From: Chaetoderma sp. LZ-2023a
Lineage: Eukaryota > Mollusca > Caudofoveata > Chaetodermatida > Chaetodermatidae
Assembly: GCA_034401795.1 (NCBI GenBank)
Contig: CM067373.1
Span: forward strand, 93,569,103 to 93,633,102
DNA: 64,000 nt
Reading direction: 5' to 3'
Below the pieces are notes generated by a model, which was given only the letters and a program-made list of their open reading frames with translations, had not been told where the DNA came from and searched no databases. This document shows positions 1 to 64,000 of the stretch, one piece after another. The translations under genes were made by a program, and so were the position numbers. The stretch's first letter is position 1, and the number at the start of each line of letters is the position of its first letter.

Positions 1-155
1 GAAAATTTACCCCTGGAATGACTGGCTCGGTTATCGAGCCAGTCATTTCAGTGGTAAATTTTCAAAAATACTCTTCTTGGTCTGCAAATGGAGATTTCTC
101 AAGACCACTGCAGAAGCCTTTTTTGGCTGATATGAGTGTTAAAGGGTTCATTTTC
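1..155. mobile_element. FB-A foldback MITE, cut by the window start
   Basis: The sequence enters inside the central hairpin: GACTGGCTCGG and GAGCCAGTCAT arms around position 30, then the standard right half (TTTTCAAAAATA, CTGCAAATGGA, AAGACCACTGCAG). It ends GTGTTAAAGGGTTCA, a damaged form of the usual AAAGGGTTAA end. The left half lies outside the window. Confidence 0.8.
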
Positions 156-239
156 AAGTATGAAAAAGAAATTTTAGTCTCTAACACTGCGACAACAACG
201 AAAACAGCAGCATCAACCAACGTACATTAAATTTTGAAA

Positions 240-470
240 CTAATTTACACCAGGAATAGCTTCCAGTCAAATTAGTTTTAAAATGTTCAACAGAATATTT
301 ATCAAAATGTAAATTCAACAGACATAAATTATTATTCGGATGCTTTCAGGATGGGCCATTGCCACGTTCATAACGGACCTAAGTCACTTTGCTTGTGATG
401 TCAGCTAACAAGTGACGTATTTAATTATGATGACTGATACCTGAGTGACATATCAGATCCTTCCATTGTG
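240..470. mobile_element. FB-D-like foldback MITE, right half
   Basis: One hairpin arm (CCAGTCAAATTAGTTTTAAA, then GTTCAACAG) is followed by a sub-terminal region with GTGATGTCAGC and AAGTGACGTAT, and then a CAGATCCTTCCA end. The order matches the right half of the FB-D elements elsewhere. The opposite arm is missing. Confidence 0.5.
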
Positions 471-480
471 ATTTATGAAC

Positions 481-900
481 AATTTTGCTGAAATGTGTTA
501 TCGGTTCTGGACACTACTCTCCTGGTCTACATGCATAATGTTACAGATTGCCATCTGAAGCCTGGAGATTATCTTCTGTTATTACCAATATCTACCCAAT
601 TGCTGACAGATTATGGGCTAGATAGCGGGACAAAGCATGGCATAATGGGAGAAAAACTGACCCCTGTAGCTACAGCCTAACACATTACTTGCTCACTTGT
701 CAAAGGTGCACTTTGGATATCTATTAATCATTTCTGGACACTGGTCATAGCTGGCTGGTCATGTTCTATTGTGTCATACGGTAATGACCAGTGTGATAAC
801 GTCGTCACCAGGAGATTCATATTCTCCTGCTATAAAGGGAATAGGAGAGAATGAATACCAGGGCAAGGCTAGATTGAATAGCAGCGTTGATTGAAAGTTA
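481..900. other. intronic or 5' sequence, no gene seen
   Basis: No repeat shared with the rest of the window was recognised here. The one short reading frame (495-680) has no family resemblance and no splice context. Confidence 0.4.
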
Positions 901-906
901 ACTGTT

Positions 907-1023
907 TAACACTTTAATGGTCAAATTTTGTGATGAAATAATAATGTTCATATTGAATGTCCATTTGCAGGCCAAGAGAAGACTGTTTTTGAAAATTTAC
1001 CACTAGAATGACAAGCTCAGTCA
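907..1023. mobile_element. FB-A MITE, left half only
   Basis: It starts TTAACACTTTAATGGTCAA, contains TGTCCATTTGCAGGCCAAGA, and stops just after the first hairpin arm (ACCACTAGAATGAC). It runs straight into an FB-B element, so the right half was lost or never copied. Confidence 0.75.
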
Positions 1024-1024
1024 T

Positions 1025-1204
1025 CGCACTCTGGTGTCAAAATTTTTAATTCTCAAATTAAATTAAAAGATGGTGTTAATTTTTCAGAAATTTGGTTGTA
1101 GAGAGCAACATCATCCACCAAAATTGTTGAAAAATGTACAACAGTTTCTTTGCTATTCACACAGTAAAAGATATAATATTGACATCGGAGTGATAAGGAC
1201 TAAA
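1025..1204. mobile_element. FB-B MITE, left end damaged
   Basis: Collinear with the better copies at 13417-13626 and 43639-43857: GGTGTCAAAATTTTTAATTC at the left, AGCAACATCATCCACCAAAA in the middle and TTGACATCGGAGTGATAAGG at the right. The flanking TTAA is not intact. Confidence 0.7.
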
Positions 1205-1355
1205 GGCCTTGCTGGATAATGTGCCAAGTGAAGGCAATAACCCCTATGTATAATTTAGACATACATGTGTATATATGGTCATAGGAAATGAAAGATGTTT
1301 TTAAAGACTGTTCACTGATATAACTGTCTCTTTGAAGATCCAAAAGACTGTCAAT

Positions 1356-1436
1356 TATTTTCAAAATATTCAACAGATCCAGAGTTATTGCCCATTGAAA
1401 TTATTGTCTGGTGGCTGGCAGCAGCGAGACAGTTAA
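1356..1436. mobile_element. FB-E MITE, right arm and end
   Basis: Matches the right third of FB-E: TTCAAAATATTCAACAG, CCAGAGTTATTGCCCATTG, then GCAGCGAGACAGTTAA with the terminal TTAA at 1433-1436. The left part is missing. Confidence 0.75.
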
Positions 1437-1688
1437 TAGTTGTGTCAATGGAAGGCAAAAGCTGTTGCAGTTTTCAGCATACATACAGCGACTTCTATTG
1501 ACAGTGTTCAATCAAAGAAGATCCGAGCCGTAGATGAATGGAATGTATCCGATCTGTCACTCAAATACATGCAAGGTCCTTCGTAATCTAAATATGTCAC
1601 TCGTTAGATGATGTCATAACCATCATGAAAGAGGAACGGTTTACCACGAAAGTGTTTGAATTGTATGTGTGGTGAATTTGCAATTTAT

Positions 1689-3182
1689 TAGCTCAACTGG
1701 CTAAGAATGGCCAAGTGAGCTTATGCCATGGCGACCGTCCGTTGTCCGTCCATTCGTTAACTTGTACTTAAAAACGCTACTCATTAACAGCTCGGCGGAT
1801 TTCAACCTAATTTGACTGGAAGGACCCTATGGGGGTAAGCTTCAGAACTTGTATACAGAATTTTGATTGGTCAATTTTTTTTGCTGGCCATCTTGAATTT
1901 TCTAAAAGAAATGGCGGGAAATCATTTAAAACGCTACTCCTGATTAACTGCTCAGATAATCTCAACCAGACTTAGCTGGGAGGATATTGCGCTGGTATGT
2001 TTCAGAACTTGTATACAGAATACGGCGACAATCTTTGATTTTCTGAAAATTTCTGGAAATCACTTAAAAGCCTACTCCTCAATAACCACTGAGGCGATTT
2101 CAATCAGCCTTGGATGAAAGAATCAAAGCGTGGTATGCTTCGGAACATGTATACAGGATTTTGATTGGTCCATTTTACTGGTGGCCATCTTGAATTTTCC
2201 ACACACAAAATGGCAGTAATTCGTTTAAAACGGTACTCCTCATTAACTGCTCGAGCAATTTCAAGCAGACTTGGCTGGAAGGATACTAGGCTGGTACGTT
2301 TCAGAAATTCTGCAGAATTTTGATAGGTCAATGTTTTGGCAGCAATCTCTGATTTTTTGAAAGTTTTCCGTAACCATTAAAAACGGGACGCCTTCAATCA
2401 AAAGCCTGATTTTAACAAAACTTGAGTGGAACGATCCTATGACGGTAGGCTTCAACATAATAAACGAGAGTCTAAATAGACCTTTCCCACATTAGCATAT
2501 TTTATGAAAATACCTTCCCGAAATGTATCACTCATACCACTTCCGGCTGGTAACCACAATAGCTGACGGGCAAACAGCATTACTTTACTATGGGAATCAG
2601 ATACAGTGCACTTTAGGCAGTGCATATGAAAAACTTTGTTCATAATATTTTTGAAGTCATACATCATTGGAAAGCTAAGCCAACTTTCTATTAATTTTTC
2701 TAATAGTTTTTATAGTTTTATAAAATTTAATACAGTTGATTGCAATTTTAAAACATCCCCTATTGTCCACTTGATTTAATGAATCGAAGTCGAATGGTCT
2801 ATTTTATATACGCAAATAACAAAAATATATAAAATAATACATTAATGTTTCGGCAATTGAATGCGCTTTCCAATGATATATGATTTAAATAATATAATGA
2901 TTTTAGTTTATCATAAGAACGGTTTAGATTGCGATGTATTTTAGTGCAAAAATAACTCGAGTTATGGGTCAGCGGCTTGTTGGCTGCGGTACCAGCCAGC
3001 AGTTTTGCTCTGAGCATTGTTTTAGGGGAATCCTGGCGTAATGACCAAAATGGTGTATTGGTCAATTTTTTCGTGGCCATCTTGGATATTCCGAAAATCA
3101 TCCATCATGTCTATTTAAATTCAAATGGTTTAAATGCCAATGGGCCAGGTGAGCGCCACAGCCCCTTGGACCTCTTGGTAAA
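1689..3182 (+). repeat. dispersed repeat F, copy 1, with nested insertion
   Basis: Begins with an AGCTCAACTGGC variant followed by GTGAGCTTATGCCATGGCG and a GTCCGTCC-rich stretch. It ends with GGGCCAGGTGAGCG and CTTGGACCTCTTGG. Internal units repeat phrases about the GGTGGCCATCTTGAATTTT block several times. It is older and more divergent than the copies at 24.2 and 50.5 kb. A separate small element appears to sit at 2473-2805. Confidence 0.75.
2473..2805. mobile_element. possible small inverted-repeat element nested in repeat F
   Basis: The block interrupting repeat F starts TAAATAGACCTTTCC, and its other end is GAATGGTCTATTTTA, which is the inverse of TAAAATAGACCATTC. No protein is encoded. 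The ends match only over about 14 bp and no clear target duplication was found, so the exact limits are tentative. Confidence 0.4.
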
Positions 3183-3184
3183 CA

Positions 3185-3548
3185 TTCTGTTGAGTATTTT
3201 GAAAAAACCGAATGGTTAGTTGGTTACAGTCATTAGAATAATGGCTGCTTTACTTTTTGGAACATATGTTTCTGAAAGCTATAGCACTGTCTTCGGCAGC
3301 AGCAACTTTCAGCAACATTGTTTCAAAATGATCACCACCTATCTTAGGACAGTGAATTGAATTGATAGCTCAGTTATGTATGGGTAAAGTATTGGTTTCA
3401 TGACTGTTTTTAACTGATCTCGCTGAAGGGCAAGGGTGTGTGGGCTCTAACTTTCAACATCCTGATTTAAACAACATTTTTTAAACATGTAAAATTAAAC
3501 TGACTAATGTACCAGTAAGAGTTACTATTGCAACCTCAGCGAAAAGGT
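3185..3548. other. intronic sequence, nothing recognised
   Basis: No hairpin, coding or tandem signal was seen. It ends at the TTAA of the next MITE. Confidence 0.4.
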
Positions 3549-3769
3549 TTAACCCTTTAATGGTCAAGCTAGCCTCAGCTACGGTCTTGTGGATTGCCCA
3601 TTTACAGGCGAAGAGAATACAATTTTTGAAAATTTTCCACTAAAATGGCTGGCGAGCCAGTCATTCCAGTAATAAATTTATAAAAATTATATTCTCTTCG
3701 CCTGTAAATGGACATTCAATAAGCAGATATTTAAATTTTCTTGATCAAATTTGACCATTAAAGTGTTAA
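3549..3769. mobile_element. FB-A MITE, full length
   Basis: TTAA plus CCCTTTAATGGTCAA at the left and TTGACCATTAAAGTG plus TTAA at the right, 221 bp in all. Both arms carry GGCGAAGAGAATA, where most copies read GGCCAAGAG. The deviation is therefore shared by the two arms of this one copy. Confidence 0.9.
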
Positions 3770-3927
3770 AAACTACATTGAAAATTTCCTTATTGTTTAC
3801 ATGAGGAACCTCCTGATTAACCATGTCTTTCTGGTTGCAGCAAGATGTGCTTCCCCCCCCCCCCCCCCTTAATCCGCTTACATCAGATTCTCATTCTTAT
3901 ACCCACCATGTCTGCAGGCTCTTTATT

Positions 3928-4139
3928 TTAACCCTTTAATGGTCAAATATGATCAAAAGAGTCTAAATATATACATATTCTATGTCCATTGCGGACTATC
4001 TTTGAAGATTTACTACTGGAATGACTGGCTCGATAATCGAGCCAGTCATTCCAGTGGTAAATTTTCAAAAATTATCTTTTCTTGGCTGGAAAAATGACTT
4101 CCTCAAAACTACTGGCCACATTGACCAACAAAGGGTTAA
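3928..4139. mobile_element. FB-A MITE, full length
   Basis: TTAA with CCCTTTAATGGTCAA at the left and AAAGGGTTAA at the right. The core is a clean hairpin: CTGGAATGACTGGCTCGAT, then ATCGAGCCAGTCATTCCAG. Confidence 0.9.
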
Positions 4140-4745
4140 TAAATGAGTTACCTGTAAAACCTATTACCTGCAGTGTCTGCACTCACAATAATAATTTCAT
4201 CCATAGTTTATGCCTATTAGCGCACCATGCACTGGATGCAAGGATGAGGTAATTGCAACAAACTTGCATAATAGGCATTATTAAAATTGGACAATTATTT
4301 TTTAAATACATCAATTATCGAGGAACTAACATTGAAAGAGCGTGGTTTCTTGAAACTCCATGTTGCTGAAGAATGTATTAAGGAAAACAAACTTACTCAT
4401 CGACACACATTAATACAGTGAAATCCCTCGACAATGGACACTCACTTTTGGCCCAAAAATTGGTGGATTATTATTGGTAGGTGGTCATATGATGTGTTCG
4501 TACAGAACCATCATCGTTTGTCCTAACAAGCTAAACATGGTAGCAAATATGTGTTTTATTAAACAATCACCTGTCTATAGTGACCACCTTAATGGTGCAT
4601 GCAGTTTCCATTATGAACAGGTTTGATTATAATAATCGAGAAAGTGCTGTATTTATAAACGTGTGGCCGGAGTCACCCTGCTGGGCTTGATGTAATAACG
4701 AGAAAAACAATACATTGACTCTATCAGCCCTGTAATCCCAGTAGC
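4140..4745. other. intronic sequence with a possible pogo/Tc1-like end
   Basis: Mostly unremarkable. Near 4417 the phrase ACAGTGAAATCCCTCGACAA resembles the CAGTNGAACCTC ends known from pogo-type elements, and GTCTATAGTGACCACC near 4573 could be an internal match. I could not define a complete element. Confidence 0.25.
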
Positions 4746-4749
4746 ACCA

Positions 4750-4835
4750 TGCCAAGGCAACCATACAGGAAAGCTGTTGAATATTTTGAAAGTAATTTAG
4801 CTGGAAGTGTGTCAGTGTATCCTTTAGGCACAACG
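4750..4835. mobile_element. FB-C MITE fragment
   Basis: CAAGGCAACCATACAGGAAA followed by GCTGTTGAATATTTTGAAAG and one arm of the hairpin. The second arm is absent. Confidence 0.55.
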
Positions 4836-5251
4836 CCTAGACAAATTAATCTTGGAGTAATTAAGAGAATATATCCTGATATTATCATAAATTTATTTTA
4901 TTCATGGTCTGTAGTTTTTAAAATGTCAGTAAAAACTTGCACGAAGTAAATTATCTGAAAATATCCAGAGAGAAAATTCACATTTTCTCCGAACCAAGTT
5001 CCTGCAATTTCTCGCAGACATCCTCTCTGGAAGCGGAACTGTGGGTCATTTTGGCTGCAGCTGAGGCTGGTCGGTGGCGCGAGTTGGATTTCCCTTATAT
5101 GGAAAGTGACGGGAAACTATTAAGTGGCATAATAGGCCATTGTGGGAGCATGGCCTATACCTCCTACTCAGTCGCTTTCAATATCAGTAGAGAATTCTGA
5201 AATCTGCGGCGTACATGATCAGCTCTGGAGTTTTCTACATGTCTTAAACAT

Positions 5252-5473
5252 TTAACACTGACATTTGTTCAAGAAAACTTTCTTATAGAAAATGTCCATT
5301 TGCAGATGAAGAAGCATATTTTTGAAAATTTACCACTGGAATGACTGGCTCGTTTATCGAGCCAGTCATTCAAGTGGTAAATTTTCAAAAATATGCTTCT
5401 TCATCTGCAAATGGACATTTCTCAAGAGCACTGAAGAAGCCCTTTTTGGCGACCTTGAGTGTTAGAGAGTTAA
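5252..5473. mobile_element. FB-A MITE with a 125-bp near-perfect palindrome
   Basis: Flanked by TTAA at 5252-5255 and 5470-5473. The core at 5293-5417 folds into two arms of about 60 nt around a TTTAT loop. I see one mismatch, at the CTGGAATG/CATTCAAG pair. Both arms read GCAGATGAAGAAGCATA, where the family usually reads GCAGACCAAGAGAAGACTA, so the arms changed together. FB-A has no coding capacity. TTAA targets plus CCC...GGG ends are what piggyBac-type transposases use, so cross-mobilisation by such a transposase is likely but inferred. Confidence 0.93.
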
Positions 5474-5689
5474 AAAGTACTGGAGTACTTAGAAGACATA
5501 CAGTCATTATAACTACAATGATATTATTCTATGCACATATATTTAGTACAAGCAATGGCAAATATATGGCATAAGTGAAGTTTTAACTTAGCAACTAGGA
5601 TGATATTAAAAAATATTGCAAAATGAATCTGATTATAAATATTGATTTGAATTAACGGTCAAATTGTTTTAAAAATAAACAGCAGGGTT

Positions 5690-5873
5690 TTAACACTTGA
5701 AATCCATTGTCTTGATTTTAAGATAAATATACAGAAAAACTGTTGATTATTTTGAAATTAAATCGAGTGGAACCCGTTGCTGCCATAGGCAACAACAGCT
5801 ACCAGTCAAATTACTTTCAAAATATTCAGCAAACTATTCCGCCATCACAAAGAATTTGCCATTGCTGGTGTAA
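5690..5873. mobile_element. FB-C MITE, full length
   Basis: Starts at TTAA plus CACTTGAAATCC. The hairpin arms are AACTGTTGATTATTTTGAAA and TTTCAAAATATTCAGCA, with a GTTGCTGCC/GGCAACAAC centre. Its right end merges with the left end of the next FB-A copy. Confidence 0.75.
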
Positions 5874-6069
5874 CACTCACATCGGCCAAAAACGTCCTCT
5901 GCAGTGGTCCTGGAAAATGTCCATTTGCAGACGAAGAGAAGCCTATTTTTGAAATTATACCACTGGAATGACTGGCTCGGTTATAAATTTTCAAAAACAG
6001 TTCTCTTGGTCTGCAAATGGACATTACTTTGAGAAAATTGAAATTTTCTTGAACAAATTTAAGGGTTAA
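5870..6069. mobile_element. FB-A MITE, core partly deleted
   Basis: Left end GTAACACTCACATCGGCC, right end AAGGGTTAA. The first arm is complete to GACTGGCTCGGTTAT, but the second arm lacks its GAGCCAGTCATT part and resumes at AAATTTTCAAAAA. Confidence 0.8.
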
Positions 6070-7339
6070 AGGATTGAACTACCGGTATATATTATATATT
6101 AGATTTGACACCCATGTTCAATCACCATTGTACGCAGTATCAATGACTAGAAAAAGCATCATAGTCACTCCGCAGCACTAGCAGCTGTACACCATTTTAT
6201 TCATTCCAGGTCTTCCATTTCTGGCAGATTGCCGAGCAGACAGCTATAGGCATGATTACCAGTGATGAAATCCCTGCGTCAATGACCATAGACCTCGCCT
6301 TTATATGGCCGCATAACCGAAAGGACAGGCCCTAATTCGACATCAGGACAATTAGTGTGGGTAATCTCTGGCTAGTTTAAGACAGATTAAACTACATTAA
6401 TGGCTACTGAAAATAGTGAGCCAATTTTAAGGGTGGTACATTGGAAATCAGACACTGCGCGTCTGACTGACATGTCTCGATCGATAATAATCCATAAAAT
6501 TGAGGAGTGATTTTCAACTTTATTATACCCCTGCGGAAATGGCAGAATATTTAGTAATCACTCCATCTATCCCAGTTTGAGTCGGCTTCATCCATCCATT
6601 TATCCATAAATTCTTTTCTGGAATAATTGTATCACTTACACAAACCAAGTATGATTTTCTTGATGCATTTTACAGAAAACTTAGAATGCGCTCGAGGGAG
6701 ACGCCTTTGCGCTAAATGTCTTAACAATGCGCTTAGTAACCCCAGTGACCTAGATAGTTGATCTATTGACACTAAACTCAATCATAAACCATCGTAATAT
6801 GAAGGTGTGTGCTAAATATGATGATTGTGTCCATAGAAATGTATATATAATATCATTCTGGCGTCTTGTACTCCAGAGTTATAGCCAAAGATGTTTATTC
6901 CGGTATGCACTTCATGACCCCATGACCTAGATATTAAATTTTTTGTCAAGAAACTCATTGAACTTCCACCCACTTATGAATGTGCCAAATTTGGTGTTTC
7001 TACCTACTTGTGTTCATTATTTATGCCTAAAAATTTATATTTTGTGATACATTTAGTGAACCTTTGACCTAGATATTTGACCATTTGACCTCAAACTAAT
7101 TTTGTGTCTAGCCATCTATAATCTATAAATCGATATGCCAAATTTGAGTATATATATATATATAATATAATTTCATCAGTTTCATATTCACAACGAATCT
7201 ATAATGATCTGGATTCATTTTCAACAATACATTGTACATGTATCTTGTATTACAAGTTGATCAGTCCTTTAATTCATTGAACAACAAAAAAGAATTCAGT
7301 AACACTTTAGAATAGTAAAGTCAACGAAAAATTACTTTA
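6070..7339. other. intronic sequence with old repeat debris
   Basis: No coding signal. About 6540-7160 has recurrent phrases such as TGACCTAGATATT and CATCCATCCATTTATCC, a style shared with the block at 38580-38900, and is probably an old dispersed repeat. A short (TA)n run lies near 7149-7166. Confidence 0.35.
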
Positions 7340-7349
7340 AAGTGATCGT

Positions 7350-9010
7350 AGCGAATGACCATTTGCAGGCCAAGAGAAGACTATTTTTGTTAGTTTTACG
7401 ACTGGAATGACTGGCGCGGTTATTGAGTCAGTCATTCTATTGTTAGTTTTACAACTGGAATGACTGGCGCGGTTATTGAGTCAGTCATTCTATTGTTAGT
7501 TTTACAACTGGAATGACTGACGCGGTTATTGAGTCAGTCATTCTATTGTTAGTTTTACAACTGGAATGACTGGCGCGGTTATTGAGTCAGTCATTCTATT
7601 GTTAGTTTTACAACTGGAATGACTGACGCGGTTATTGAGTCAGTCATTCTATTGTTAGTTTTACAACTGGAATGACTGGCGCGGTTATTGAGTCAGTCAT
7701 TCTATTGTTAGTTTTACAACTGGAATGACTGGCGCGGTTATTGAGTCAGTCATTCTATTGTTAGTTTTACAACTGGAATGACTGGCGCGGTTATTGAGTC
7801 AGTCATTCTATTGTTAGTTTTACAACTGGAATGACTGGCGCGGTTATTGAGTCAGTCATTCTATTGTTAGTTTTACAACTGGAATGACTGACGCGGTTAT
7901 TGAGTCAGTCATTCTATTGTTAGTTTTACAACTGGAATGACTGGCGCGGTTATTGAGTCAGTCATTCTATTGTTAGTTTTACGACTGGAATGACTGACGC
8001 GGTTATTGAGTCAGTCATTCTATTGTTAGTTTTACAACTGGAATGACTGGCGCGGTTATTGAGTCAGTCATTCTATTGTTAGTTTTACAACTGGAATGAC
8101 TGGCGCGGTTATTGAGTCAGTCATTCTATTGTTAGTTTTACAACTGGAATGACTGGCGCGGTTATTGAGTCAGTCATTCTATTGTTAGTTTTACAACTGG
8201 AATGACTGGCGCGGTTATTGAGTCAGTCATTCTATTGTTAGTTTTACAACTGGAATGACTGACGCGGTTATTGAGTCAGTCATTCTATTGTTAGTTTTAC
8301 AACTGGAATGACTGGCGCGGTTATTGAGTCAGTCATTCTATTGTTAGTTTTACAACTGGAATGACTGGCGCGGTTATTGAGTCAGTCATTCTATTGTTAG
8401 TTTTACAACTGGAATGACTGGCGCGGTTATTGAGTCAGTCATTCTATTGTTAGTTTTACAACTGGAATGACTGACGCGGTTATTGAGTCAGTCATTCTAT
8501 TGTTAGTTTTACAACTGGAATGACTGGCGCGGTTATTGAGTCAGTCATTCTATTGTTAGTTTTACAACTGGAATGACTGGCGCGGTTATTGAGTCAGTCA
8601 TTCTATTGTTAGTTTTACAACTGGAATGACTGGCGCGGTTATTGAGTCAGTCATTCTATTGTTAGTTTTACAACTGGAATGACTGGCGCGGTTATTGAGT
8701 CAGTCATTCTATTGTTAGTTTTACAACTGGAATGACTGGCGCGGTTATTGAGTCAGTCATTCTATTGTTAGTTTTACAACTGGAATGACTGGCGCGGTTA
8801 TTGAGTCAGTCATTCTATTGTTAGTTTTACAACTGGAATGACTGGCGCGGTTATTGAGTCAGTCATTCTATTGTTAGTTTTACAACTGGAATGACTGGCG
8901 CGGTTATTGAGTCAGTCATTCTATTCATTAAAATTTCAAAAATGCTCTTCCTGTCCTGCAAATGGACTTGCTTAAGCAAATATTTTAATTATTTTATTAA
9001 ATTTGCTCTT
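7350..9010. mobile_element. FB-A MITE whose core has expanded into an array
   Basis: The left flank (CATTTGCAGGCCAAGAGAAG, ACTATTTTTG) and the right flank (ATTTCAAAAATGCTCTTCC, TGCAAATGGACTTGC) are the two halves of an ordinary FB-A copy. Between them lies the 53-bp tandem array. The outer limits are approximate because the TTAA ends are degraded or merged with the neighbour at 9009. Confidence 0.85.
7401..8930 (+). repeat. 29-copy, 53-bp minisatellite made from the FB-A hairpin core
   Basis: The phrase ACTGGAATGACTG recurs from 7401 to 8885 at exactly 53-bp spacing (28 intervals, 1484 bp) with no length change. Each unit contains a short inverted repeat (GAATGACTG/CAGTCATTC) and a linker CTATTGTTAGTTTTACAA. 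Units differ at few sites: GACTGGCGCGG or GACTGACGCGG, and rarely TACGACTGG. The A form is in units 3, 5, 10, 12, 17 and 21. There are no variable spacers, so this is a satellite and not a CRISPR array. Confidence 0.97.
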
Positions 9011-9212
9011 AATGGTCGTACCGGCCAAAATTGGACTTTGTTATCATCTTGTGGAATGTCCATTTACAGTCCAAGAGAATATAATTTTTGAAAATTTAAC
9101 ACTGGAATGACTGGCTCGTCATTCCAGTGATAAATTTTCAAAGATAGTCTTCTCTTAGCCTGTAAATGGATGTTCAATTAGCAAATATTGGATGGAAGGA
9201 TTAAAGGGTTAA
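9009..9212. mobile_element. FB-A MITE, abutting the array-bearing copy
   Basis: Begins CTTAATGGTCGTACCGGCC and ends TTAAAGGGTTAA. The central hairpin is shortened to GACTGGCTCGTCATTCCAG. Confidence 0.8.
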
Positions 9213-9214
9213 AT

Positions 9215-10045
9215 ATATTGAATTCTTCTAGTGCTATATTCCCATTAGCATTTGACCAGGTCAGATTATAGTTACATAACAATTTGTAATCTCTCAGTGC
9301 CTGATTCCCAGCTGTGCATGACAAAATTTACAAGATCTGGTCTATCCCTGACTTCTGTTTGTAGATTCAGCACAGAGTGATGGCAACAAGACTGATGGTC
9401 AACCTGGCCAACCCTCAGGTCGAGGCTACGAAAACAATCAGTGGCTAGAATTGAAATCATTGTCCATTAATGGCTCATAAAGATATTGTTTATTGTATCT
9501 TTTGGCCATTTGTTTGCTGTGGCCATGCCGCAGTGGAGACAGTGAGTCTGCTCGTATTCTCGGCGTAGCATCGCTAATCGCTTATATTTATTGATCAGCT
9601 AGTCTTTCTCCACGCATGCCGGCTGGCTGGCTGACTGGCTCGTTTTTGTCTAATGCAATGTAGCCGTTGACGCTGCCTCTCCAGCAAGTCATATAATCAA
9701 GCAAAACCAAAATCCAAAATCGTTCACTTTCGGCTAACTTGCCATCATGTCTTTGGCTGACTGGCTATAGCGGGTTGGTCACATGTTTCAGGATTGCAGT
9801 ACACCGTTTCATTGTCGCCATTATGATATGCTAGCACTAAAGCATGTATTGGAATAATATTCACACACCACCAGCCGCTACCTTCATGAATTCCACTTGT
9901 ATACTCGTAATCATATTCTCGCCACCAGCAGTATGCACACATCTGGTGATGACAAATACACAATTACAAAGTATAATGTCCTTTTCAGCAATACCATGTC
10001 TGGAAGCTATTGTTTCCCCCTTTTCATGGCTTAAAGGGACATGCC
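9215..10045. other. repeat-poor island in the Meis intron
   Basis: About 830 bp without any of the window's MITE families, in a region where they otherwise occur every few hundred bases. No coding signal: the overlapping short frames on both strands have no family resemblance. Such islands in Meis introns could hold regulatory DNA, which is inference only. Confidence 0.35.
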
Positions 10046-10047
10046 CA

Positions 10048-10196
10048 TTAACCCTCAAATTTGTTCAAGAAAATTTCAATCTACTCGAAGAAAATGTCTA
10101 TTTACAGATCAAGAGAAGACTATTTTTGAAAATTTACCACTAATAACTGTCTCAGATACTGAGCCAATCATTCCAGTGGTAAATTATTAAAAAATA
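10048..10196. mobile_element. FB-A MITE, right end missing
   Basis: TTAA with CCCTCAAATTTGTTCAAG, then CTATTTACAGATCAAGAG and a weakened hairpin (ACTAATAACTGTC / TGAGCCAATCATTCC). It stops after AAATTATTAAAAAA. Confidence 0.75.
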
Positions 10197-11190
10197 AAAA
10201 ATTTGGGGGGGTATGTTAATTTGAAAATTTACTACGTGCTAGAGTGACTTGCTCAATAAGCAAATGTGACAGCTCCCAGTAAATTTAATTTCAAAATATT
10301 CAAGAGAATATTTCTGACATCAAAAGAATGTAATCTTTTGTGATCTGTAAGATTTGAAGGTTAACAGTCTTGATATTGACTAGTTAAGAGTCGCAACATA
10401 TACTGTGTTTATCTAAAGAGCACAAACAGTCTTCAAATGTGGAAACGGCTATATTGTGTCATTTTTTCAGAAAACAAATCATTGAAATGGCAGATTGAAA
10501 AGAAATTGTTTGTGAATTTTAGACTAAGTATACTGTTTGTTTACTGGCGGGTTAGTTTCCAGGTTGAACAGGATGTGCATAAAGATATAGACATTAGAAA
10601 ATAGATATCCATAGATATATAAGTATAAGCTGTAGATAAACAAATCGAAATAACACAACAGTTCAGATATTTCTGCGTTCAGGTCTAACATCTTTTTTCT
10701 TCGAAGGCGACGGAATGGGTATGTAACCAACTAACATTCCAGGATAAGCATCGCTGCGCCCGAGTACCATCAAAAGGAAATGCGAGCCGCTTGTGAGCTA
10801 CCTAATGAGAATTCAGCATAATTTTGTTCTTCGCATTTCAGCGTGGAATCTGCGCACGGTTTATTTTCATCTGGTGCTAGTGTATGTTTCACTCAGCATA
10901 AAACATTAATCATAGCATCAGGGACAAAAAATAGAAAGCAGCCTTCGAGTTATCGGTAATGGGAAAAATTTGCCAAATGCTCCCAATTCATGTAATGCAG
11001 TTTTATTTTTTCCACCAGCATAGTGTTTGTGCGAATGTTTTTTGTATATGACCACAGTCAACGCTGTTGTAAAGGCTATTTTAGTGATCACACGTAGTCG
11101 CTTAGGTAAAATCATTTGCTTTTTTCATAAAGAGAATTTGATGCCAAATTCTGGTGGTTCTATAATTCAGGTGGTTTTATAACAAGCTGC
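10197..11190. other. intronic sequence with one FB-C scrap
   Basis: Around 10270-10385 there is a right half of FB-C (CCAGTAAATTTAATTTCAAA, AGATTTGAAGGTTAAC). The remainder, especially 10490-11150, is free of recognised repeats and coding signal. Confidence 0.35.
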
Positions 11191-11191
11191 C

Positions 11192-11365
11192 TTAACTGTC
11201 TGACTGCTGCAAGCCACCTGACAATAATTTCAATGGGCAATAACTCTTGAGCTGCTGGATATTGTGAAAACATTTTGACTGAAAGTTGTTGGTGGCTTAG
11301 CCACCAACAATTTTCAGTCAAATTGTTTTCATAATATTCAGCATATCCAGAGTTAAACTCCATGG
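11192..11365. mobile_element. FB-E MITE, right end lost
   Basis: TTAA plus CTGTCTGACTGCTGCAAG at the left. The hairpin is GAAAGTTGTTGGTGGCTTAG with its complement CACCAACAATTTTCAG. The right side ends near AGAGTTAAACTCCATGG without the usual end. Confidence 0.85.
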
Positions 11366-11430
11366 AAAATGAACCACAATCTTTTGATAGCCGAAGCTAG
11401 TGTCCACTATGGGCAAGTTTCCACCTATAT

Positions 11431-11669
11431 TTATCCCTTTAGCGGTCAGGATTGGTCAAGCACATTGAAATTCTTGCTCAGTGAATATTCATGAATATTC
11501 ATTTGCAGCCCAAGGGAAGACTATTCCTGAAAAGAATTTGTAAAAATGTATCTGTGGAATGACTGGCTCTGCAAATTTTCAAATATAGTCTTCTCTTGCC
11601 CTGCAAATGGACATTACTTAAGACCACTGCAGAGATCTGCTCTGGATAGCTTGACCATTAACAAGTTAA
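11431..11669. mobile_element. FB-A MITE, core truncated
   Basis: Left TTATCCCTTTAGCGGTCA, right TTGACCATTAACAAGTTAA. The hairpin lacks most of its right inner arm (GACTGGCTCT then GCAAATTTTCAAA). Confidence 0.8.
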
Positions 11670-11820
11670 CACTACCATCTTTTATGTACGCACGCACTCA
11701 CACAGAAAGCCAATCAGTTATAGGCAGTTTTGACTGTAGCTATTAACTGACATGAAAATAACTTTGCCTAGGGCTAGTTAGTCTAGAAAATTAATATAAT
11801 GTAAAATTTTAATCAAGTAA

Positions 11821-11891
11821 TGCGGCTGTGTGTGTGTGTGTGTCAGTTATCAGCTGCGTGTGTGTGCGTGTGTGTGTGTGTGTGTGTGGTG

Positions 11892-11981
<90 letters not shown>
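11821..11981. repeat. (TG)n microsatellite
   Basis: About 160 bp of nearly pure TG with a few GCGTG and GG interruptions. The reading frames through it (Cys-Val or Thr-His runs) are artefacts. Confidence 0.97.
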
Positions 11982-11984
<3 letters not shown>

Positions 11985-12176
11985 CGACATGTAGCCATGT
12001 ATTGCAGGCATGCATCACTACTGTAGTGTGTATGCATTATCGACATATGTATCACTCCATCTGTCAGTCAGGCATTCATGTTATCTTTTACTACAAATAT
12101 CATCAAAATTACACATAGGTATTTGTAGAGTTTTACTTTGGTTAATTTTAGGTAGTTCAATTGATACACCACCCTG

Positions 12177-12513
12177 TCATACATCATCATCATCCCTTAA
12201 TAATTTATCATCATCATCATCCCTTAATAATCTATCATCACGACCACCACCACCATCATCATCATCATCCCTTAATAATCTATCATCACCACCACCACCA
12301 CCATCATCATCATCATCGTCATCATCATCCCTTAATAATCTATCATCACCACCACCACCACCACCACCACCACCACCACCATCATCATCATCATCCCTTA
12401 ATAATCTGCCATCATCATCATCCCTTAGTAATCTGTCATCATCATCATCATCATCATCGTTCCTTAATAATTTGTCATCACCACCATCATCATCATCATC
12501 ATCATCATCATCT
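12177..12513. repeat. compound (ATC)n/(ACC)n microsatellite with a recurring CCCTTAATAATCT insert
   Basis: Runs of ATC and ACC are punctuated about nine times by (C/G)TTAATAAT or close variants (CTTAGTAAT). Long frames appear in several phases (poly-Ser/Pro, poly-His, and Asp-rich on the other strand), as a triplet repeat free of stops produces. There is no splice context, so I do not call a gene. Confidence 0.9.
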
Positions 12514-12860
12514 TGATAGTCTCCACTTTTCAAGTTGAAATCAAAGGGGGAGAACTCTTCACTGTTTAAAATTTGTTTTGAATAGTTACTGTTCTTTATG
12601 ACATCATCGAGCGTGTGATACATGTCTGTATATATGCCTGCTATCAGCTATTGGCACTGTAGTACTATTAGAATAATATCTCCATAATTTATGGCTTTTG
12701 AAGTAAGGATAGCATATCTTTCGTCACCATTGAATCACAATATTACATAATTTCGGCTCCTACAATCTATGTTTGAGGAAATAATATTTGGATTTGCTAT
12801 ATATAATAATAATAAGCTACACTCAGTCTCCAGTTTATTTAATCTTTTCAACTTATATCA
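12514..12860. other. intronic sequence, nothing recognised
   Basis: AT-rich single-copy-looking DNA between the triplet repeat and the next MITE. Confidence 0.35.
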
Positions 12861-13100
12861 ACTCTTTACTGACTACATTTGGTCAAGAAAATCTAAGTAT
12901 TTACTCATGGAATGCCCATTTGCATGGAAATGGAAGACTATTTTTGAAAATTTACACTGGAATGACTGGCTCAATTATCAAACCAGTCATTCTAGTTGTA
13001 AATTGTCAAAAATAGGCTTATCTTGGCCTGCAAATGGTCATTCCTCAAGACCACTGTAGAGGCTTTTTTTTTTTTGGCCTCTTCACGATGACATGGTTAA
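12861..13100. mobile_element. FB-A MITE, left end degraded
   Basis: TTTGGTCAAGAAAATCTAAG, GCCCATTTGCATGG, then hairpin arms GACTGGCTCAATTATCAAAC and CAGTCATTCTAG. The right end carries a poly-T run and then GACATGGTTAA. Confidence 0.8.
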
Positions 13101-13416
13101 CGTTACAGTCATTCCCTGAGAAATTCCTCATATCTATCAGATGGTTTTCTGGTTTCTATTTTTCTTTAACTTTCAATATTTTCTCTGTGCTTTACCAAAT
13201 GTCATAAGGTGATCAACATAATGATGCTTCGACAACTGTTTCATGGACCATTTCAGGGTCTGTGACTCAGACATTGGGCTGGCCCTGGCGCCAAACTTGC
13301 ATCCACCATCATCAATCATAATATCACTCAGAGAGGGGGCAAGCGGCGGCACCAGTAGCAACAGCCGTTTCCGTCTTGTCCTCAACTAGCATCATCCTCT
13401 ATATGTGTGCCACTCA
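13101..13416. other. intronic sequence, no gene supported
   Basis: A 70-codon reverse frame (13173-13385) lacks family resemblance or splice sites. Nothing else was seen. Confidence 0.3.
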
Positions 13417-13626
13417 TTAACCCTTATCACGCTTGTGTCAAAACGTTTAATTTTTCAAATTAAAGTAAAAGATGAACTAGTGTTTATTTTTCAACAAATA
13501 TGGTGAAAGATGGTGCTGTCGTAGACAGCAACATCATCCACCAAAATTGTTGAAGATTAAACACCAGTTTCTTTGCTAGTGACACATTGAAAGACAGAAT
13601 ATTGACATCAGAGTGGTAAGGGTTAA
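13417..13626. mobile_element. FB-B MITE, full length
   Basis: TTAA plus CCCTTATCACGCTTGTGTCA at the left and GACATCAGAGTGGTAAGGG plus TTAA at the right, so the CCCTTA/TAAGGG ends are inverted. The inner hairpin GATGGTGCTGTCGTAGACAG continues into CAACATCATCCACC. Its right TTAA is also the left TTAA of the next FB-A copy. Confidence 0.88.
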
Positions 13627-13839
13627 CTCTCAAACCGGCCAAAAACTTCTTCAGTGATTTTGATCAGTTTCAATTTGCAGACCAAGAAAAGACTGTTTTT
13701 GAACATTTTTCACTGGAATGACTGGCTCGATAACCGAGCCAGTCATTCCAGTGAAAAATTTTCTAAAATAATCTTGGTTTGCAAATAGAAATTTTCTATT
13801 TGAAATTTTCTTGAACAAATTCATGGCTTAAATGGTTAA
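13623..13839. mobile_element. FB-A MITE, full length
   Basis: TTAA at both ends. Both arms read TTTTTCACTGG (CCAGTGAAAAA on the right), where other copies read TTTACCACTGG. This is another matched change in the two arms. Confidence 0.88.
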
Positions 13840-13949
13840 TCCATACGTGGCTACTAAAATTTCAGATTCATAAATTCCTTTCGCTTTCATATCTATAGAA
13901 TAACTGGTGTTTATTTTGTAAATAATCTCAGCAACAGTTTTCAGCAAGA

Positions 13950-14155
13950 CCATTTAAAATTTAGATCCACTTTTACCCTGTAGTATATTTAATTAATTCA
14001 AGGAATATTTGGTTGAATATTTTGAAATTAATTTTACCGGGAGCTGTTTCTGCCATAGATCCCAGTCACATTATTTTCAAAATATTTAACAGTTTGCCAG
14101 CTGTTATTGTTGTCCAATAATTGAAGCACTGGAATTTCACTGGTTAAAGGGTTAA
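13950..14155. mobile_element. FB-C MITE, degenerate
   Basis: Hairpin arms GGTTGAATATTTTGAAATTA and TTTTCAAAATATTTAACAG surround a damaged centre (GAGCTGTTTCTGCC). The right end is GGTTAAAGGGTTAA. The left limit is uncertain. Confidence 0.65.
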
Positions 14156-14310
14156 TCTATTTCTCCATCTGAGCGATACGGGTTAAAACCTCCCCCTCTC
14201 CCCCCCCCCAGCAGAAATTCAGCATGTAGTTTCCTGTCAGTTCATTACGCATTTATAATAAACTTGTCAATAACAACCACCTGCCTTTAGAGCCACAAGA
14301 ATGTGGTTCT

Positions 14311-14500
14311 TTAACCCTTTATATGGTCAAGCCCGCCAAAACTGGCCTCTGCAGTCTTCTTGCGGAATGTCCATTCGCAGGCCAGGAAAAACATATTTTA
14401 GAAATATTACCACTGGAATTATTGGCTCGATAAATTTGTTTAATATTCTTCTTGGCCTGCGAATAGACACTCACTAAGCAAAAACATTAGAGGGACAAGA
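14311..14500. mobile_element. FB-A MITE, right end lost
   Basis: TTAACCCTTTATATGGTCAA at the left, then a damaged core (ACTGGAATTATTGGCTCGAT). Without the second inner arm it reaches CTTGGCCTGCGAATAGACA and fades out. Confidence 0.75.
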
Positions 14501-14647
14501 TTGGTGTTCAAATGATATAATATATATTTATTTATTTATTTATTCTCATGTCATATTTCAACTGATACAAATGTAGTTATGTGTCAGCTGACATAACGAG
14601 ATTGAATTAAACAGCTTTACCATTGACCTATAAGTAACACACATCTC

Positions 14648-14830
14648 AATCTCAAGGCAAACAAACAGGAAAGCTGTTGAATATTTTGAAATTAATATGA
14701 CTGGAAGTCATTGCATTGTTGCCTTAGGCAGCAGTGGCTTCCAATCATATTAATTTCAAAATACTCAACAGAATATGCTATAAATCATAAAGAATGTACT
14801 TTTTCAGGGATTTGTTGTTGAAAGCGTTAA
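14648..14830. mobile_element. FB-C MITE
   Basis: AAGGCAAACAAACAGGAAA, arms GCTGTTGAATATTTTGAAAT and ATTTCAAAATACTCAACAG, centre GTTGCCTTAGGCAGCA, right end TTGAAAGCGTTAA. Confidence 0.8.
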
Positions 14831-15613
14831 TGTAACTGATACTAGAATTATTCTTCATTAACTTAATTAAAATCGTTGTTATCATAAAGAAACATAGGTT
14901 ATATCATATTTACATGGTATCCTGCAACTAAATTGAAAAACAATGATGTCTCTGGAGGCGGTTATATATTCCGCCTTCAGATTCTGGTTTGCATAAATTT
15001 GTCATATTTGTGGAATTCAAAGAGTTGCATCTTCTTAGATATTGTGTGGCGGTATATATGGTTCCCTATGGTAAAATTCTGGGTCTTATCAGCTGTAAAT
15101 GTCGCTTTAATAATATAAGTCTCCATAGAATAAACTCTGTTCATTATAAAACAATATAGCATCGATATAATGAATAGATAGGTACTGAGCATTAGTTCAT
15201 AGTGGTCTACCAGCGGATTCCTCTCAGTGCAAGAGGTTTGGGTGATTGGATATAGATTCTCTCATTACTAGAAATTGTCAGTATTTTCAATTACTGTAAT
15301 GATCAGCTATAATGGAACTACAGCCCCGAATAACCCATTTCCACGCACCAACGACTCGGTGGAAGGAGAATAATTACGCAGCATTTTCTCCAGCTTATAG
15401 CTCGATCTCGTAGTTAGCGGCTGGGTTGTGAATTTGTCATTCCTCTCAGAAACCTCTTATAAAGCGCTCAGACTTTACTGTAATTAGGAGTCTCAGTCTG
15501 ATGAGTTTCCGCAAAATTGTTCCACACAAACCCAAAATATCTCAAAACAAAAAACAGTGGTACAAACCTGGTATACTAATATATTATTGTTTTCGTTTTA
15601 CTCGCCAAATGCT
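14831..15613. other. repeat-poor island in the Meis intron
   Basis: About 780 bp without MITE matches. At 15300-15530 the base composition is more balanced (for example GACTCGGTGGAAGG, TACTGTAATTAGGAG, which contains a TAATTA homeodomain core). It is a candidate regulatory stretch, but nothing functional is demonstrated. Confidence 0.3.
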
Positions 15614-15809
15614 TTAACTGTCTCACTGACGCAAACCACCAGACAATAAATTTATTGGGCAATAACTCAGGACCTGATGAATATGTTGAAAACAATTTGA
15701 CTGAAAGTTGTCGGTGGCTAAGTCAAATTGTTTTCAACATATTCATCAGGTTCAGAGATATAACCCCTGAAGTATCTCATCTGCAAAGACTCAGCAGGCA
15801 GACAGTTAA
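15614..15809. mobile_element. FB-E MITE, full length, arms co-varied
   Basis: TTAACTGTCTCACTGACGCA at the left, GCAGGCAGACAGTTAA at the right. Both arms carry GATGAATATGTTGAAAAC, where the family norm is GCTGAATATTTTGAAAAC. The centre is trimmed to TCGGTGGCTAAG. Confidence 0.88.
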
Positions 15810-16216
15810 GATGAGGACCAGATTTTTGCTTCTTAGTTTATTTGACATTTCTGAGTAGAATTTTGTGAGTTGTTTTTCGTCCTACCCTTTCCTCATAGAA
15901 GCATAGTAAGGTCTTTAATGCAAGAAAACAGTAGATGAATGCAAAACAAAATGTTTGCTGCTACAATTGTTGGCATTGTTTACAATATACTATTGTTGGA
16001 TTTGTGCTCAGTGTATTGAAACAAGTTGACTGAAAGTCATTGCTCACGCAAACTGCAATATATTTCAGTCAAATTGTTTTCAAAATATTCAAGTGCTTTA
16101 ATATATTTATATCTTAAATAAAACATTCTGGAATATATTGAGTACAGTCTCAGTTTAAACATTGTATTGACATCAGACAGAGGAAAGAAAAATATTCTGC
16201 CCATTAAACAAATGAC
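15810..16216. other. intronic sequence with an FB-E scrap
   Basis: A partial hairpin near 16019-16092 (AAGTTGACTGAAAGTCATTG and CAGTCAAATTGTTTTCAAAA). Otherwise unremarkable. Confidence 0.4.
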
Positions 16217-16428
16217 TTAACTATCCAGTTCCTGAGTTTGCAGAAGGCATATTCCAAGGATTATATCTCTGGATATGCTAAATATTTTGAAAACAATTTG
16301 ACTGAAAGTTGTTGGTGGCTAAGCCACCAACAACTTTCAGTCAAATTGTTTTCAAAATGTTTAGAAGGTCCAGAGTTATTGGCCGTTGAAATTTTTTTCA
16401 GGTGGCTTGCAGCAGTCAAACAGTTTAA
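16217..16428. mobile_element. FB-E MITE, full length
   Basis: TTAA at each end. The central hairpin is perfect: TTGTTGGTGGCTAAG then CCACCAACAA, flanked by AACAATTTGACTGAAAG and its complement. Confidence 0.9.
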
Positions 16429-16683
16429 ATAGAATGTTGTTATGATAGATTCAAAAATATGGCATGGAATGGTATTGCTGATTAAATCAATATGTCAACA
16501 CAATGCGCTCCATTGATTTCCAGATATGAATAAAACAATTAATAACTGGGTCAATTTGGTTGACCCAATTAGGGGGTCAATGGTGCTTTTTCCACTTCAT
16601 AGATGACCTTACCCACCACATGTCCTAATGGACCTCGATCTCGTATCCACAAATGTCATTGCTCACGACAACCAACATATATA

Positions 16684-16882
16684 TTAACCTTTTAGCATTC
16701 AAGCCTGCCAAAAAACCGGCTTTTGCAGTGGTCTTGAGAAATGTCCATTTGCAGACCAAGAGAAGACATTTTTAGAAAAATTTGAGAACCAAGCCAGTCA
16801 ATCGAGTGGTACACTACAAATGGACATTTTCTATGAGAATATTTAAATCTTCTTGAATAAATTTGAGAGTTGAAGGGATAAG
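16684..16882. mobile_element. FB-A MITE, core damaged
   Basis: TTAACCTTTTAGCATTCAAG and CATTTGCAGACCAAGAGAAG at the left. The hairpin is reduced to fragments (ACCAAGCCAGTCAATCGAG), and the right end TTTGAGAGTTGAAGGG is degenerate. Confidence 0.75.
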
Positions 16883-16887
16883 TCTCT

Positions 16888-17107
16888 AATCCTCAAGTTT
16901 GTTCAATAAAATATTAATTTTCTAAAATAAAATTTCTATTTGCAAACTAAGAGATGATTATTTTTTTTAACTATCACTGAAATGACCCGCTTGGTTATCG
17001 AGCCAGCCATTCCAGTGATAAACTTTCAAAAAAATGGTTTGCAAATGGATATTGCTCAAGACCACTGCAGAGGCCGCTTTTGACCGACTTGAGTGTTAAA
17101 TGGTTAA
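16888..17107. mobile_element. FB-A MITE
   Basis: CCTCAAGTTTGTTCAATAA at the left, hairpin CCCGCTTGGTTATCGAGCC, right end GAGTGTTAAATGGTTAA. Confidence 0.82.
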
Positions 17108-17159
17108 AAGACCACCTCCATAGTAGCCACATTTATAATGCTAATTTAACAGCTCCCAG

Positions 17160-17351
17160 TTAAATTAGTTTTAAATTATGACCCTTGACCGCATGCTCTA
17201 TTTCAGGACAGGTGATACGGAAAAGCTGTTGACTATTTTGAAGCTAATTTGACTGGAACCTGCAGCAGCCAGTCAAATTTGTTTCAAAATATTTAACAGA
17301 ATATTCCTATACATCGTTCATAATTTGTAATTTTCGGTTTACGTGTGTTAA
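17160..17351. mobile_element. FB-C MITE
   Basis: Arms AAGCTGTTGACTATTTTGAA and TTCAAAATATTTAACAG with a short ACCTGCAGCAGCC centre. The right TTAA (17348-17351) is shared with the next FB-A element. Confidence 0.75.
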
Positions 17352-17579
17352 CCCTTTAACACTCATATTAGCCAAAAATGGCTTGTGCAGTGGTCTTTGA
17401 GAAATGTCAATTTGCACACCAAGATTTGACTCTTTTTTTTAATTGACCACTGGAATGACTATGGAACCAGTCATTCCAGTGGTATATTTTCAAAAATAGT
17501 CAAATCTTGGTCTGCAAATGGACATTTTCTATGAGAAAATATTAATTTTCTTGAACCAATTCGAGGGTTAAAGTGTTAA
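17348..17579. mobile_element. FB-A MITE, full length, arms co-varied
   Basis: TTAACCCTTTAACACTCATA at the left and AAAGTGTTAA at the right. Both arms contain CCAAGATTTGACT instead of CCAAGAGAAGACT. The loop is ACTATGGAACCAGT. Confidence 0.9.
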
Positions 17580-17896
17580 GATTGTCATTTTAAGACATGT
17601 TTGACTAAATAAATGTGAATCATTGAAACATTCACATGTAATATAATATCAACTCTGAAATACATTGCGGCTTCATTGGCGGCATTATCTAACATGACAT
17701 CAAATTATTAGAAAAAAAGTAAATAACATTTATTTAAGAAAATTTATATTTTGTCTACATCAGTACATTTTCTCTTCAATATAGATTATGCAATAACATA
17801 GTAACATCAAGTAAAACATATAACAACATGAGATTAGAGAAAATTAGAGAAAAGTCTTGTTTTTCATTTTTCTGGACAGATTGTAGTTACTTGATA
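17580..17896. other. AT-rich intronic sequence
   Basis: Nothing beyond A/T-rich single-copy-looking sequence was seen between two FB-A copies. Confidence 0.3.
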
Positions 17897-18110
17897 TTTT
17901 GATAATTTAAGTATCTGCCTATTGAATGTCCATTTACAGGCCAAGAGATTACGATTTTTGAAATTTATCACTGGAATGACTGGCTCAGTTATCGAGCTAG
18001 TCATTCCAGTGCTCAAATTTCAAAATTTTTATTCTCTTGGCCTGTAAATGGACATCCCACAAGACCATAACAGAGGCCGGTTTTGGCCGTTATAACCATT
18101 AAAGGGTTAA
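17897..18110. mobile_element. FB-A MITE, nearly full length
   Basis: Hairpin GACTGGCTCAGTTATCGAG and GCTAGTCATTCCAGTG; right end AACCATTAAAGGGTTAA. The left TTAA is weak (near 17897). Confidence 0.85.
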
Positions 18111-18651
18111 TATACCGCTATATGGAAAAAGGTATAATTATTGTTGTCAATATTGAGGGCCGTAGGAGCTAGGGATGGGAATGTGGGATTGGGGTGGGTG
18201 CAGTTGCCACCCCTGAGATTTGCCGTGTACTTTATAGAATACTTATTTAATAGGCAGTCACCTGAAAATAAAAATAAGATAACTTCAGCCAGCTAAAGAT
18301 ACATATTTACCTCAAGAAATACAGGGGATGCTATCTGAGAACATCTAGATATTAAAAATTCCTGGGTGGAGGACCTCCGAAGACTCCGTCTGGCCCTTTG
18401 CCCCTCAGATACCACGCCTGCACTACGGCCCTGCATAATCAGTCTGTCTGTCTATGAGTTTGATGATTGGCATTTGTTCATTCGCGGTGGGAAATCAGGA
18501 TTACTGATAATATTCATATTAACCATTTTAATCTTCAAAATTGGAGAAGAAAATAGAAAGAATTTGCCCAATGAATATTTGCAAGCTATAGGTGGACTAT
18601 TTTTTATGATTCACCACAATGACAAGCTTGGTTATCCGAGGGTTAGAATAT
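18111..18651. other. intronic sequence, no gene supported
   Basis: It contains a 101-codon forward frame (18366-18671). That frame runs into the next MITE and has no recognisable domain, so I treat it as chance. Confidence 0.3.
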
Positions 18652-18824
18652 TAACACTCAAATTTGTTTAAGAAAATTTGAAATTTACCACTGGAATGAC
18701 TGGCTCGGTTATCGAGCCAGTCATTCCAGTGGTAAATTTAAAAAAATAACCTCTGTCTGCAAATGGGTATTTCTCAAGACCACTGTAGAAACTGTTTTTG
18801 GCTGATATTAGTATTAAAGGGTTG
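18652..18824. mobile_element. FB-A MITE with intact inner hairpin
   Basis: TTAACACTCAAATTTGTTTA at the left. A perfect core follows: AAATTTACCACTGGAATGAC ... GTCATTCCAGTGGTAAATTT. The right end reads AAAGGGTTGA, one change from TTAA. The left outer part is shorter than usual. Confidence 0.88.
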
Positions 18825-18849
18825 AAAAATATATATTCTCTTGGTCTGC

Positions 18850-19235
18850 AAATGGACCCTTCCAGTTTTAGCTATGCTCCGCCCATCTGTAGCTAAGCTC
18901 CACCCACATCTCGCTCATGTTGGGATCGATCGATCCCTGAACTCCCTGACTATCAATTTCCAGAAAACTACAGGTAAACTATTGAATGTTTTGAAACTAA
19001 TTTGACTGAATGCTGTTGCTGCACGCCCAGTCGAATTTGGTTCAAAATATTCACCAGAATGTTTATTAAATAGTAGACATACAATTCATACAATGTGTCA
19101 GACTATTAAGCGTTTAAGACGGACTAAATCGAGTCATTCATGCTGTAATTGATTATGACGTCATCCTACACATCACATAGTTGATTATGAGTTCATATGA
19201 TGGATGGATAAAATTGAAAGGTCCATTAAATGGAC
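18850..19235 (+). mobile_element. FB-D MITE, nearly full length
   Basis: Left end AATGGACCCTTCCAGTTTTA, then the GCCCATCTGTAGCTAAGCTC block, CGATCGATCC, a degenerate FB-C-type hairpin, ATTAAATAGTAGACATAC, a TGACGTCA site at 19156-19163 and the right end TTGAAAGGTCCATT. The ends are an inverted pair. No coding capacity. Confidence 0.85.
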
Positions 19236-19399
19236 ATTGGTCAAGCACATTGCAGTGTGAGGTTTGCCCAGATTGACCATTTTAAATGCTACTTGAATGA
19301 TTTTGTCTCTCAACATACACATGATAACACCAGGATGTACATAGTTAGCCAAGCTGGATAATGGTAAAGATTTGACTGAGATTCATTACAGCAACTTAT

Positions 19400-19573
19400 A
19401 TATAGTGTTTCAATTTCAAGACTGCTCCCAGATACAGAAAAACTGTTGAATATTTTGAAACTTAGTTGACTGCCCTATTGTTGCCAGTCAAATTAATTTC
19501 AAAATATTCAACAATATTCTTTACATCAAATTGTTTTGTCATTTCTGGTGTAGTGTCAGAGTTAAACTGTTAA
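19400..19573. mobile_element. FB-C MITE
   Basis: CAATTTCAAGACTGCTCCC, arms AACTGTTGAATATTTTGAAA and TTTCAAAATATTCAACA with a shortened centre. The right end is GTCAGAGTTAAACTGTTAA. Confidence 0.75.
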
Positions 19574-19770
19574 TGGCTCGTGTAGACTGGGTTAAATATT
19601 CAAATTTGATTTCCAGTCTGTCCAGGATTTTTTTTTTTTTAATTCATAAGCTAATTCTTCCATCATTGAATTACGGTTAATAAGCCATCTCTGTTCAGGG
19701 AAATTGATTAGCAAATATAATTTTGATTGAATTAATAATCATAGTCTAGTAATTATCAAGCAGACACTCT

Positions 19771-19984
19771 TTAACTGCCTGCCTCCCGGATTTCTGCAGA
19801 CTACATTTTACACATGCTTTAAACAGCGGATATGTTGAATATTTCGAAAACAATTTGACTGAAAGTTGTTGGTGGCTATGCCACCAACAACTTTCAGTCA
19901 AATTGTTTTCGAACTATTCAGCCGGTCCAGAGTTATTGGCGATTGAATGTATTGTCTAGTGGCTTGCAACAGTCAGACAGATAA
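19771..19984. mobile_element. FB-E MITE, arms co-varied
   Basis: TTAACTGCCTGCCTCCC at the left and GCAACAGTCAGACAG at the right, with the last TTAA changed to ATAA. Both arms carry TTCGAAAACAATTTGAC, where the norm is TTTTGAAAAC. Centre TTGTTGGTGGCTATGCCACC. Confidence 0.87.
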
Positions 19985-20439
19985 TTTTGTCCGCTAATTC
20001 TAAACGTTAGCATCCAATATGGCTGCCACTAATCAGCTTCCAGTATTATCTCTTGCTAAACAGATTTGTGCAAAAAAAATTATAATGAATGATGAGGCAG
20101 CGTATGTTCCGTTTTATGTTACAGGTTTTTATTATTATTATTTTTAATAATATTAGCTGCTGTGATACTGTCGCTTGTATTATACACCGGAATTGGTTAT
20201 ATCCTCTTTCTGAAGATAATTGTATTTTTTGTGGTCAATTGGGTTTTGTGTTATAAATCTCTTTCTAATCTACTGAGCGATTAATTAGAGTCAATGATAA
20301 ATTAATGGATTTTAAATAATTTCCATAATTCTCAGTGTGAAGTTACGAGAACTAATTGTAAGAGAATTATCTAATGGCTACACATTTATCATTATGGTAA
20401 CTATCTAAATAAATGGCGGTTATAAATATATGGAGACCA
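19985..20439. other. repeat-poor AT-rich island in the Meis intron
   Basis: No MITE match. Several homeodomain-type cores occur close together around 20280-20330 (GCGATTAATTAGAGTC, AATTAATGGATTTTA). It could be a regulatory element, which is inference from motif content only. Confidence 0.3.
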
Positions 20440-20512
20440 AGAGTATATTATTTTTGAAAATTCACCAGTGGAATGACTGGTTCACTTAGATGCAAAATTT
20501 GCTCTTTCCATA
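20440..20512. mobile_element. FB-A remnant
   Basis: GGAGACCAAGAGTATATTATT and ACCAGTGGAATGACTGGTTC: only the left arm of the core survives. Confidence 0.6.
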
Positions 20513-20569
20513 TCTGCATACGTGCGCTCCTCTATCCATCACCTATTTCTGAGGGTTTTTTAACCCTTT

Positions 20570-20691
20570 CATTGCGAAGACAATGAAAACTGCCCTCAGA
20601 AGTCCTCTTGTGGAATGTCTTTCTTTTGACCTGCGAATGAACATTGAATAAGGAAATATTTTGAATATTCTTAAGCAAATTTTGTCATTAA
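20570..20691. mobile_element. FB-A MITE without its hairpin
   Basis: TTAACCCTTTCATTGCGAAG and CTTGTGGAATGTC jump directly to CTTTTGACCTGCGAATGAAC. The GACTGGCTCG core is deleted. The right TTAA (20688-20691) is shared with the next copy. Confidence 0.75.
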
Positions 20692-20889
20692 CCCTTTAAT
20701 ACTCATATCAGCCAAAAACTGCTTCTGCAGTGGTCTTGGGAAATGTCCATTTGCAGACCAAGAGAAGACTATTTTTGAAAATCTATCACAGCAATAAAGT
20801 TTCAAAAAGTCTTCTCTTGGTCTGCAAATCAACATTTTCTAATTAAAAATCCTCAATTTACTTGAATAAATTTGAGAGTTAACGGTTAA
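20688..20889. mobile_element. FB-A MITE, core shortened
   Basis: TTAACCCTTTAATACTCATA at the left and GAGAGTTAACGGTTAA at the right. The arms GACCAAGAGAAGACT and AGTCTTCTCTTGGTC are intact, but the inner GGCTCG part is gone. Confidence 0.85.
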
Positions 20890-20903
20890 CTTACTGAAGG
20901 ATC

Positions 20904-21146
20904 TTAACCCTTTCATGGCGAAATCCTGCCAAAAGCAGCCTCTACAGTGAGCTTCGGGAATGGTCATTCACAGGCCCAGAGAATACGATTTTTTGAAAAT
21001 GTAAAACTGCAATGACTGGCTCGATAACCGAACCAGTCATTCCATTGGTAAATTTTCAAAAATAATATTGCCTTGGCCTTCACATGGATTTTCAATAAGT
21101 AAATATTTTGAGATTCTTAATCAAATTTAGCCATTTAATGAGTTAA
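20904..21146. mobile_element. FB-A MITE, full length
   Basis: TTAACCCTTTCATGGCGAAA and TTTAGCCATTTAATGAGTTAA. Core GACTGGCTCGATAACCGAAC. Confidence 0.87.
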
Positions 21147-21225
21147 TTCACTGGTTAGAGTCTGATAATGGGGGTGGGTAGTCTGGCGAACTGTGAAGCT
21201 GTACTAACTGATTGTCATTCTTAAT

Positions 21226-21415
21226 TCCTTAATTGTCAAATTTGATCAAGAAGAGTTCACTCGTCTTTTAGAACAGATTGATTTGCAGGCCAAAAGAAGA
21301 CGATTTTTGACAATATACCTGTCGAATGAAACAGTGGTAAATTTTCCAAAAATACTCTTCGTCTGCGTATGTGGAAATTTCCCATTAGGCACTAGAGGAC
21401 CCATTTTTTACCAGT
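21226..21415. mobile_element. FB-A MITE, degenerate
   Basis: CTTAATTGTCAAATTTGATC and TTGCAGGCCAAAAGAAGACG at the left. The core is collapsed (ACCTGTCGAATGAAACAGTGG) and no clear right end remains. Confidence 0.65.
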
Positions 21416-21620
21416 AACCGCCGATGAATTTCTCATACCTCATTTTCAAGGCACCTTTACAGGAAAACTCTTGAATATTTTGAAATTAATTTAACTGGAA
21501 ACTGTTGCTGCCTTAGGCAGCAACAGCTTCCAGTCAAATTAATCTCAAAATATTCAACAGAGTAAGTTTTATATCATAAGCAATTTACTTTTGCAGGGAT
21601 TTGTAAGTAAAAGGGTTAAA
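21416..21620. mobile_element. FB-C MITE, good copy
   Basis: GATGAATTTCTCATACCTC and CAAGGCACCTTTACAGGAAA at the left. A strong hairpin has centre GTTGCTGCCTTAGGCAGCAA. The right end is AAGTAAAAGGGTTAA. It defines the FB-C layout best in this window. Confidence 0.87.
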
Positions 21621-22102
21621 CTGTTAATAAATTTGAAACTGTTAATAAATTTGAAATTGTATCATAATTGTTTTTATAATAATTCACAAAATTAACTGCT
21701 GTACTAATATATATGCTACCTCTGCTGTGATATCGATCATATTTCTTCCTTTAGCTCATCGTCCTATTGCATGTTCTTACCCTCCATGTAAGTGGGCGTA
21801 TGTTAGTAAGATGCCTTTACCCCTCAGCTGGGTTATTCTAATCTTAATTTGCATGTTTCCTTAACTCGGTTTACCTCCCAAATAATATCTTGAGTTATTG
21901 TGCATATTTTTTTTTATATTTTGCTTCCACTATTCCCACTTTCCACATTTGCAATGTGTCCTGAGGACCACACCCACCCCATGTTCTCACACACATACAT
22001 GTACAAGCCAATGTAGCCACCCACCACACTCAAATGTTTACTATCTACTGAATAAATATTTTAATCAAGTTTTTTAATTAATTTAATTAATTTAATTAAT
22101 TT

Positions 22103-22104
22103 AC

Positions 22105-22146
<42 letters not shown>
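22103..22146. repeat. (TTA)n microsatellite abutting a splice acceptor
   Basis: About 14 TTA/ATT triplets run to 22146 and merge into TATTACAG, the acceptor of the homeodomain exon. Upstream are repeats of TTTAATTAA. The usual polypyrimidine tract is replaced by this repeat. Confidence 0.95.
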
Positions 22147-22148
22147 AG

Positions 22149-22207
22149 GTTTATCAATGCAAGGAGACGAATCGTTCAACCTATGATAGACCAGTCTAAT
22201 AGAGCAG
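22149..22207 (+). CDS. Meis: Meis/homothorax homeobox exon: homeodomain helix 3 and start of tail
   Basis: This internal 59-bp exon lies between TTACAG and GTATGTTAGC. Its first base completes a Trp codon (TGG), and it then reads FINARRRIVQPMIDQSNRA, ending with the first base of a Gly codon. With the preceding Trp this is the DNA-recognition helix of a TALE homeodomain: Ile50 marks the TALE class and Asn51 contacts DNA. The IVQPMIDQSNRA tail separates Meis/Hth from Prep/Pknox, which read ILQPMLD. Meis proteins are nuclear transcription factors that pair with Pbx/Exd and Hox proteins. The rest of the homeodomain must be encoded upstream. I could not find those exons in 1-22148, so that intron is probably very long. 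The class assignment is secure; the species is not. Confidence 0.97.
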
Positions 22208-22339
22208 GTATGTTAGCGATCATAAAAAACTGATTTTTTCTAAGTTTAATAAATTTATTTATATATTTATATTTTAAGTAGCATTAATCTAAATTACTTA
22301 TTTTACCTTTGAACTTAGAGTATTTTGCCCCTTGACATT

Positions 22340-22498
22340 TTAGTCTCAATTTCAGGACAACTATACAGGAAAGCTTGTTAATATTTTGAAACTAATTTAA
22401 CTGGAACCTCGCTCTCAGTTAAATATTTTCAAAATGTTTAACATCCTTACATCGTAAAGAAGTTGTAATTGTGGTCTGTGAGGTTTAACGGTTAACAG
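22340..22498. mobile_element. FB-C MITE, degenerate
   Basis: TCAATTTCAGGACAACTATA and CAGGAAAGCTTGTTAATATT, arms ending at TATTTTCAAAATGTTTAAC, right end AGGTTTAACGGTTAA. Confidence 0.7.
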
Positions 22499-22508
22499 CT
22501 CGTGACAT

Positions 22509-22733
22509 TTAACCCTTTCAAGGCTGAAGCCGGCCAAAACCGGCCTTCGTAGTGGTCATGAGGACTGTCCCATTGTAGGACTAGAGAAGCATAGTTTTGA
22601 AAATTCACAACTGGAATGACTGGTCCGTTTATCGGTAAATTTTCAAAAATAGGCTTTTACTGTCCCGCAAAAGGAGATTTAATAAGAAAATAGTTTGATT
22701 TTCAGGAACAAATTTAGCCATTCGATGGATTAA
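22509..22733. mobile_element. FB-A MITE, one inner arm lost
   Basis: TTAACCCTTTCAAGGCTGAA and AGCCGGCCAAAACCGGCC at the left. After GACTGGTCCGTTTATCGG the second GAGCCAGTC arm is absent. The right end is CATTCGATGGATTAA. Confidence 0.82.
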
Positions 22734-22970
22734 ATGAAGTGTATGTAGTTCATGGTTGAATGGGTTAACAATGTTTTAAACATCATATTTTGGCTTGATC
22801 AATGTCAAAACTTGTACATTTCAAATTGTGATATACATATACCGGTTTGTGAAATGTTCTGGGATATTCAAAATATTTATGGAATGATTAAATGGCTTAG
22901 AACAGCATCAGAATAAAACAACTACAGTATTTTGTTATGTTCAGTACATGAAAGTTTCAAAGAACAAATG

Positions 22971-23145
22971 TTTAGCTGTCTCACTGCTGCAAGCCACCGA
23001 CCGCAAAAATTTCAATGGGCAATAACTCTAGACCTGCTTGGCCACCTACTACTTTCAGTCAAATTATTTTCGAATTATTCAGCATATCCAAAATTAAACC
23101 CCATGGAAAATGTAGTCTGCAAAAATTCAGCAAACAGGCAGTTAA
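22971..23145. mobile_element. FB-E MITE, left arm deleted
   Basis: TTTAGCTGTCTCACTGCTGC at the left, then CTGCTTGGCCACCTACTAC directly followed by the right arm CAGTCAAATTATTTTCGAA. The right end is GCAAACAGGCAGTTAA. Confidence 0.8.
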
Positions 23146-23150
23146 TATAT

Positions 23151-23385
23151 TTAACACTTTCCCTCGAATTTGCTCACGAAAATTTAAATTTTCACATACA
23201 AAATGTCCATTTGCAGACCAAGAGAAGACTATTTTTGACAATTTACCACTGGAATGACTGGCTCGGTTATCGAGCCAGTCATTCCAGTGGTAAATTTTCA
23301 AAAATAGTCTCTTGGTCTGCAAATGGACATTTCAAAAGACTACTGAAGAGGCAATTTTAGGCTGATATGAGTGTTAAAGGGTTAA
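23151..23385. mobile_element. FB-A MITE, full length with long clean hairpin
   Basis: TTAACACTTTCCCTCGAATT at the left, GTGTTAAAGGGTTAA at the right. The arms run from TGTCCATTTGCAGACCAAGA through the GGCTCGGTTATCGAGCC centre and back to CTTGGTCTGCAAATGGACA, with very few differences. Confidence 0.92.
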
Positions 23386-23722
23386 TTCTAAAATTGTTTG
23401 GTTTACACTTTCTAGACACTTACTGATTAAGGAGAACAATTCGACTGAATGTCAGTGTTCTCTAAGGCATCCATAACATTCAATCAAGTTGCTGTCAATA
23501 TATTCAGCAGTTCTCTATTTCTCTATCTTAAATCTGTCGCTATGAATTTTTAATGAAATATATATTTACATTTGCTAGGAAGAAATAATTGTATAATATC
23601 TTCAAGTGTTGAAGTCCCCTAATCCCTCACCGTACTATGTTTCTATACTATACAGATTTACCTCCCCTGTTAGCCGTACCTTACATCATCTTATATGCGT
23701 TTTGTTAAATAATTCTTTAATC
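23386..23722. other. intronic sequence with an eroded hairpin
   Basis: An eroded hairpin lies at about 23410-23510 (AACAATTCGACTGAATGTCA and CATTCAATCAAGTTGCTG). Nothing else was recognised. Confidence 0.35.
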
Positions 23723-23953
23723 ATTAAACCGTCAAATTTGTTCATGAAAATTTCAATTTTCTCATTGAAAATGTCAACTAGGAGACGATTAGTATATTAT
23801 TTCTGAAAATTCACCAGTGGAATGACTGGCTCACTTATTGAGCCAGTTATTCCAGTGTTAAATCTTTAAAAAAGTCTTCTTTGGATGCAAATGGACATTT
23901 TTCAAGACAACTACAGAAACCGTTCTTAGCCAACTTGAGAGTTAAAGCGTTAA
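23723..23953. mobile_element. FB-A MITE, near full length
   Basis: CCGTCAAATTTGTTCATG at the left and GAGAGTTAAAGCGTTAA at the right. Core GACTGGCTCACTTATTGAGCC. Confidence 0.85.
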
Positions 23954-23978
23954 GCTGACTAAAGGGAGATTAAACAAT

Positions 23979-24056
23979 ACATGATTGCGTAGCAGAAAGT
24001 TAGACATGATTGTGTAGCAGAAAGCGAGACATGATTGCGTAGCAGAAAGCGAGACA
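23979..24056 (+). repeat. 25-bp minisatellite, 3 copies
   Basis: ACATGATTGCGTAGCAGAAA recurs at 23979, 24004 and 24029, exactly 25 bp apart, with one T/C difference in the middle unit. Confidence 0.92.
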
Positions 24057-24180
24057 TGCGGATCACTGGATCACTCATTCGTGAACTGTAGCCATCACAA
24101 ATGATATTTTAGTCATACGGCTTGCAGTTTTACTTATTATTCAACAATGAAACTATGAAATGTAGTGGTGCATCATTATT

Positions 24181-25914
24181 AGCTCACCTGGCCAGAATGG
24201 CCAAGTGAGCTTATGCCATGGCGATTTTCTGCCGTCCATCCGTCCGTCCGTCAACTTTTTTCTTTAAACGACTTCTCAAGAACCGCTGGGCCGATTTCAA
24301 TTATATTTGGCAGGAAGTATCATTAGGGCATAGGGATCCGAGTTTGTTCAAACGAAGTCAATTGGCCAATTTGGCCGGCGGCCATCTTGGATTTTGGCCG
24401 ATTTTTAGGAAATGTCTTTAAAAATCTCCGAAACTGCTTGGTGGATTGAAGCAAACCCCATGAGATATGATCTAGGGCAAGAGCTGAACCAAGTTTGTTC
24501 AAGGGAACCTGATTGGTCAAATGGTTCGGCGGACATTTTGGTTGACCTAGTTTTAGCGAAAACGACTTCTCCAGAACCGCTAAAGGTATCGGGCCGAAAT
24601 TTGGCAGATATGATTAGGGACTAAGGGCCATTAAACCTTGTTCAAGGGAAGTTGATCCATTAAAAAACATGGCCGCAGTGGGCCAATCAAAATACAGCAT
24701 GTTTGGCGGCCATATTGGATTTTTTTATTTAATGGACTTTGAGGCAGAAATTGGTTTTATATATGTTTTTGTGTATTCTGATCACAAATTTGCAATTTTG
24801 AAAACTGTCGGATAAATGGTTTGGCGGCCATCTTGGATCATTTTCACGCCAGAAAAGCAATGGGAAATTTAAAATGTCTTCTCAAGAACTGCTGGGCCGA
24901 TTTCAATTTTATTTGGCAGGAAGCATCCTTAGGGTGTAGAGATTCTTGTTTGTTCAAACGAAGCCGATCGACCAATTTGGTTGGTGGCCATCTTGATTTT
25001 TGGTCGATTTTTAGAAACATCTAAAAATCTTCTCCGAAACCGCTTGGTGGATTGAAACAAACCCCATGAAATATGATCTAGGGCAAGAGCTGAACAAAGT
25101 TTGTTCATTGGAACTTCATTGGTCCCATGGTTTAGCGGCCATCTTGATTGACCTAGTTTTAGAGAAAACGCCCTCCAGAACCGCTGAAGGGATCGGGCCG
25201 AAATTTGGCAGATATGGTTATGGAGGAAGGGCCATTAAACTTTCTTCAAGGGAAGTTGATCCATCAAAAAACATGGTCGCCATGGGCCAATTAAAACTCT
25301 GTTTGGTGGCCGTATTGGGGTTTTTTTATTTGATGGATTTTGAGGCTGAAATTGGTTTTATATGTGCTTTTGGGTATTCTGATCTCAAATTTGCAATTTT
25401 CGAAACTGTCGGATAAGCGGTTTGGTGGCCATCTTGTATCATTTTCCTGTCCAAAGCTCCCATACTAAAGCAATGGGAAATTTAAAATGTCTTCTAGAAC
25501 TGATGGGCCGATTTCAATTATATTTGGCAGGATGCATCCTTACGTTGTAGAGATTCAACTTTGTTCAAAAGACGCCAATCAGCTAATTTGTCTGGTTTGG
25601 CCGATTTTTAGAAACCTCTAAAACTCTTCGCAGAAACTGAGTGATTGATTCAAAAGTCATAAAATATCATTTAGGGCATGAGCTGAACCAAATTTGTTCA
25701 AGGGAACTTGATTTGCCAAATGGTTGATATGATATTGATGACTAAGGGCCATTAAAATTTGTTCAAGAGAAGTTGATATAGAAAGAAACATGGCCTCTGT
25801 TTTCTTGTTACAAGTCTGCTCAACTCATTAGAGTTTTACTTATTGTTAATGACCATTCTAGTTGAGATGCCTATGATCCAGGTGAGCGATACAGGCCCCT
25901 TTGGCCTCTTGTTA
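24181..25914 (+). repeat. dispersed repeat F, three-unit copy
   Basis: Starts AGCTCACCTGGCCAGAATGG, ends CCAGGTGAGCGATACAGGCC and CCTCTTGTT, so the two ends carry a short inverted match (AGCTCACCTGG). The body is three tandem units of about 600 bp. The phrase CTGGGCCGATTTCAAT recurs near 24288, 24892 and 25504, and each unit ends with a GGCGGCCATCTTGGATT-like block. Short frames inside it read in one direction but are all broken, so I see no protein. Confidence 0.9.
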
Positions 25915-26056
25915 ATCTGAGTTTTGGGAATTTTTCCGATATTTTTTCGCCATTTTGGGTTTAATTCCTTTAACACTACAGGCGAGATATACAAATTTGG
26001 TTTGCTATATGTCAAGGATTGCGGGCTGACATCCGCATACAGAGGCAACTCTGACT

Positions 26057-27144
26057 ATGTCTAACCTTCTAACAAGAAACTGTGCTCGACATCCTCGGAC
26101 AACGCAATCTTCCCAGGAGCTTACTATAGCTACGTGGAATGTACGTGGTCTGACTGCAACATCAAAGAGGCAGAGCAGACCTTAGGTGCAGACTGTGAAC
26201 ACTATAAGATCGACATCACATGCATTCAAAAGACTAAAGTAGCTAAACACTCAGAGCAGAAACTTCAGACAGGCCATAAGTTAGTACTCATGGAGCAAAA
26301 ACAGGCCACTTACTGTGGATTAGGCTTCGTAATCTGATCTCGGGTATTGGACGATGTCATTAGTTTTGGATACATCAGTGATCGTGTTGCATTTGTCGAC
26401 CTGGCTATACCAACGCGAAAGCGCACCACCATTGAGTGCCGCATAGTCAATGCATATGGGCCAACTACCGAAAGGGCCAAACATAATCCAGCTATATTAG
26501 ATTCCTTCTATGCAGAACTGAGCTCCACCATTACTATCCCAGCTAGATGGCAACTGTTCGTGTGTGGCGATTTCAACTCCAAGCTGGGTAAACTCGGCAC
26601 TGTGAACAAAAGTTCAGGACTTGGCTCATGCTTGGGATCATATAGAGAGGGCACACGCAACAGCAATGGAGATGCACTGGTGGCATTCCTTAGTTCCAAT
26701 GGCCTATTTGCCACAAATATGGCTTTCAAACACCAATGCCGTCACCGGACAACATGGACTGGACACATTGCTGATCGCAAAGCCCCAAAAGGTTCTAAGG
26801 CTAGAAAAGCTGTCCTCAACCAAATAGATTTCATACTATGCAAGACAGCAGCAAAACCCCTACTTCGGGATGCTCGTTCCTATGGAGGCACATTCCTCAA
26901 TTCTGACCATAAGCCAGTCATTACACGCCTCCATATGAACCAGCTCTACCTAATGTATAAACGCCATACCAGGCAAGAGGGTAGAGTCGCCTACAACTTA
27001 CCCAAGCTCATCAGCGACACTGACACTCAAATGTCATACAAAAGGGCCCTCGGGGAGCAGATAGCTGAAATTGATGTCAGCTCCGATCCAAACAAAGCCC
27101 TAACCAAAATACTGATATGGAATCATCAGCTACTAGCACCATAG
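26057..27144 (+). pseudogene. LINE endonuclease (EEP/APE-type) domain, broken
   Basis: An ATG at 26057 opens a frame with IATWNVRGLTA, the first conserved strand of EEP nucleases. A frameshift near 26155 moves reading to the next frame (DITCIQKTKVAKHS, where QET is usual; LVLMEQKQATYCGLGFVI). One stop at 26335 looks like a CGA-to-TGA change. The frame then continues through IVNAYGPTTERA, FVCGDFNSKLG and LNSDHKPVITRLHM, the GDFN and SDH motifs that hold catalytic and metal-binding residues. The enzyme class nicks target DNA to prime reverse transcription. It ends at a TAG at 27142, followed by a damaged linker. Confidence 0.93.
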
Positions 27145-27289
27145 GTGTTCTGAAAACAACAGAACTAGGTATACTGATGACCTCTCGTAGTAAAACTGTC
27201 AGCATAACAGAAAGCGTTACATCTGCACATCTATCAAAGTGGCCAAAGTGAAGATCGCACCAAACTATGCCAGGGACGCAATAACATTC

Positions 27290-29078
27290 TGCGCCACATT
27301 AGCGAACGCTTAAAAGATCTTGCTATCCAACAAGCAGACGCCTTAGTAGATGAAATCACTGCCACGGATGACTGCCACAAAATGTTTCGAGCAGGCCGAG
27401 CCCTGAGAGTTGCTGACTACACACCACCACTAACTGTACACAACTCTGAAGGACACTTTATCGGGACTGACCAGGGCAAAGCCGAGGCAATTCGAGAATG
27501 GTTTAAGAAACAGTTCACTGACCACGATGATGAGTGCTTGGACCCATTCTCAGGAGACCCCAGGCCATTACTAACACCAATTAATACAGCAGAGGTTGAG
27601 AAGGCACTTAAAGCCCTGAAAAATGGAAGTGCATCTGGACCTGATGGCATGAGCAATGAACTATTCAAATATGCAGGTGATGTTATCTCAAAACCGATCA
27701 CGCACATAATCAATTCAGCTTTTATGCACCACCTTCCCATCGACACTGTAGGCCAAGGCATCCTTATCACGCTACCCAAGCCCAAGAAGCCGCCTGGCCC
27801 CCCAGCCAATCTGCGGCCCATTGTGCTCCTTAACAGCATACGGAAAATCCTATCCAATGTTACTCTATGCCACATCCGAGACAAGATCGACGACTTCCCT
27901 GGATCATGTCAAAGTGGCTTCAAATGTGGATGCAGCTGCGCAGACATTGTATGGGCTCAACGCATGCTTGTGTCAGTAGTCATGTCCAAACACTGGGATT
28001 TCCACAAAATGGACATTGACATGTCACGAGCCTTTGACACAATTAAACGCTCAAAGATCCTAGACGCACTATGCCAGGCCAGTTGCAATGAGCTATGGCT
28101 AGTGAGACTACTGCTTGCAGACACCAAGCTGAGAGTATGAGTCAAGTCAGTGAAGTCTGTAGAGTTTGAGACATCAATCAGCTCCCCACAGGGAGATGGT
28201 CTATCCCCTGTGCTCTTCACCTGTTACATGGCTGCTGCATTGAAATCCGTGTAGGAAAACTCCACAAGACCAAAAAAACCTGGTGTCAATACTGGGCATG
28301 CCGCTAGAGATGGAAAATGCCGACGATGTGGACTTTATAGATGAGGAAAAGAAACCGCTTGACGACCTTCTCCCAATAGCTGCAAGCAAACTAAAAATTG
28401 AGAATCTTTTTGAATGAATCCAAAACAGAGTTCACCCACATATACCTATCTACAAAGCATGAAACTAAAGAAAATGACGATCCACTCCATGGCGGCGAAC
28501 CGTGGAGGAAAAGTAAAATCCGCTGCATCATGGGGAACATAGCTTTCGAGTCCTTCTGGAAGCTATGGATTCGTGGATAAAAGATGCCCTTGGTAAAAAG
28601 ACTGCGTCTATACAATGCAACATGCGTATCCTTGATGATGTATAACTGTAACAGCTGGGCAGCTCCAAAGGCAGCGCTAGACAAACTTGACGCCTGCCAC
28701 CACAAACACCTACGCACCATCACTGGACACCGATGGCCAGAGAGCATAATTTCCAACGATGCACTATACAAGATGTGTAATAGGTCGCGGCTATCTGTAA
28801 AAGTCACCCAGCAAAGATGGTCCATGTTTGGCCATGCGCTAAGGATGCTTGAAACACACTAGCACAGAGAGCCTTGGAATTCGCCCCTACTCGGAGCCAG
28901 CAAATATAGAGCCAGGAGAGGACGTCATTGCATAAATCTGCTAAGCGTGCTACGAGGTGACCTCAAGAAAGCAGGATTAGGTACACTCAAGTCAAGAATG
29001 GACCTGAGGAAGCTAAGGATTTTGGCTGAGGACAAGACACAGTGGGCAAAAGCGAAGAAGGGCTTATTGCAGCTGTAG
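27290..29078 (+). pseudogene. LINE reverse transcriptase and C-terminal region, broken
   Basis: It resumes with AIQQADALVDEITATDD, then KNGSASGPDGMSNELFKYAG and PKPKKPPGPPANLRPIVLL (RT fingers). DIDMSRAFDT is motif A with the catalytic Asp. A stop at 28138 is followed by SPQGDGLSPVLFTCY (motif B). In another frame ENADDVDFID is motif C, with Asn in place of the usual Tyr of YADD. The C-terminal part reads LMMYNCNSWAAPKAALDKLD and QQRWSMFGHALRM, typical of LINE tails, and ends LRILAEDKTQWAKAKKGLLQ. At least five frame breaks are present. I do not assign a LINE clade. Confidence 0.92.
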
Positions 29079-29116
29079 GATGTTTCTACTACTACAGCCG
29101 CAGAATACAGTAATCA

Positions 29117-29344
29117 TACATACATGTGACATTTTGTTAAATATTTTGAACAAAGCTTAGCTGCAGCCCGTTGTTGCCTAATGTTAAATTTGTATCAAAG
29201 TATTCAACCACTCACCTATGTGTAATTGCTGGTAAATTGATATAACTATGAATTAAATGTTGAAAGGGCTAAGAAAATATCAGATAATCTGAGATAATCT
29301 GTTCAATTAGCTGTCTGAATGGTGTATTTTTAGATAACATGTTC
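29117..29344. other. intronic sequence with an FB-C scrap
   Basis: TGTTAAATATTTTGAACAAA and GTATCAAAGTATTCAACCA near 29133-29210 are eroded FB-C arms. The rest is unremarkable. Confidence 0.4.
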
Positions 29345-29490
29345 CAGGTGGTATAACTTTGGACTGAATGAATATTTTGAAAACAATTTGACTGAAAGTT
29401 GTTGGTGGCTAAGCTACCAACAACTTTCAGTCAAACTGTTTTCAAAATATTAATCCAGTTCAAAGTTATTTCCAATAGAAATTATTCAGA
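29345..29490. mobile_element. FB-E hairpin core, 59 bp before a Meis exon
   Basis: Perfect central hairpin TTGTTGGTGGCTAAGCTACC and arms GAAAACAATTTGACTGAAAG and CTTTCAGTCAAACTG. The TTAA/CTGTCTG ends are missing. It sits just upstream of the acceptor at 29548. Confidence 0.85.
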
Positions 29491-29548
29491 GAGCGTAAAA
29501 TTAATAACAGTATTAAAAGAAACATTAAATTTTAAATTTTATTTCTAG

Positions 29549-29632
29549 GTCCGGGTCATGGTGGGTATAGTCCAGATGGCACACCTATGGGGTACATGGG
29601 CGACAGCCAGCAGATGCATATGAGAGCACCAG
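29549..29632 (+). CDS. Meis: Meis exon: post-homeodomain tail
   Basis: This 84-bp exon lies between TTTCTAG and GTATGTTATG and is in phase with the exons on both sides. Joined to the last base of the homeodomain exon it encodes GPGHGGYSPDGTPMGYMGDS followed by QQMHMRAP, and the last base starts a Gly codon. Insect Hth and vertebrate Meis also have a Gly/Pro-rich stretch followed by a (M)GYMxD-like or GGFVMDGQQ-like segment and R(A/P)PG at this position, which supports orthology. The exon is boxed in by an FB-E hairpin upstream and an FB-A fragment that starts about 10 bases after the donor. In other animals this tail is alternatively spliced and contributes to activation; no alternative exon was seen here. 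Confidence 0.94.
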
Positions 29633-29642
29633 GTATGTTATG

Positions 29643-29772
29643 CTTACCACTGGAATTCCTTGGCTCGGTTATCAGGCCAGGCATTCTAGTGGTAAATTTT
29701 CAAAAATATTCTCTTGAATCAAGACTACACCAGGAGATGGTTTTGGCTGACATGACCATTAAATGGCTAAAC
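29643..29772. mobile_element. FB-A MITE, right two-thirds, at a splice donor
   Basis: Begins TTACCACTGGAATTCCTTGG only 10 bases into the intron. The hairpin centre is GGCTCGGTTATCAGGCCAGG. The right end is GACATGACCATTAAATGGC. The left half is absent. Confidence 0.83.
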
Positions 29773-29902
29773 ACTAACTCTTAAATGGGCGGAAAATTTT
29801 TTGTTTATTTAAATATTTATCCATTAGATGTCCATTTACAGGGAAAGAGAAGCCTATTTTTTTAAATTTATGACTGGAATGGCTTGGTCGGTTATCGTTA
29901 TC
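29773..29902. mobile_element. FB-A MITE, left half
   Basis: ACTCTTAAATGGGCGG, ATGTCCATTTACAGGGAAA and a first arm ending GACTGGAATGGCTTGGTCGG. The second arm is missing. Confidence 0.7.
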
Positions 29903-30154
29903 TTATATACATTATTAAGATCCTGCATGAAATATATTTCTGAAGACTTGCCAGTTTGTCAAGCACATGCACGAGATGACATGCAGTGACAATGTGGCAT
30001 GCAGTTTCAAACACATTTCAAAGCTGTTCTAAATATTTCCTTGTAGTCTTATTTTAAGGATAATTTTAGCAGTGACAATTATATATTTTAAAATAAATAC
30101 CTGTTCACCTCACTATGGAACAGTGAAAACTGATGTTATGAGGTCTCAATCGAT

Positions 30155-30345
30155 TCATCGAAAAATCGCCTTATCTCACTTTCAAGGCAACTATACAGTT
30201 AGTCACAGTGTTTGTGTCTTGGAAAATAATTTTACTGGAAGTTGTCGATGTCTAAGGCAGCAACAGTTTGTCCAGACAATGCTGGAAAGATGTTATATCT
30301 GTTCTATGGCACTGAATGTGTTGGTACAAGTCTAGAAGCACAGAA
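30155..30345. mobile_element. FB-C MITE, degenerate
   Basis: CTCACTTTCAAGGCAACTAT is the typical FB-C left interior. The hairpin is mostly lost (TGTCGATGTCTAAGGCAGCA remains). Confidence 0.6.
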
Positions 30346-30708
30346 TTCACCTTTCCAGAGTATCCATCTATCAATCTGACATCATATGATGTCATAATCA
30401 GCTAAGTGGCGTGTAGAATGACATCATAAGTGATTCTATTTGGCCCATCTTTAACTCTTATTAGGCCGACACGGTGTCCGAATTGTATGTCTGCTATTTA
30501 ATAAACATGCTGTTGAAAATTTTGAAACTAATTTGACTGCCCAGTCAAATTAGTTCCAAAATAATAAATAGCTTACCTGTATAGTTTTCTGGAAATTGAT
30601 AGTCAGAGAGTTCAGAGATCGATCAATCGATCCCAACATGAGCGCGGTGTGGGTGGAGCGTAGCTAGAGATGGGCGGGGCATATCTAAAAATTGAAAGAT
30701 CCATTTAG
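30338..30708 (-). mobile_element. FB-D MITE, reverse orientation
   Basis: Starts AATTCACCTTTCCAG and passes through a decayed CRE-like region (CATATGATGTCATAATCAGC), TATTTAATAAACATGCTGTT and a shortened hairpin (AATTTGACTGCCCAGTCAAA). It then has GATCGATCAATCGATCC and the GGTGTGGGTGGAGCGTAGC block, and ends TTGAAAGATCCATT. Confidence 0.85.
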
Positions 30709-30820
30709 TAGACTGTTACACAGAGTCCACCTATCGACAAGACAGTTTCTGATCTAGTCTATCGCCATAGGATGACTGTAAATGGCTGCCATCTCTGTCA
30801 AAAATTTAACCCCTCGGTTA

Positions 30821-30985
30821 ACCCTTTCACCGATGAATTCCCCATATCTTATTTTCAACTCTACTGTACAGGAAGACTTGAATATTTTTGCTGCCTTTTT
30901 TTAATTTCAGAATATTCAACAGAATAAGTTTTATATCATAAAGAATTTAATGTTTCAGGGATTTGGCAGTGAAAGGCTTACCAGT
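30821..30985. mobile_element. FB-C MITE with TTAA/CCCTTTCACC end
   Basis: TTAACCCTTTCACCGATGAA at the left, hairpin nearly deleted (GAATATTTTTGCTGCC, AGAATATTCAACAG), right GATTTGGCAGTGAAAGGCTTA. It shows the CCCTTTCAC/GTGAAAGG inverted ends of the family. It lies about 115 bp before the last Meis exon. Confidence 0.8.
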
Positions 30986-31098
30986 TTGGTGCGGACAATG
31001 GAACCTGTTGTTTCTGGTCTGTGTGGGTTAAAGCCACAATCAAGACCTCTCCTGAAGACGTTTATGATGTTTATTTATTTATTTTTATTATTTTTTAG

Positions 31099-31463
31099 GT
31101 CAAAGTATGCATCCAGACATGTACGATCCCATGAAAGCTGGCTACGCTCATATGGCGGATGGAACGCAGAGAGGATATGAGATGCTTGGAATGGGAATGG
31201 CTGGGGCTGACATGTACGGGTCATCACCTATGAGTGGCTCACCTTATTCTGGTATGTCTCAGCTTCGACCACCAGTTCACTCACAGACAATGTTGATCCC
31301 GGGTCACCCGCATCATATGATGATGGGTCATGGCCACAGTGGTTCGGCGGTGGCAGGAATGTCGGGTCATCATGGCATGTCTTTGCAGTCGGCTCAAAGT
31401 CCCCCTCTCCACGGCGGTATGGACAGCATGGGGCAACATATTCAGGACATTCATGCCGGCTAG
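31099..31463 (+). CDS. Meis: Meis last coding exon: C terminus
   Basis: It follows TATTTTTTAG. The first two bases complete a Gly codon, then QSMHPDMYDPMKAGYAHMAD runs on to a stop at 31461-31463, about 120 residues. The sequence is rich in Met, Gly, His, Ser and Pro with no globular look; HPHHMMMGHGHSG is the most biased part. A low-complexity C terminus of this kind is usual in Meis/Hth and carries activation function in studied species. The long final exon, phase match and absence of stops support a real coding end. It is longer than the vertebrate Meis1 tail. GC content and codon use differ clearly from the surrounding AT-rich MITEs. Confidence 0.93.
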
Positions 31464-32450
31464 CTAATAAGAAATATGTCTAGTTATTATTATTAATATT
31501 AATACTGTGTTAGTTTCAAGAAAGCGAGAAAGAAACAAAACGTTTAAGTACGAACAGAATAAGTGGGCGTGTAGCGTTGCGACCTCTGTGCTATTGTCAC
31601 TCAGAACCTGCGTGTAGCTGCTAGAAGCGATCCTGGACTGATTATCATCAATACAAGATAGTATCCCTGCCACAGTGATGTTATACAAGCCGTTTTAGCT
31701 ATGAATTTATTCGTTGGCTGTTTAACTAAATGAAGATATTGGTGTAAAAAGAAGCATAAACTGTGACTGTGTGTTCAGTATCCTGATTTCACATGAAATA
31801 CCTAACAAGGACAGCCATGAGCTGCAGGATTAAGGCTAAACTACTGTGTTAGGTACAATGACGAAGAAGAATTTAACAGTTGAGAAATAATCTTTATCAT
31901 TAGAGTTTTTAAGTTATTTTCGTTTAGACTGTTCGATATATCTGATTCCAGTTTCTGAGATTGTCCGTTCAGTGCGGATGTCAGATCTTAAGTGCGAACG
32001 TAAAGCAGTCAGCAGGCTAATCTGACCGTGACTTGTGGTTGATCGGAAATCGTTAGTGATGAATCATATTCACGAACAACATCGCAATCATAACTGCGGC
32101 ACTCAGTTTACGTACATGTACATTTTCTGGAAGATGAATTTAGAAATTCCAATTCAGGGCATAATTGTTTTAACAAACTAATCATGATCTCTGGGCAGAA
32201 ATCTCTGATCTCTGAGCCGGTTCTATGCCGAAAAGGACCTCAGTATAGCTGCGTAAGCAGAAATGTGATGAATGATGACATTTAGACACCCCGCTCTGGG
32301 ATCTTCTGACCTTTTAGTAAATATGAAATTACGAGACAAAACGTTTGTGGTGACATTTTAGTGATATATAATAGATTCTCGGCAGATGTTAGATTGACAC
32401 TTTCAACCCAACAGCGCACATACAACTGAGAAAAGAAAGTATATCAGGCA
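31464..32450 (+). other. Meis 3' UTR (extent uncertain)
   Basis: About 1 kb after the stop has none of the MITE families, in contrast to both sides, as expected for a transcribed conserved 3' UTR. No canonical AATAAA was found. Weak variants include GAAATAATC near 31886. The first repeat appears near 32520. Confidence 0.55.
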
Positions 32451-32519
32451 TGAATTTTTAAAGGGTGTGGCCCGGACCCCATTTTTTCTCTCAATAACAG
32501 ACAGACCAGATACAGTAAA

Positions 32520-32605
32520 TATTTTGTTGGAATATTTTGAAACTAATTTGACTGGAAAGTTCCAGTTAAATTAGTTTCAAAATATTCAACAGCTTACCCA
32601 CATAA
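32520..32605. mobile_element. FB-C/D hairpin core
   Basis: Arms GTTGGAATATTTTGAAACTA and TTAGTTTCAAAATATTCAAC, with a short centre (GGAAAGTTCC). No flanking ends. Confidence 0.75.
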
Positions 32606-32844
32606 TTATTGTAAAATTGAGGTAATGACTGGTAATATAAGATTCAACGGCTAAATACAAAAGAATTTTGAAAGCAAAGTAAATATCTTTTGCCACTAAT
32701 AGTAGCATCTTAACTAAACAATAGGATACTCATTCTTGGGGCCCTGTATGGGCCATGCCCATTCTTGGAGCCCTCCATGGGCCACACCCTTAAAGGATTC
32801 CTGAATCCACCCCTGTATATATAATGAACCAGTGGTAGTAAAAA

Positions 32845-32945
32845 TTATGTTGAATATTTTGAAATTAGTTTTAATGCTAATTGTTGATGATAAGCAACAA
32901 CAACTTGCAGTCAAATTATTTTCAAAATATTCATGAGCTCTCATG
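32845..32945. mobile_element. foldback hairpin core, C/E type
   Basis: TTGAATATTTTGAAATTAG and TTATTTTCAAAATATTCATG arms, centre GTTGATGATAAGCAACAAC. Ends are missing. Confidence 0.65.
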
Positions 32946-33647
32946 TGTGCTTTTATAAAACTGAGAAATTGTATGCGAGCACGGAAGAAAGAGTTAATTT
33001 ATAATAATACTTATATGAATATATAGTTATTTATAAATAAGAAGCTCATAAAATCTATTACATACTATATAGGTGTGTGTAAGTAGTGAGCAGTACGGCA
33101 AAAACAATGAATTTTGTAAAAACACTAAAAAGTAGTTAAAACTACTTATAAAATTTGTCTATAACTAAATAGATTTGTACTCGTAATCTGCGGAATGCAA
33201 TTCCCATAATGTCGTAAAACTCCATAGCAAATAATAATAAATAATGATGATTGAGCGAATATAAAGTTTGAATGTAGTTGCCGTTGTGACGTACGGAATC
33301 GTTTGATAGTATGAGATTGCGTTGGGCGCAGAGTTGAAAATGTTTTTGTGTTGAAGAATATTTTAAGAAGACTATATACATTTAAAATGCACCCTAGTCA
33401 GGGATGTCATTTTGATATATACATAATAAGCATCCCATATCTCGCAAATTAGCGTGAGAATGATATAACGAGAAATGTACATAAATAACAAGAATCTTCC
33501 ATTGTAATGTTAATTAATTATTCTTAAATATTCCTCTGTGTGAAGGATACATATAGTTATTGTCAAGTGCTAGAAATCCAGTCACATGTACACAAGAGGT
33601 GTGCCGTTATTTCACTATGGTATTATTTGGTGCAACGTTTAATAACT
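32946..33647. other. intergenic AT-rich sequence, nothing recognised
   Basis: Downstream of Meis. Short chance frames only. Possible weak poly(A) variants such as TATAAATAAG near 33033. Confidence 0.3.
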
Positions 33648-33888
33648 TTACCCTTTAATGGTCAGGAATTGTCAAGTGAAATTTAAAATTTTTACTAGTT
33701 AGATATCCATTAGCTGGCCAAGAGAAGACAATTTTTTGAAAATTTGACCACTGGAATGACTGGCTCGATTATCGAGCCAGTCATTCCAGTGGTCAAATTT
33801 CAAATATAATATTCTCACGACCCGCCAATGGACATTTCTCAAGACCACTATACAGGCTATTTTTGGCCGGATTGACCATTAAATGGTT
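33648..33888. mobile_element. FB-A MITE with perfect ~60-bp core palindrome
   Basis: Left CTTTACCCTTTAATGGTCAG, right TTGACCATTAAATGGTTAG. The core AAATTTGACCACTGGAATGA ... TCATTCCAGTGGTCAAATTT is perfect. Both arms have the extra G (TTTGACCAC) that other copies lack. Confidence 0.9.
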
Positions 33889-34233
33889 AGTATCTCTTAT
33901 TACTGTCATCATTCGTCGCTTCATATTGCGACTCATTATAATGGTTTGGAGTTGGTTATCACTTGTAGGTCTTAATTCTTCTGATATTGTTTTAAGCATT
34001 CAAACTGATTGACCGGAAGATGGCAAATTCTGCTTCATATAGAAAATTGTGTTTTAAATATATTAAAACTAATTTGACTGAAATATGATGCTGGTACCAA
34101 CAGGTTTCTGTAACACCAGCTTTCTCATTTATATCAAGTTGATGACTTCGCTATTTGCTGAAATATGTTTGACCTGGCTCCATATTCACCAACAACTTTC
34201 AGTCAAATTGTTTTCAAAATATTAAGGCATCAA

Positions 34234-34442
34234 TTAACTCTCTGCCTGCTGAACTTCTGCAGACTACATTTTCCATAGGATTTAACTGGATATGCTGAAT
34301 ATTTTGAAAACAATTTGACTGAAAGTTGTTGGTGGCTAAGCCACCAATAACTCAGTCAAATTGTTTTCAAAATATTCATCAGGTCCAGAGTTATTGCCCA
34401 TGGAAAATGTCATCTGCAGAAATTCAGCAAGCAAAGAGTTAA
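34234..34442. mobile_element. FB-E MITE, full length
   Basis: TTAACTCTCTGCCTGCTGAA at the left, AATTCAGCAAGCAAAGAGTTAA at the right. The centre is TTGTTGGTGGCTAAGCCACC. A stray FB-E right arm lies just before it (34190-34225). Confidence 0.88.
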
Positions 34443-35150
34443 AAAATTCTGTTCACTAGGTGAGTATTTGGGAAGCTCTTCATGAATATGTTACATAGTC
34501 TAAGTAGGTGTGGTCAGTTTGCATGTTCCTGAATGCGCCCCCTTGTGTCTAGTTCTAGTTATTATTTATATTAAAGGGATTCCACTATATATGATTGTCA
34601 ACTGATGATGCTATAAGATCATGTGACTGGCTTTCCTGGAAACGTCTGTCTTTCGTCCATGTCTGTCCTTTTACCTAATGCTACTCCTACTAGTCATTCA
34701 TAATTTAAAAATTGTACATGTGCTATATTTCTTATTTGATCAATTAATTAATTAATTGATTGATTGAGTAATTAAAATTAAATTTAATTAATTACATCAA
34801 TTAATTAATTAATTGAATGAATGATTACTCTATCAATTTAATTAATTAAGTATGGTTGCGCAGAAATGATTAATGATTAGTTGTCAGATTAGTTGTTGCT
34901 ATTGTTGTTATAACTAGAATAATAATGAGAAAATTGTTCAAGCTATGTTGCGAAATGGCGCTTATGTTTCTCTGGGAGTTTACGTTCAAATCTCTAGGTT
35001 TTTAATAAGCATTAATATTTTGAAAATTATAATATATTCGACTGTAGCATCGGGTGACGTATGTGCAAACTGCCATGCCCGATTGTGATATTCACTGTCA
35101 GATAAAAAGTAGTTTGGATTGTCTTGTGCGAAGATCACCTGGCAATAGAG
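34443..35150. other. intergenic sequence with an AATT-rich tract
   Basis: 34735-34855 is mostly AATTAATT, ATTGATTG and ATTGAATG runs, a degenerate tetranucleotide microsatellite. The rest shows nothing. Confidence 0.6.
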
Positions 35151-35154
35151 GGAT

Positions 35155-35420
35155 CCATATCTATCCAGCTCACCCATTTCTATCTAAGTTCCACCCACAC
35201 CCTCCCTACACATGCTGGAATAGATTTGAAACATTGAAACCTGAATTACAAGAATCTGATTTCAAGGCAACAGCTCCCTGTCAAATTAGTTTCAAAATAC
35301 TCTGAAGAATGATTATTAAATTGTACATTGGTCAAGGACAAACAATTTGTCCATATTAATGTCAACAGACTTTGATTTTTGGAGTGATGTAATTGATTAG
35401 GTTTTGAGATATTTGAGTGA
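35155..35420 (+). mobile_element. FB-D-like MITE, left arm lost
   Basis: CAGCTCACCCATTTCTATC and AAGTTCCACCCACACCC match the FB-D left interior. Then come AAGGCAACAGCTCCCTGTCA, one arm (AAATTAGTTTCAAAATACTC) and GAGTGACAGATTGG. Confidence 0.6.
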
Positions 35421-35469
35421 CAGATTGGTTCAGTCTGTTGTGCATCGTCGTTAATCTTGCTAAACACTT

Positions 35470-35835
35470 ATGTTCGAACTATTTTCCCCTTCACTATGAC
35501 GTCATAATTATAACTGACAGAGAATACTCTGTTATGGAAGTTGGAATACTCCGTCAAGTGTACGGTTTGTATGTCTTTGATGGATTTACTGTTTAATAAA
35601 TATTCTGTTAAATATTTTAAAACTAATTTGACTGGGCGCTGTTGCTGCCTATGGCAGCAACAGCACCCAGTCAAATTAGTTTCAAAATATTCAACAGCTT
35701 ACCTGTATATCCCTTGAAAATGGGATTCCGAGCAGTCGTGGTTCAAAGTATATAAATCAATTCCAACACACGCAAAATGTGGGCGGAGCTTAACTAGAAA
35801 TGGGTGGGGTTTAGCTAACAATGGCTCCCTCAATT
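35470..35835 (-). mobile_element. FB-D-like MITE with intact hairpin
   Basis: TGACGTCA at 35497-35504, TTTAATAAATATTCTGTTAA, a strong hairpin (GACTGGGCGCTGTTGCTGCC and GGCAGCAACAGCACCCAGTC), then TGTGGGCGGAGCTTAACTAG and GGTGGGGTTTAGCTAAC. It belongs to a sub-type with different outer ends from the GGACCTTTCC copies. Confidence 0.8.
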
Positions 35836-35964
35836 ACGTGTCATATGTTTATTTTTTTGCTGTTGCATACCACTGACGAATAGAAATTTTCAAAACAGTT
35901 ATCTCACAAAGAAATCTGTATTAGAACTTAGCTGCCATGACAAGGTTAGTTTAATCATGTATTT

Positions 35965-36130
35965 CTCCACTGTCTCAATTTCAAGACAACTATAGGGGAA
36001 AGCTGTTGAATTTTTTTAATTAATTTGGCTGGCAGCAACAGCTTCCAGTGAAATTGCTTTCAAAATGTTCAATAAAATATTCCTTACATCGTGCAGAATT
36101 TGTAGTTTCTGGTTGGTAAGGGGTTGAAGG
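35965..36130. mobile_element. FB-C MITE, degenerate
   Basis: CTCAATTTCAAGACAACTA, AAGCTGTTGAATTTTTTTAA, GGCAGCAACAGCTTCCAG and TTTCAAAATGTTCAATA, ending GGTAAGGGGTTGAAGGG. Confidence 0.7.
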
Positions 36131-36508
36131 GTTCATATAGAAGCTATAATACAGCTACATGACAGAATTAATGCATTGTCACAAAAACCTTATATGATTG
36201 AAAGAAAGTTTTGTCTCGACTGTTGGTTATTAATTCGACAAACTCATTATTGGTTAAACGTCTCTCGTTTCCATGACAAGACATTAGAATGAACTAGCAG
36301 CTGTAAGAATAATAATAATAATAATGATAATGTTTTATTATAAAACATTCCAAAATACAACGCGTTACCTTCAATGTAGACAGTTGACACTATTAATCCT
36401 TTTAAACCCATCGACAAGACGAGCTGTAATAAGTAAGAAATCAAGAAATTTGAATTTGAATGGTTTTACTAAACATTGAATAGTATTAGCATGAAATTGG
36501 TGTGTAAG
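36131..36508. other. intergenic sequence, short (AAT)n
   Basis: An AATAATAATAATAATGATAA run near 36308. Nothing else was recognised. Confidence 0.4.
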
Positions 36509-36510
36509 AA

Positions 36511-36922
36511 TTCACCTTTCCAGGGTATCCATCTATCATTCTGACCTCGTATGACGTCATAATCAGCTCAGCGCGTGTATGATGACGTCACAATCATTAC
36601 GTCACAAAGGGTTCCATATCGACTGTCACCAAATCGCAAATACTCCGACACGTTGTATGAATTGTATGTCTTTGTAATTCTTTGCTATTTAATAAACATG
36701 CTGTTGATTATTTTGAAACTAATTTGACTAGGCGCTGTTGCTGCCTTAGGCAGCAACAGCACCCAGTCAAATTAGTTTCAAAATATTCAACAACTTACCT
36801 GTATAGTTTTCTTGAAATAGATATTCAGGGAGTTCAGAGATCGATCGATCCGAACACGAGCGAGGTGTGGGTGGAGCTTAGCTAGAGATGGGCGGGGCAT
36901 AGCTAAAAATGGAAAGGTCCAT
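36511..36922 (-). mobile_element. FB-D MITE, full length reference copy
   Basis: Left TTCACCTTTCCAGGG, right TTAGCTAG ... TGGAAAGGTCCATT. Inside are TGACGTCA at 36552 and 36583, TTTAATAAACATGCTGTTGA, a hairpin with centre GTTGCTGCCTTAGGCAGCAA and stem AAACTAATTTGACTAGGCGC, GATCGATCGATCC, and GTGGGTGGAGCTTAGCTAG. About 410 bp, no coding capacity. Confidence 0.92.
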
Positions 36923-37175
36923 TGACATGCTCTTCTATTAAATCTAAATATCTTAGTTTCAAGGCATCAGGTGGAACACTGATGAATGCTTTGAAATCAT
37001 TTTACTCGAAACCTTTAGGATTACTTTTTAGATATTAAACGTAGGTATTTGACATAGAAAAGAGGATTTGTATATTTGTGGAAAATAAAACAACCATGGA
37101 ATATAATATCATTTTAATAATTACATCATTATGTATACAGGTGATACTGAAATAATCATAAACCTGTTTAATATT

Positions 37176-37412
37176 GGGCCCTTAGTAGTCAAGTGAGCCA
37201 AAACTGGCCTTTGTATTGGTCTTGAGAAATGTCCATTTCCAGGCCAAGAAAACGTTCATTGTTAAGATTTTATCACTGGAATGACTGCCTCAATGGCTCA
37301 GCCAGTTATTCCAGTGGTAAATTTAAAAAATATTTTTCTCTTGCTCTGAAAAGACTTACTAAGGAAAAATTTTAATTTTCACAGCCAACTTTGACATAGT
37401 AAAGCATTAATT
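37176..37412. mobile_element. FB-A MITE, eroded ends
   Basis: GGGCCCTTAGTAGTCAAGTG, GTCCATTTCCAGGCCAAGA, core GACTGCCTCAATGGCTCAGCC, right TTTGACATAGTAAAGCATTA. Confidence 0.78.
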
Positions 37413-37730
37413 TGTCATGACAAGACATGTAAAAAATTAAGTAAATTGTTTGTTTTGATGTTTTCATAATTTTCCATTTTCTCTCCCCAAAATAAGTGTG
37501 AAGCTGTGAAGTCATGACTTCTTAATTTGTTCCCATGACAAACGATATTTTAATGTATACATTTTTAATATCTGTAACTAACAAAACATAAAAACAATGA
37601 ACCATGTTTTGATTTAAATTTTGTTATGTCTTCACATAGGTATAATAAGTGAATATTTGTAGCTCGCATCTTACACACCAGACTGTTCTTGAGAAATTAT
37701 TGATTATCTTATCCAAATGAAAGGATCTGA
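37413..37730. other. intergenic AT-rich sequence
   Basis: No feature recognised between an FB-A and an FB-D-like fragment. Confidence 0.3.
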
Positions 37731-37945
37731 TCTGTCACTCAAGTATCTGTCATCAAAATCAAATTACGTCTCACTTGTTTGCTGACATCGCAATCAAACG
37801 ACGAAAGTCTGTCACGAAGGTGCGAACATGCGATTCTAAGCTTCTGAATTATATATATTATCGTTTTTGAAATTACAATTTAATAAACATTCTGTTGAAT
37901 ATTTTGAAACTAATTTGACTGGGAACTGTTGGTGTAACGTAGCGA
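37730..37945 (-). mobile_element. FB-D-like MITE, left part and one arm
   Basis: GATCTGTCACTCAAGTATCT, TTGCTGACATCGCAATC, ACAATTTAATAAACATTCTG and one arm TTTGAAACTAATTTGACTGG. The second arm is missing. Confidence 0.65.
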
Positions 37946-37987
37946 TGTGCAGATTATTTTGAACAGGTTTACTGAATAGTCATTGTT

Positions 37988-39619
37988 AGCTCACCTGGCC
38001 AGAATGGCCATGTGAGCTTATGCCGTGGCGTCCATCCGTCCGTCCATCAACTTTTTCTTTAAACGACTACTTCTCAAGAACTGCTGGGCCGATTTCAATC
38101 ATATTTGGCGGGAAGCATCCTTAGGGTATACAGAGCTAAGTTTGTTCAAAGAAAGTCGATCGGTCAATTTTAAACGGTTGCCATCTTGGATTTTGGTCGA
38201 TTTTTAGAAACCTCTAAAAATCTCCGAAACCTCCTGGTGGAATCGATTCAAAACTCACGAAATATCATATAGGCCAAAAGCTGAACCAAGTTTGTTCAAA
38301 GGAACTTTATTGGCCAAATGGTTTGGCGGCCATTTTGGATGACCTAGTTTTCGTGAAAATGACCTGCAGAACCGCTAAACTGATCGGGCTGAAATTTTGG
38401 GGATACGATTATGGACTAAGGGCCATTAAAGATTGTTCATGGGAAGTTGATGGGTAAAAGACATAGCCGTCGTGAACCAATCAAATTTTAGCGTGTTTGG
38501 CTGCCATATTCAATTTTTTTATTTGATGGATTTTGAAGCCGAAATTTGTTTTCTTAACTCAGCTTACTTGTCATTGAGCTGTCGTATAGCGATGACCCCG
38601 TCCATCTTCTGTATGTCTGTCCATCCATCTGTCTGTCCATTACCAACAATGGCGGATCATTTTGTTATTTCTTGACGGATTGACACCAAACTTGGTCACA
38701 ATGTTAATGTCAGCATCTAATATCTGTGTTGTGAAAATGAAACTGATAGGATGTCAAATGCCAAAGTTATGACCCCTTAAATATTTGCAGTCTCACTTTC
38801 ATAGGGGAAATACAGGTTTGTTCCCACCAGCCGCTGATTTATCACCATGTCAGATTTTAGTGCCAAGGTAGATTAAACTCCAATTAACAGATTACCCTTT
38901 CCATCACTGCCTAAATATTTAAGATATGTATTATGTGCTCTGACATCTATGCTCTTAAAAATATTTTGAAATCTATTTGATTGAAAGTTCTTGCTGCTGC
39001 AATGACTTTCAGTCAAATTATTTTCTAAATCAACTCCAGCTCACCCTACTGCTGCTGCTAACTTGGTGATTCAGCCAGATGCGCATGTGTTAAATGGATT
39101 GTGTGGTGGTGAGGAATAACCTGCTATAAAGACCACCTACCTGCCTTTAGAGACCATTTTCTTCAATTGTATTTAAACCTCTAGTAACCGTCTGACTGCC
39201 AAGTTTTTGCAGACGACATATTCCAAAGGTTATATCTCTGAACCTGATAAATATTTTGAAAACAATTGGACTGAAAGTTGTTAGTGGCTAAGCCGCCAAC
39301 AACTTTCAGTTGAATTGTTTTCAAAATATTCAACAAGTCAAGAGCTTTTGAAAATTGAAATTATTGGATGCACTGTCTTGCAGCAGTGAGACAGTTAAGA
39401 AAACAGCTCTTGTTAGCACTGATATCATCTATTTTCGCTTAAACATTGTTCAAAATCACTAATGCAAAAAACAGTCCAGAGATTGTTGTCAATATCTCGA
39501 AAACTAAACCATTTGACTGAAAGTCATTGGAAGTGACACCGATGGATGTAAAACTTAATTAGATTAGTTGAAATGCCAACGTTCCAGGTGAGCGATACGG
39601 GCCCATTGGGTCTCTTGTT
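37988..39619 (+). repeat. dispersed repeat F, interrupted copy
   Basis: AGCTCACCTGGCCAGAATGG at the start and CCAGGTGAGCGATACGGGCC with GGGTCTCTTGTTT at the end. Unlike the copies at 24.2 and 50.5 kb its interior is interrupted by an unrelated repeat piece (about 38580-38900), a foldback core (about 38960-39035) and an FB-E element (39182-39398). Those insertions therefore came later. Confidence 0.85.
39182..39398. mobile_element. FB-E MITE nested in repeat F
   Basis: GTAACCGTCTGACTGCCAAG at the left, GCAGTGAGACAGTTAA at the right. Centre TTGTTAGTGGCTAAGCCGCC. Confidence 0.87.
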
Positions 39620-39813
39620 TTTTTATTTTCTTGCCTTCAGAATATTAGGAAAATACATCTTGAAATCTTATAAATAGTTTTATTAGATGTAAAATTGTAA
39701 GCTGGTTGAATAATGAAACTGTTTAATCAAATTTTTTCCATACAGTGCTCTTCTTGCTCACAGTGCTATTTAATCTTTTTTATATTTCTTTATTTCGTAT
39801 ACATACTAACCCT

Positions 39814-40012
39814 TTAACACTTAAAATTCTAGCCTCTCAATTTCAAGACAACACTACGGTAGATTTTTAAAACTAATTCAACTGAAACCTGTTATCTCCA
39901 TAGACAGCGACGTCACACTTCTCAGATAAATTTGTTTCAAAATATTCGAAAGCATATTCTGTATATCTTAAAGAATTTGTACTTCCTGAGTTTTAAGTGA
40001 TAATGGGTTAGT
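39814..40012. mobile_element. FB-C MITE
   Basis: TTAACACTTAAAATTCTAGC and CAATTTCAAGACAACACTAC. A degraded hairpin follows (AACTAATTCAACTGAAACC), with right arm TTTCAAAATATTCGAAAGC. It ends TTTTAAGTGATAATGGGTTA. Confidence 0.75.
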
Positions 40013-40134
40013 ACTTTTACTTGAAGATTTAATGTTTTTTGGGCTCCTATTTTTGTGGGAGGCTTATGATCTATGACAAAGTGCTCATTTGTTCATCTTT
40101 ATTTCTACAGTACAGCTAACAAATGACTTCATGG

Positions 40135-40270
40135 TTTCCAAATATAACAAAATACTGTTGACTATTGTAGACTTAATTTGATGGGAAGCCATTGATTGCC
40201 TTCCATTGCCTATGAAGGCAGCAATGGTTTCCAATCAAATTAAGTGCAAAATAGTCGACAGAACATATCG
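40135..40270. mobile_element. foldback hairpin with strongly co-varied arms
   Basis: The arms read GTTGACTATTGTAGACTTAA and, on the other side, GCAAAATAGTCGAC preceded by ATCAAATTAAGT. Both share GACTATT and ACTTAATTTGAT, where the family norm is GAATATT and ACTAATTTGAC. The centre is CCATTGCCTATGAAGGCAG. Confidence 0.8.
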
Positions 40271-40382
40271 TGTTAGAAATCGTACTGACTAACATGTTTG
40301 TTTTTATTTTGGAAACATGTTAACTTATTTATGAACTGTACTGTATTATATATACTCCACTTTTCAAACAAAATTAGCTTTG

Positions 40383-40600
40383 TTAACCCTTTAATGGTCA
40401 AGTTGACTAAAAATGGTTTCTACATTAATTTTGGAAAATATTCATTTGTTAATAAAGATCTGAATAGTTTTGAAAACAGTCATTCCAGCTTTAAGTTTCC
40501 AAAAAATATTCTCTTTTCCTGCAAATTATTAATACTCTGTAGGCGACAATTTATTAATTTTAATCATTTTCTCAACCAAGTCTGAACATTAAAGGGTTTT
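40383..40600. mobile_element. FB-A MITE, eroded core
   Basis: TTAACCCTTTAATGGTCAAG at the left and AACATTAAAGGGTTTT at the right. The first inner arm is lost (GAAAACAGTCATTCCAGC). Confidence 0.8.
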
Positions 40601-40784
40601 AAATATGAATTTAATTAAATACATTTTGTTAACTTGTCATCTTAGATTCTGCTATGTTTTTCTCGGGATCTCATTTCATATCTACCACTCACTCAAATAT
40701 TCACATTATCAGGCAAGACTCTCATTGTCAGTATCTACTCGCCTTTTGAACATCCATTCCCTGGTGTCTCGATAATCTTGTCAT

Positions 40785-40969
40785 TTAATCCTGTAATGGT
40801 CAAGTCAGCAAAAAACCCACCTCTGCAGTGGTCTTGAGGAAATGTCCATTTGCTGGCTAAGAGAAGACTTTTTTTTTTTTAATTTACCACAGGAATGACT
40901 CGCTTGATAATCGAGCCAGTCATTCCAGTGGTAAATTTTCAAAAGTAATCTTAACCATTAAATAGTTAA
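40785..40969. mobile_element. FB-A MITE, right outer part shortened
   Basis: TTAATCCTGTAATGGTCAAG at the left, core GACTCGCTTGATAATCGAGCC, then a jump to CTTAACCATTAAATAGTTAA. Confidence 0.85.
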
Positions 40970-41039
40970 ACCATGATAAATTATGTCTCTGTTGCAAACC
41001 TGTTAAAATCTCAGTTACACCCGCATGCACACAAGCACG

Positions 41040-41600
41040 CACACATATACTATTTATAAATACAACAATGTGAATCAGTATCAACTTACAGCTTTATTTA
41101 CATGCATGTTAGGATTCAAACTCAATACATTATTTTTACACCGAGTAATTTTATCAGATGTTTTTCTCCTCAAAATTATATCAAAAATTTGAATTTGTTC
41201 AGGATTACGCTTATAATATTGTCATACATACACTTAGAAACCATTAATTTTTGGCCGCCTTGACTCCAACTCCATAATGGCAAATATCAACATATTAACT
41301 TCAGAGATGAAAGTTGACCCAACAGCAGTTGCGTAGAAAAATTCTGTCACTTTCCTAGAACCAAGTTCTTGAATCCAGCATTTTACCTTGTTTACTTTAA
41401 CATTTGAATATTTAAATATAACCTGGACCATAAAATAAACCTAAACCTAATTAAGAGTTGAATATGCAAATTTTCTATTAAAAAAATTAACAGTATTAAA
41501 TGTATTGGAGAAATTCAACAGATTTACTTATGTACACTGATGATAATTAATTATAATAACTTATCTTATCTCTTACCATTGACAATGTCTATCTCTTCAG
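41040..41600. other. intergenic sequence, nothing recognised
   Basis: AT-rich. The short reverse frame at 41234-41431 has no family resemblance. Confidence 0.3.
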
Positions 41601-41834
41601 TATCTTTTATGGTCAATCTGGCCAAATTCAGCCTCTGCAATGGTCTTGAAGAAGGTCCATTTGCAGGCTAAGATAAGACTATTTTTTTTAATTTACCACA
41701 GGAATAAGACTCCATAACCTCACCAGTCATTCAATGATAAATTTAAATAAAAATAATCTGTAGGCCTGAAAATGGAGATTCAGTGAGCATATATTCTGAG
41801 TTTCTTGACTAATCCTGACCATTAAAAGGGTAAT
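41601..41834. mobile_element. FB-A MITE, eroded
   Basis: TTTTATGGTCAATCTGGCCA and CATTTGCAGGCTAAGATAAG at the left, a broken core (AATAAGACTCCATAACC), right CCTGACCATTAAAAGGGTAA. Confidence 0.78.
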
Positions 41835-41984
41835 GTAATAATTAAGGGACAATTCTCTTCTCAGAAGAAATTGATTGTAATTTTATTGGCCAATCTTCAG
41901 TCAGTGAGAATAATTAACCAATGAAGTTGAGAATAACAGACTACAGTACAGGTCAGATATAGCCCAACATGTTTTCAAAACAAA

Positions 41985-42070
41985 ATAAAATGTACTGTTG
42001 AATATTTTTTAGCATACTTGCAATGTCTTCCAGTTCAATTATGTTCAAAATACTCAACAGAACATTTCTT
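41985..42070. mobile_element. FB-C hairpin fragment
   Basis: TACTGTTGAATATTTTTTAG and TATGTTCAAAATACTCAACAG with little between. Confidence 0.55.
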
Positions 42071-42420
42071 ATTAACTAACCTGTCTTTGTGTTGGAAACA
42101 TTCTAACTAATTTATGAGCTGTCCTGTTTCTGAAAAATGACCTCTTGTGTATACTGTTTGCTAATTTCATTGAGGATGATGAAGATGTTTGTGTAAATTT
42201 CATTATTATAATTATATTAATTGTACATTTTTGTATCTACAATATTCATGTAAAGAGAAGTATGGTTTAATACGTGACAATTTTTTTGTATGATGTTTTG
42301 TTTATTTGTTTGTTTTCATTCAAGATTCCCTGTTTTGAATACCTCAGTGCTTAATAACAATCATTTAAACTGCAGCTATCAGTATAGTTTAACTGTCATT
42401 GACATATTTTGTTACTAACT
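42071..42420. other. intergenic sequence, nothing recognised
   Basis: AT-rich, no repeats shared with the rest of the window. Confidence 0.3.
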
Positions 42421-42765
42421 CTTAACCGTCTGCCTGCTGAATTTTTGCAGACTACATTTTCCATGAGATTTAATTCTGGATAGGCTGAATATTTTGAAAA
42501 CAATTTGACTGAAAGTTGTTGGTGGCTAAGCCACGAATAATTTGTAGTCAAATTTTTTTCAAAATATTTGGCAGGTCGAGTTAATGCCCATTGAAATCAT
42601 TATCTGGTGGTTTAACTCTGGATAGGGTAAATATTTTGAAAACAATTTGACTGAAAGTTGTTGGTGGCTAAGCCACCAACAACATTCAGTCAAAATGTTT
42701 TCAAAATATTCAACAGATCCTGAGTTAATGCCCATTGAAATTATTATCTGGTAGTTTGCATTGAT
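42421..42765. mobile_element. two FB-E hairpins in tandem
   Basis: TTAACCGTCTGCCTGCTGAA starts the first unit. The pair of cores (TTGTTGGTGGCTAAGCCACG near 42518 and TTGTTGGTGGCTAAGCCACC near 42659) is about 141 bp apart. Each is followed by CCATTGAAAT(C/T)ATTATCTGG. This looks like an internal duplication of an FB-E element. Confidence 0.85.
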
Positions 42766-42904
42766 ACATCTAGATACTAAGTCTTTAATCATAAAATTAC
42801 GAAGCATTTTCATATACTTTCATATAGTTTCGAAGCCTATGCTGACATTAACATATAACTACTAGAAAGCCTTAGCTTGCATTAGTTGCTAAACCTTAAC
42901 GCCT

Positions 42905-43085
42905 CACTTTTTATTCCGGCCCATTTCTAGCTAAGTTATGCCCACTTTTACATGTATTGGAATCGATTTGAAACCTGTTTTCCCAGAATCTAAATTTCAA
43001 GGTAACTGTATGGATGTTGTTGAATATTTTGAAATTAATTTGACTGAGGACTGTTGCTGGCAATGGCAGCAACAGCGCCTCTGTC
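42905..43085 (+). mobile_element. FB-D-like MITE, right half lost
   Basis: GGCCCATTTCTAGCTAAGTT, CACTTTTACATGTATTGGAA, AAGGTAACTGTATGGATG, one arm GTTGAATATTTTGAAATTAA and the GTTGCTGGCAATGGCAGCAA centre. Confidence 0.65.
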
Positions 43086-43089
43086 TGTC

Positions 43090-43638
43090 CATCTGGCTAT
43101 CTCCTTTGAAACAGTCTTGTGGAATTAAATCAAATATGTTATGTGAATTAACTTAAAATTTACATTAGTCTTCGCCGACCGGGTGAGAGCTGGGAAGAAA
43201 AGTCAAACTTGGTGGAATTCAGCGAAATTCGATATCTTAGTTACCCATATGATTGCAAAATGCGAGAATATTTACATTAGGCTCCTTCCCCGTGTTGGGA
43301 GTAGGGTAGAGGATGGGGTCAAACATCAAAGTCGGCAAAAACATAGGGATATGCGATGGCGTACTGCGCATTCTACATGTTATCATTATTCTCACTCACT
43401 ATCAGTAGAATATCCCACTTATTTTGAATATGAGGAAATATTAACTGCATGAGTAACTTTTATCAATGTTATTATAACCATAGATATAAGAGTTGTGTTA
43501 GATTTCAGGTAATGATGATAGCGCACTGCAAATGTGGTACGAGTAATTTTATTGATTTTTTACCAGTTTTCGCATATAAATGTTCTTAATTGAAGCACAT
43601 TTATGTGTAAAAACTGATAAATCTGTCACCTTACTTTC
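43090..43638. other. intergenic sequence, nothing recognised
   Basis: No repeat, coding or RNA signal that I can support. Confidence 0.3.
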
Positions 43639-43857
43639 TTAACCCTTAGCATTCTGTTGTCAAAATTGTAAATTTTCAAATTAAATTAATATTCAAACTG
43701 GTGTTCATTTGTCAACAAATTTGGTGGAAGATGGTGCTGTCGTAGACAGCAACATCATACACCAAAATTGTTGAAAATTGTTGAAAAATGTGCACCCGTT
43801 TCTTTGCTATTGACACAGTAAAATATAGAATATTGACATCAGAGTGGTAAGGCTTAA
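43639..43857. mobile_element. FB-B MITE, full length
   Basis: TTAACCCTTAGCATTCTGTT at the left and ACATCAGAGTGGTAAGGCTTAA at the right. Inner hairpin GATGGTGCTGTCGTAGACAG then CAACATCATACACC. A small internal duplication (ATTGTTGAAAATTGTTGAAA) is unique to this copy. Confidence 0.88.
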
Positions 43858-43860
43858 TCT

Positions 43861-44395
43861 GGAGTGAGTTCAGGAAGGAAAATGTTCGGCGAATGTTCGC
43901 CTATTTATGTTCGCATTTCGTCGCGAACTATATTCGCCTTCCTGAACGAGTTGTCATGCGTAACTTCGACGAGGATTTTTTTACGACGTCACGTGATAGT
44001 TATGTGGATTAACTTTTTGTCAGATCCGATGCATTATGATGTCATATTTATTACGTCATAATGAATATCAGGCTCTCAGAAACAATCCACAAGCATACAA
44101 ATATTGGGGGAAGACTAACATAATACTAAGATCTCTAAGAACACATTGGTATGCATTATTTTTGGTTAAATTGACAATCAATGTGTCTCAATTGGCGATG
44201 CTGTATAGTTTGCCGCCATCTTGGTTTTCACGGCAAACCATGGCGAGTCAGTCACCTATAAAGTTGTTCGCCTCGCCACAAAACGTTCGCCACGAATGTT
44301 CAGAGAACAGTTTGTTCAGGAGGGCGAACGTACCACGTGACCTAACAATTGTTCGGCGAACGGAAAATATTTGCTCTCCTAAACGGTCCCCCGGT
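43861..44395. other. GTTCGCC/GGCGAAC-rich block, possible DNA element
   Basis: The outer parts repeat GTTCGGCGAA and GTTCGCC in both orientations (43880-43945 and 44270-44365). TTCAGGAAGG at the left and TGTTCAGGAGG at the right give an imperfect inverted layout. The middle has TATGATGTCATATTTATTAC. CpG content is higher than in the neighbours. A 122-codon frame through it is not recognisable. It may be a MITE of another class, but the ends are not resolved. Confidence 0.4.
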
Positions 44396-44626
44396 AAGGG
44401 TTAAAACTTGTGTGTGTACTGGTTTTGAAGAATTACCATTTCCAGGCCAAGAGAATACCGTTTTTGAAAATTTACCTATGGGATGACTGGCTGGATAACC
44501 CGCGCCGGTCATTCCAGTGATTCCAGTGTTAAATTTTCTAAAATAGTCTACTCTTGTCCTGCAAATGGACATTCAATAAGCAAATACTTTGATTTCCTTG
44601 ACCAAATTTTGCAATTTAAGGGTTAA
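44396..44626. mobile_element. FB-A MITE
   Basis: AAGGGTTAAAACTTGTGTG at the left, core GACTGGCTGGATAACCCGCG with a small duplication CATTCCAGTGATTCCAGTG, right CAATTTAAGGGTTAA. Confidence 0.82.
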
Positions 44627-44864
44627 AAGTCACCAGCATTGAATGGTGTTATGTTTATGAGTCTATAATAAATATTACCACAGAGTACATTGTCATCATC
44701 ACATCCATTGTTCTCATTTCCAGGATAGACTTGTGCGATTAAATCGAAAATCAGGATTATTTTTTAAATCATGAATTTGTATGATAAAAAAAAATTATAC
44801 AATCAAATAAGCGTGAATAATTTCTACTGCATAAAATATTTCAAATCCTACCGTTTAATTACTT

Positions 44865-45075
44865 TTTAATGGGGTCTGTTACAAAAATTGAAATTTTGGT
44901 CAGCGAATGTATGTCCATCTGCAGACTAAGAGAAGACTATTTTCGAAAATGTATCACTGGAATGACTGGCTTGTTCTCGAGCCAGTCATTCCATTGATAC
45001 GTTTTTGAAAATAGTTTTTTCTTAGCTTGCAAACGGACTTTTCTAAACACCATTGCAGTTTTTGTCATTAATATG
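44865..45075. mobile_element. FB-A MITE, eroded ends
   Basis: TTTTTAATGGGGTC, GTCCATCTGCAGACTAAGAG, core GACTGGCTTGTTCTCGAGCC. The matched pair GTATCACTGG/CCATTGATAC is present in both arms. Confidence 0.8.
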
Positions 45076-45404
45076 CTTTTGGTGTTATGACTGGGTAATT
45101 TGTACCCAAGCTGATTAATCGAGTAATCATGATTATTGTTATGTAAACGATCGTGATCACTCTGAGCAGTAATCGCACAAGCCTATTTATTCCCAGTATA
45201 GATCTATTAGGAGTTCATGTGTCTGCACTCAGTAACCACTTTACTTGTCCATGTCAATGGCTGTTATACATGTATGAGTTAAATTGTCAAGAGTTCAAAA
45301 AGCAATTGCAGTTCTATGTATACTGCAGTCTGGTTTAAATGATTGCAAATAAAACAATATCAAAACTTGATAAACATATGTTGTCCGTGTTGTTCTCAAT
45401 GGAG

Positions 45405-45755
45405 AAAGCCATGTTTAGCTATGCCCCGCCTATTTTTAGCTAAGCTCTGCCCACATTTTACATGTGTTGGAATCAGTTTATATACTTTGTACCCTAAATT
45501 CCCAAAGTCAAGGTAATATACCAATAAGCTGTTAGATATTTTGAAACTAGTTTGAATGGAAGCTGTTGCTGCCCTAGTCAAATTAGTTTCAAAATATTAA
45601 ACAGACAGTATATTAAATTATAAATTCGTCAAAGACATACAATTCATACACTGATATTTATTGACAGATTTTTCGACTTTGTTGATGGACTAAATTATGT
45701 CATTTTGGTGGTAAAGTCTGATGTTTGACGGACAGATCTTATCCCTCCACTCAAT
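45405..45755 (+). mobile_element. FB-D-like MITE
   Basis: GCCATGTTTAGCTATGCCCC, AGCTAAGCTCTGCCCACA, ACATGTGTTGGAATC, hairpin (AGCTGTTAGATATTTTGAAA, GCTGTTGCTGCC, AATTAGTTTCAAAATATTAA), then GACGGACAGATCTTATCC. Same sub-type as 35470-35835, opposite strand. Confidence 0.75.
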
Positions 45756-45865
45756 TTTTAGCTCAGCTGATTTAGCAGTGAGCTACTGTCCAGTTTCGGG
45801 GCTTATTGCTATCAATTTTGGTGGCATGTTCGAAATCACTACCTATGTTAACAGGTTATAGTGGT

Positions 45866-46160
45866 GCAATGGACCTTTCCATTTTTAGCTATGCCCCGCC
45901 CATGTCTAGCTAAGCTCCGCCCACACCTCGATCGTTTTGGGATCGGTCGATCTCTGAACTCCCTGACTATCAATTTCCAGAAAACTATGACAGCAACAGC
46001 GTTCGGTCAAATTAGTTTCAACATATTCAACAGCATGTTTATTAAATAGTAGAGACATGCAATTCGTGTAACGTGACGGACTATTAAGAGTTAAAGACTT
46101 TATCAGAATCATTTATGATGTAATGATTATGACATCATTACTCTGGAACGGTCCATTTCA
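45866..46160 (+). mobile_element. FB-D MITE, left hairpin arm deleted
   Basis: AATGGACCTTTCCA at the left and TGGAACGGTCCATT at the right form inverted ends of 14 bp with one difference. The GCCCCGCCCATGTCTAGCTA and GGGATCGGTCGATC blocks are present. The left arm is missing (GAAAACTATGACAGCAACAG). Confidence 0.9.
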
Positions 46161-46199
46161 TCTGCCTTTGCATTCATCAATCTGTGTCTGTCCGTATCA

Positions 46200-46372
46200 C
46201 AATGAATTTCTGCAGCAAAATTGTCCATGGGTTATAACTCCAGATCTGCTTAATATTTTGAAAACACAATCTGACTGAAAGTTGTTCGTGGCTATGCCAC
46301 CAACAACTTTCAGTCAAGAGTTGTTGCACATTGAAATTATTGTCTGGTGGCTTGAAGCAGTCAAACAGTTAA
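46200..46372. mobile_element. FB-E MITE, left end eroded
   Basis: ATTTCTGCAGCAAAATTGTC, core TTGTTCGTGGCTATGCCACC, right GCAGTCAAACAGTTAA. Confidence 0.82.
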
Positions 46373-46857
46373 TATCTGCATTGTGAAAATTAATTTTATA
46401 TGATGTAAGCAAAAATCTCTTAATTCTTGGAACTAGTGGTGACACAAGTCATCATATTTAGAGGTGCTTATTTCTATTCTGATGCCTAACCACCCCTCGG
46501 CAAAAGATGCCAGCCATATAGGAACTAGGTCAGTTTGATCTGCTTTCTGAAGATTGTTGGCCAGGGATAAGGATTTTCCATTGGCCCTAATAGTAAAATA
46601 TGTAGTTATATTCTTATCTATTTACATTAAATAAATATTCCTATAGGAAACTAATATCTGTGTTAAAATGTCAAAACAGCCAGCTCAGTTCATTTTAGTT
46701 TTGGAAATCCATCCCGTTTCATGAGGCATACCCAGGTTGCCCTGGTAAAAACAGACCAATCAGTTTATCATCGGAATGATTAAGAATCATTTATTGACTG
46801 TCTGCTCGTTAGGATCTGGATGTAATGTGTAGTTGTTGGGATTTTGAGTTTAAACAT
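46373..46857. other. intergenic sequence, nothing recognised
   Basis: No hairpin or coding signal up to the Harbinger target site. Confidence 0.3.
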
Positions 46858-47138
46858 ATAGGTCCGTAACTACAAAGGCCGCTTATCTTTATACGCGTAC
46901 TAGATTTAGACGAGGCTAAAAATCATTTGCACGCGTATAGTTAAACCACTGTTTTAAGCGGGAACTACGAAATCTCTTAAACACACGTTTAGTTACACGC
47001 GCTTAAGCGGGCACGTGATGGCCCGCTTGACTATTGTTCCTGCATCAACGTTTACCCGTATGCAACTTCTTGCATAGGTGATCGACCTGCATTTAGCAAA
47101 AACGTGTTCGGCGTGACTAACGAAAAGAGACAACGAAG

Positions 47139-47163
47139 TAGTAGTAGTAGTAGTAGTAGTAGT
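47139..47163. repeat. short (AGT)n tract inside the Harbinger element
   Basis: Eight AGT triplets, a second and smaller triplet tract in the same transposon. Confidence 0.9.
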
Positions 47164-47279
47164 GACATTTTGCTCAAGACGATCTCATAAAAATGTTTTA
47201 GGTGTTTTTGTCACTACTGGGAGAAAAGCAAAATCTTGCTAGATTTGTAGTAATGACAGTAAAGATATTATTAAATAAA

Positions 47280-47475
47280 CTAATAACTCGGTCAAAGTTT
47301 TCTCGGATAAATCTGTCACGGAAAACAGCACTCCTTAAGTTTCCTTCTACAGTAACAGGCTGAACATCCTCAACATGTTCAACAATTTCTTCCCGTCGTC
47401 TGCTAATTGATCCTGTCGTCGGATGGCCAATTATGAAGACAGGCTGCTGCCACGATTATTGCCATGTTATGATCC
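47280..47475 (-). pseudogene. Harbinger transposase, C-terminal piece
   Basis: On the reverse strand IIVAAACLHNW near 47440 resembles the conserved xxACxxLHN segment after the last catalytic region. Then REEIVEHVEDVQPVTVEGNL leads to RDRFIRENFD, the usual end of these transposases. It is separated from the catalytic piece by about 500 bp of unrelated or decayed sequence. Confidence 0.8.
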
Positions 47476-47944
47476 ATGTAAAGTAAGATGAAAATTTACT
47501 TTATATTATACATTGGTATTAACATTTACGGGATCATCGCACTTCACACCACACGGACTTTTATCCTTGAGGGCGAAAGGTGGATAATATAACTATCAGC
47601 GTCCACTTTTGTTTTAGAGTTCGTCCATCCGTCAGTCCATATGTCTATCTGATACCTGTTGTCATACTAAAGGTATATACAAATGTGTGGGTCCAAATAC
47701 TCTTTTTAAAACGGATATAATTGCCTTTATTAGCACCCCCCCCCCCCCCACCCCCGTGTAGATGGTGGTGGTGGTGTGACATAGCAATCGACTGAAATGG
47801 TCAAAGATCAAGGTCATTGCAAATAGTTCCCTTTGATAATTGAAGGCATACAGCAAACATTTGAGTCAGGGGAATATGCCATCTTTCTTTTCTTATAAAC
47901 ATTGGCATTATATCTCACTACAATTATGTTGGTAATTACAAAAC

Positions 47945-48260
47945 AACGCAACTGATTTCCATAACCGACGCACGGGAATCGCCTTTTTCAAATGCCAAAG
48001 TCATTCTCGATCCGGGGGCGTGTTCGCCGATGTGCAATATTATACTGCCTGTCAGCCTCCGTCCTCTCTTGACGAACCAGGATCAGCAGAAATGGGCGGC
48101 ATGTGTAGGCTGCATCCCCCCACAAGAATTCCCGAGAGTTCACCCGTGTTGAATCGATTGAAAAATGAGGGCTCATTCCAAACCCGTGAATCATGTGCTG
48201 AACCACACCACCGGCAAACTAGGTTGGTGAACAACCTTTGGTGGTCTCAAACGAACTGAC
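47945..48260 (-). pseudogene. Harbinger transposase, catalytic C-part (DDE_Tnp_4 type)
   Basis: The reverse strand encodes LWGDAAYTCRPFLL, where D is a catalytic acidic residue, and AHRRTRPRIENDFG, which holds the catalytic Glu. A TGA directly follows FGI, and reading continues KRRFPCVGYGNQLRC, so the stop replaces the expected Trp/Leu of FGxxKRRF. The first catalytic Asp region is not recognisable, so a part is deleted. These enzymes cut and paste elements flanked by short TWA-like duplications; this copy cannot. Confidence 0.88.
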
Positions 48261-48616
48261 AATTTAAACTGTAATAACCCTTTCAGTTCATGAATAACTG
48301 GGTATCGGCCCCACCCTGATTTGGAATAGGGAGGTGTGAACATGGAGCTCACACTAATTGGAGAGCTAAGAGGAAGTGCACAGCTTCTCCGAGCTGGATG
48401 TTGCAACTCTAATCTTAAAACTGCAAGGATGTCATTACAAGAGTTTTTCGTAACTCAAAACGGCTTAATAAACTGGTCTTCCTTGTAAGATTCGAGCGGA
48501 TTTACCCTGTCCATAAAGACACGAATGACATGCTGACGATTCTCGTCTTCAATTTCGTTGGCCTCCTCTTGCGCCAGATCAAAGATTTGAAGTGCATCCA
48601 TACACCTACAACGGAT

Positions 48617-48620
<4 letters not shown>
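48260..48620 (-). pseudogene. Harbinger transposase, N-terminal piece
   Basis: Reverse strand, after the CTA array: VFMDRVNPLESYKEDQFIKP matches the RxNPLExxxDEEFxxRF entry segment. After a stop come VTKNSCNDILAVLRLELQHP and ARRSCALPLSSPISV (family R..AL....Q....L). Then frames break (MFTPPYSKSGWGRYPVIH). Confidence 0.8.
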
Positions 48621-49079
<459 letters not shown>

Positions 49080-49383
49080 ACCAATGTAATCTGAACCCAA
49101 TGAGAAAATCTTAAACGTTCTTCTTTTCAAATATCCACGTGTAGTTATCACTTTCAAATGATGTGGTAACATGCAATTCACAACTTAAACAACCCCCTGA
49201 CCATGTTTAGGAAATTCTATTGTTCTCCGCTAAGCAGCGTTTAAACTTAGTCCGTAGTTTAGGCACGCTTAATGATAAACACGCGTCGTAATTACCGATT
49301 AAATTTAAGCGCAGACTTTAGACAACGTTTACCGATTTACACGCGTCTGGCGGCTTAAGCGCCTTTCGTAGTTACGGGCCATA

Positions 49384-50168
49384 ATCTTTAAACAACTCAT
49401 GTAGACTCGTGTTCTCAAGTCGCTAGGGTTGTCTGCCATCACCGGAGGTGGGTCTTAAACAAGAAATCACAGGTGCACTGCGATTTGATGCAGCTATCGA
49501 TGATGTGTTATCAGCATCATCCTGGAGTTGTGAGCTGTCTGAGCTTATCTGCACCAAGACTGCTAACTCATTGATCATTTTTCTATACTTCATGTACCTT
49601 GTATGCTATCTGAAGGATTCTTCTCAAGTTTGGCAGACTGTTGTGTCGCATTTCAGAGTACATTTCATGATCAGGTGGCATCGCTCTTCTGCTTTTTCGC
49701 CACATAAGGGATACGTATGGTCAATCCGATATTGATTAAATCTAGCTCAACTGGCTTTAGTGTGTACGATCCTGTCAGAAATTTCACCTTCACTGCAGAT
49801 GTCTCTACCACTAGATTCGTCATGGACAGTTGTCCAGACATAGTGAACTTTTCCCACCTGGACAACATCATCTATGGCAATGGGAATGTGTCTTCATCCC
49901 CATGCACAGCCACAGTAGTTTATTCTAACTCTGAATCATCAGTCTCTGCAGTCATCTGCATAAAGATGCACTGAACGAAAGCAGCAAGAACAACAGTGAT
50001 GCATACTCCTTATTAGAAATAACAGAGCCCAAACTACATTCCAAAAAATTCCTTATGAAACATTAGCCTGGAGCCCCGATCAGCAAAATGTTGGATAGAG
50101 CGGGTGAATTTTGCTGAGTAAGTTTATTACGTTGACCAATTTTCCACTGGCTGACAGTTTAATGTCTA
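49384..50168 (-). other. possible decayed reverse-strand coding remnant, unrecognised
   Basis: The reverse frame at 49671-49871 reads VVETSAVKVKFLTGSYTL and LTIRIPYVAKKQKSDAT without family recognition. After it, EMYSEMRHNSLPNLRRILQI continues with breaks. The region looks more codon-like than its surroundings and may be an old transposon or gene fragment. I cannot name it. Confidence 0.3.
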
Positions 50169-50170
50169 TG

Positions 50171-50337
50171 ACCAGGGGCCGTATTCACCAAAGGGCGTAA
50201 CTTACGCAGGGCATAACTACCTTGGAGAATATGACGTCATAATATTAAATGACGTACGAACATATATGACGTCATAATGACTCCAAGGTATTTATGCCAG
50301 GCGTAAGTTACGCCCTTTCGTGAATACGGCCCCTGGT
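50171..50337. mobile_element. 167-bp palindromic MITE
   Basis: ACCAGGGGCCGTATTCAC and GTGAATACGGCCCCTGGT are perfect inverted ends. Inward, AAGGGCGTAACTTACGC and GCGTAAGTTACGCCCTT, then ACCTTGGAG and CTCCAAGGT, also match. Two TGACGTCA sites (50232 and 50267) lie symmetrically near the centre. The GGGGCCGTATTCAC end type is widespread in animal MITEs. It is unlike FB-A to FB-E. Confidence 0.92.
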
Positions 50338-50462
50338 CACTACGCGTAAAGTCTGCTCGCCTGGTGAAAGTTCTGCCATGTTTCAAATGTCGATGTTGAT
50401 ATCGAAAGTTTTAACACAAATTCCAATTTTTAATCCTCATCGCCATTGTCATATCCATTATT

Positions 50463-51710
50463 AGTTCACCTGGCCAGAACGGCCAAGTGATCTTATGCCA
50501 TGGCGACCGTCCGTCGTCTGTCTGGTGTCCGTCCGTCCGTCCATCAGTCCATCAACTTTTTTCTTTAAACGACTTCTCAAAAACCACTAGGTCGATTTCA
50601 ATTATATTTGGCAGAAAGTATCCTTAGGGCATAGGAATCCAAGTTTGTTCAAACGAAGCTGATCGGCCAATTTGACTGGCGGCCATCTTGGATTTTGGCC
50701 GATTTTTAGGAAATGTCTTTAAAAATCTTCTCCGAAACCGCTTGGTAGATTGAAGCAAACCCCATGAAATATGATCTAGGGCAAGAGCTGAGCCAAGTTT
50801 GTTCAAGGGAACTTGATTGGTCAAATGGTTCGGCGACCATTTTGATTGACCTAGTTTTAACGAAAGCGACTTCTCCACAGCCGCTGAAGGGATCGGGCCG
50901 AAATTTGGCAGATATGATTAGGGACTAAGCACCATTAAAGTCGTGTTCAAGGGAAGTTGATCCGTCAAAAAACCTGGTCGCAGTGGGCCAATCAAAATTC
51001 AGCATGTTTGGCGGCCATATTGGACTTTTTTATTTGATAGATTTTGAGGCTGAAATTGGTTTTATATATGTTTTTGTGTATTCTGATCTCAAATTTGCAA
51101 TTTTCGAAACTGTCGGATAAACGATTTGGTGGCCATCGTGGATCATTTTCCCGCCACAAGCTCCCATACTAAAGTAATTAGAAATTTAAAATGTCTTCTA
51201 GAACTACTGGGCCTATTTCAATTATATTTGGCAGGAAGCATCCTTAGCTTGTAGAGATTAAAGCTTGTTCAAACGAAGCCAATCAGCCAATCAGCCAATT
51301 TGTCCGGAAGCCATCTTGGATTTTGGCCGATTCTTAGAAATGTCTTTTAAAATCTTCGCCGAAACTGAGTGATTGATTCAAAAGTCATAAAATATCATCT
51401 AGGGCACAAGCTGAACCAAGTTTGTTCAAGGGAACTTGATTTGCCAAATGGTTGGGCGGCCATCGCTGGTTTTCATGAAAGCAACTTCGTCTCCAGAGCC
51501 ACTGAACGGATTGGGCCGAAATTTTGAAGATATGATATTGATGACTAAGGGCCATTAAAGTTTGTTCAAGAGAAGTTGATACATAAAGAAACATGGCCTC
51601 TTGTTACAAGTCTGCTCAACTCTTTAGAGTTCTACTTATTGTTAATGACCATTCTAGTTGAGATGACTATGGTCCAGGTGAGCGATATAAGCATCTTGGG
51701 CCTCTTGTTT
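50463..51710 (+). repeat. dispersed repeat F, two-unit copy
   Basis: AGTTCACCTGGCCAGAACGG at the start and GGTCCAGGTGAGCGATATAA with GGGCCTCTTGTTT at the end. The units begin near CACTAGGTCGATTTCAAT (50585) and CTACTGGGCCTATTTCAAT (51202). This copy is close to the one at 24.2 kb but has one unit fewer. Confidence 0.9.
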
Positions 51711-52080
51711 GATTACTACACAAGACGTTGTTGTTTAACTGGTTATTATATTTATTGATACCTATCTATTTCTAAATTACTACTAACTATACTACATAAT
51801 ACATGAGACACGGACTCCAATAGATATACGTCCACCCTATTGATGACCCGTGCTTGACTGATGTAGTTCAGGTGTTTCTGGCAAAAGTCGGGTCTCGTCC
51901 TAAATCCTAGTCTAGAACACCACAGCTGAATTGCATCAAGGCAATATCCTAGGGAGTTCAATCTCACCTTACCTTTTCAAGGCATACATAAAGTATACCC
52001 TGTACGTAGTTACAAATAGAGACATTGGAATGTGTGGCTGCATTAGACGGTGCTTATGATATTGCGGTAATCTCTCCCAT
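51711..52080. other. intergenic sequence, nothing recognised
   Basis: No repeat family of this window and no convincing coding signal. Confidence 0.3.
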
Positions 52081-52084
52081 AACC

Positions 52085-52292
52085 GGTTTTGGCCAGTCAA
52101 ATTAGTTTCAAAATATTCAACAGAATATTTATTAAATAGTAAAAGCAAACAATTTGTACAACAACGCATAGACCGTCTTCAAATATGCGTTCGTGACGTA
52201 ATTATCGACGTCATTCATTATGATGTCATTGTATACATCACGCAGTTCATTATGACGTCATATGATGGGTGAGTACTCTGGAAAGGTGAATT
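52085..52292 (+). mobile_element. FB-D MITE, right half
   Basis: CCAGTCAAATTAGTTTCAAA, ATTCAACAGAATATTTATTA, a TGACGTCA at 52253 and the end ACTCTGGAAAGGTGAATT. The left half is missing. Confidence 0.8.
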
Positions 52293-52495
52293 GGCCGATA
52301 AGCATACATTTACAATCGGGTATACAATGTCAACAAAATAGAAATATAGACATGCATTATTAAAATCAATCAATAACACTGATGACATCAAGTTAACTGT
52401 ATGCATCATGTTGCTCAGTTCTGCACGATCACATGATCCAAATCATCACTGGCTCCAGACTTTTGTACTTTAAATTAACTCAATGGTGCCGAGAA

Positions 52496-52705
52496 CCAGT
52501 TTAATAATCTGCCCACCAATTTTCCATAGACTACACATCCCATGTGGTTCAACCCTGGACATGCCAACCGTGTCGAAGACAACTCGAATGAAAGTTGTTG
52601 GTGGCTAAGACACCAACAACCTCTAATCAAGTTGCTCTCAAAACACTCAAAAGGTCCAGAGTTATTGGCCACTGGAGATAGATAGGTATGGTGGCTTACC
52701 GCAGA
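52496..52705. mobile_element. FB-E MITE, divergent
   Basis: TTTAATAATCTGCCCACC, CATAGACTACACATCCC, core AAAGTTGTTGGTGGCTAAGA then CACCAACAAC, and CAGAGTTATTGGCC. More diverged than the other copies, with several C/T changes. Confidence 0.75.
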
Positions 52706-52756
52706 CAGACTATATTAATGAGACAAATCACATGATCATGCAGGAAAGATCCGCAC

Positions 52757-52805
52757 GCAAGCATGTACGCACACACAAGAACGCACGCACGCACGAACTC
52801 ACGCA

Positions 52806-52837
<32 letters not shown>

Positions 52838-52927
52838 TGCACACGCATACACAGGCAGTCATACGCACTGACACAGGCGTGTATGCACTTACACATGCGT
52901 GAGTTCGCGCACGCATGTACACACACA

Positions 52928-52987
<60 letters not shown>

Positions 52988-52988
52988 C
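52757..52988. repeat. (ACGC)n/(CA)n microsatellite
   Basis: Long GCAC/ACGC runs with ACAC and ATGC interruptions. Frames of 94 and 88 codons through it are artefacts of the 4-bp repeat. Confidence 0.95.
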
Positions 52989-53125
52989 CCTCAATTGCTA
53001 CAAGTACATCTCGCCCATATGTTAGGTTGACGCATTATAATATATAAGTACAGGTTGAGTGACTGTAGGTTGATCCGACTCTACAGTGTTTGTTACGGTT
53101 AGAGAGGGGATGCCCTGTACTTTGA

Positions 53126-53560
53126 TTATATTGTGGCTGACATACCAGAGAGGATTCCCTTCCTACATTCCATCATGTTGTAGATCCCTTTGCATGTTTT
53201 TGCTATGTCTATTCTAGTAGCTTGCTTAAATGACAATATGTCAGCAAGATGTGATACAGGGTCCTGTGGTGAAGAGGGGTTTGTGAGATGTGGGAAATAT
53301 GATTTTCTGCAGTCTAATAGGCTTTCACATTTAATAAGGAAGTGTTGCATGACCCACCTCTTGTTTACATAGCATACATATTCTATCTTGTCTTCCTGTC
53401 TTGCTGTACCGCCCAGTTTCAATTTCTAGTTGGTGGGCACTAATTCTTAGTTTGGCTACAGCTGAACGCTGTTTGAATGGTATGTTGGTGATAATGTATG
53501 ATTAGTTTTGTTTTATGTGCCTATAGGGTGTGAGTTTTGAAGAATGTTGGATGGTGTTAA
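53126..53560 (-). pseudogene. LINE C-terminal fragment (zinc-knuckle type tail)
   Basis: Reverse strand: IPFKQRSAVAKLRISAHQLE continues IETGRYSK, then QDRICMLCKQEVGH. After a frameshift comes MQHFLIKCESLLDCRKSYF. LRxxxxxLxIETGRY followed by CxxC and HFLxxC is the standard end of many LINE polymerases. The part before it (the RT core) is not present here. Confidence 0.85.
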
Positions 53561-53639
53561 AGAAATATTGTGTGTATTGGTCTTCCAACCAACACAAATG
53601 AAAAAATAAACAAAGCCAATCAAATAATGGACTAATTAG

Positions 53640-54130
53640 ACGCACGTTTAACTACATAGATAAAGACAACTTTAAGCACCTCTTTAAATCCCTTGTTAGG
53701 CCTCATATCGAATATGCAAATGTAGTCTGGTCGCCCTTCCTAAAAAACATTTAAATGCGATTGAAAATGGTCAAAGGCGTGCCACAAAACCTATCCCAAG
53801 TATGCGTAACCTACCATACAACGAAAGACTAAAAGAACTCAACTTACCAACTCTCACATTCAGAAGACTGCGAGGTGAAATGATTGAGATATATAAAATA
53901 CTTCACAACAAATGTGATCAACCTCCATCAAACCTTATCAACCTTTGTGACAATAACAGTATTACAAGAAGTCATAGCCTAAAAATTCAGAAAACAGAGC
54001 TATAGGTTAAATATCAGAAAGTTTTCATTTCCATTGCGCTGCACAGATCCATGGAACAAACTACCCGAACACATTATCAATGCACCATCTATTAACTCCT
54101 TTAAATCCAGATTAGACAAACTATGGAGTA
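53640..54130 (+). pseudogene. LINE reverse transcriptase C-terminal fragment
   Basis: It reads SLVRPHIEYANVVWSPF, then NLPYNERLKELNLPTLTFRR and LRGEMIEIYKILHNKCD. After a one-base frame change near 53995 it continues YRLNIRKFSFPLR, TDPWNKLPEHIINAPSINSF and KSRLDKLW. This is the thumb/C-terminal region shared by Jockey/CR1-like LINEs. It is 5' truncated and frameshifted. Confidence 0.92.
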
Positions 54131-56305
54131 ATGTAGCTCGCGGGGGTACGTGCTGGTCCGCCGATAAATGTTCGCCCATTGTACCGCAAGTGCACGATGA
54201 CTGGGATGGCTGGTTATCTGCGGATCTCGGGGTTGCGGATCCCGTATGACGTCTCTCCGCAGTGTGCACAGACCGACTTCTAGAGCCGGTGGAACACTGA
54301 TGTTCCAGTGGGGCCGTGCGACCATTGCCGCCGAGATTGAACCACACGGTGTCATCCCAACTACTTGTGTCACTGGTGTGTCTATCCATACTAATTTAGA
54401 GAATGGAACAATTAGAATAATATGCTAGAAATATAAATAAGTACTATACAAACAAGGTGAATCGTTTGACAGTGGAATGAGAACAATAATACACGATATG
54501 GAGCCAGCTGGTGTCCTTTCTACGTGGTGTTACCGGAGGTACCACACAGGTCCTTGAATCCGCAGAGGTATCCCCGCATGAGAAGCATCCGCATAAGAGA
54601 TCACTGAGTAACTTAATATACGTTAATATACCCCTACCATACACAGAGAGGCCAATGTTGCTGCGAGAGGAAAGTGCCTCGCGCGGGCCTCCGTCAGCGA
54701 ATGTGTCATGATGGTGCGAGAGGAAGGTGCCTCGCGTGGGCCTCCATCACAGGAATTCTCGCTGTTGCGAGAGGCAAGTGCCTCACGCGGGCCTCCATCA
54801 CAGGAAAATGCCTTCGACGCCGAAGATGAGGAAGAGTTGGCAAAAAGGGCCACTCTTTTGTTCAACAGAAAATGCTAAATGCTTAATGCTAGATATAAAT
54901 GTTGCTGTATAGTATCTCCTAGCGTACTGCGGTCCCAAGTTTGCTACAAATAAACAAAACATATTAACTGGATGGCTATCTGCCATATACAACTAACCAA
55001 TGCAATAAGTAGATTGTAATTAAATTAAGTAACTAAGTATCATAGACTGATAAGCTTAGATGGTGCGGCTAGTTGAGAGCACCACAGTAAACAAGAATAA
55101 TATTCACAGTAATAAAGGAATTATAAATTGCGGTCCTAAGACCGGGAAGGCACCTATTAGTCATCAGTACCAAATACGGAAATAATAATTAGATGTACAG
55201 TAGTATAGTTACTTGAGTACCTAATAGTGATTGGTACGGAACAGGCTACTATGTTACTGAAATTGAGGCGCTAACATATTCATATCGCGAGTCGACACAT
55301 TCTCTGGAGCTGGAGAGATTTCCGCAGGTGATTCCAGCAGCTGGTGTCCGCAGGTTGGCTCCGCAAGCTGACTCCTCCAGGCAGGGTAGATATGGTACAC
55401 ACTCACAAGTGAGAAAGTTTTCCGTCCGGCGACGGAAGTAGTAAAGTTGAAGGTTGCCCATTAACAGAGAGGGCGGTATACAATGTTAAGCAGTTACATA
55501 ACTTGGCACACGGTGCGGGATGCGTCGCAAAACTCTTGCGGCGCACCTAGCCAGGTCCACCAGACTGTTGTCAAAAATTTAATTAAAACATACACGACAT
55601 GCAGTGCGGAACTTAGTGTCCACTTTTCAGAGTGGTTGGCAGATCCGGCGAGTCATCCACCAAGAATCACCGTAGCTCTACATCATGTAGGATTACATTC
55701 CGGGCCCATACGACCCCTCCTGCAGAAGTTCCGTTAAGAAGGTCCGGATGCGGAAGGTCTAACTTTATAAATTAGTTTATTACTCCTGGATGGCCGTCTG
55801 GGAGTATCCAAAATTGCGTGGAAGCCGAGGATATCCTACCACCACGGATGTGCCGGGATCCGTAAGACACCGGTTGAAGTAAAGATCACAGTAGGTCAGC
55901 AGTTACATCCGTCATCCTGATGGTCCAGTCGTCCTGCTTATCCGGAGTGACCGTTCCGTACCCAGCTTTGCTGGGACGGCCAGTACCCATCCGGTCAGTT
56001 CACGCTACAGTAAACACCACTGCTATTCAACTTATCCAATCTTTCATCCCACTTTCATTAAAAGGATTATTAACAAATCATGAATGTGAGGACACCCTAC
56101 AACAGAATCAGCCATCCAGTATATGCAGCCCATAACTGACGTCAGAGGCGATTCGATGCCTTGTGTCAGAAGTGAAGAGCACAGCAGGTCAGCAGTTACA
56201 TCCGTCATCCTGGTGGTCCAGTCGTCCTGCGCGGGTCCGGCTTCCACGCTGGCGATGCTCCTGATCCTCGATTTTTCACCCCTTTTATACTCGCTGTAAA
56301 GTCAG
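54131..56305. other. unclassified repetitive region with local duplications
   Basis: Higher GC and CpG than the rest. It contains the 52-bp tandem repeat at 54660-54815 and a direct repeat of about 50 bp (55887-55938 and 56180-56230: GGTCAGCAGTTACATCCGTC). The pair GCGTGGAAGCCG and CGGCTTCCACGC is inverted at 55816 and 56237. Frames on both strands are short and unrecognised. It could be the body of a degraded retroelement, but I find no terminal repeats or polymerase. Confidence 0.4.
54660..54815 (+). repeat. ~52-bp tandem repeat, 3 copies
   Basis: TGCGAGAGGAAAGTGCCTCG, TGCGAGAGGAAGGTGCCTCG and TGCGAGAGGCAAGTGCCTCA start the units near 54661, 54714 and 54765. Each is followed by GGGCCTCC(A/G)TCA. 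The third unit contains the perfect small inverted repeat GAGGCAAGTGCCTC. Confidence 0.9.
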
Positions 56306-56309
56306 AGCT

Positions 56310-56810
56310 GGGGGCCTATGTGAGTTCAAGTGAGTTCAGTTCAGTTTGTCAATACCGCTACCGACTTGGAAATTTTACAAGGGGTAAATAAAGACATTGA
56401 CAGCAAACGCATAGATGAAAGACTGGAGTGTACATCCAACACACTATTTGCCCTGCTGGGCGTGGGTCTTCATGTCCGGAATGGTCTGAATCCTGCCACC
56501 TGTAACAAGATTTAGATCATTTACATTCTGCCATGGCTCCTATATGGCTGTGAATTATGGATCCTGAATCAGAAGCAGCTGTATATAGATCGGCTGGAGA
56601 TCTTCCAACGGAAATAACTTAGAGATCCAAAGTCTCAGAAGGAATAGCAAAGATAGCCATCTTAGAGTTAATTGGGGGTATTTGTGCAGAGGTGGACATC
56701 AGACCTCTTTGTCTGTAGCAGAACATCATTTCTGATCAGAGTTCCATTGAACTTAAGCTCGCAATGCGTCAGCTAGCTACAAAGAATCGATGGTGTGATT
56801 AGCTGTCATT
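56310..56810 (+). pseudogene. LINE reverse transcriptase C-terminal fragment
   Basis: IDERLECTSNTLFALLGVGL continues HVRNGLNPATCNK. After a stop it reads YILPWLLYGCELWILNQKQ and LYIDRLEIFQRK. This is the LLGxGLHGxNGLNP...LLYGLExL stretch of a different LINE group from the one at 53.6 kb. Several stops follow. Confidence 0.88.
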
Positions 56811-57039
56811 AAACGTTTCTATAAATTACTTTATATGGTATTATTCATTGCTTTATCCGTATTATCGCCACTCCATCGTTTATGTTACCATATCTATTAT
56901 ATCCTGTTGACGGTGATTCGCTTTAACCGCCTTTTCTCTTGCTGAGGTGTTGTGTTGTAGAGGTATTTCTCCCCATTCCCCGTAGAACCTTACATACACG
57001 GTTTTCCATAAGAATAACATAGAGACTAGTCACCCAGGG

Positions 57040-57960
57040 TTACAAAATCTGTAACTAACCACTGCAGCCCCCTCTTACCAGTTACCAATATGCGGATCGC
57101 AGAGCTTGAAAACATGCCACTTAAAGCTCTCAATTCCAGCACGTTTGTTAGTGTTAACTTTCATGAGAGTTTTGTATATCTCCTCTGTATCAGTAGAACA
57201 TGCAAACATTTAAGACTGGTAGCCTCCAGTTAAATAATCTTATATGGTTTTCTCTGAATTAATTTGAGTTTTCAGCGAAAGATTTTGTCCAATGCTAATA
57301 GAATATTCATTAAAGTTATTGACAATTTAATGGTTATAATCTTATTTTTGTTGCTTTGCTTGTTAAGTAGTGTCCTTATGAGATTCCGTGTTTCCTTTAT
57401 AAAGTTTTTCTGTTCATTAAATTTATTCTGAAAATAGTTTATTTTTGCCATTCTAATTATTTGGCATAATTTGTTTGTATATTTTAAAACTGTGTTTCGT
57501 TATATTTTGTTGGAGTTTTAATGAAATTTAGACATAATTTGTTCTTTTTGTAACAGGCAGCAATTAGTCCTATCGTCATCCATTGTGTAGTAGGGTTTCT
57601 TTTAAATTTGTAACTACTTTTAGTGGGAAGCTTTGTTCATAGATCTCTGTGCAAATAAGATGGAATGTGTTGTAGGCATCTTCACAAGACTGGCATTTAG
57701 CTATTTTATTCAAACTACTAGTTCTCTTTATTTTCATTGCAGAACTTCCTATATATTTGAGTTTAGCTTTAACTTTATCCATGTAGTAGACAGGTAAGTG
57801 GTCCGAAATACCAGTTATGAAAATGCTTAAGAGATTCTTACCTTCTGCGGTGCTGTTTGTGAACATATTATCAATGTTGGAAGCAATACATTTAGTTATT
57901 CTTGTTGGCTTAGTGATTACTGGATAAAACCTGAATGATGTGTGTAAAAGCAGTTTTGTT
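57040..57960 (-). pseudogene. LINE endonuclease-to-RT linker, decayed
   Basis: Reverse strand: FYPVITKPTRITKC, IDNMFTNSTAEGKN and ITGISDHLPVYYMD match the end of an EEP nuclease (the SDH motif with its metal-binding residues). Then come AYNTFHLICTEIYEQSFPLK and, after breaks, NYFQNKFNEQKNFIKET-like sequence of the linker before the RT. It may be from the same kind of LINE as 53126-53560. Confidence 0.85.
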
Positions 57961-57974
57961 TTAGCAAGTCAATG

Positions 57975-58003
57975 TTATAGCCCCCCCCCCACCCACCCAC
58001 CCC
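57975..58003. repeat. poly-C/CCCA low-complexity tract
   Basis: CCCCCCCCCC followed by ACCCACCCACCC. Similar C-runs occur at 3846-3868 and 47739-47755. Confidence 0.95.
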
Positions 58004-58049
58004 CGCCCATGTTATATCCTGTCTTGTTTTCATTTTCTATGGGAGACCG

Positions 58050-59510
58050 CCATGAACAAAGCTTTCAGAAACGAAGGGATGCTGCTGCTGCTCCTCCAAT
58101 GTGTATAGGTTTTGTAGGTCGGCGATTTCACATACTAGTTGCGCCCAGAAACTGCCATGAATGACAGCATATCGGCCACAGTATCAGATTCCATTTCCAG
58201 TTCTTTATGATCACACGAAAGCACGGACCAAGTCAATCATGTATATGTACTAGAACCACAATTGAGCTGTGCTGTCATCTCCCACCATTCGTCTTTTCAC
58301 CTCCTGGATCAGTTCAGCTGCAATTTGAATGGTTTCCGGTATGATAATTCCCGGTTCTGTACCTGCCATGAAATTCTTGTACAGGTCAACAGCTGCAGCA
58401 AGTTCCTCACACAGATCACAATCACTATGGTTTTAGGTTTCATGAGGCGAATTCGTCTCAGTTGCATTTGATTCATTGGACAATTTCAACCCAAATCTCT
58501 TTGACATTAGTAGTGTGTTCATCCATCAGCGAAAAAATGTCCACGAATAGCTTGTGCAACTGCCTTCCCATTGAGCAATTTCAGTATGGCGTTCGCAGCA
58601 AAAATCATTTACAAGCCCTCCAAACCAGAAACTGGCATTAAATTTCCAATGGATCTTAGGAAGCTCACAAAAATATGAATACCGCTGAGTCTGAGGACAA
58701 TTGATTTCAATTCGCTGTCGTTTGACTCATTTTCAATGATGGTTCCCACTGTAATGGTTGGCCAGACCTAGCTTGAACTTTCTAGAAGGGCACTCCATTG
58801 TCTCCACCGTGGCCTAATCTTGGAACACCCTGCCCCTAAGTACAATTTATTTGAGTTTGTTCTTTTCCAGTAAATAGTGCCCTGTGTGTCTCTGGTAGCA
58901 CCCTACTTTTTCACATCACGGTAGAACTAAGTCGAATGTAAGAACGGTGGCTACATCATAACGCATGGCATGTTTGAAAACAGATTGCAAGTATGAGTTT
59001 AAGCATGTCACACCACCGGGGTCCATGGGTAAGAATATCACTGACGATTGACCAAGATGTTTGCTTTCGTTGTCACCAATCAATCATGGATCATCCTGGT
59101 CTTAGGCATCTGTCGAGAGACAGTCAGATTTTCCACAGCATGTTTGCCGTTGTTGACCGCGCTTTCTCTGATTGTTGTGCGATCAATATTTCAACACCTT
59201 AATACATTCAGTCTTATGGAGAGAGTGCACAATGTTTAACAATCCAACTTTGACTATGACCTTTGCTGGCACGGTTACATGCGGTATCACTGAAGCTAAC
59301 GTCAATTTGTTTGTGCAATGCACGCTATCAAGCCCATACCATGGAAAGTAGGTGTAACATTTCCATCAATGTTCCAGATGTTATGATCCACATTATCAGC
59401 GACATATTGCATAAAGCACTAAACATGCATTGGCTGGAGCATAGACAAAACAAAGACTTGTATGGGGATTTAAAACATCTCTCCTAAGAATCTGACAAAG
59501 ACGATTTAAA
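58050..59510 (-). pseudogene. decayed copy of a widespread uncharacterised invertebrate protein
   Basis: Reverse-strand reading, with many stops and shifts, gives in order QYVADNVDHNIWNIDGN, FHGMGLIAC, FLPMDPGGVTCLNSYLQ, FKHAMRYDVATVLTFD, VLRLSGIHIFVSFLRSIGNL, MPVSGLEGL, NGKAVAQAIRGHFFADG and WKWNLIL. I recall this block order (VADNVDHN...TFHGMG; FLPM...; LTFDQPLW; VLRLGGFH...GCIGHLM; GKAVxRAxRGH) from a family of large unnamed proteins repeated in cnidarian and molluscan genomes. The repetition suggests association with mobile elements. The function is unknown, and a database check was not possible here. Confidence 0.65.
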
Positions 59511-60455
59511 CTAGCAGGGCCCTGTCAATGCCATACTGAAGACGTAGCCTCAACGCTTGCCCTTTGGTCGCGAACTCGTGGGAAGTAGAAGCGAGCCAGA
59601 CCACCATTAACATACGTCGATATGCTAGTGAGAGATGCCAGACTTACCAGTACTGATTAACTAAATAGATGCATGTTGAACCCTGGCCATTGGCGACACA
59701 TGCATTGCAGAGAATGACCTATTTGAAGCCCGGAATATCAGTTCCCTGTGCAGGGGCAACACTTATCTCAAATTTCTGAACCTCCATGTAAGAGCAACCC
59801 ATGTGTATCTAGGGTATCGGTGATGAACCTCGATGCAAAATGGCACACATCCCAACATAAAAACCAAGCTATCTGATGCTAATATCTTAGGTATTTGATC
59901 TTCTAGTATAATTTCTCATTTGAGCGGCTTAGTATTCTTCCTCCAATTGCGTTAGTATTTCTTAAATGTACAAGACAGGCATTTACCAGAATTATGTGGA
60001 TAACAAAAATAAAAAATAGATATGTATAGTATGATGTAAAACATGTACAAGTATTCATGAGCAATCGGGCCAAAAAACATGGGTATAAACATAAAATGGT
60101 TTTTAGCTCAATTTATCCCAAAGATAATGATATGTTTGAATCGGAATACTAGACTGCGAAAACCACAGATCCACATTTTCCGACGTGAAAAAACAAATAT
60201 ATAAAATTACATTTTTGATATATCATGTAGATACGTCTAGTGAACAAGAAAATCATGCATGATTACTGTTGCAGTTTGTCCTGGTTTCGGCCATTTTGGC
60301 CTTGTATTGACTGGATTAATCATCATTGGCGTCCAGTTCTTGTGAGTTAGTCTCACCCAAACCTTTCCACTCGGCACACATCCATGAACAGTCAGGGTCA
60401 TGCTTCTTGCGTGTGCATCTATAGCTGTGTTTCAAACTGTTGTTAAAGTGTTTGT
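59511..60455. other. intergenic sequence, nothing recognised
   Basis: Possibly the rest of the decayed antisense element on the left side. The right part is AT-rich and unremarkable. Confidence 0.3.
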
Positions 60456-60456
60456 C

Positions 60457-60802
60457 AATGGACATTTCCAATTTATCCATCCATCATATGACGTCATAAT
60501 CAACTACGTGACGTGTAGGATGACGTGATGAATGGCGTAGATAAGTACGTCAATAACGCATAATTGAAGATGGACTACGCGTTGTTGTACGAATTCTATG
60601 TCTACTATTTAATAAACATTATGTAACATTCAGCAACACACCAGTAAAATTAGTTTCGAAATCTTCAACGGCTTACCAGTATAGCTTTCTGGAAATTTAT
60701 GGTCAGGGCACTCGGGAATCGATAGATCCCAACACGGGCGAAGCGTGGGTGGAGCTTAACTATGGATGGGCGGGGCATAGCTAAAATTGGAAACTTCAAT
60801 TG
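60457..60802 (-). mobile_element. FB-D MITE, hairpin mostly deleted
   Basis: AATGGACATTTCCAATTTAT at the left, TGACGTCA at 60489, ACTATTTAATAAACATTATG, one arm AAAATTAGTTTCGAAATCTT, GCGTGGGTGGAGCTTAACTA, right TTGGAAACTTCAATT. Confidence 0.82.
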
Positions 60803-61149
60803 TATCTGAAAGTCTCTGTTTATTTCGATGGTTTTGGTCAGATTGCATAATATAAGGAGAAACTATGGCATTCGATCCCAATTCACCTGACTGCAGACGT
60901 CCAGCTTTCCCCTTCCATATATATCTGAATTTTGAAGTACAGAGTAGTCACAGACGCTGGTGACAAACTTGGAACATTTACCAACCTTGTCACCGTAGGA
61001 ACTCTTTTTTTTCAGTTGAAAGACCATTTAAACAGGGAAGGCGATAGTTGCTCGGCTCATATACGTCACCTCTGGATCTGATGTGTGGCAGCGTTGATTG
61101 TGACACAATTATCGTAAACATCGAAGACAACCATATCCTTACCAAACTG

Positions 61150-61490
61150 ACCTTTTACATAATCCTATCTGCCGCTCAAGTATATGACGTCATAATCAAA
61201 TACGTCACATGTTATTTGACGTCATAATTAAAATTACATAGCTCTGTCATGAAAATCGAAAATTCAATCACGAAAGTCTACAAATTGTATGTCTTTGATG
61301 AATTTACAATTTAATAAACATTCTGTTGAATCGTCTGACCTCATTTGACTGGGAGTTGTTGCTTACAACCAACTTACCTCACTGGTTAGCCACCTCGAAA
61401 TTGTGATTCTGCTAATCAAGGTTTCAAAGTTCACATCGATTTCACCACGCGCCGCAAGTGGGCGGAGCTTAGTTAGAAATGGGCTGTCAT
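61150..61490 (-). mobile_element. FB-D-like MITE, eroded hairpin
   Basis: TGACGTCA at 61185 and 61217, ACAATTTAATAAACATTCTG, a lone arm (CTCATTTGACTGGGAGTTG) and CAAGTGGGCGGAGCTTAGTT. Confidence 0.7.
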
Positions 61491-62705
61491 GGCTAATAGA
61501 TCCGTCTTATTAACACATACGTGGCCACAACACGCTTTGCTAGAGGGCTGTCATCCCCATCAAGTGCACGGCCTGATAACGCAGATCAGTGGGCCGTACT
61601 GGTCCATCCCGGACCGCACCGGCCCGGTATCGGCCCAATACCCGCCAAGTAATACGTGCTATCGTAGTGAACGTCGGCATCTGAATCTAACTGGTCATGT
61701 TTGACAGTTTTCCAAATTGTATGACCAATAAATTCATTTTTTCTGCTCCATGCACTCTATACCGGTAAAAATGTAGCACAAGTTTTGGCATATAGTGATT
61801 GAAGTGTATAGAGGATGACTCCTCTTGAAAGGTTTCTATTCATGGAGAGGCTGCATTCTACATTTCACTAATCATTATGTTTATGTTTTGCGGCACCACT
61901 AATGACTTCCGTAATTAATATAATGGCAGAACCGCTCTGCTCTTACCCACATGTATTGGCTATTATGTTAAGCTTTGTATTTGTGTCGTACATGCTTTGG
62001 TATAGGTCGTGTGCAATTATCTAATTCAAGTGATTATGAGCGATACTTCAGAAAGCGATATGTCTCAATCACGACAACTGTGTTCCTATAATTCCTGAGA
62101 CCAAAGACCCGAAAGGCAGAATTTGAATCTTATTTTCAATTTAATAAATATTCTGTTCAAATTTGCCTGGTATCGATTCCTGAGTATGGCCGCAACAGAT
62201 AAGTTCCTGTCAAATTAGTTTTCAAAATAGTCAACAGCTGACCTGTACCTTTACCACGAAATTGATATTCTGTGAATTCAGGATATAAACTTTATATAGG
62301 AGTAAAGTCGCATCTATATAGTTTCCTTTCTTCGTTCATCGGCTGCGTGAAATGGACTCTGGGCTTTTCTGAAATAATTGTTATGAAACACTCGAGACGG
62401 CCTGCTACTCGGTTTAATGAACTCCATTACTGGAACATGCCCGCAATGGTAGCGGATAACGAAGCCAATGAGTGAACGTAATCGGTATAATTTTTCATCT
62501 TCGTTAAAAATCAAAACCATTTTATTGGATTCTCGTATTACTGATTGATCCTAGAAAGGTCAACGATATGTTGCATCCGGTCTGCAGGGATGAAAACGTT
62601 AAGGAACACCGGTCGTTCTGATGTTTAGAATGAGAAAACTAGATTCCAAAATTGATTTTGACGAAAAGAGAAATGGCATAGCACAATACGACAGAGAACC
62701 TTAAC
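61491..62705. other. intergenic sequence with one hairpin scrap
   Basis: 61550-61680 is unusually GC-rich (GGCCCGGTATCGGCCCAAT) but not recognised. Around 62138-62250 a decayed FB-D-type core is visible (TTTAATAAATATTCTGTTCA, CCTGTCAAATTAGTTTTCAA). No gene was supported. Confidence 0.35.
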
Positions 62706-62708
62706 CAT

Positions 62709-62908
62709 TTAACCCTCGAATTTATTCAAGAAAATTTAATTTTCTCAGAAAATGTCCATTTGCAGACCAAGATAAGACTATTTTTGAAAATGTAGCCAGT
62801 CATTCCAGACGTAAATTTTCAAAAATAGTCTTCTCTTGGTACGCAAATGGACATTTCCCAAGACTACTGCAGAAGCCGGTTTGGCTGATATGAGTGTTAA
62901 ACGGTTAA
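62709..62908. mobile_element. FB-A MITE, inner loop deleted
   Basis: TTAACCCTCGAATTTATTCA at the left, GAGTGTTAAACGGTTAA at the right. The arms GACCAAGATAAGACTATTTT and AAAATAGTCTTCTCTTGGT are kept, while the GGCTCG centre is mostly gone. Confidence 0.87.
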
Positions 62909-63029
62909 CCAGCCCACGCGCTCTGTGGTATGTTATATGTGGTGAATCCGAGCCGAAAGCATACGATGGAATGTGTTCGGCAACACTTAGCCGGCGATGA
63001 CACACGGAAAATACACGGACCAATAGAGG

Positions 63030-63410
63030 AATCCAATCTATCGACCAAGTCTATGACGTCATAATCAATTATGTCACATGCATGCTGACGTCATAAGCAA
63101 CGACGCAATGAATGACGTAGCTAAGTCCGTCAGGAACTTTTAAAAGTCCGTAGGGTGTACGAATTATGTCTTTACTATTTAATAAACATTCTGTTTAATA
63201 TGTTGAAACTAATTTAACCGGGTGCTGTTACTGCTATAAGTAGCCATAAGCAGCAACAGCACTCGGTCAAATTAGTTTCAAAATATTCAACAGCTTGCCT
63301 GTATAGTTTTCCGTAAATTGAGATTCAGTGAGTTCAGGGTCAATCGATCCCACGCGGACAAAGCGTGGGTGGAGCTTAGCTAGAGATGAGCGGGGCATAG
63401 CTAAAACAGG
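63030..63410 (-). mobile_element. FB-D MITE with intact hairpin
   Basis: GAGGAATCCAATCTATCG, TGACGTCA at 63054 and 63086, ACTATTTAATAAACATTCTG, arms GTTGAAACTAATTTAACCGG and CGGTCAAATTAGTTTCAAAA, GCGTGGGTGGAGCTTAGCTA, and GCGGGGCATAGCTAAAAC at the right. Confidence 0.85.
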
Positions 63411-63792
63411 ATTCATATATTATGTAAGATTTACTCTGATATGTTGGTTTACGAAATGGCAGATTTTTGCAAGATATTATGAATGACTATGAAATAAATT
63501 ACATTACAAAACAAGTGCAATCAGAGATTGCAGCCCTAAGCTTCGTCTCGTTTTTTGTCACAATGTAAAAGGATTTCGGATTTTTTTGATTTTCCTATTT
63601 TTCACGGATTTGCTGGATTTACATAAAAAAAAAATTCCCAGCATTCTGGAATCCTAATATATGGTCACACCCTTTCTTGTGTTAAAATTTGAGCCAAATC
63701 GAACTATTCGTTTAAGAAATATCCATAGATCGAGAATTTGAGCCGATGTAGACCCGATGTAGACCCGATAACAATACCCTCTTCCAATTCTG
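63411..63792. other. intergenic sequence, nothing recognised
   Basis: AT-rich. Includes a local duplication GATGTAGACCC x2 near 63745. Confidence 0.35.
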
Positions 63793-64000
63793 TGATTACT
63801 GTATTCTGCGGCTGTAGTAGTAAAACATCCTACATCTACAATAAGTCCTTCTTCGCTTAAATTGCCCAATGTGTTTTGTCTTCAGCCGAAATCATTAGCT
63901 TCCTCAGGTCCATTCTTGATTTGAGTGTACCGAGTCCTGCTTTCCCGAGGTCACCTCGTAGCACCCTTAGCAGAGTCATGCAATGGCGTCCTCTCCTGGC
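63793..64000 (-). mobile_element. 3' end of a second copy of the 26-kb LINE (antisense, runs off the window)
   Basis: The reverse complement aligns with about 28905-29110: GCCAGGAGAGGACG at the window edge, CTACGAGGTGACCTC, CAAGAATGGACCTGAGGAAG and CTACAGCCGCAGAATACAGT. It ends at CAGTAATCA like the other copy. A few substitutions and a small insertion (GGCAATTTAAGCGAAG) separate them. It also carries a short C-terminal reading of the polymerase. Confidence 0.93.

Follow-up and report, generated by a model that had tools for sequence, protein, structure and literature searches.

Results

A 29-unit minisatellite inside one FB-A copy

Very probably, a single old copy of the palindromic element FB-A tandemly duplicated its central 53 bp in place, and ordinary array processes later enlarged this doublet to 29 units and kept them uniform. 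The array lies in the window, by which we mean the whole 64-kb stretch of DNA analysed here (C15:93569103-93633102 of the 2.44-Gb assembly), and its copy number is taken from that one assembly. For this array, it is established that unit and linker come from FB-A, that FB-A sequence flanks the array and that the unit-to-unit junction is private in the assembly; comparable duplications and arrays with other joints are likewise established elsewhere in the genome.

Tandem Repeats Finder (TRF) places the array at 7387-8925 on the + strand (period 53, 29.0 copies, 98% matches, 0% indels, score 3022), and all 29 units are 53 bp long when written out. A preliminary description of this DNA had reported 29 units of 53 bp free of indels, which agrees with our result; it had put them at 7401..8930, where the array indeed lies, with bounds 14 bp late at the start and 5 bp late at the end. 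The consensus is matched exactly by 22 of the 29 units, and variation is confined to two columns: an A/G variant in column 14 (units 1 and 12) and a G/A variant in column 28 (units 3, 5, 10, 12, 17 and 21). This gives four distinct unit sequences, with a mean difference between units of 0.9%. Along the array, the column-28 variant shows no significant regularity in its spacing (P 0.25), and the variants hence do not reveal the steps of expansion; nor is it significant that all six units with A in this column fall within units 1-21 (P 0.11).

Units of 10-100 bp in tandem, at kilobase scale and at a single locus, define a minisatellite, and an array of 29 x 53 bp at one locus falls in this class. 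Satellite DNA forms long arrays that mostly occupy many loci or heterochromatin; this class was considered and rejected for an array of 1.5 kb whose junction is found at one locus, and given this locus and length, we speak of a minisatellite. Of the earlier phrase 'satellite seeding from a transposon palindrome caught in place', the origin from the FB-A centre stands, while 'satellite' does not.

The array had also been called recent. Units differ from one another by 0.9% on average, while the collapsed copy mismatches the consensus at 21 of 137 aligned letter pairs. This contrast is compatible with a recent origin, but an older array would show equal uniformity after homogenisation, and age is inseparable from homogenisation here.

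Flanks, unit and linker derive from FB-A

When the left half, one unit and the right half are joined, their alignment to the FB-A consensus contains 116 identities, 21 mismatches and 5 gap positions. The locus minus 28 of its 29 units reads as one ordinary diverged FB-A copy, and FB-A halves therefore flank the array, as first described. The left portion of this copy occupies 7300-7386 (+), with the outer end reaching to about 7300 and the left palindrome arm starting at 7354; compared with FB-A outer ends, the left end scores 43 at best (maximum 28 in 300 letter shuffles). After the array, at 8926-9015 (+), this copy continues with its right palindrome arm and its outer end, the latter (aligned over 8956-9015) scoring 57 against a shuffled maximum of 32; the limit of this outer end is uncertain, and the next FB-A copy adjoins it with its left end. 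That adjoining copy (9047-9175, +) is an ordinary one with a single short core and 58-nt arms that are 84% complementary, and its positions 9054-9175 fold at -36.6 kcal/mol.

By consensus alignment, the repeated unit consists of the FB-A palindrome centre plus the short ends of both arms. Two consecutive units align ungapped to 60 consensus positions, linker included, with 50 of them identical (score 80; maximum 34 in 200 letter shuffles, one strand scored). On this alignment the linker CTATTGTTAGTTTTACAA, previously thought to be new, is FB-A arm sequence. The best reading of this linker is a junction at which part of the right arm meets part of the left arm, because the duplicated piece has both its ends inside the palindrome arms. 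The exact position of the joint is ambiguous, as two placements fit: the window's own flanks give a 2-bp microhomology, TT, which opens the array on the left (7387-7388) and closes it on the right (8924-8925, +), and the family consensus also fits a degraded form of the word AAATTT, which is present in both arms 53 bp apart.

FB-A is an abundant palindrome that looks like a piggyBac-type MITE

FB-A is a near-perfect palindrome of about 150 bp, whose consensus, made by eye, is 98% self-complementary over 151 bp. In single-stranded DNA folding an intact copy reaches z -20.3 against shuffles. The exact core pattern has 43,943 forward and 43,883 reverse matches genome-wide (reversed control 0), and the window alone holds 36 merged FB-A places, counting fragments and the array. 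Short, numerous and built as an inverted repeat, FB-A is a MITE.

Its ends read TTAA / CCCTTTAA, with TTAA at the element boundary beside the terminal CCC, a combination that is the signature of piggyBac elements. Among 42 outward FB-A flanks, overlapping and satellite loci having been excluded beforehand, 27 contain TTAAAGGGTTAA at no more than 2 mismatches (shuffled control 0) and 15 contain no such match; TTAA ends 25 of the 27, although the query itself partly requires TTAA. The genome has 119 matches to piggyBac transposase (PF13843), several with long stop-free open frames, against none in any of 14 control genomes. By its ends, and with these transposase matches in the genome, FB-A looks like a piggyBac-type MITE. 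We also considered FB-A as a foldback (FB) transposon proper, of the Tetris/Galileo type, and rejected this, internal tandem repeats not being its normal state.

The array is private

At up to 3 mismatches, the 40-base unit-to-unit junction has 28 matches genome-wide, all 28 in the window array (reversed control 0). The array is thus private in this assembly and most likely arose in place; a dispersed satellite was rejected on the same count. The preliminary description had reasoned that the flanks would be incidental if the array stood without FB-A halves at many loci, and the genome-wide check found no such loci. It had further taken the other FB-A copies of the window to have a single core, and the exact whole-core tandem pattern indeed has no match in the window outside the array. 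TRF (score 50) likewise found no internal array at the other FB-A places of the window, except for a run of 2.2 copies at 23731-23777 that overlaps one of them by 10 bp.

Other features of the window

Two further tandem tracts were observed, one of about 150 x ACT (48618-49070) and one a 48/66-bp compound repeat based on ATC runs (12207-12512). A 21-bp motif like CCATTTCTAGCTAAGCCCCGC forms short tandem runs at unrelated places (window 45879-45923; L010 163-305). Remains of a non-LTR retrotransposon lie at 26338-28140 (+), where adjacent open frames give a reverse-transcriptase match and a weak endonuclease-like match below the Pfam cut-off. An open frame at 31068-31463 (+), rich in His, Met and Gly, has no Pfam match; by eye we take it to resemble the C-terminal part of Meis/homothorax proteins.

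Tandem duplication recurs across the FB-A family

The exact whole-core tandem pattern has 55 matches at 21 loci (reversed control 0), of which the window array accounts for 28 matches and the other 20 loci read as doublets. The linkers of 15 of these 20 doublets fit a right-arm piece plus a left-arm piece at 80% or more, and the remaining 5 fit a simple arm-arm joint poorly. Half-core repeats beside an intact core were found by exact pattern at 13 further loci (control 0). Such exact patterns, whether whole-core, half-core or outer-arm, miss diverged doublets and arrays (L009, for example); a looser search for core pairs gave 1,417 matches against 2 in the control, and a narrower one 929 against 2.

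Among the matches listed, at least 12 core-derived arrays of three or more units were found, with different periods. This tally was drawn from the looser search within C1 and from the narrower search as far as C5, together with the window array and one array from a search that scored the best 40 of 1,067 candidates; since it rests on the matches listed, 12 is a lower bound and no census. The shortest units are those of L082 (19 bp x 3.0), L080 (22 bp x 53.8; C2:135129622-135130805), L081 (23 bp x 23.7), L056 (24 bp x 5.1) and L084 (27 bp x 3.3). They are followed by L009 (38 bp x 5.1), L085 (40 bp x 3.2), L083 (46 bp x 8.7), the window array (53 bp x 29), L079 (55 bp x 3.1) and the C1 array (65 bp); L086 is a mixed 9/40-bp array that extends beyond the stretch examined. 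The 22-bp half-core unit of L080 recurs in a second block about 3 kb off (C2:135133986).

Element halves stand on both sides of the window array, L081 and L084, and also of the 45-bp doublet L057. One clear FB-A side is present at L056, L079 and L082 (the other side of L082 being weak, E 0.003), L086 has FB-A on its left, the sole side examined, and L085 has only a short right FB-A piece. No FB-A half was detected directly beside L009, L080 or L083, and an FB-A piece lies about 118 bp from the L083 array.

The largest array, at C1:188426045-188493544 (L054, L055, L058, L060-L063), spans 67.5 kb with about 1,029 units of 65 bp summed over TRF pieces, and is long enough to qualify as a satellite. 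It has one internal gap, and assembly gaps of 500 N bound both ends. The unit, which agrees with FB-A at 55 of 68 positions, is derived from the FB-A centre. A three-unit query gave full-length matches at the C1 array alone, among the best 38 of 126 candidates; within the array itself it listed little from 188.427 to 188.466 Mb, and as these known parts were missed, its lack of matches elsewhere is weak evidence. Around this array we also observed two other satellites, one of 21 bp beyond the left gap and one of 49 bp in samples about 0.1 Mb to either side. Tandem duplication thus recurs in the FB-A family, from doublets through arrays with element halves and arrays without detected flanks to a 67-kb satellite.

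Does the palindrome centre drive duplication?

The preliminary description had proposed hairpin-assisted or rolling-circle amplification. In a hairpin-driven process, the centre would extrude or fold, replication would switch template there, and the centre would be a hotspot of tandem duplication. A single 53-bp unit does fold far better than its shuffles (single-stranded DNA folding, -10.3 kcal/mol, z -5.8), as does the intact FB-A copy, but the hairpin strength of the unit is no evidence of hairpin use. A hotspot can be sought by comparing the core with the outer arm, for which we used as control an outer-arm pattern with an equal number of fixed letters. Single outer arms number 39,627 genome-wide (control 1), and their tandem pattern has 46 matches at 7 loci (control 0). 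Computed with 88 of the first 100 listed exact-core matches, tandem loci occur 2.5 times as often at the whole core as at the outer arm per physical core (P 0.02), but the ratio drops to 1.35 per stranded match (P 0.32). The outer arm makes arrays too, with matches spaced by multiples of about 58 bp across 4.1 kb at C12:95700561-95704631 and a 44-bp array at C11:93268253-93268394. Arrays of outer arms, together with a ratio that is 1.35 or 2.5 according to the way of counting, mean that the palindrome centre is at most mildly favoured for tandem duplication, and they do not establish the amplification route first proposed. Moreover, hairpin-mediated template switching often yields inverted copies, whereas the FB-A duplications are direct. 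We consider hairpin-driven amplification unlikely; the recurrence of FB-A duplications probably reflects, for the most part, the sheer copy number of the element.

Another account concerns the joint itself and is a finer version of in-place duplication, not its opposite. Being its own reverse complement, AAATTT has the same orientation in both arms of FB-A and forms a direct repeat there; mispairing of its two copies, 53 bp apart in the consensus, would give a duplication of exactly 53 bp, in the manner of the Haber-Louis origin of minisatellites (PMC3389668). It is the sole direct word of 6 bp or more shared by the arms within 31 bp of the core; shorter shared words are spaced 63 (the 5-bp ATTTT and AAAAT) and 62 (the 4-bp TTTT and AAAA). 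Across the 21 whole-core duplication loci, period 53 occurs at 3 and period 63 at 3 (P 0.0017; 0.0076 without the window), with one of the two spacings of C1:43388951 used (64, not 62). Yet this test was devised after the periods had been seen, P becomes 0.012 once period 62 is included, period 53 alone is not significant without the window (2 loci, P 0.13), and 15 of the 21 loci have other periods. Junction overlap averages 2.13 bp in 15 well-fitting linkers against 1.35 for random joints (P 0.026); the comparison leaves out 5 poorly fitting linkers of the 20, a set that does not include the window linker. In the window linker itself, 13 of 19 positions agree with the joint predicted from AAATTT (shuffles 2e-4), but the plain TT joint fits the real flanks without AAATTT, and a strict search for exact arm-arm joints gave 2 loci, neither with an AAATTT overlap. 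Slippage at AAATTT is therefore possible, although we lean against it.

Two further accounts bear on the array as a whole. Tandem arrays are sites where assemblies err, and a shorter or longer array could have been falsely expanded or collapsed; we saw 500-N gaps at the longest FB-A-derived array of this very assembly. Against such an artefact, the variants in columns 14 and 28 have no significant block-copy pattern, 1.5 kb is within the span of ordinary long reads, and FB-A arrays with other unit lengths exist. We regard it as highly improbable. Still harder to credit is a mobile or dispersed satellite, the array having arrived by transposition of an array-bearing MITE or having landed within an FB-A copy. 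MITEs with internal tandem repeats occur in other animals (reviewed in PMC12628747), but here the unit is FB-A sequence in register with its flanks, and the junction has no second place in the assembly at up to 3 mismatches. We thus favour duplication in place, in which the central 53 bp of an old single FB-A copy, a palindromic and probably piggyBac-type MITE, would have been tandemly duplicated at the window site; unequal exchange, replication slippage or gene conversion may then have enlarged this doublet to 29 units and maintained their uniformity.

Discussion

The origin of the first tandem duplication of a future satellite is poorly known. FB-A offers a natural replicate experiment, in which a short, well-defined and very numerous element has been duplicated at dozens of sites (by exact patterns 21 whole-core, 13 half-core and 7 outer-arm loci). 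Its stages run from doublets to a 67-kb satellite, which opens breakpoints, microhomology and the choice of period to statistical measurement rather than description from single cases. A bolder idea, which we think improbable at present, is that a palindromic MITE acts as an intrinsic satellite seed. Self-complementary arm words automatically flank the centre as direct repeats, and would thereby set a small number of favoured periods at birth (53 and 63 bp); private minisatellites would be continually supplied, of which a few would become true satellites such as that on C1. If so, FB-A would be a 'satellite nursery' where replicates show each stage in the birth of a satellite.

That satellites arise from MITEs and foldback elements is already established, and the FB-A arrays are of the same kind. 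In the open-licence literature, as judged by title and opening of the abstract, we found no description of a comparable replicated series; as far as could be seen, the unusual aspect is the number of separate array births from one element family in one genome.

One similar system is Tetris of Drosophila virilis, a foldback transposon with the TIR-220 satellite for which unequal crossing-over was proposed: there, too, a non-autonomous inverted-repeat DNA transposon turned its own sequence into tandem repeats and these into longer arrays (PMC4079207). In Tetris, however, the repeats lie inside the terminal inverted repeats and the 220-bp unit is family-wide, whereas FB-A arrays differ in unit and those found mostly involve the palindrome centre (PMC4079207). 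The MITE satellites Xstir / Xmix and miDNA4 of Xenopus share with FB-A repeats from or in the MITE interior and arrays still within the element, and microhomology has been invoked for miDNA4; they differ, as described (PMC12628747, PMC9659126), in having one repeat type per element family, where FB-A has different units at separate loci. A tandem repeat within MITE ends is likewise seen in BrickBuilt of Porphyromonas gingivalis, a MITE with a 23-nt minisatellite, but this element is bacterial and its array is described as part of the element, with 19 places in one strain (PMC4596501). Also comparable are the human minisatellites derived from transposable elements (Ahmed and Liang), which began within single element copies and are in some cases flanked by short direct repeats; according to the authors, established mechanisms account for only 6% of these human tandem repeats (PMC3389668). 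They are spread across many element families (PMC3389668), whereas FB-A provides replicates from one palindromic MITE.
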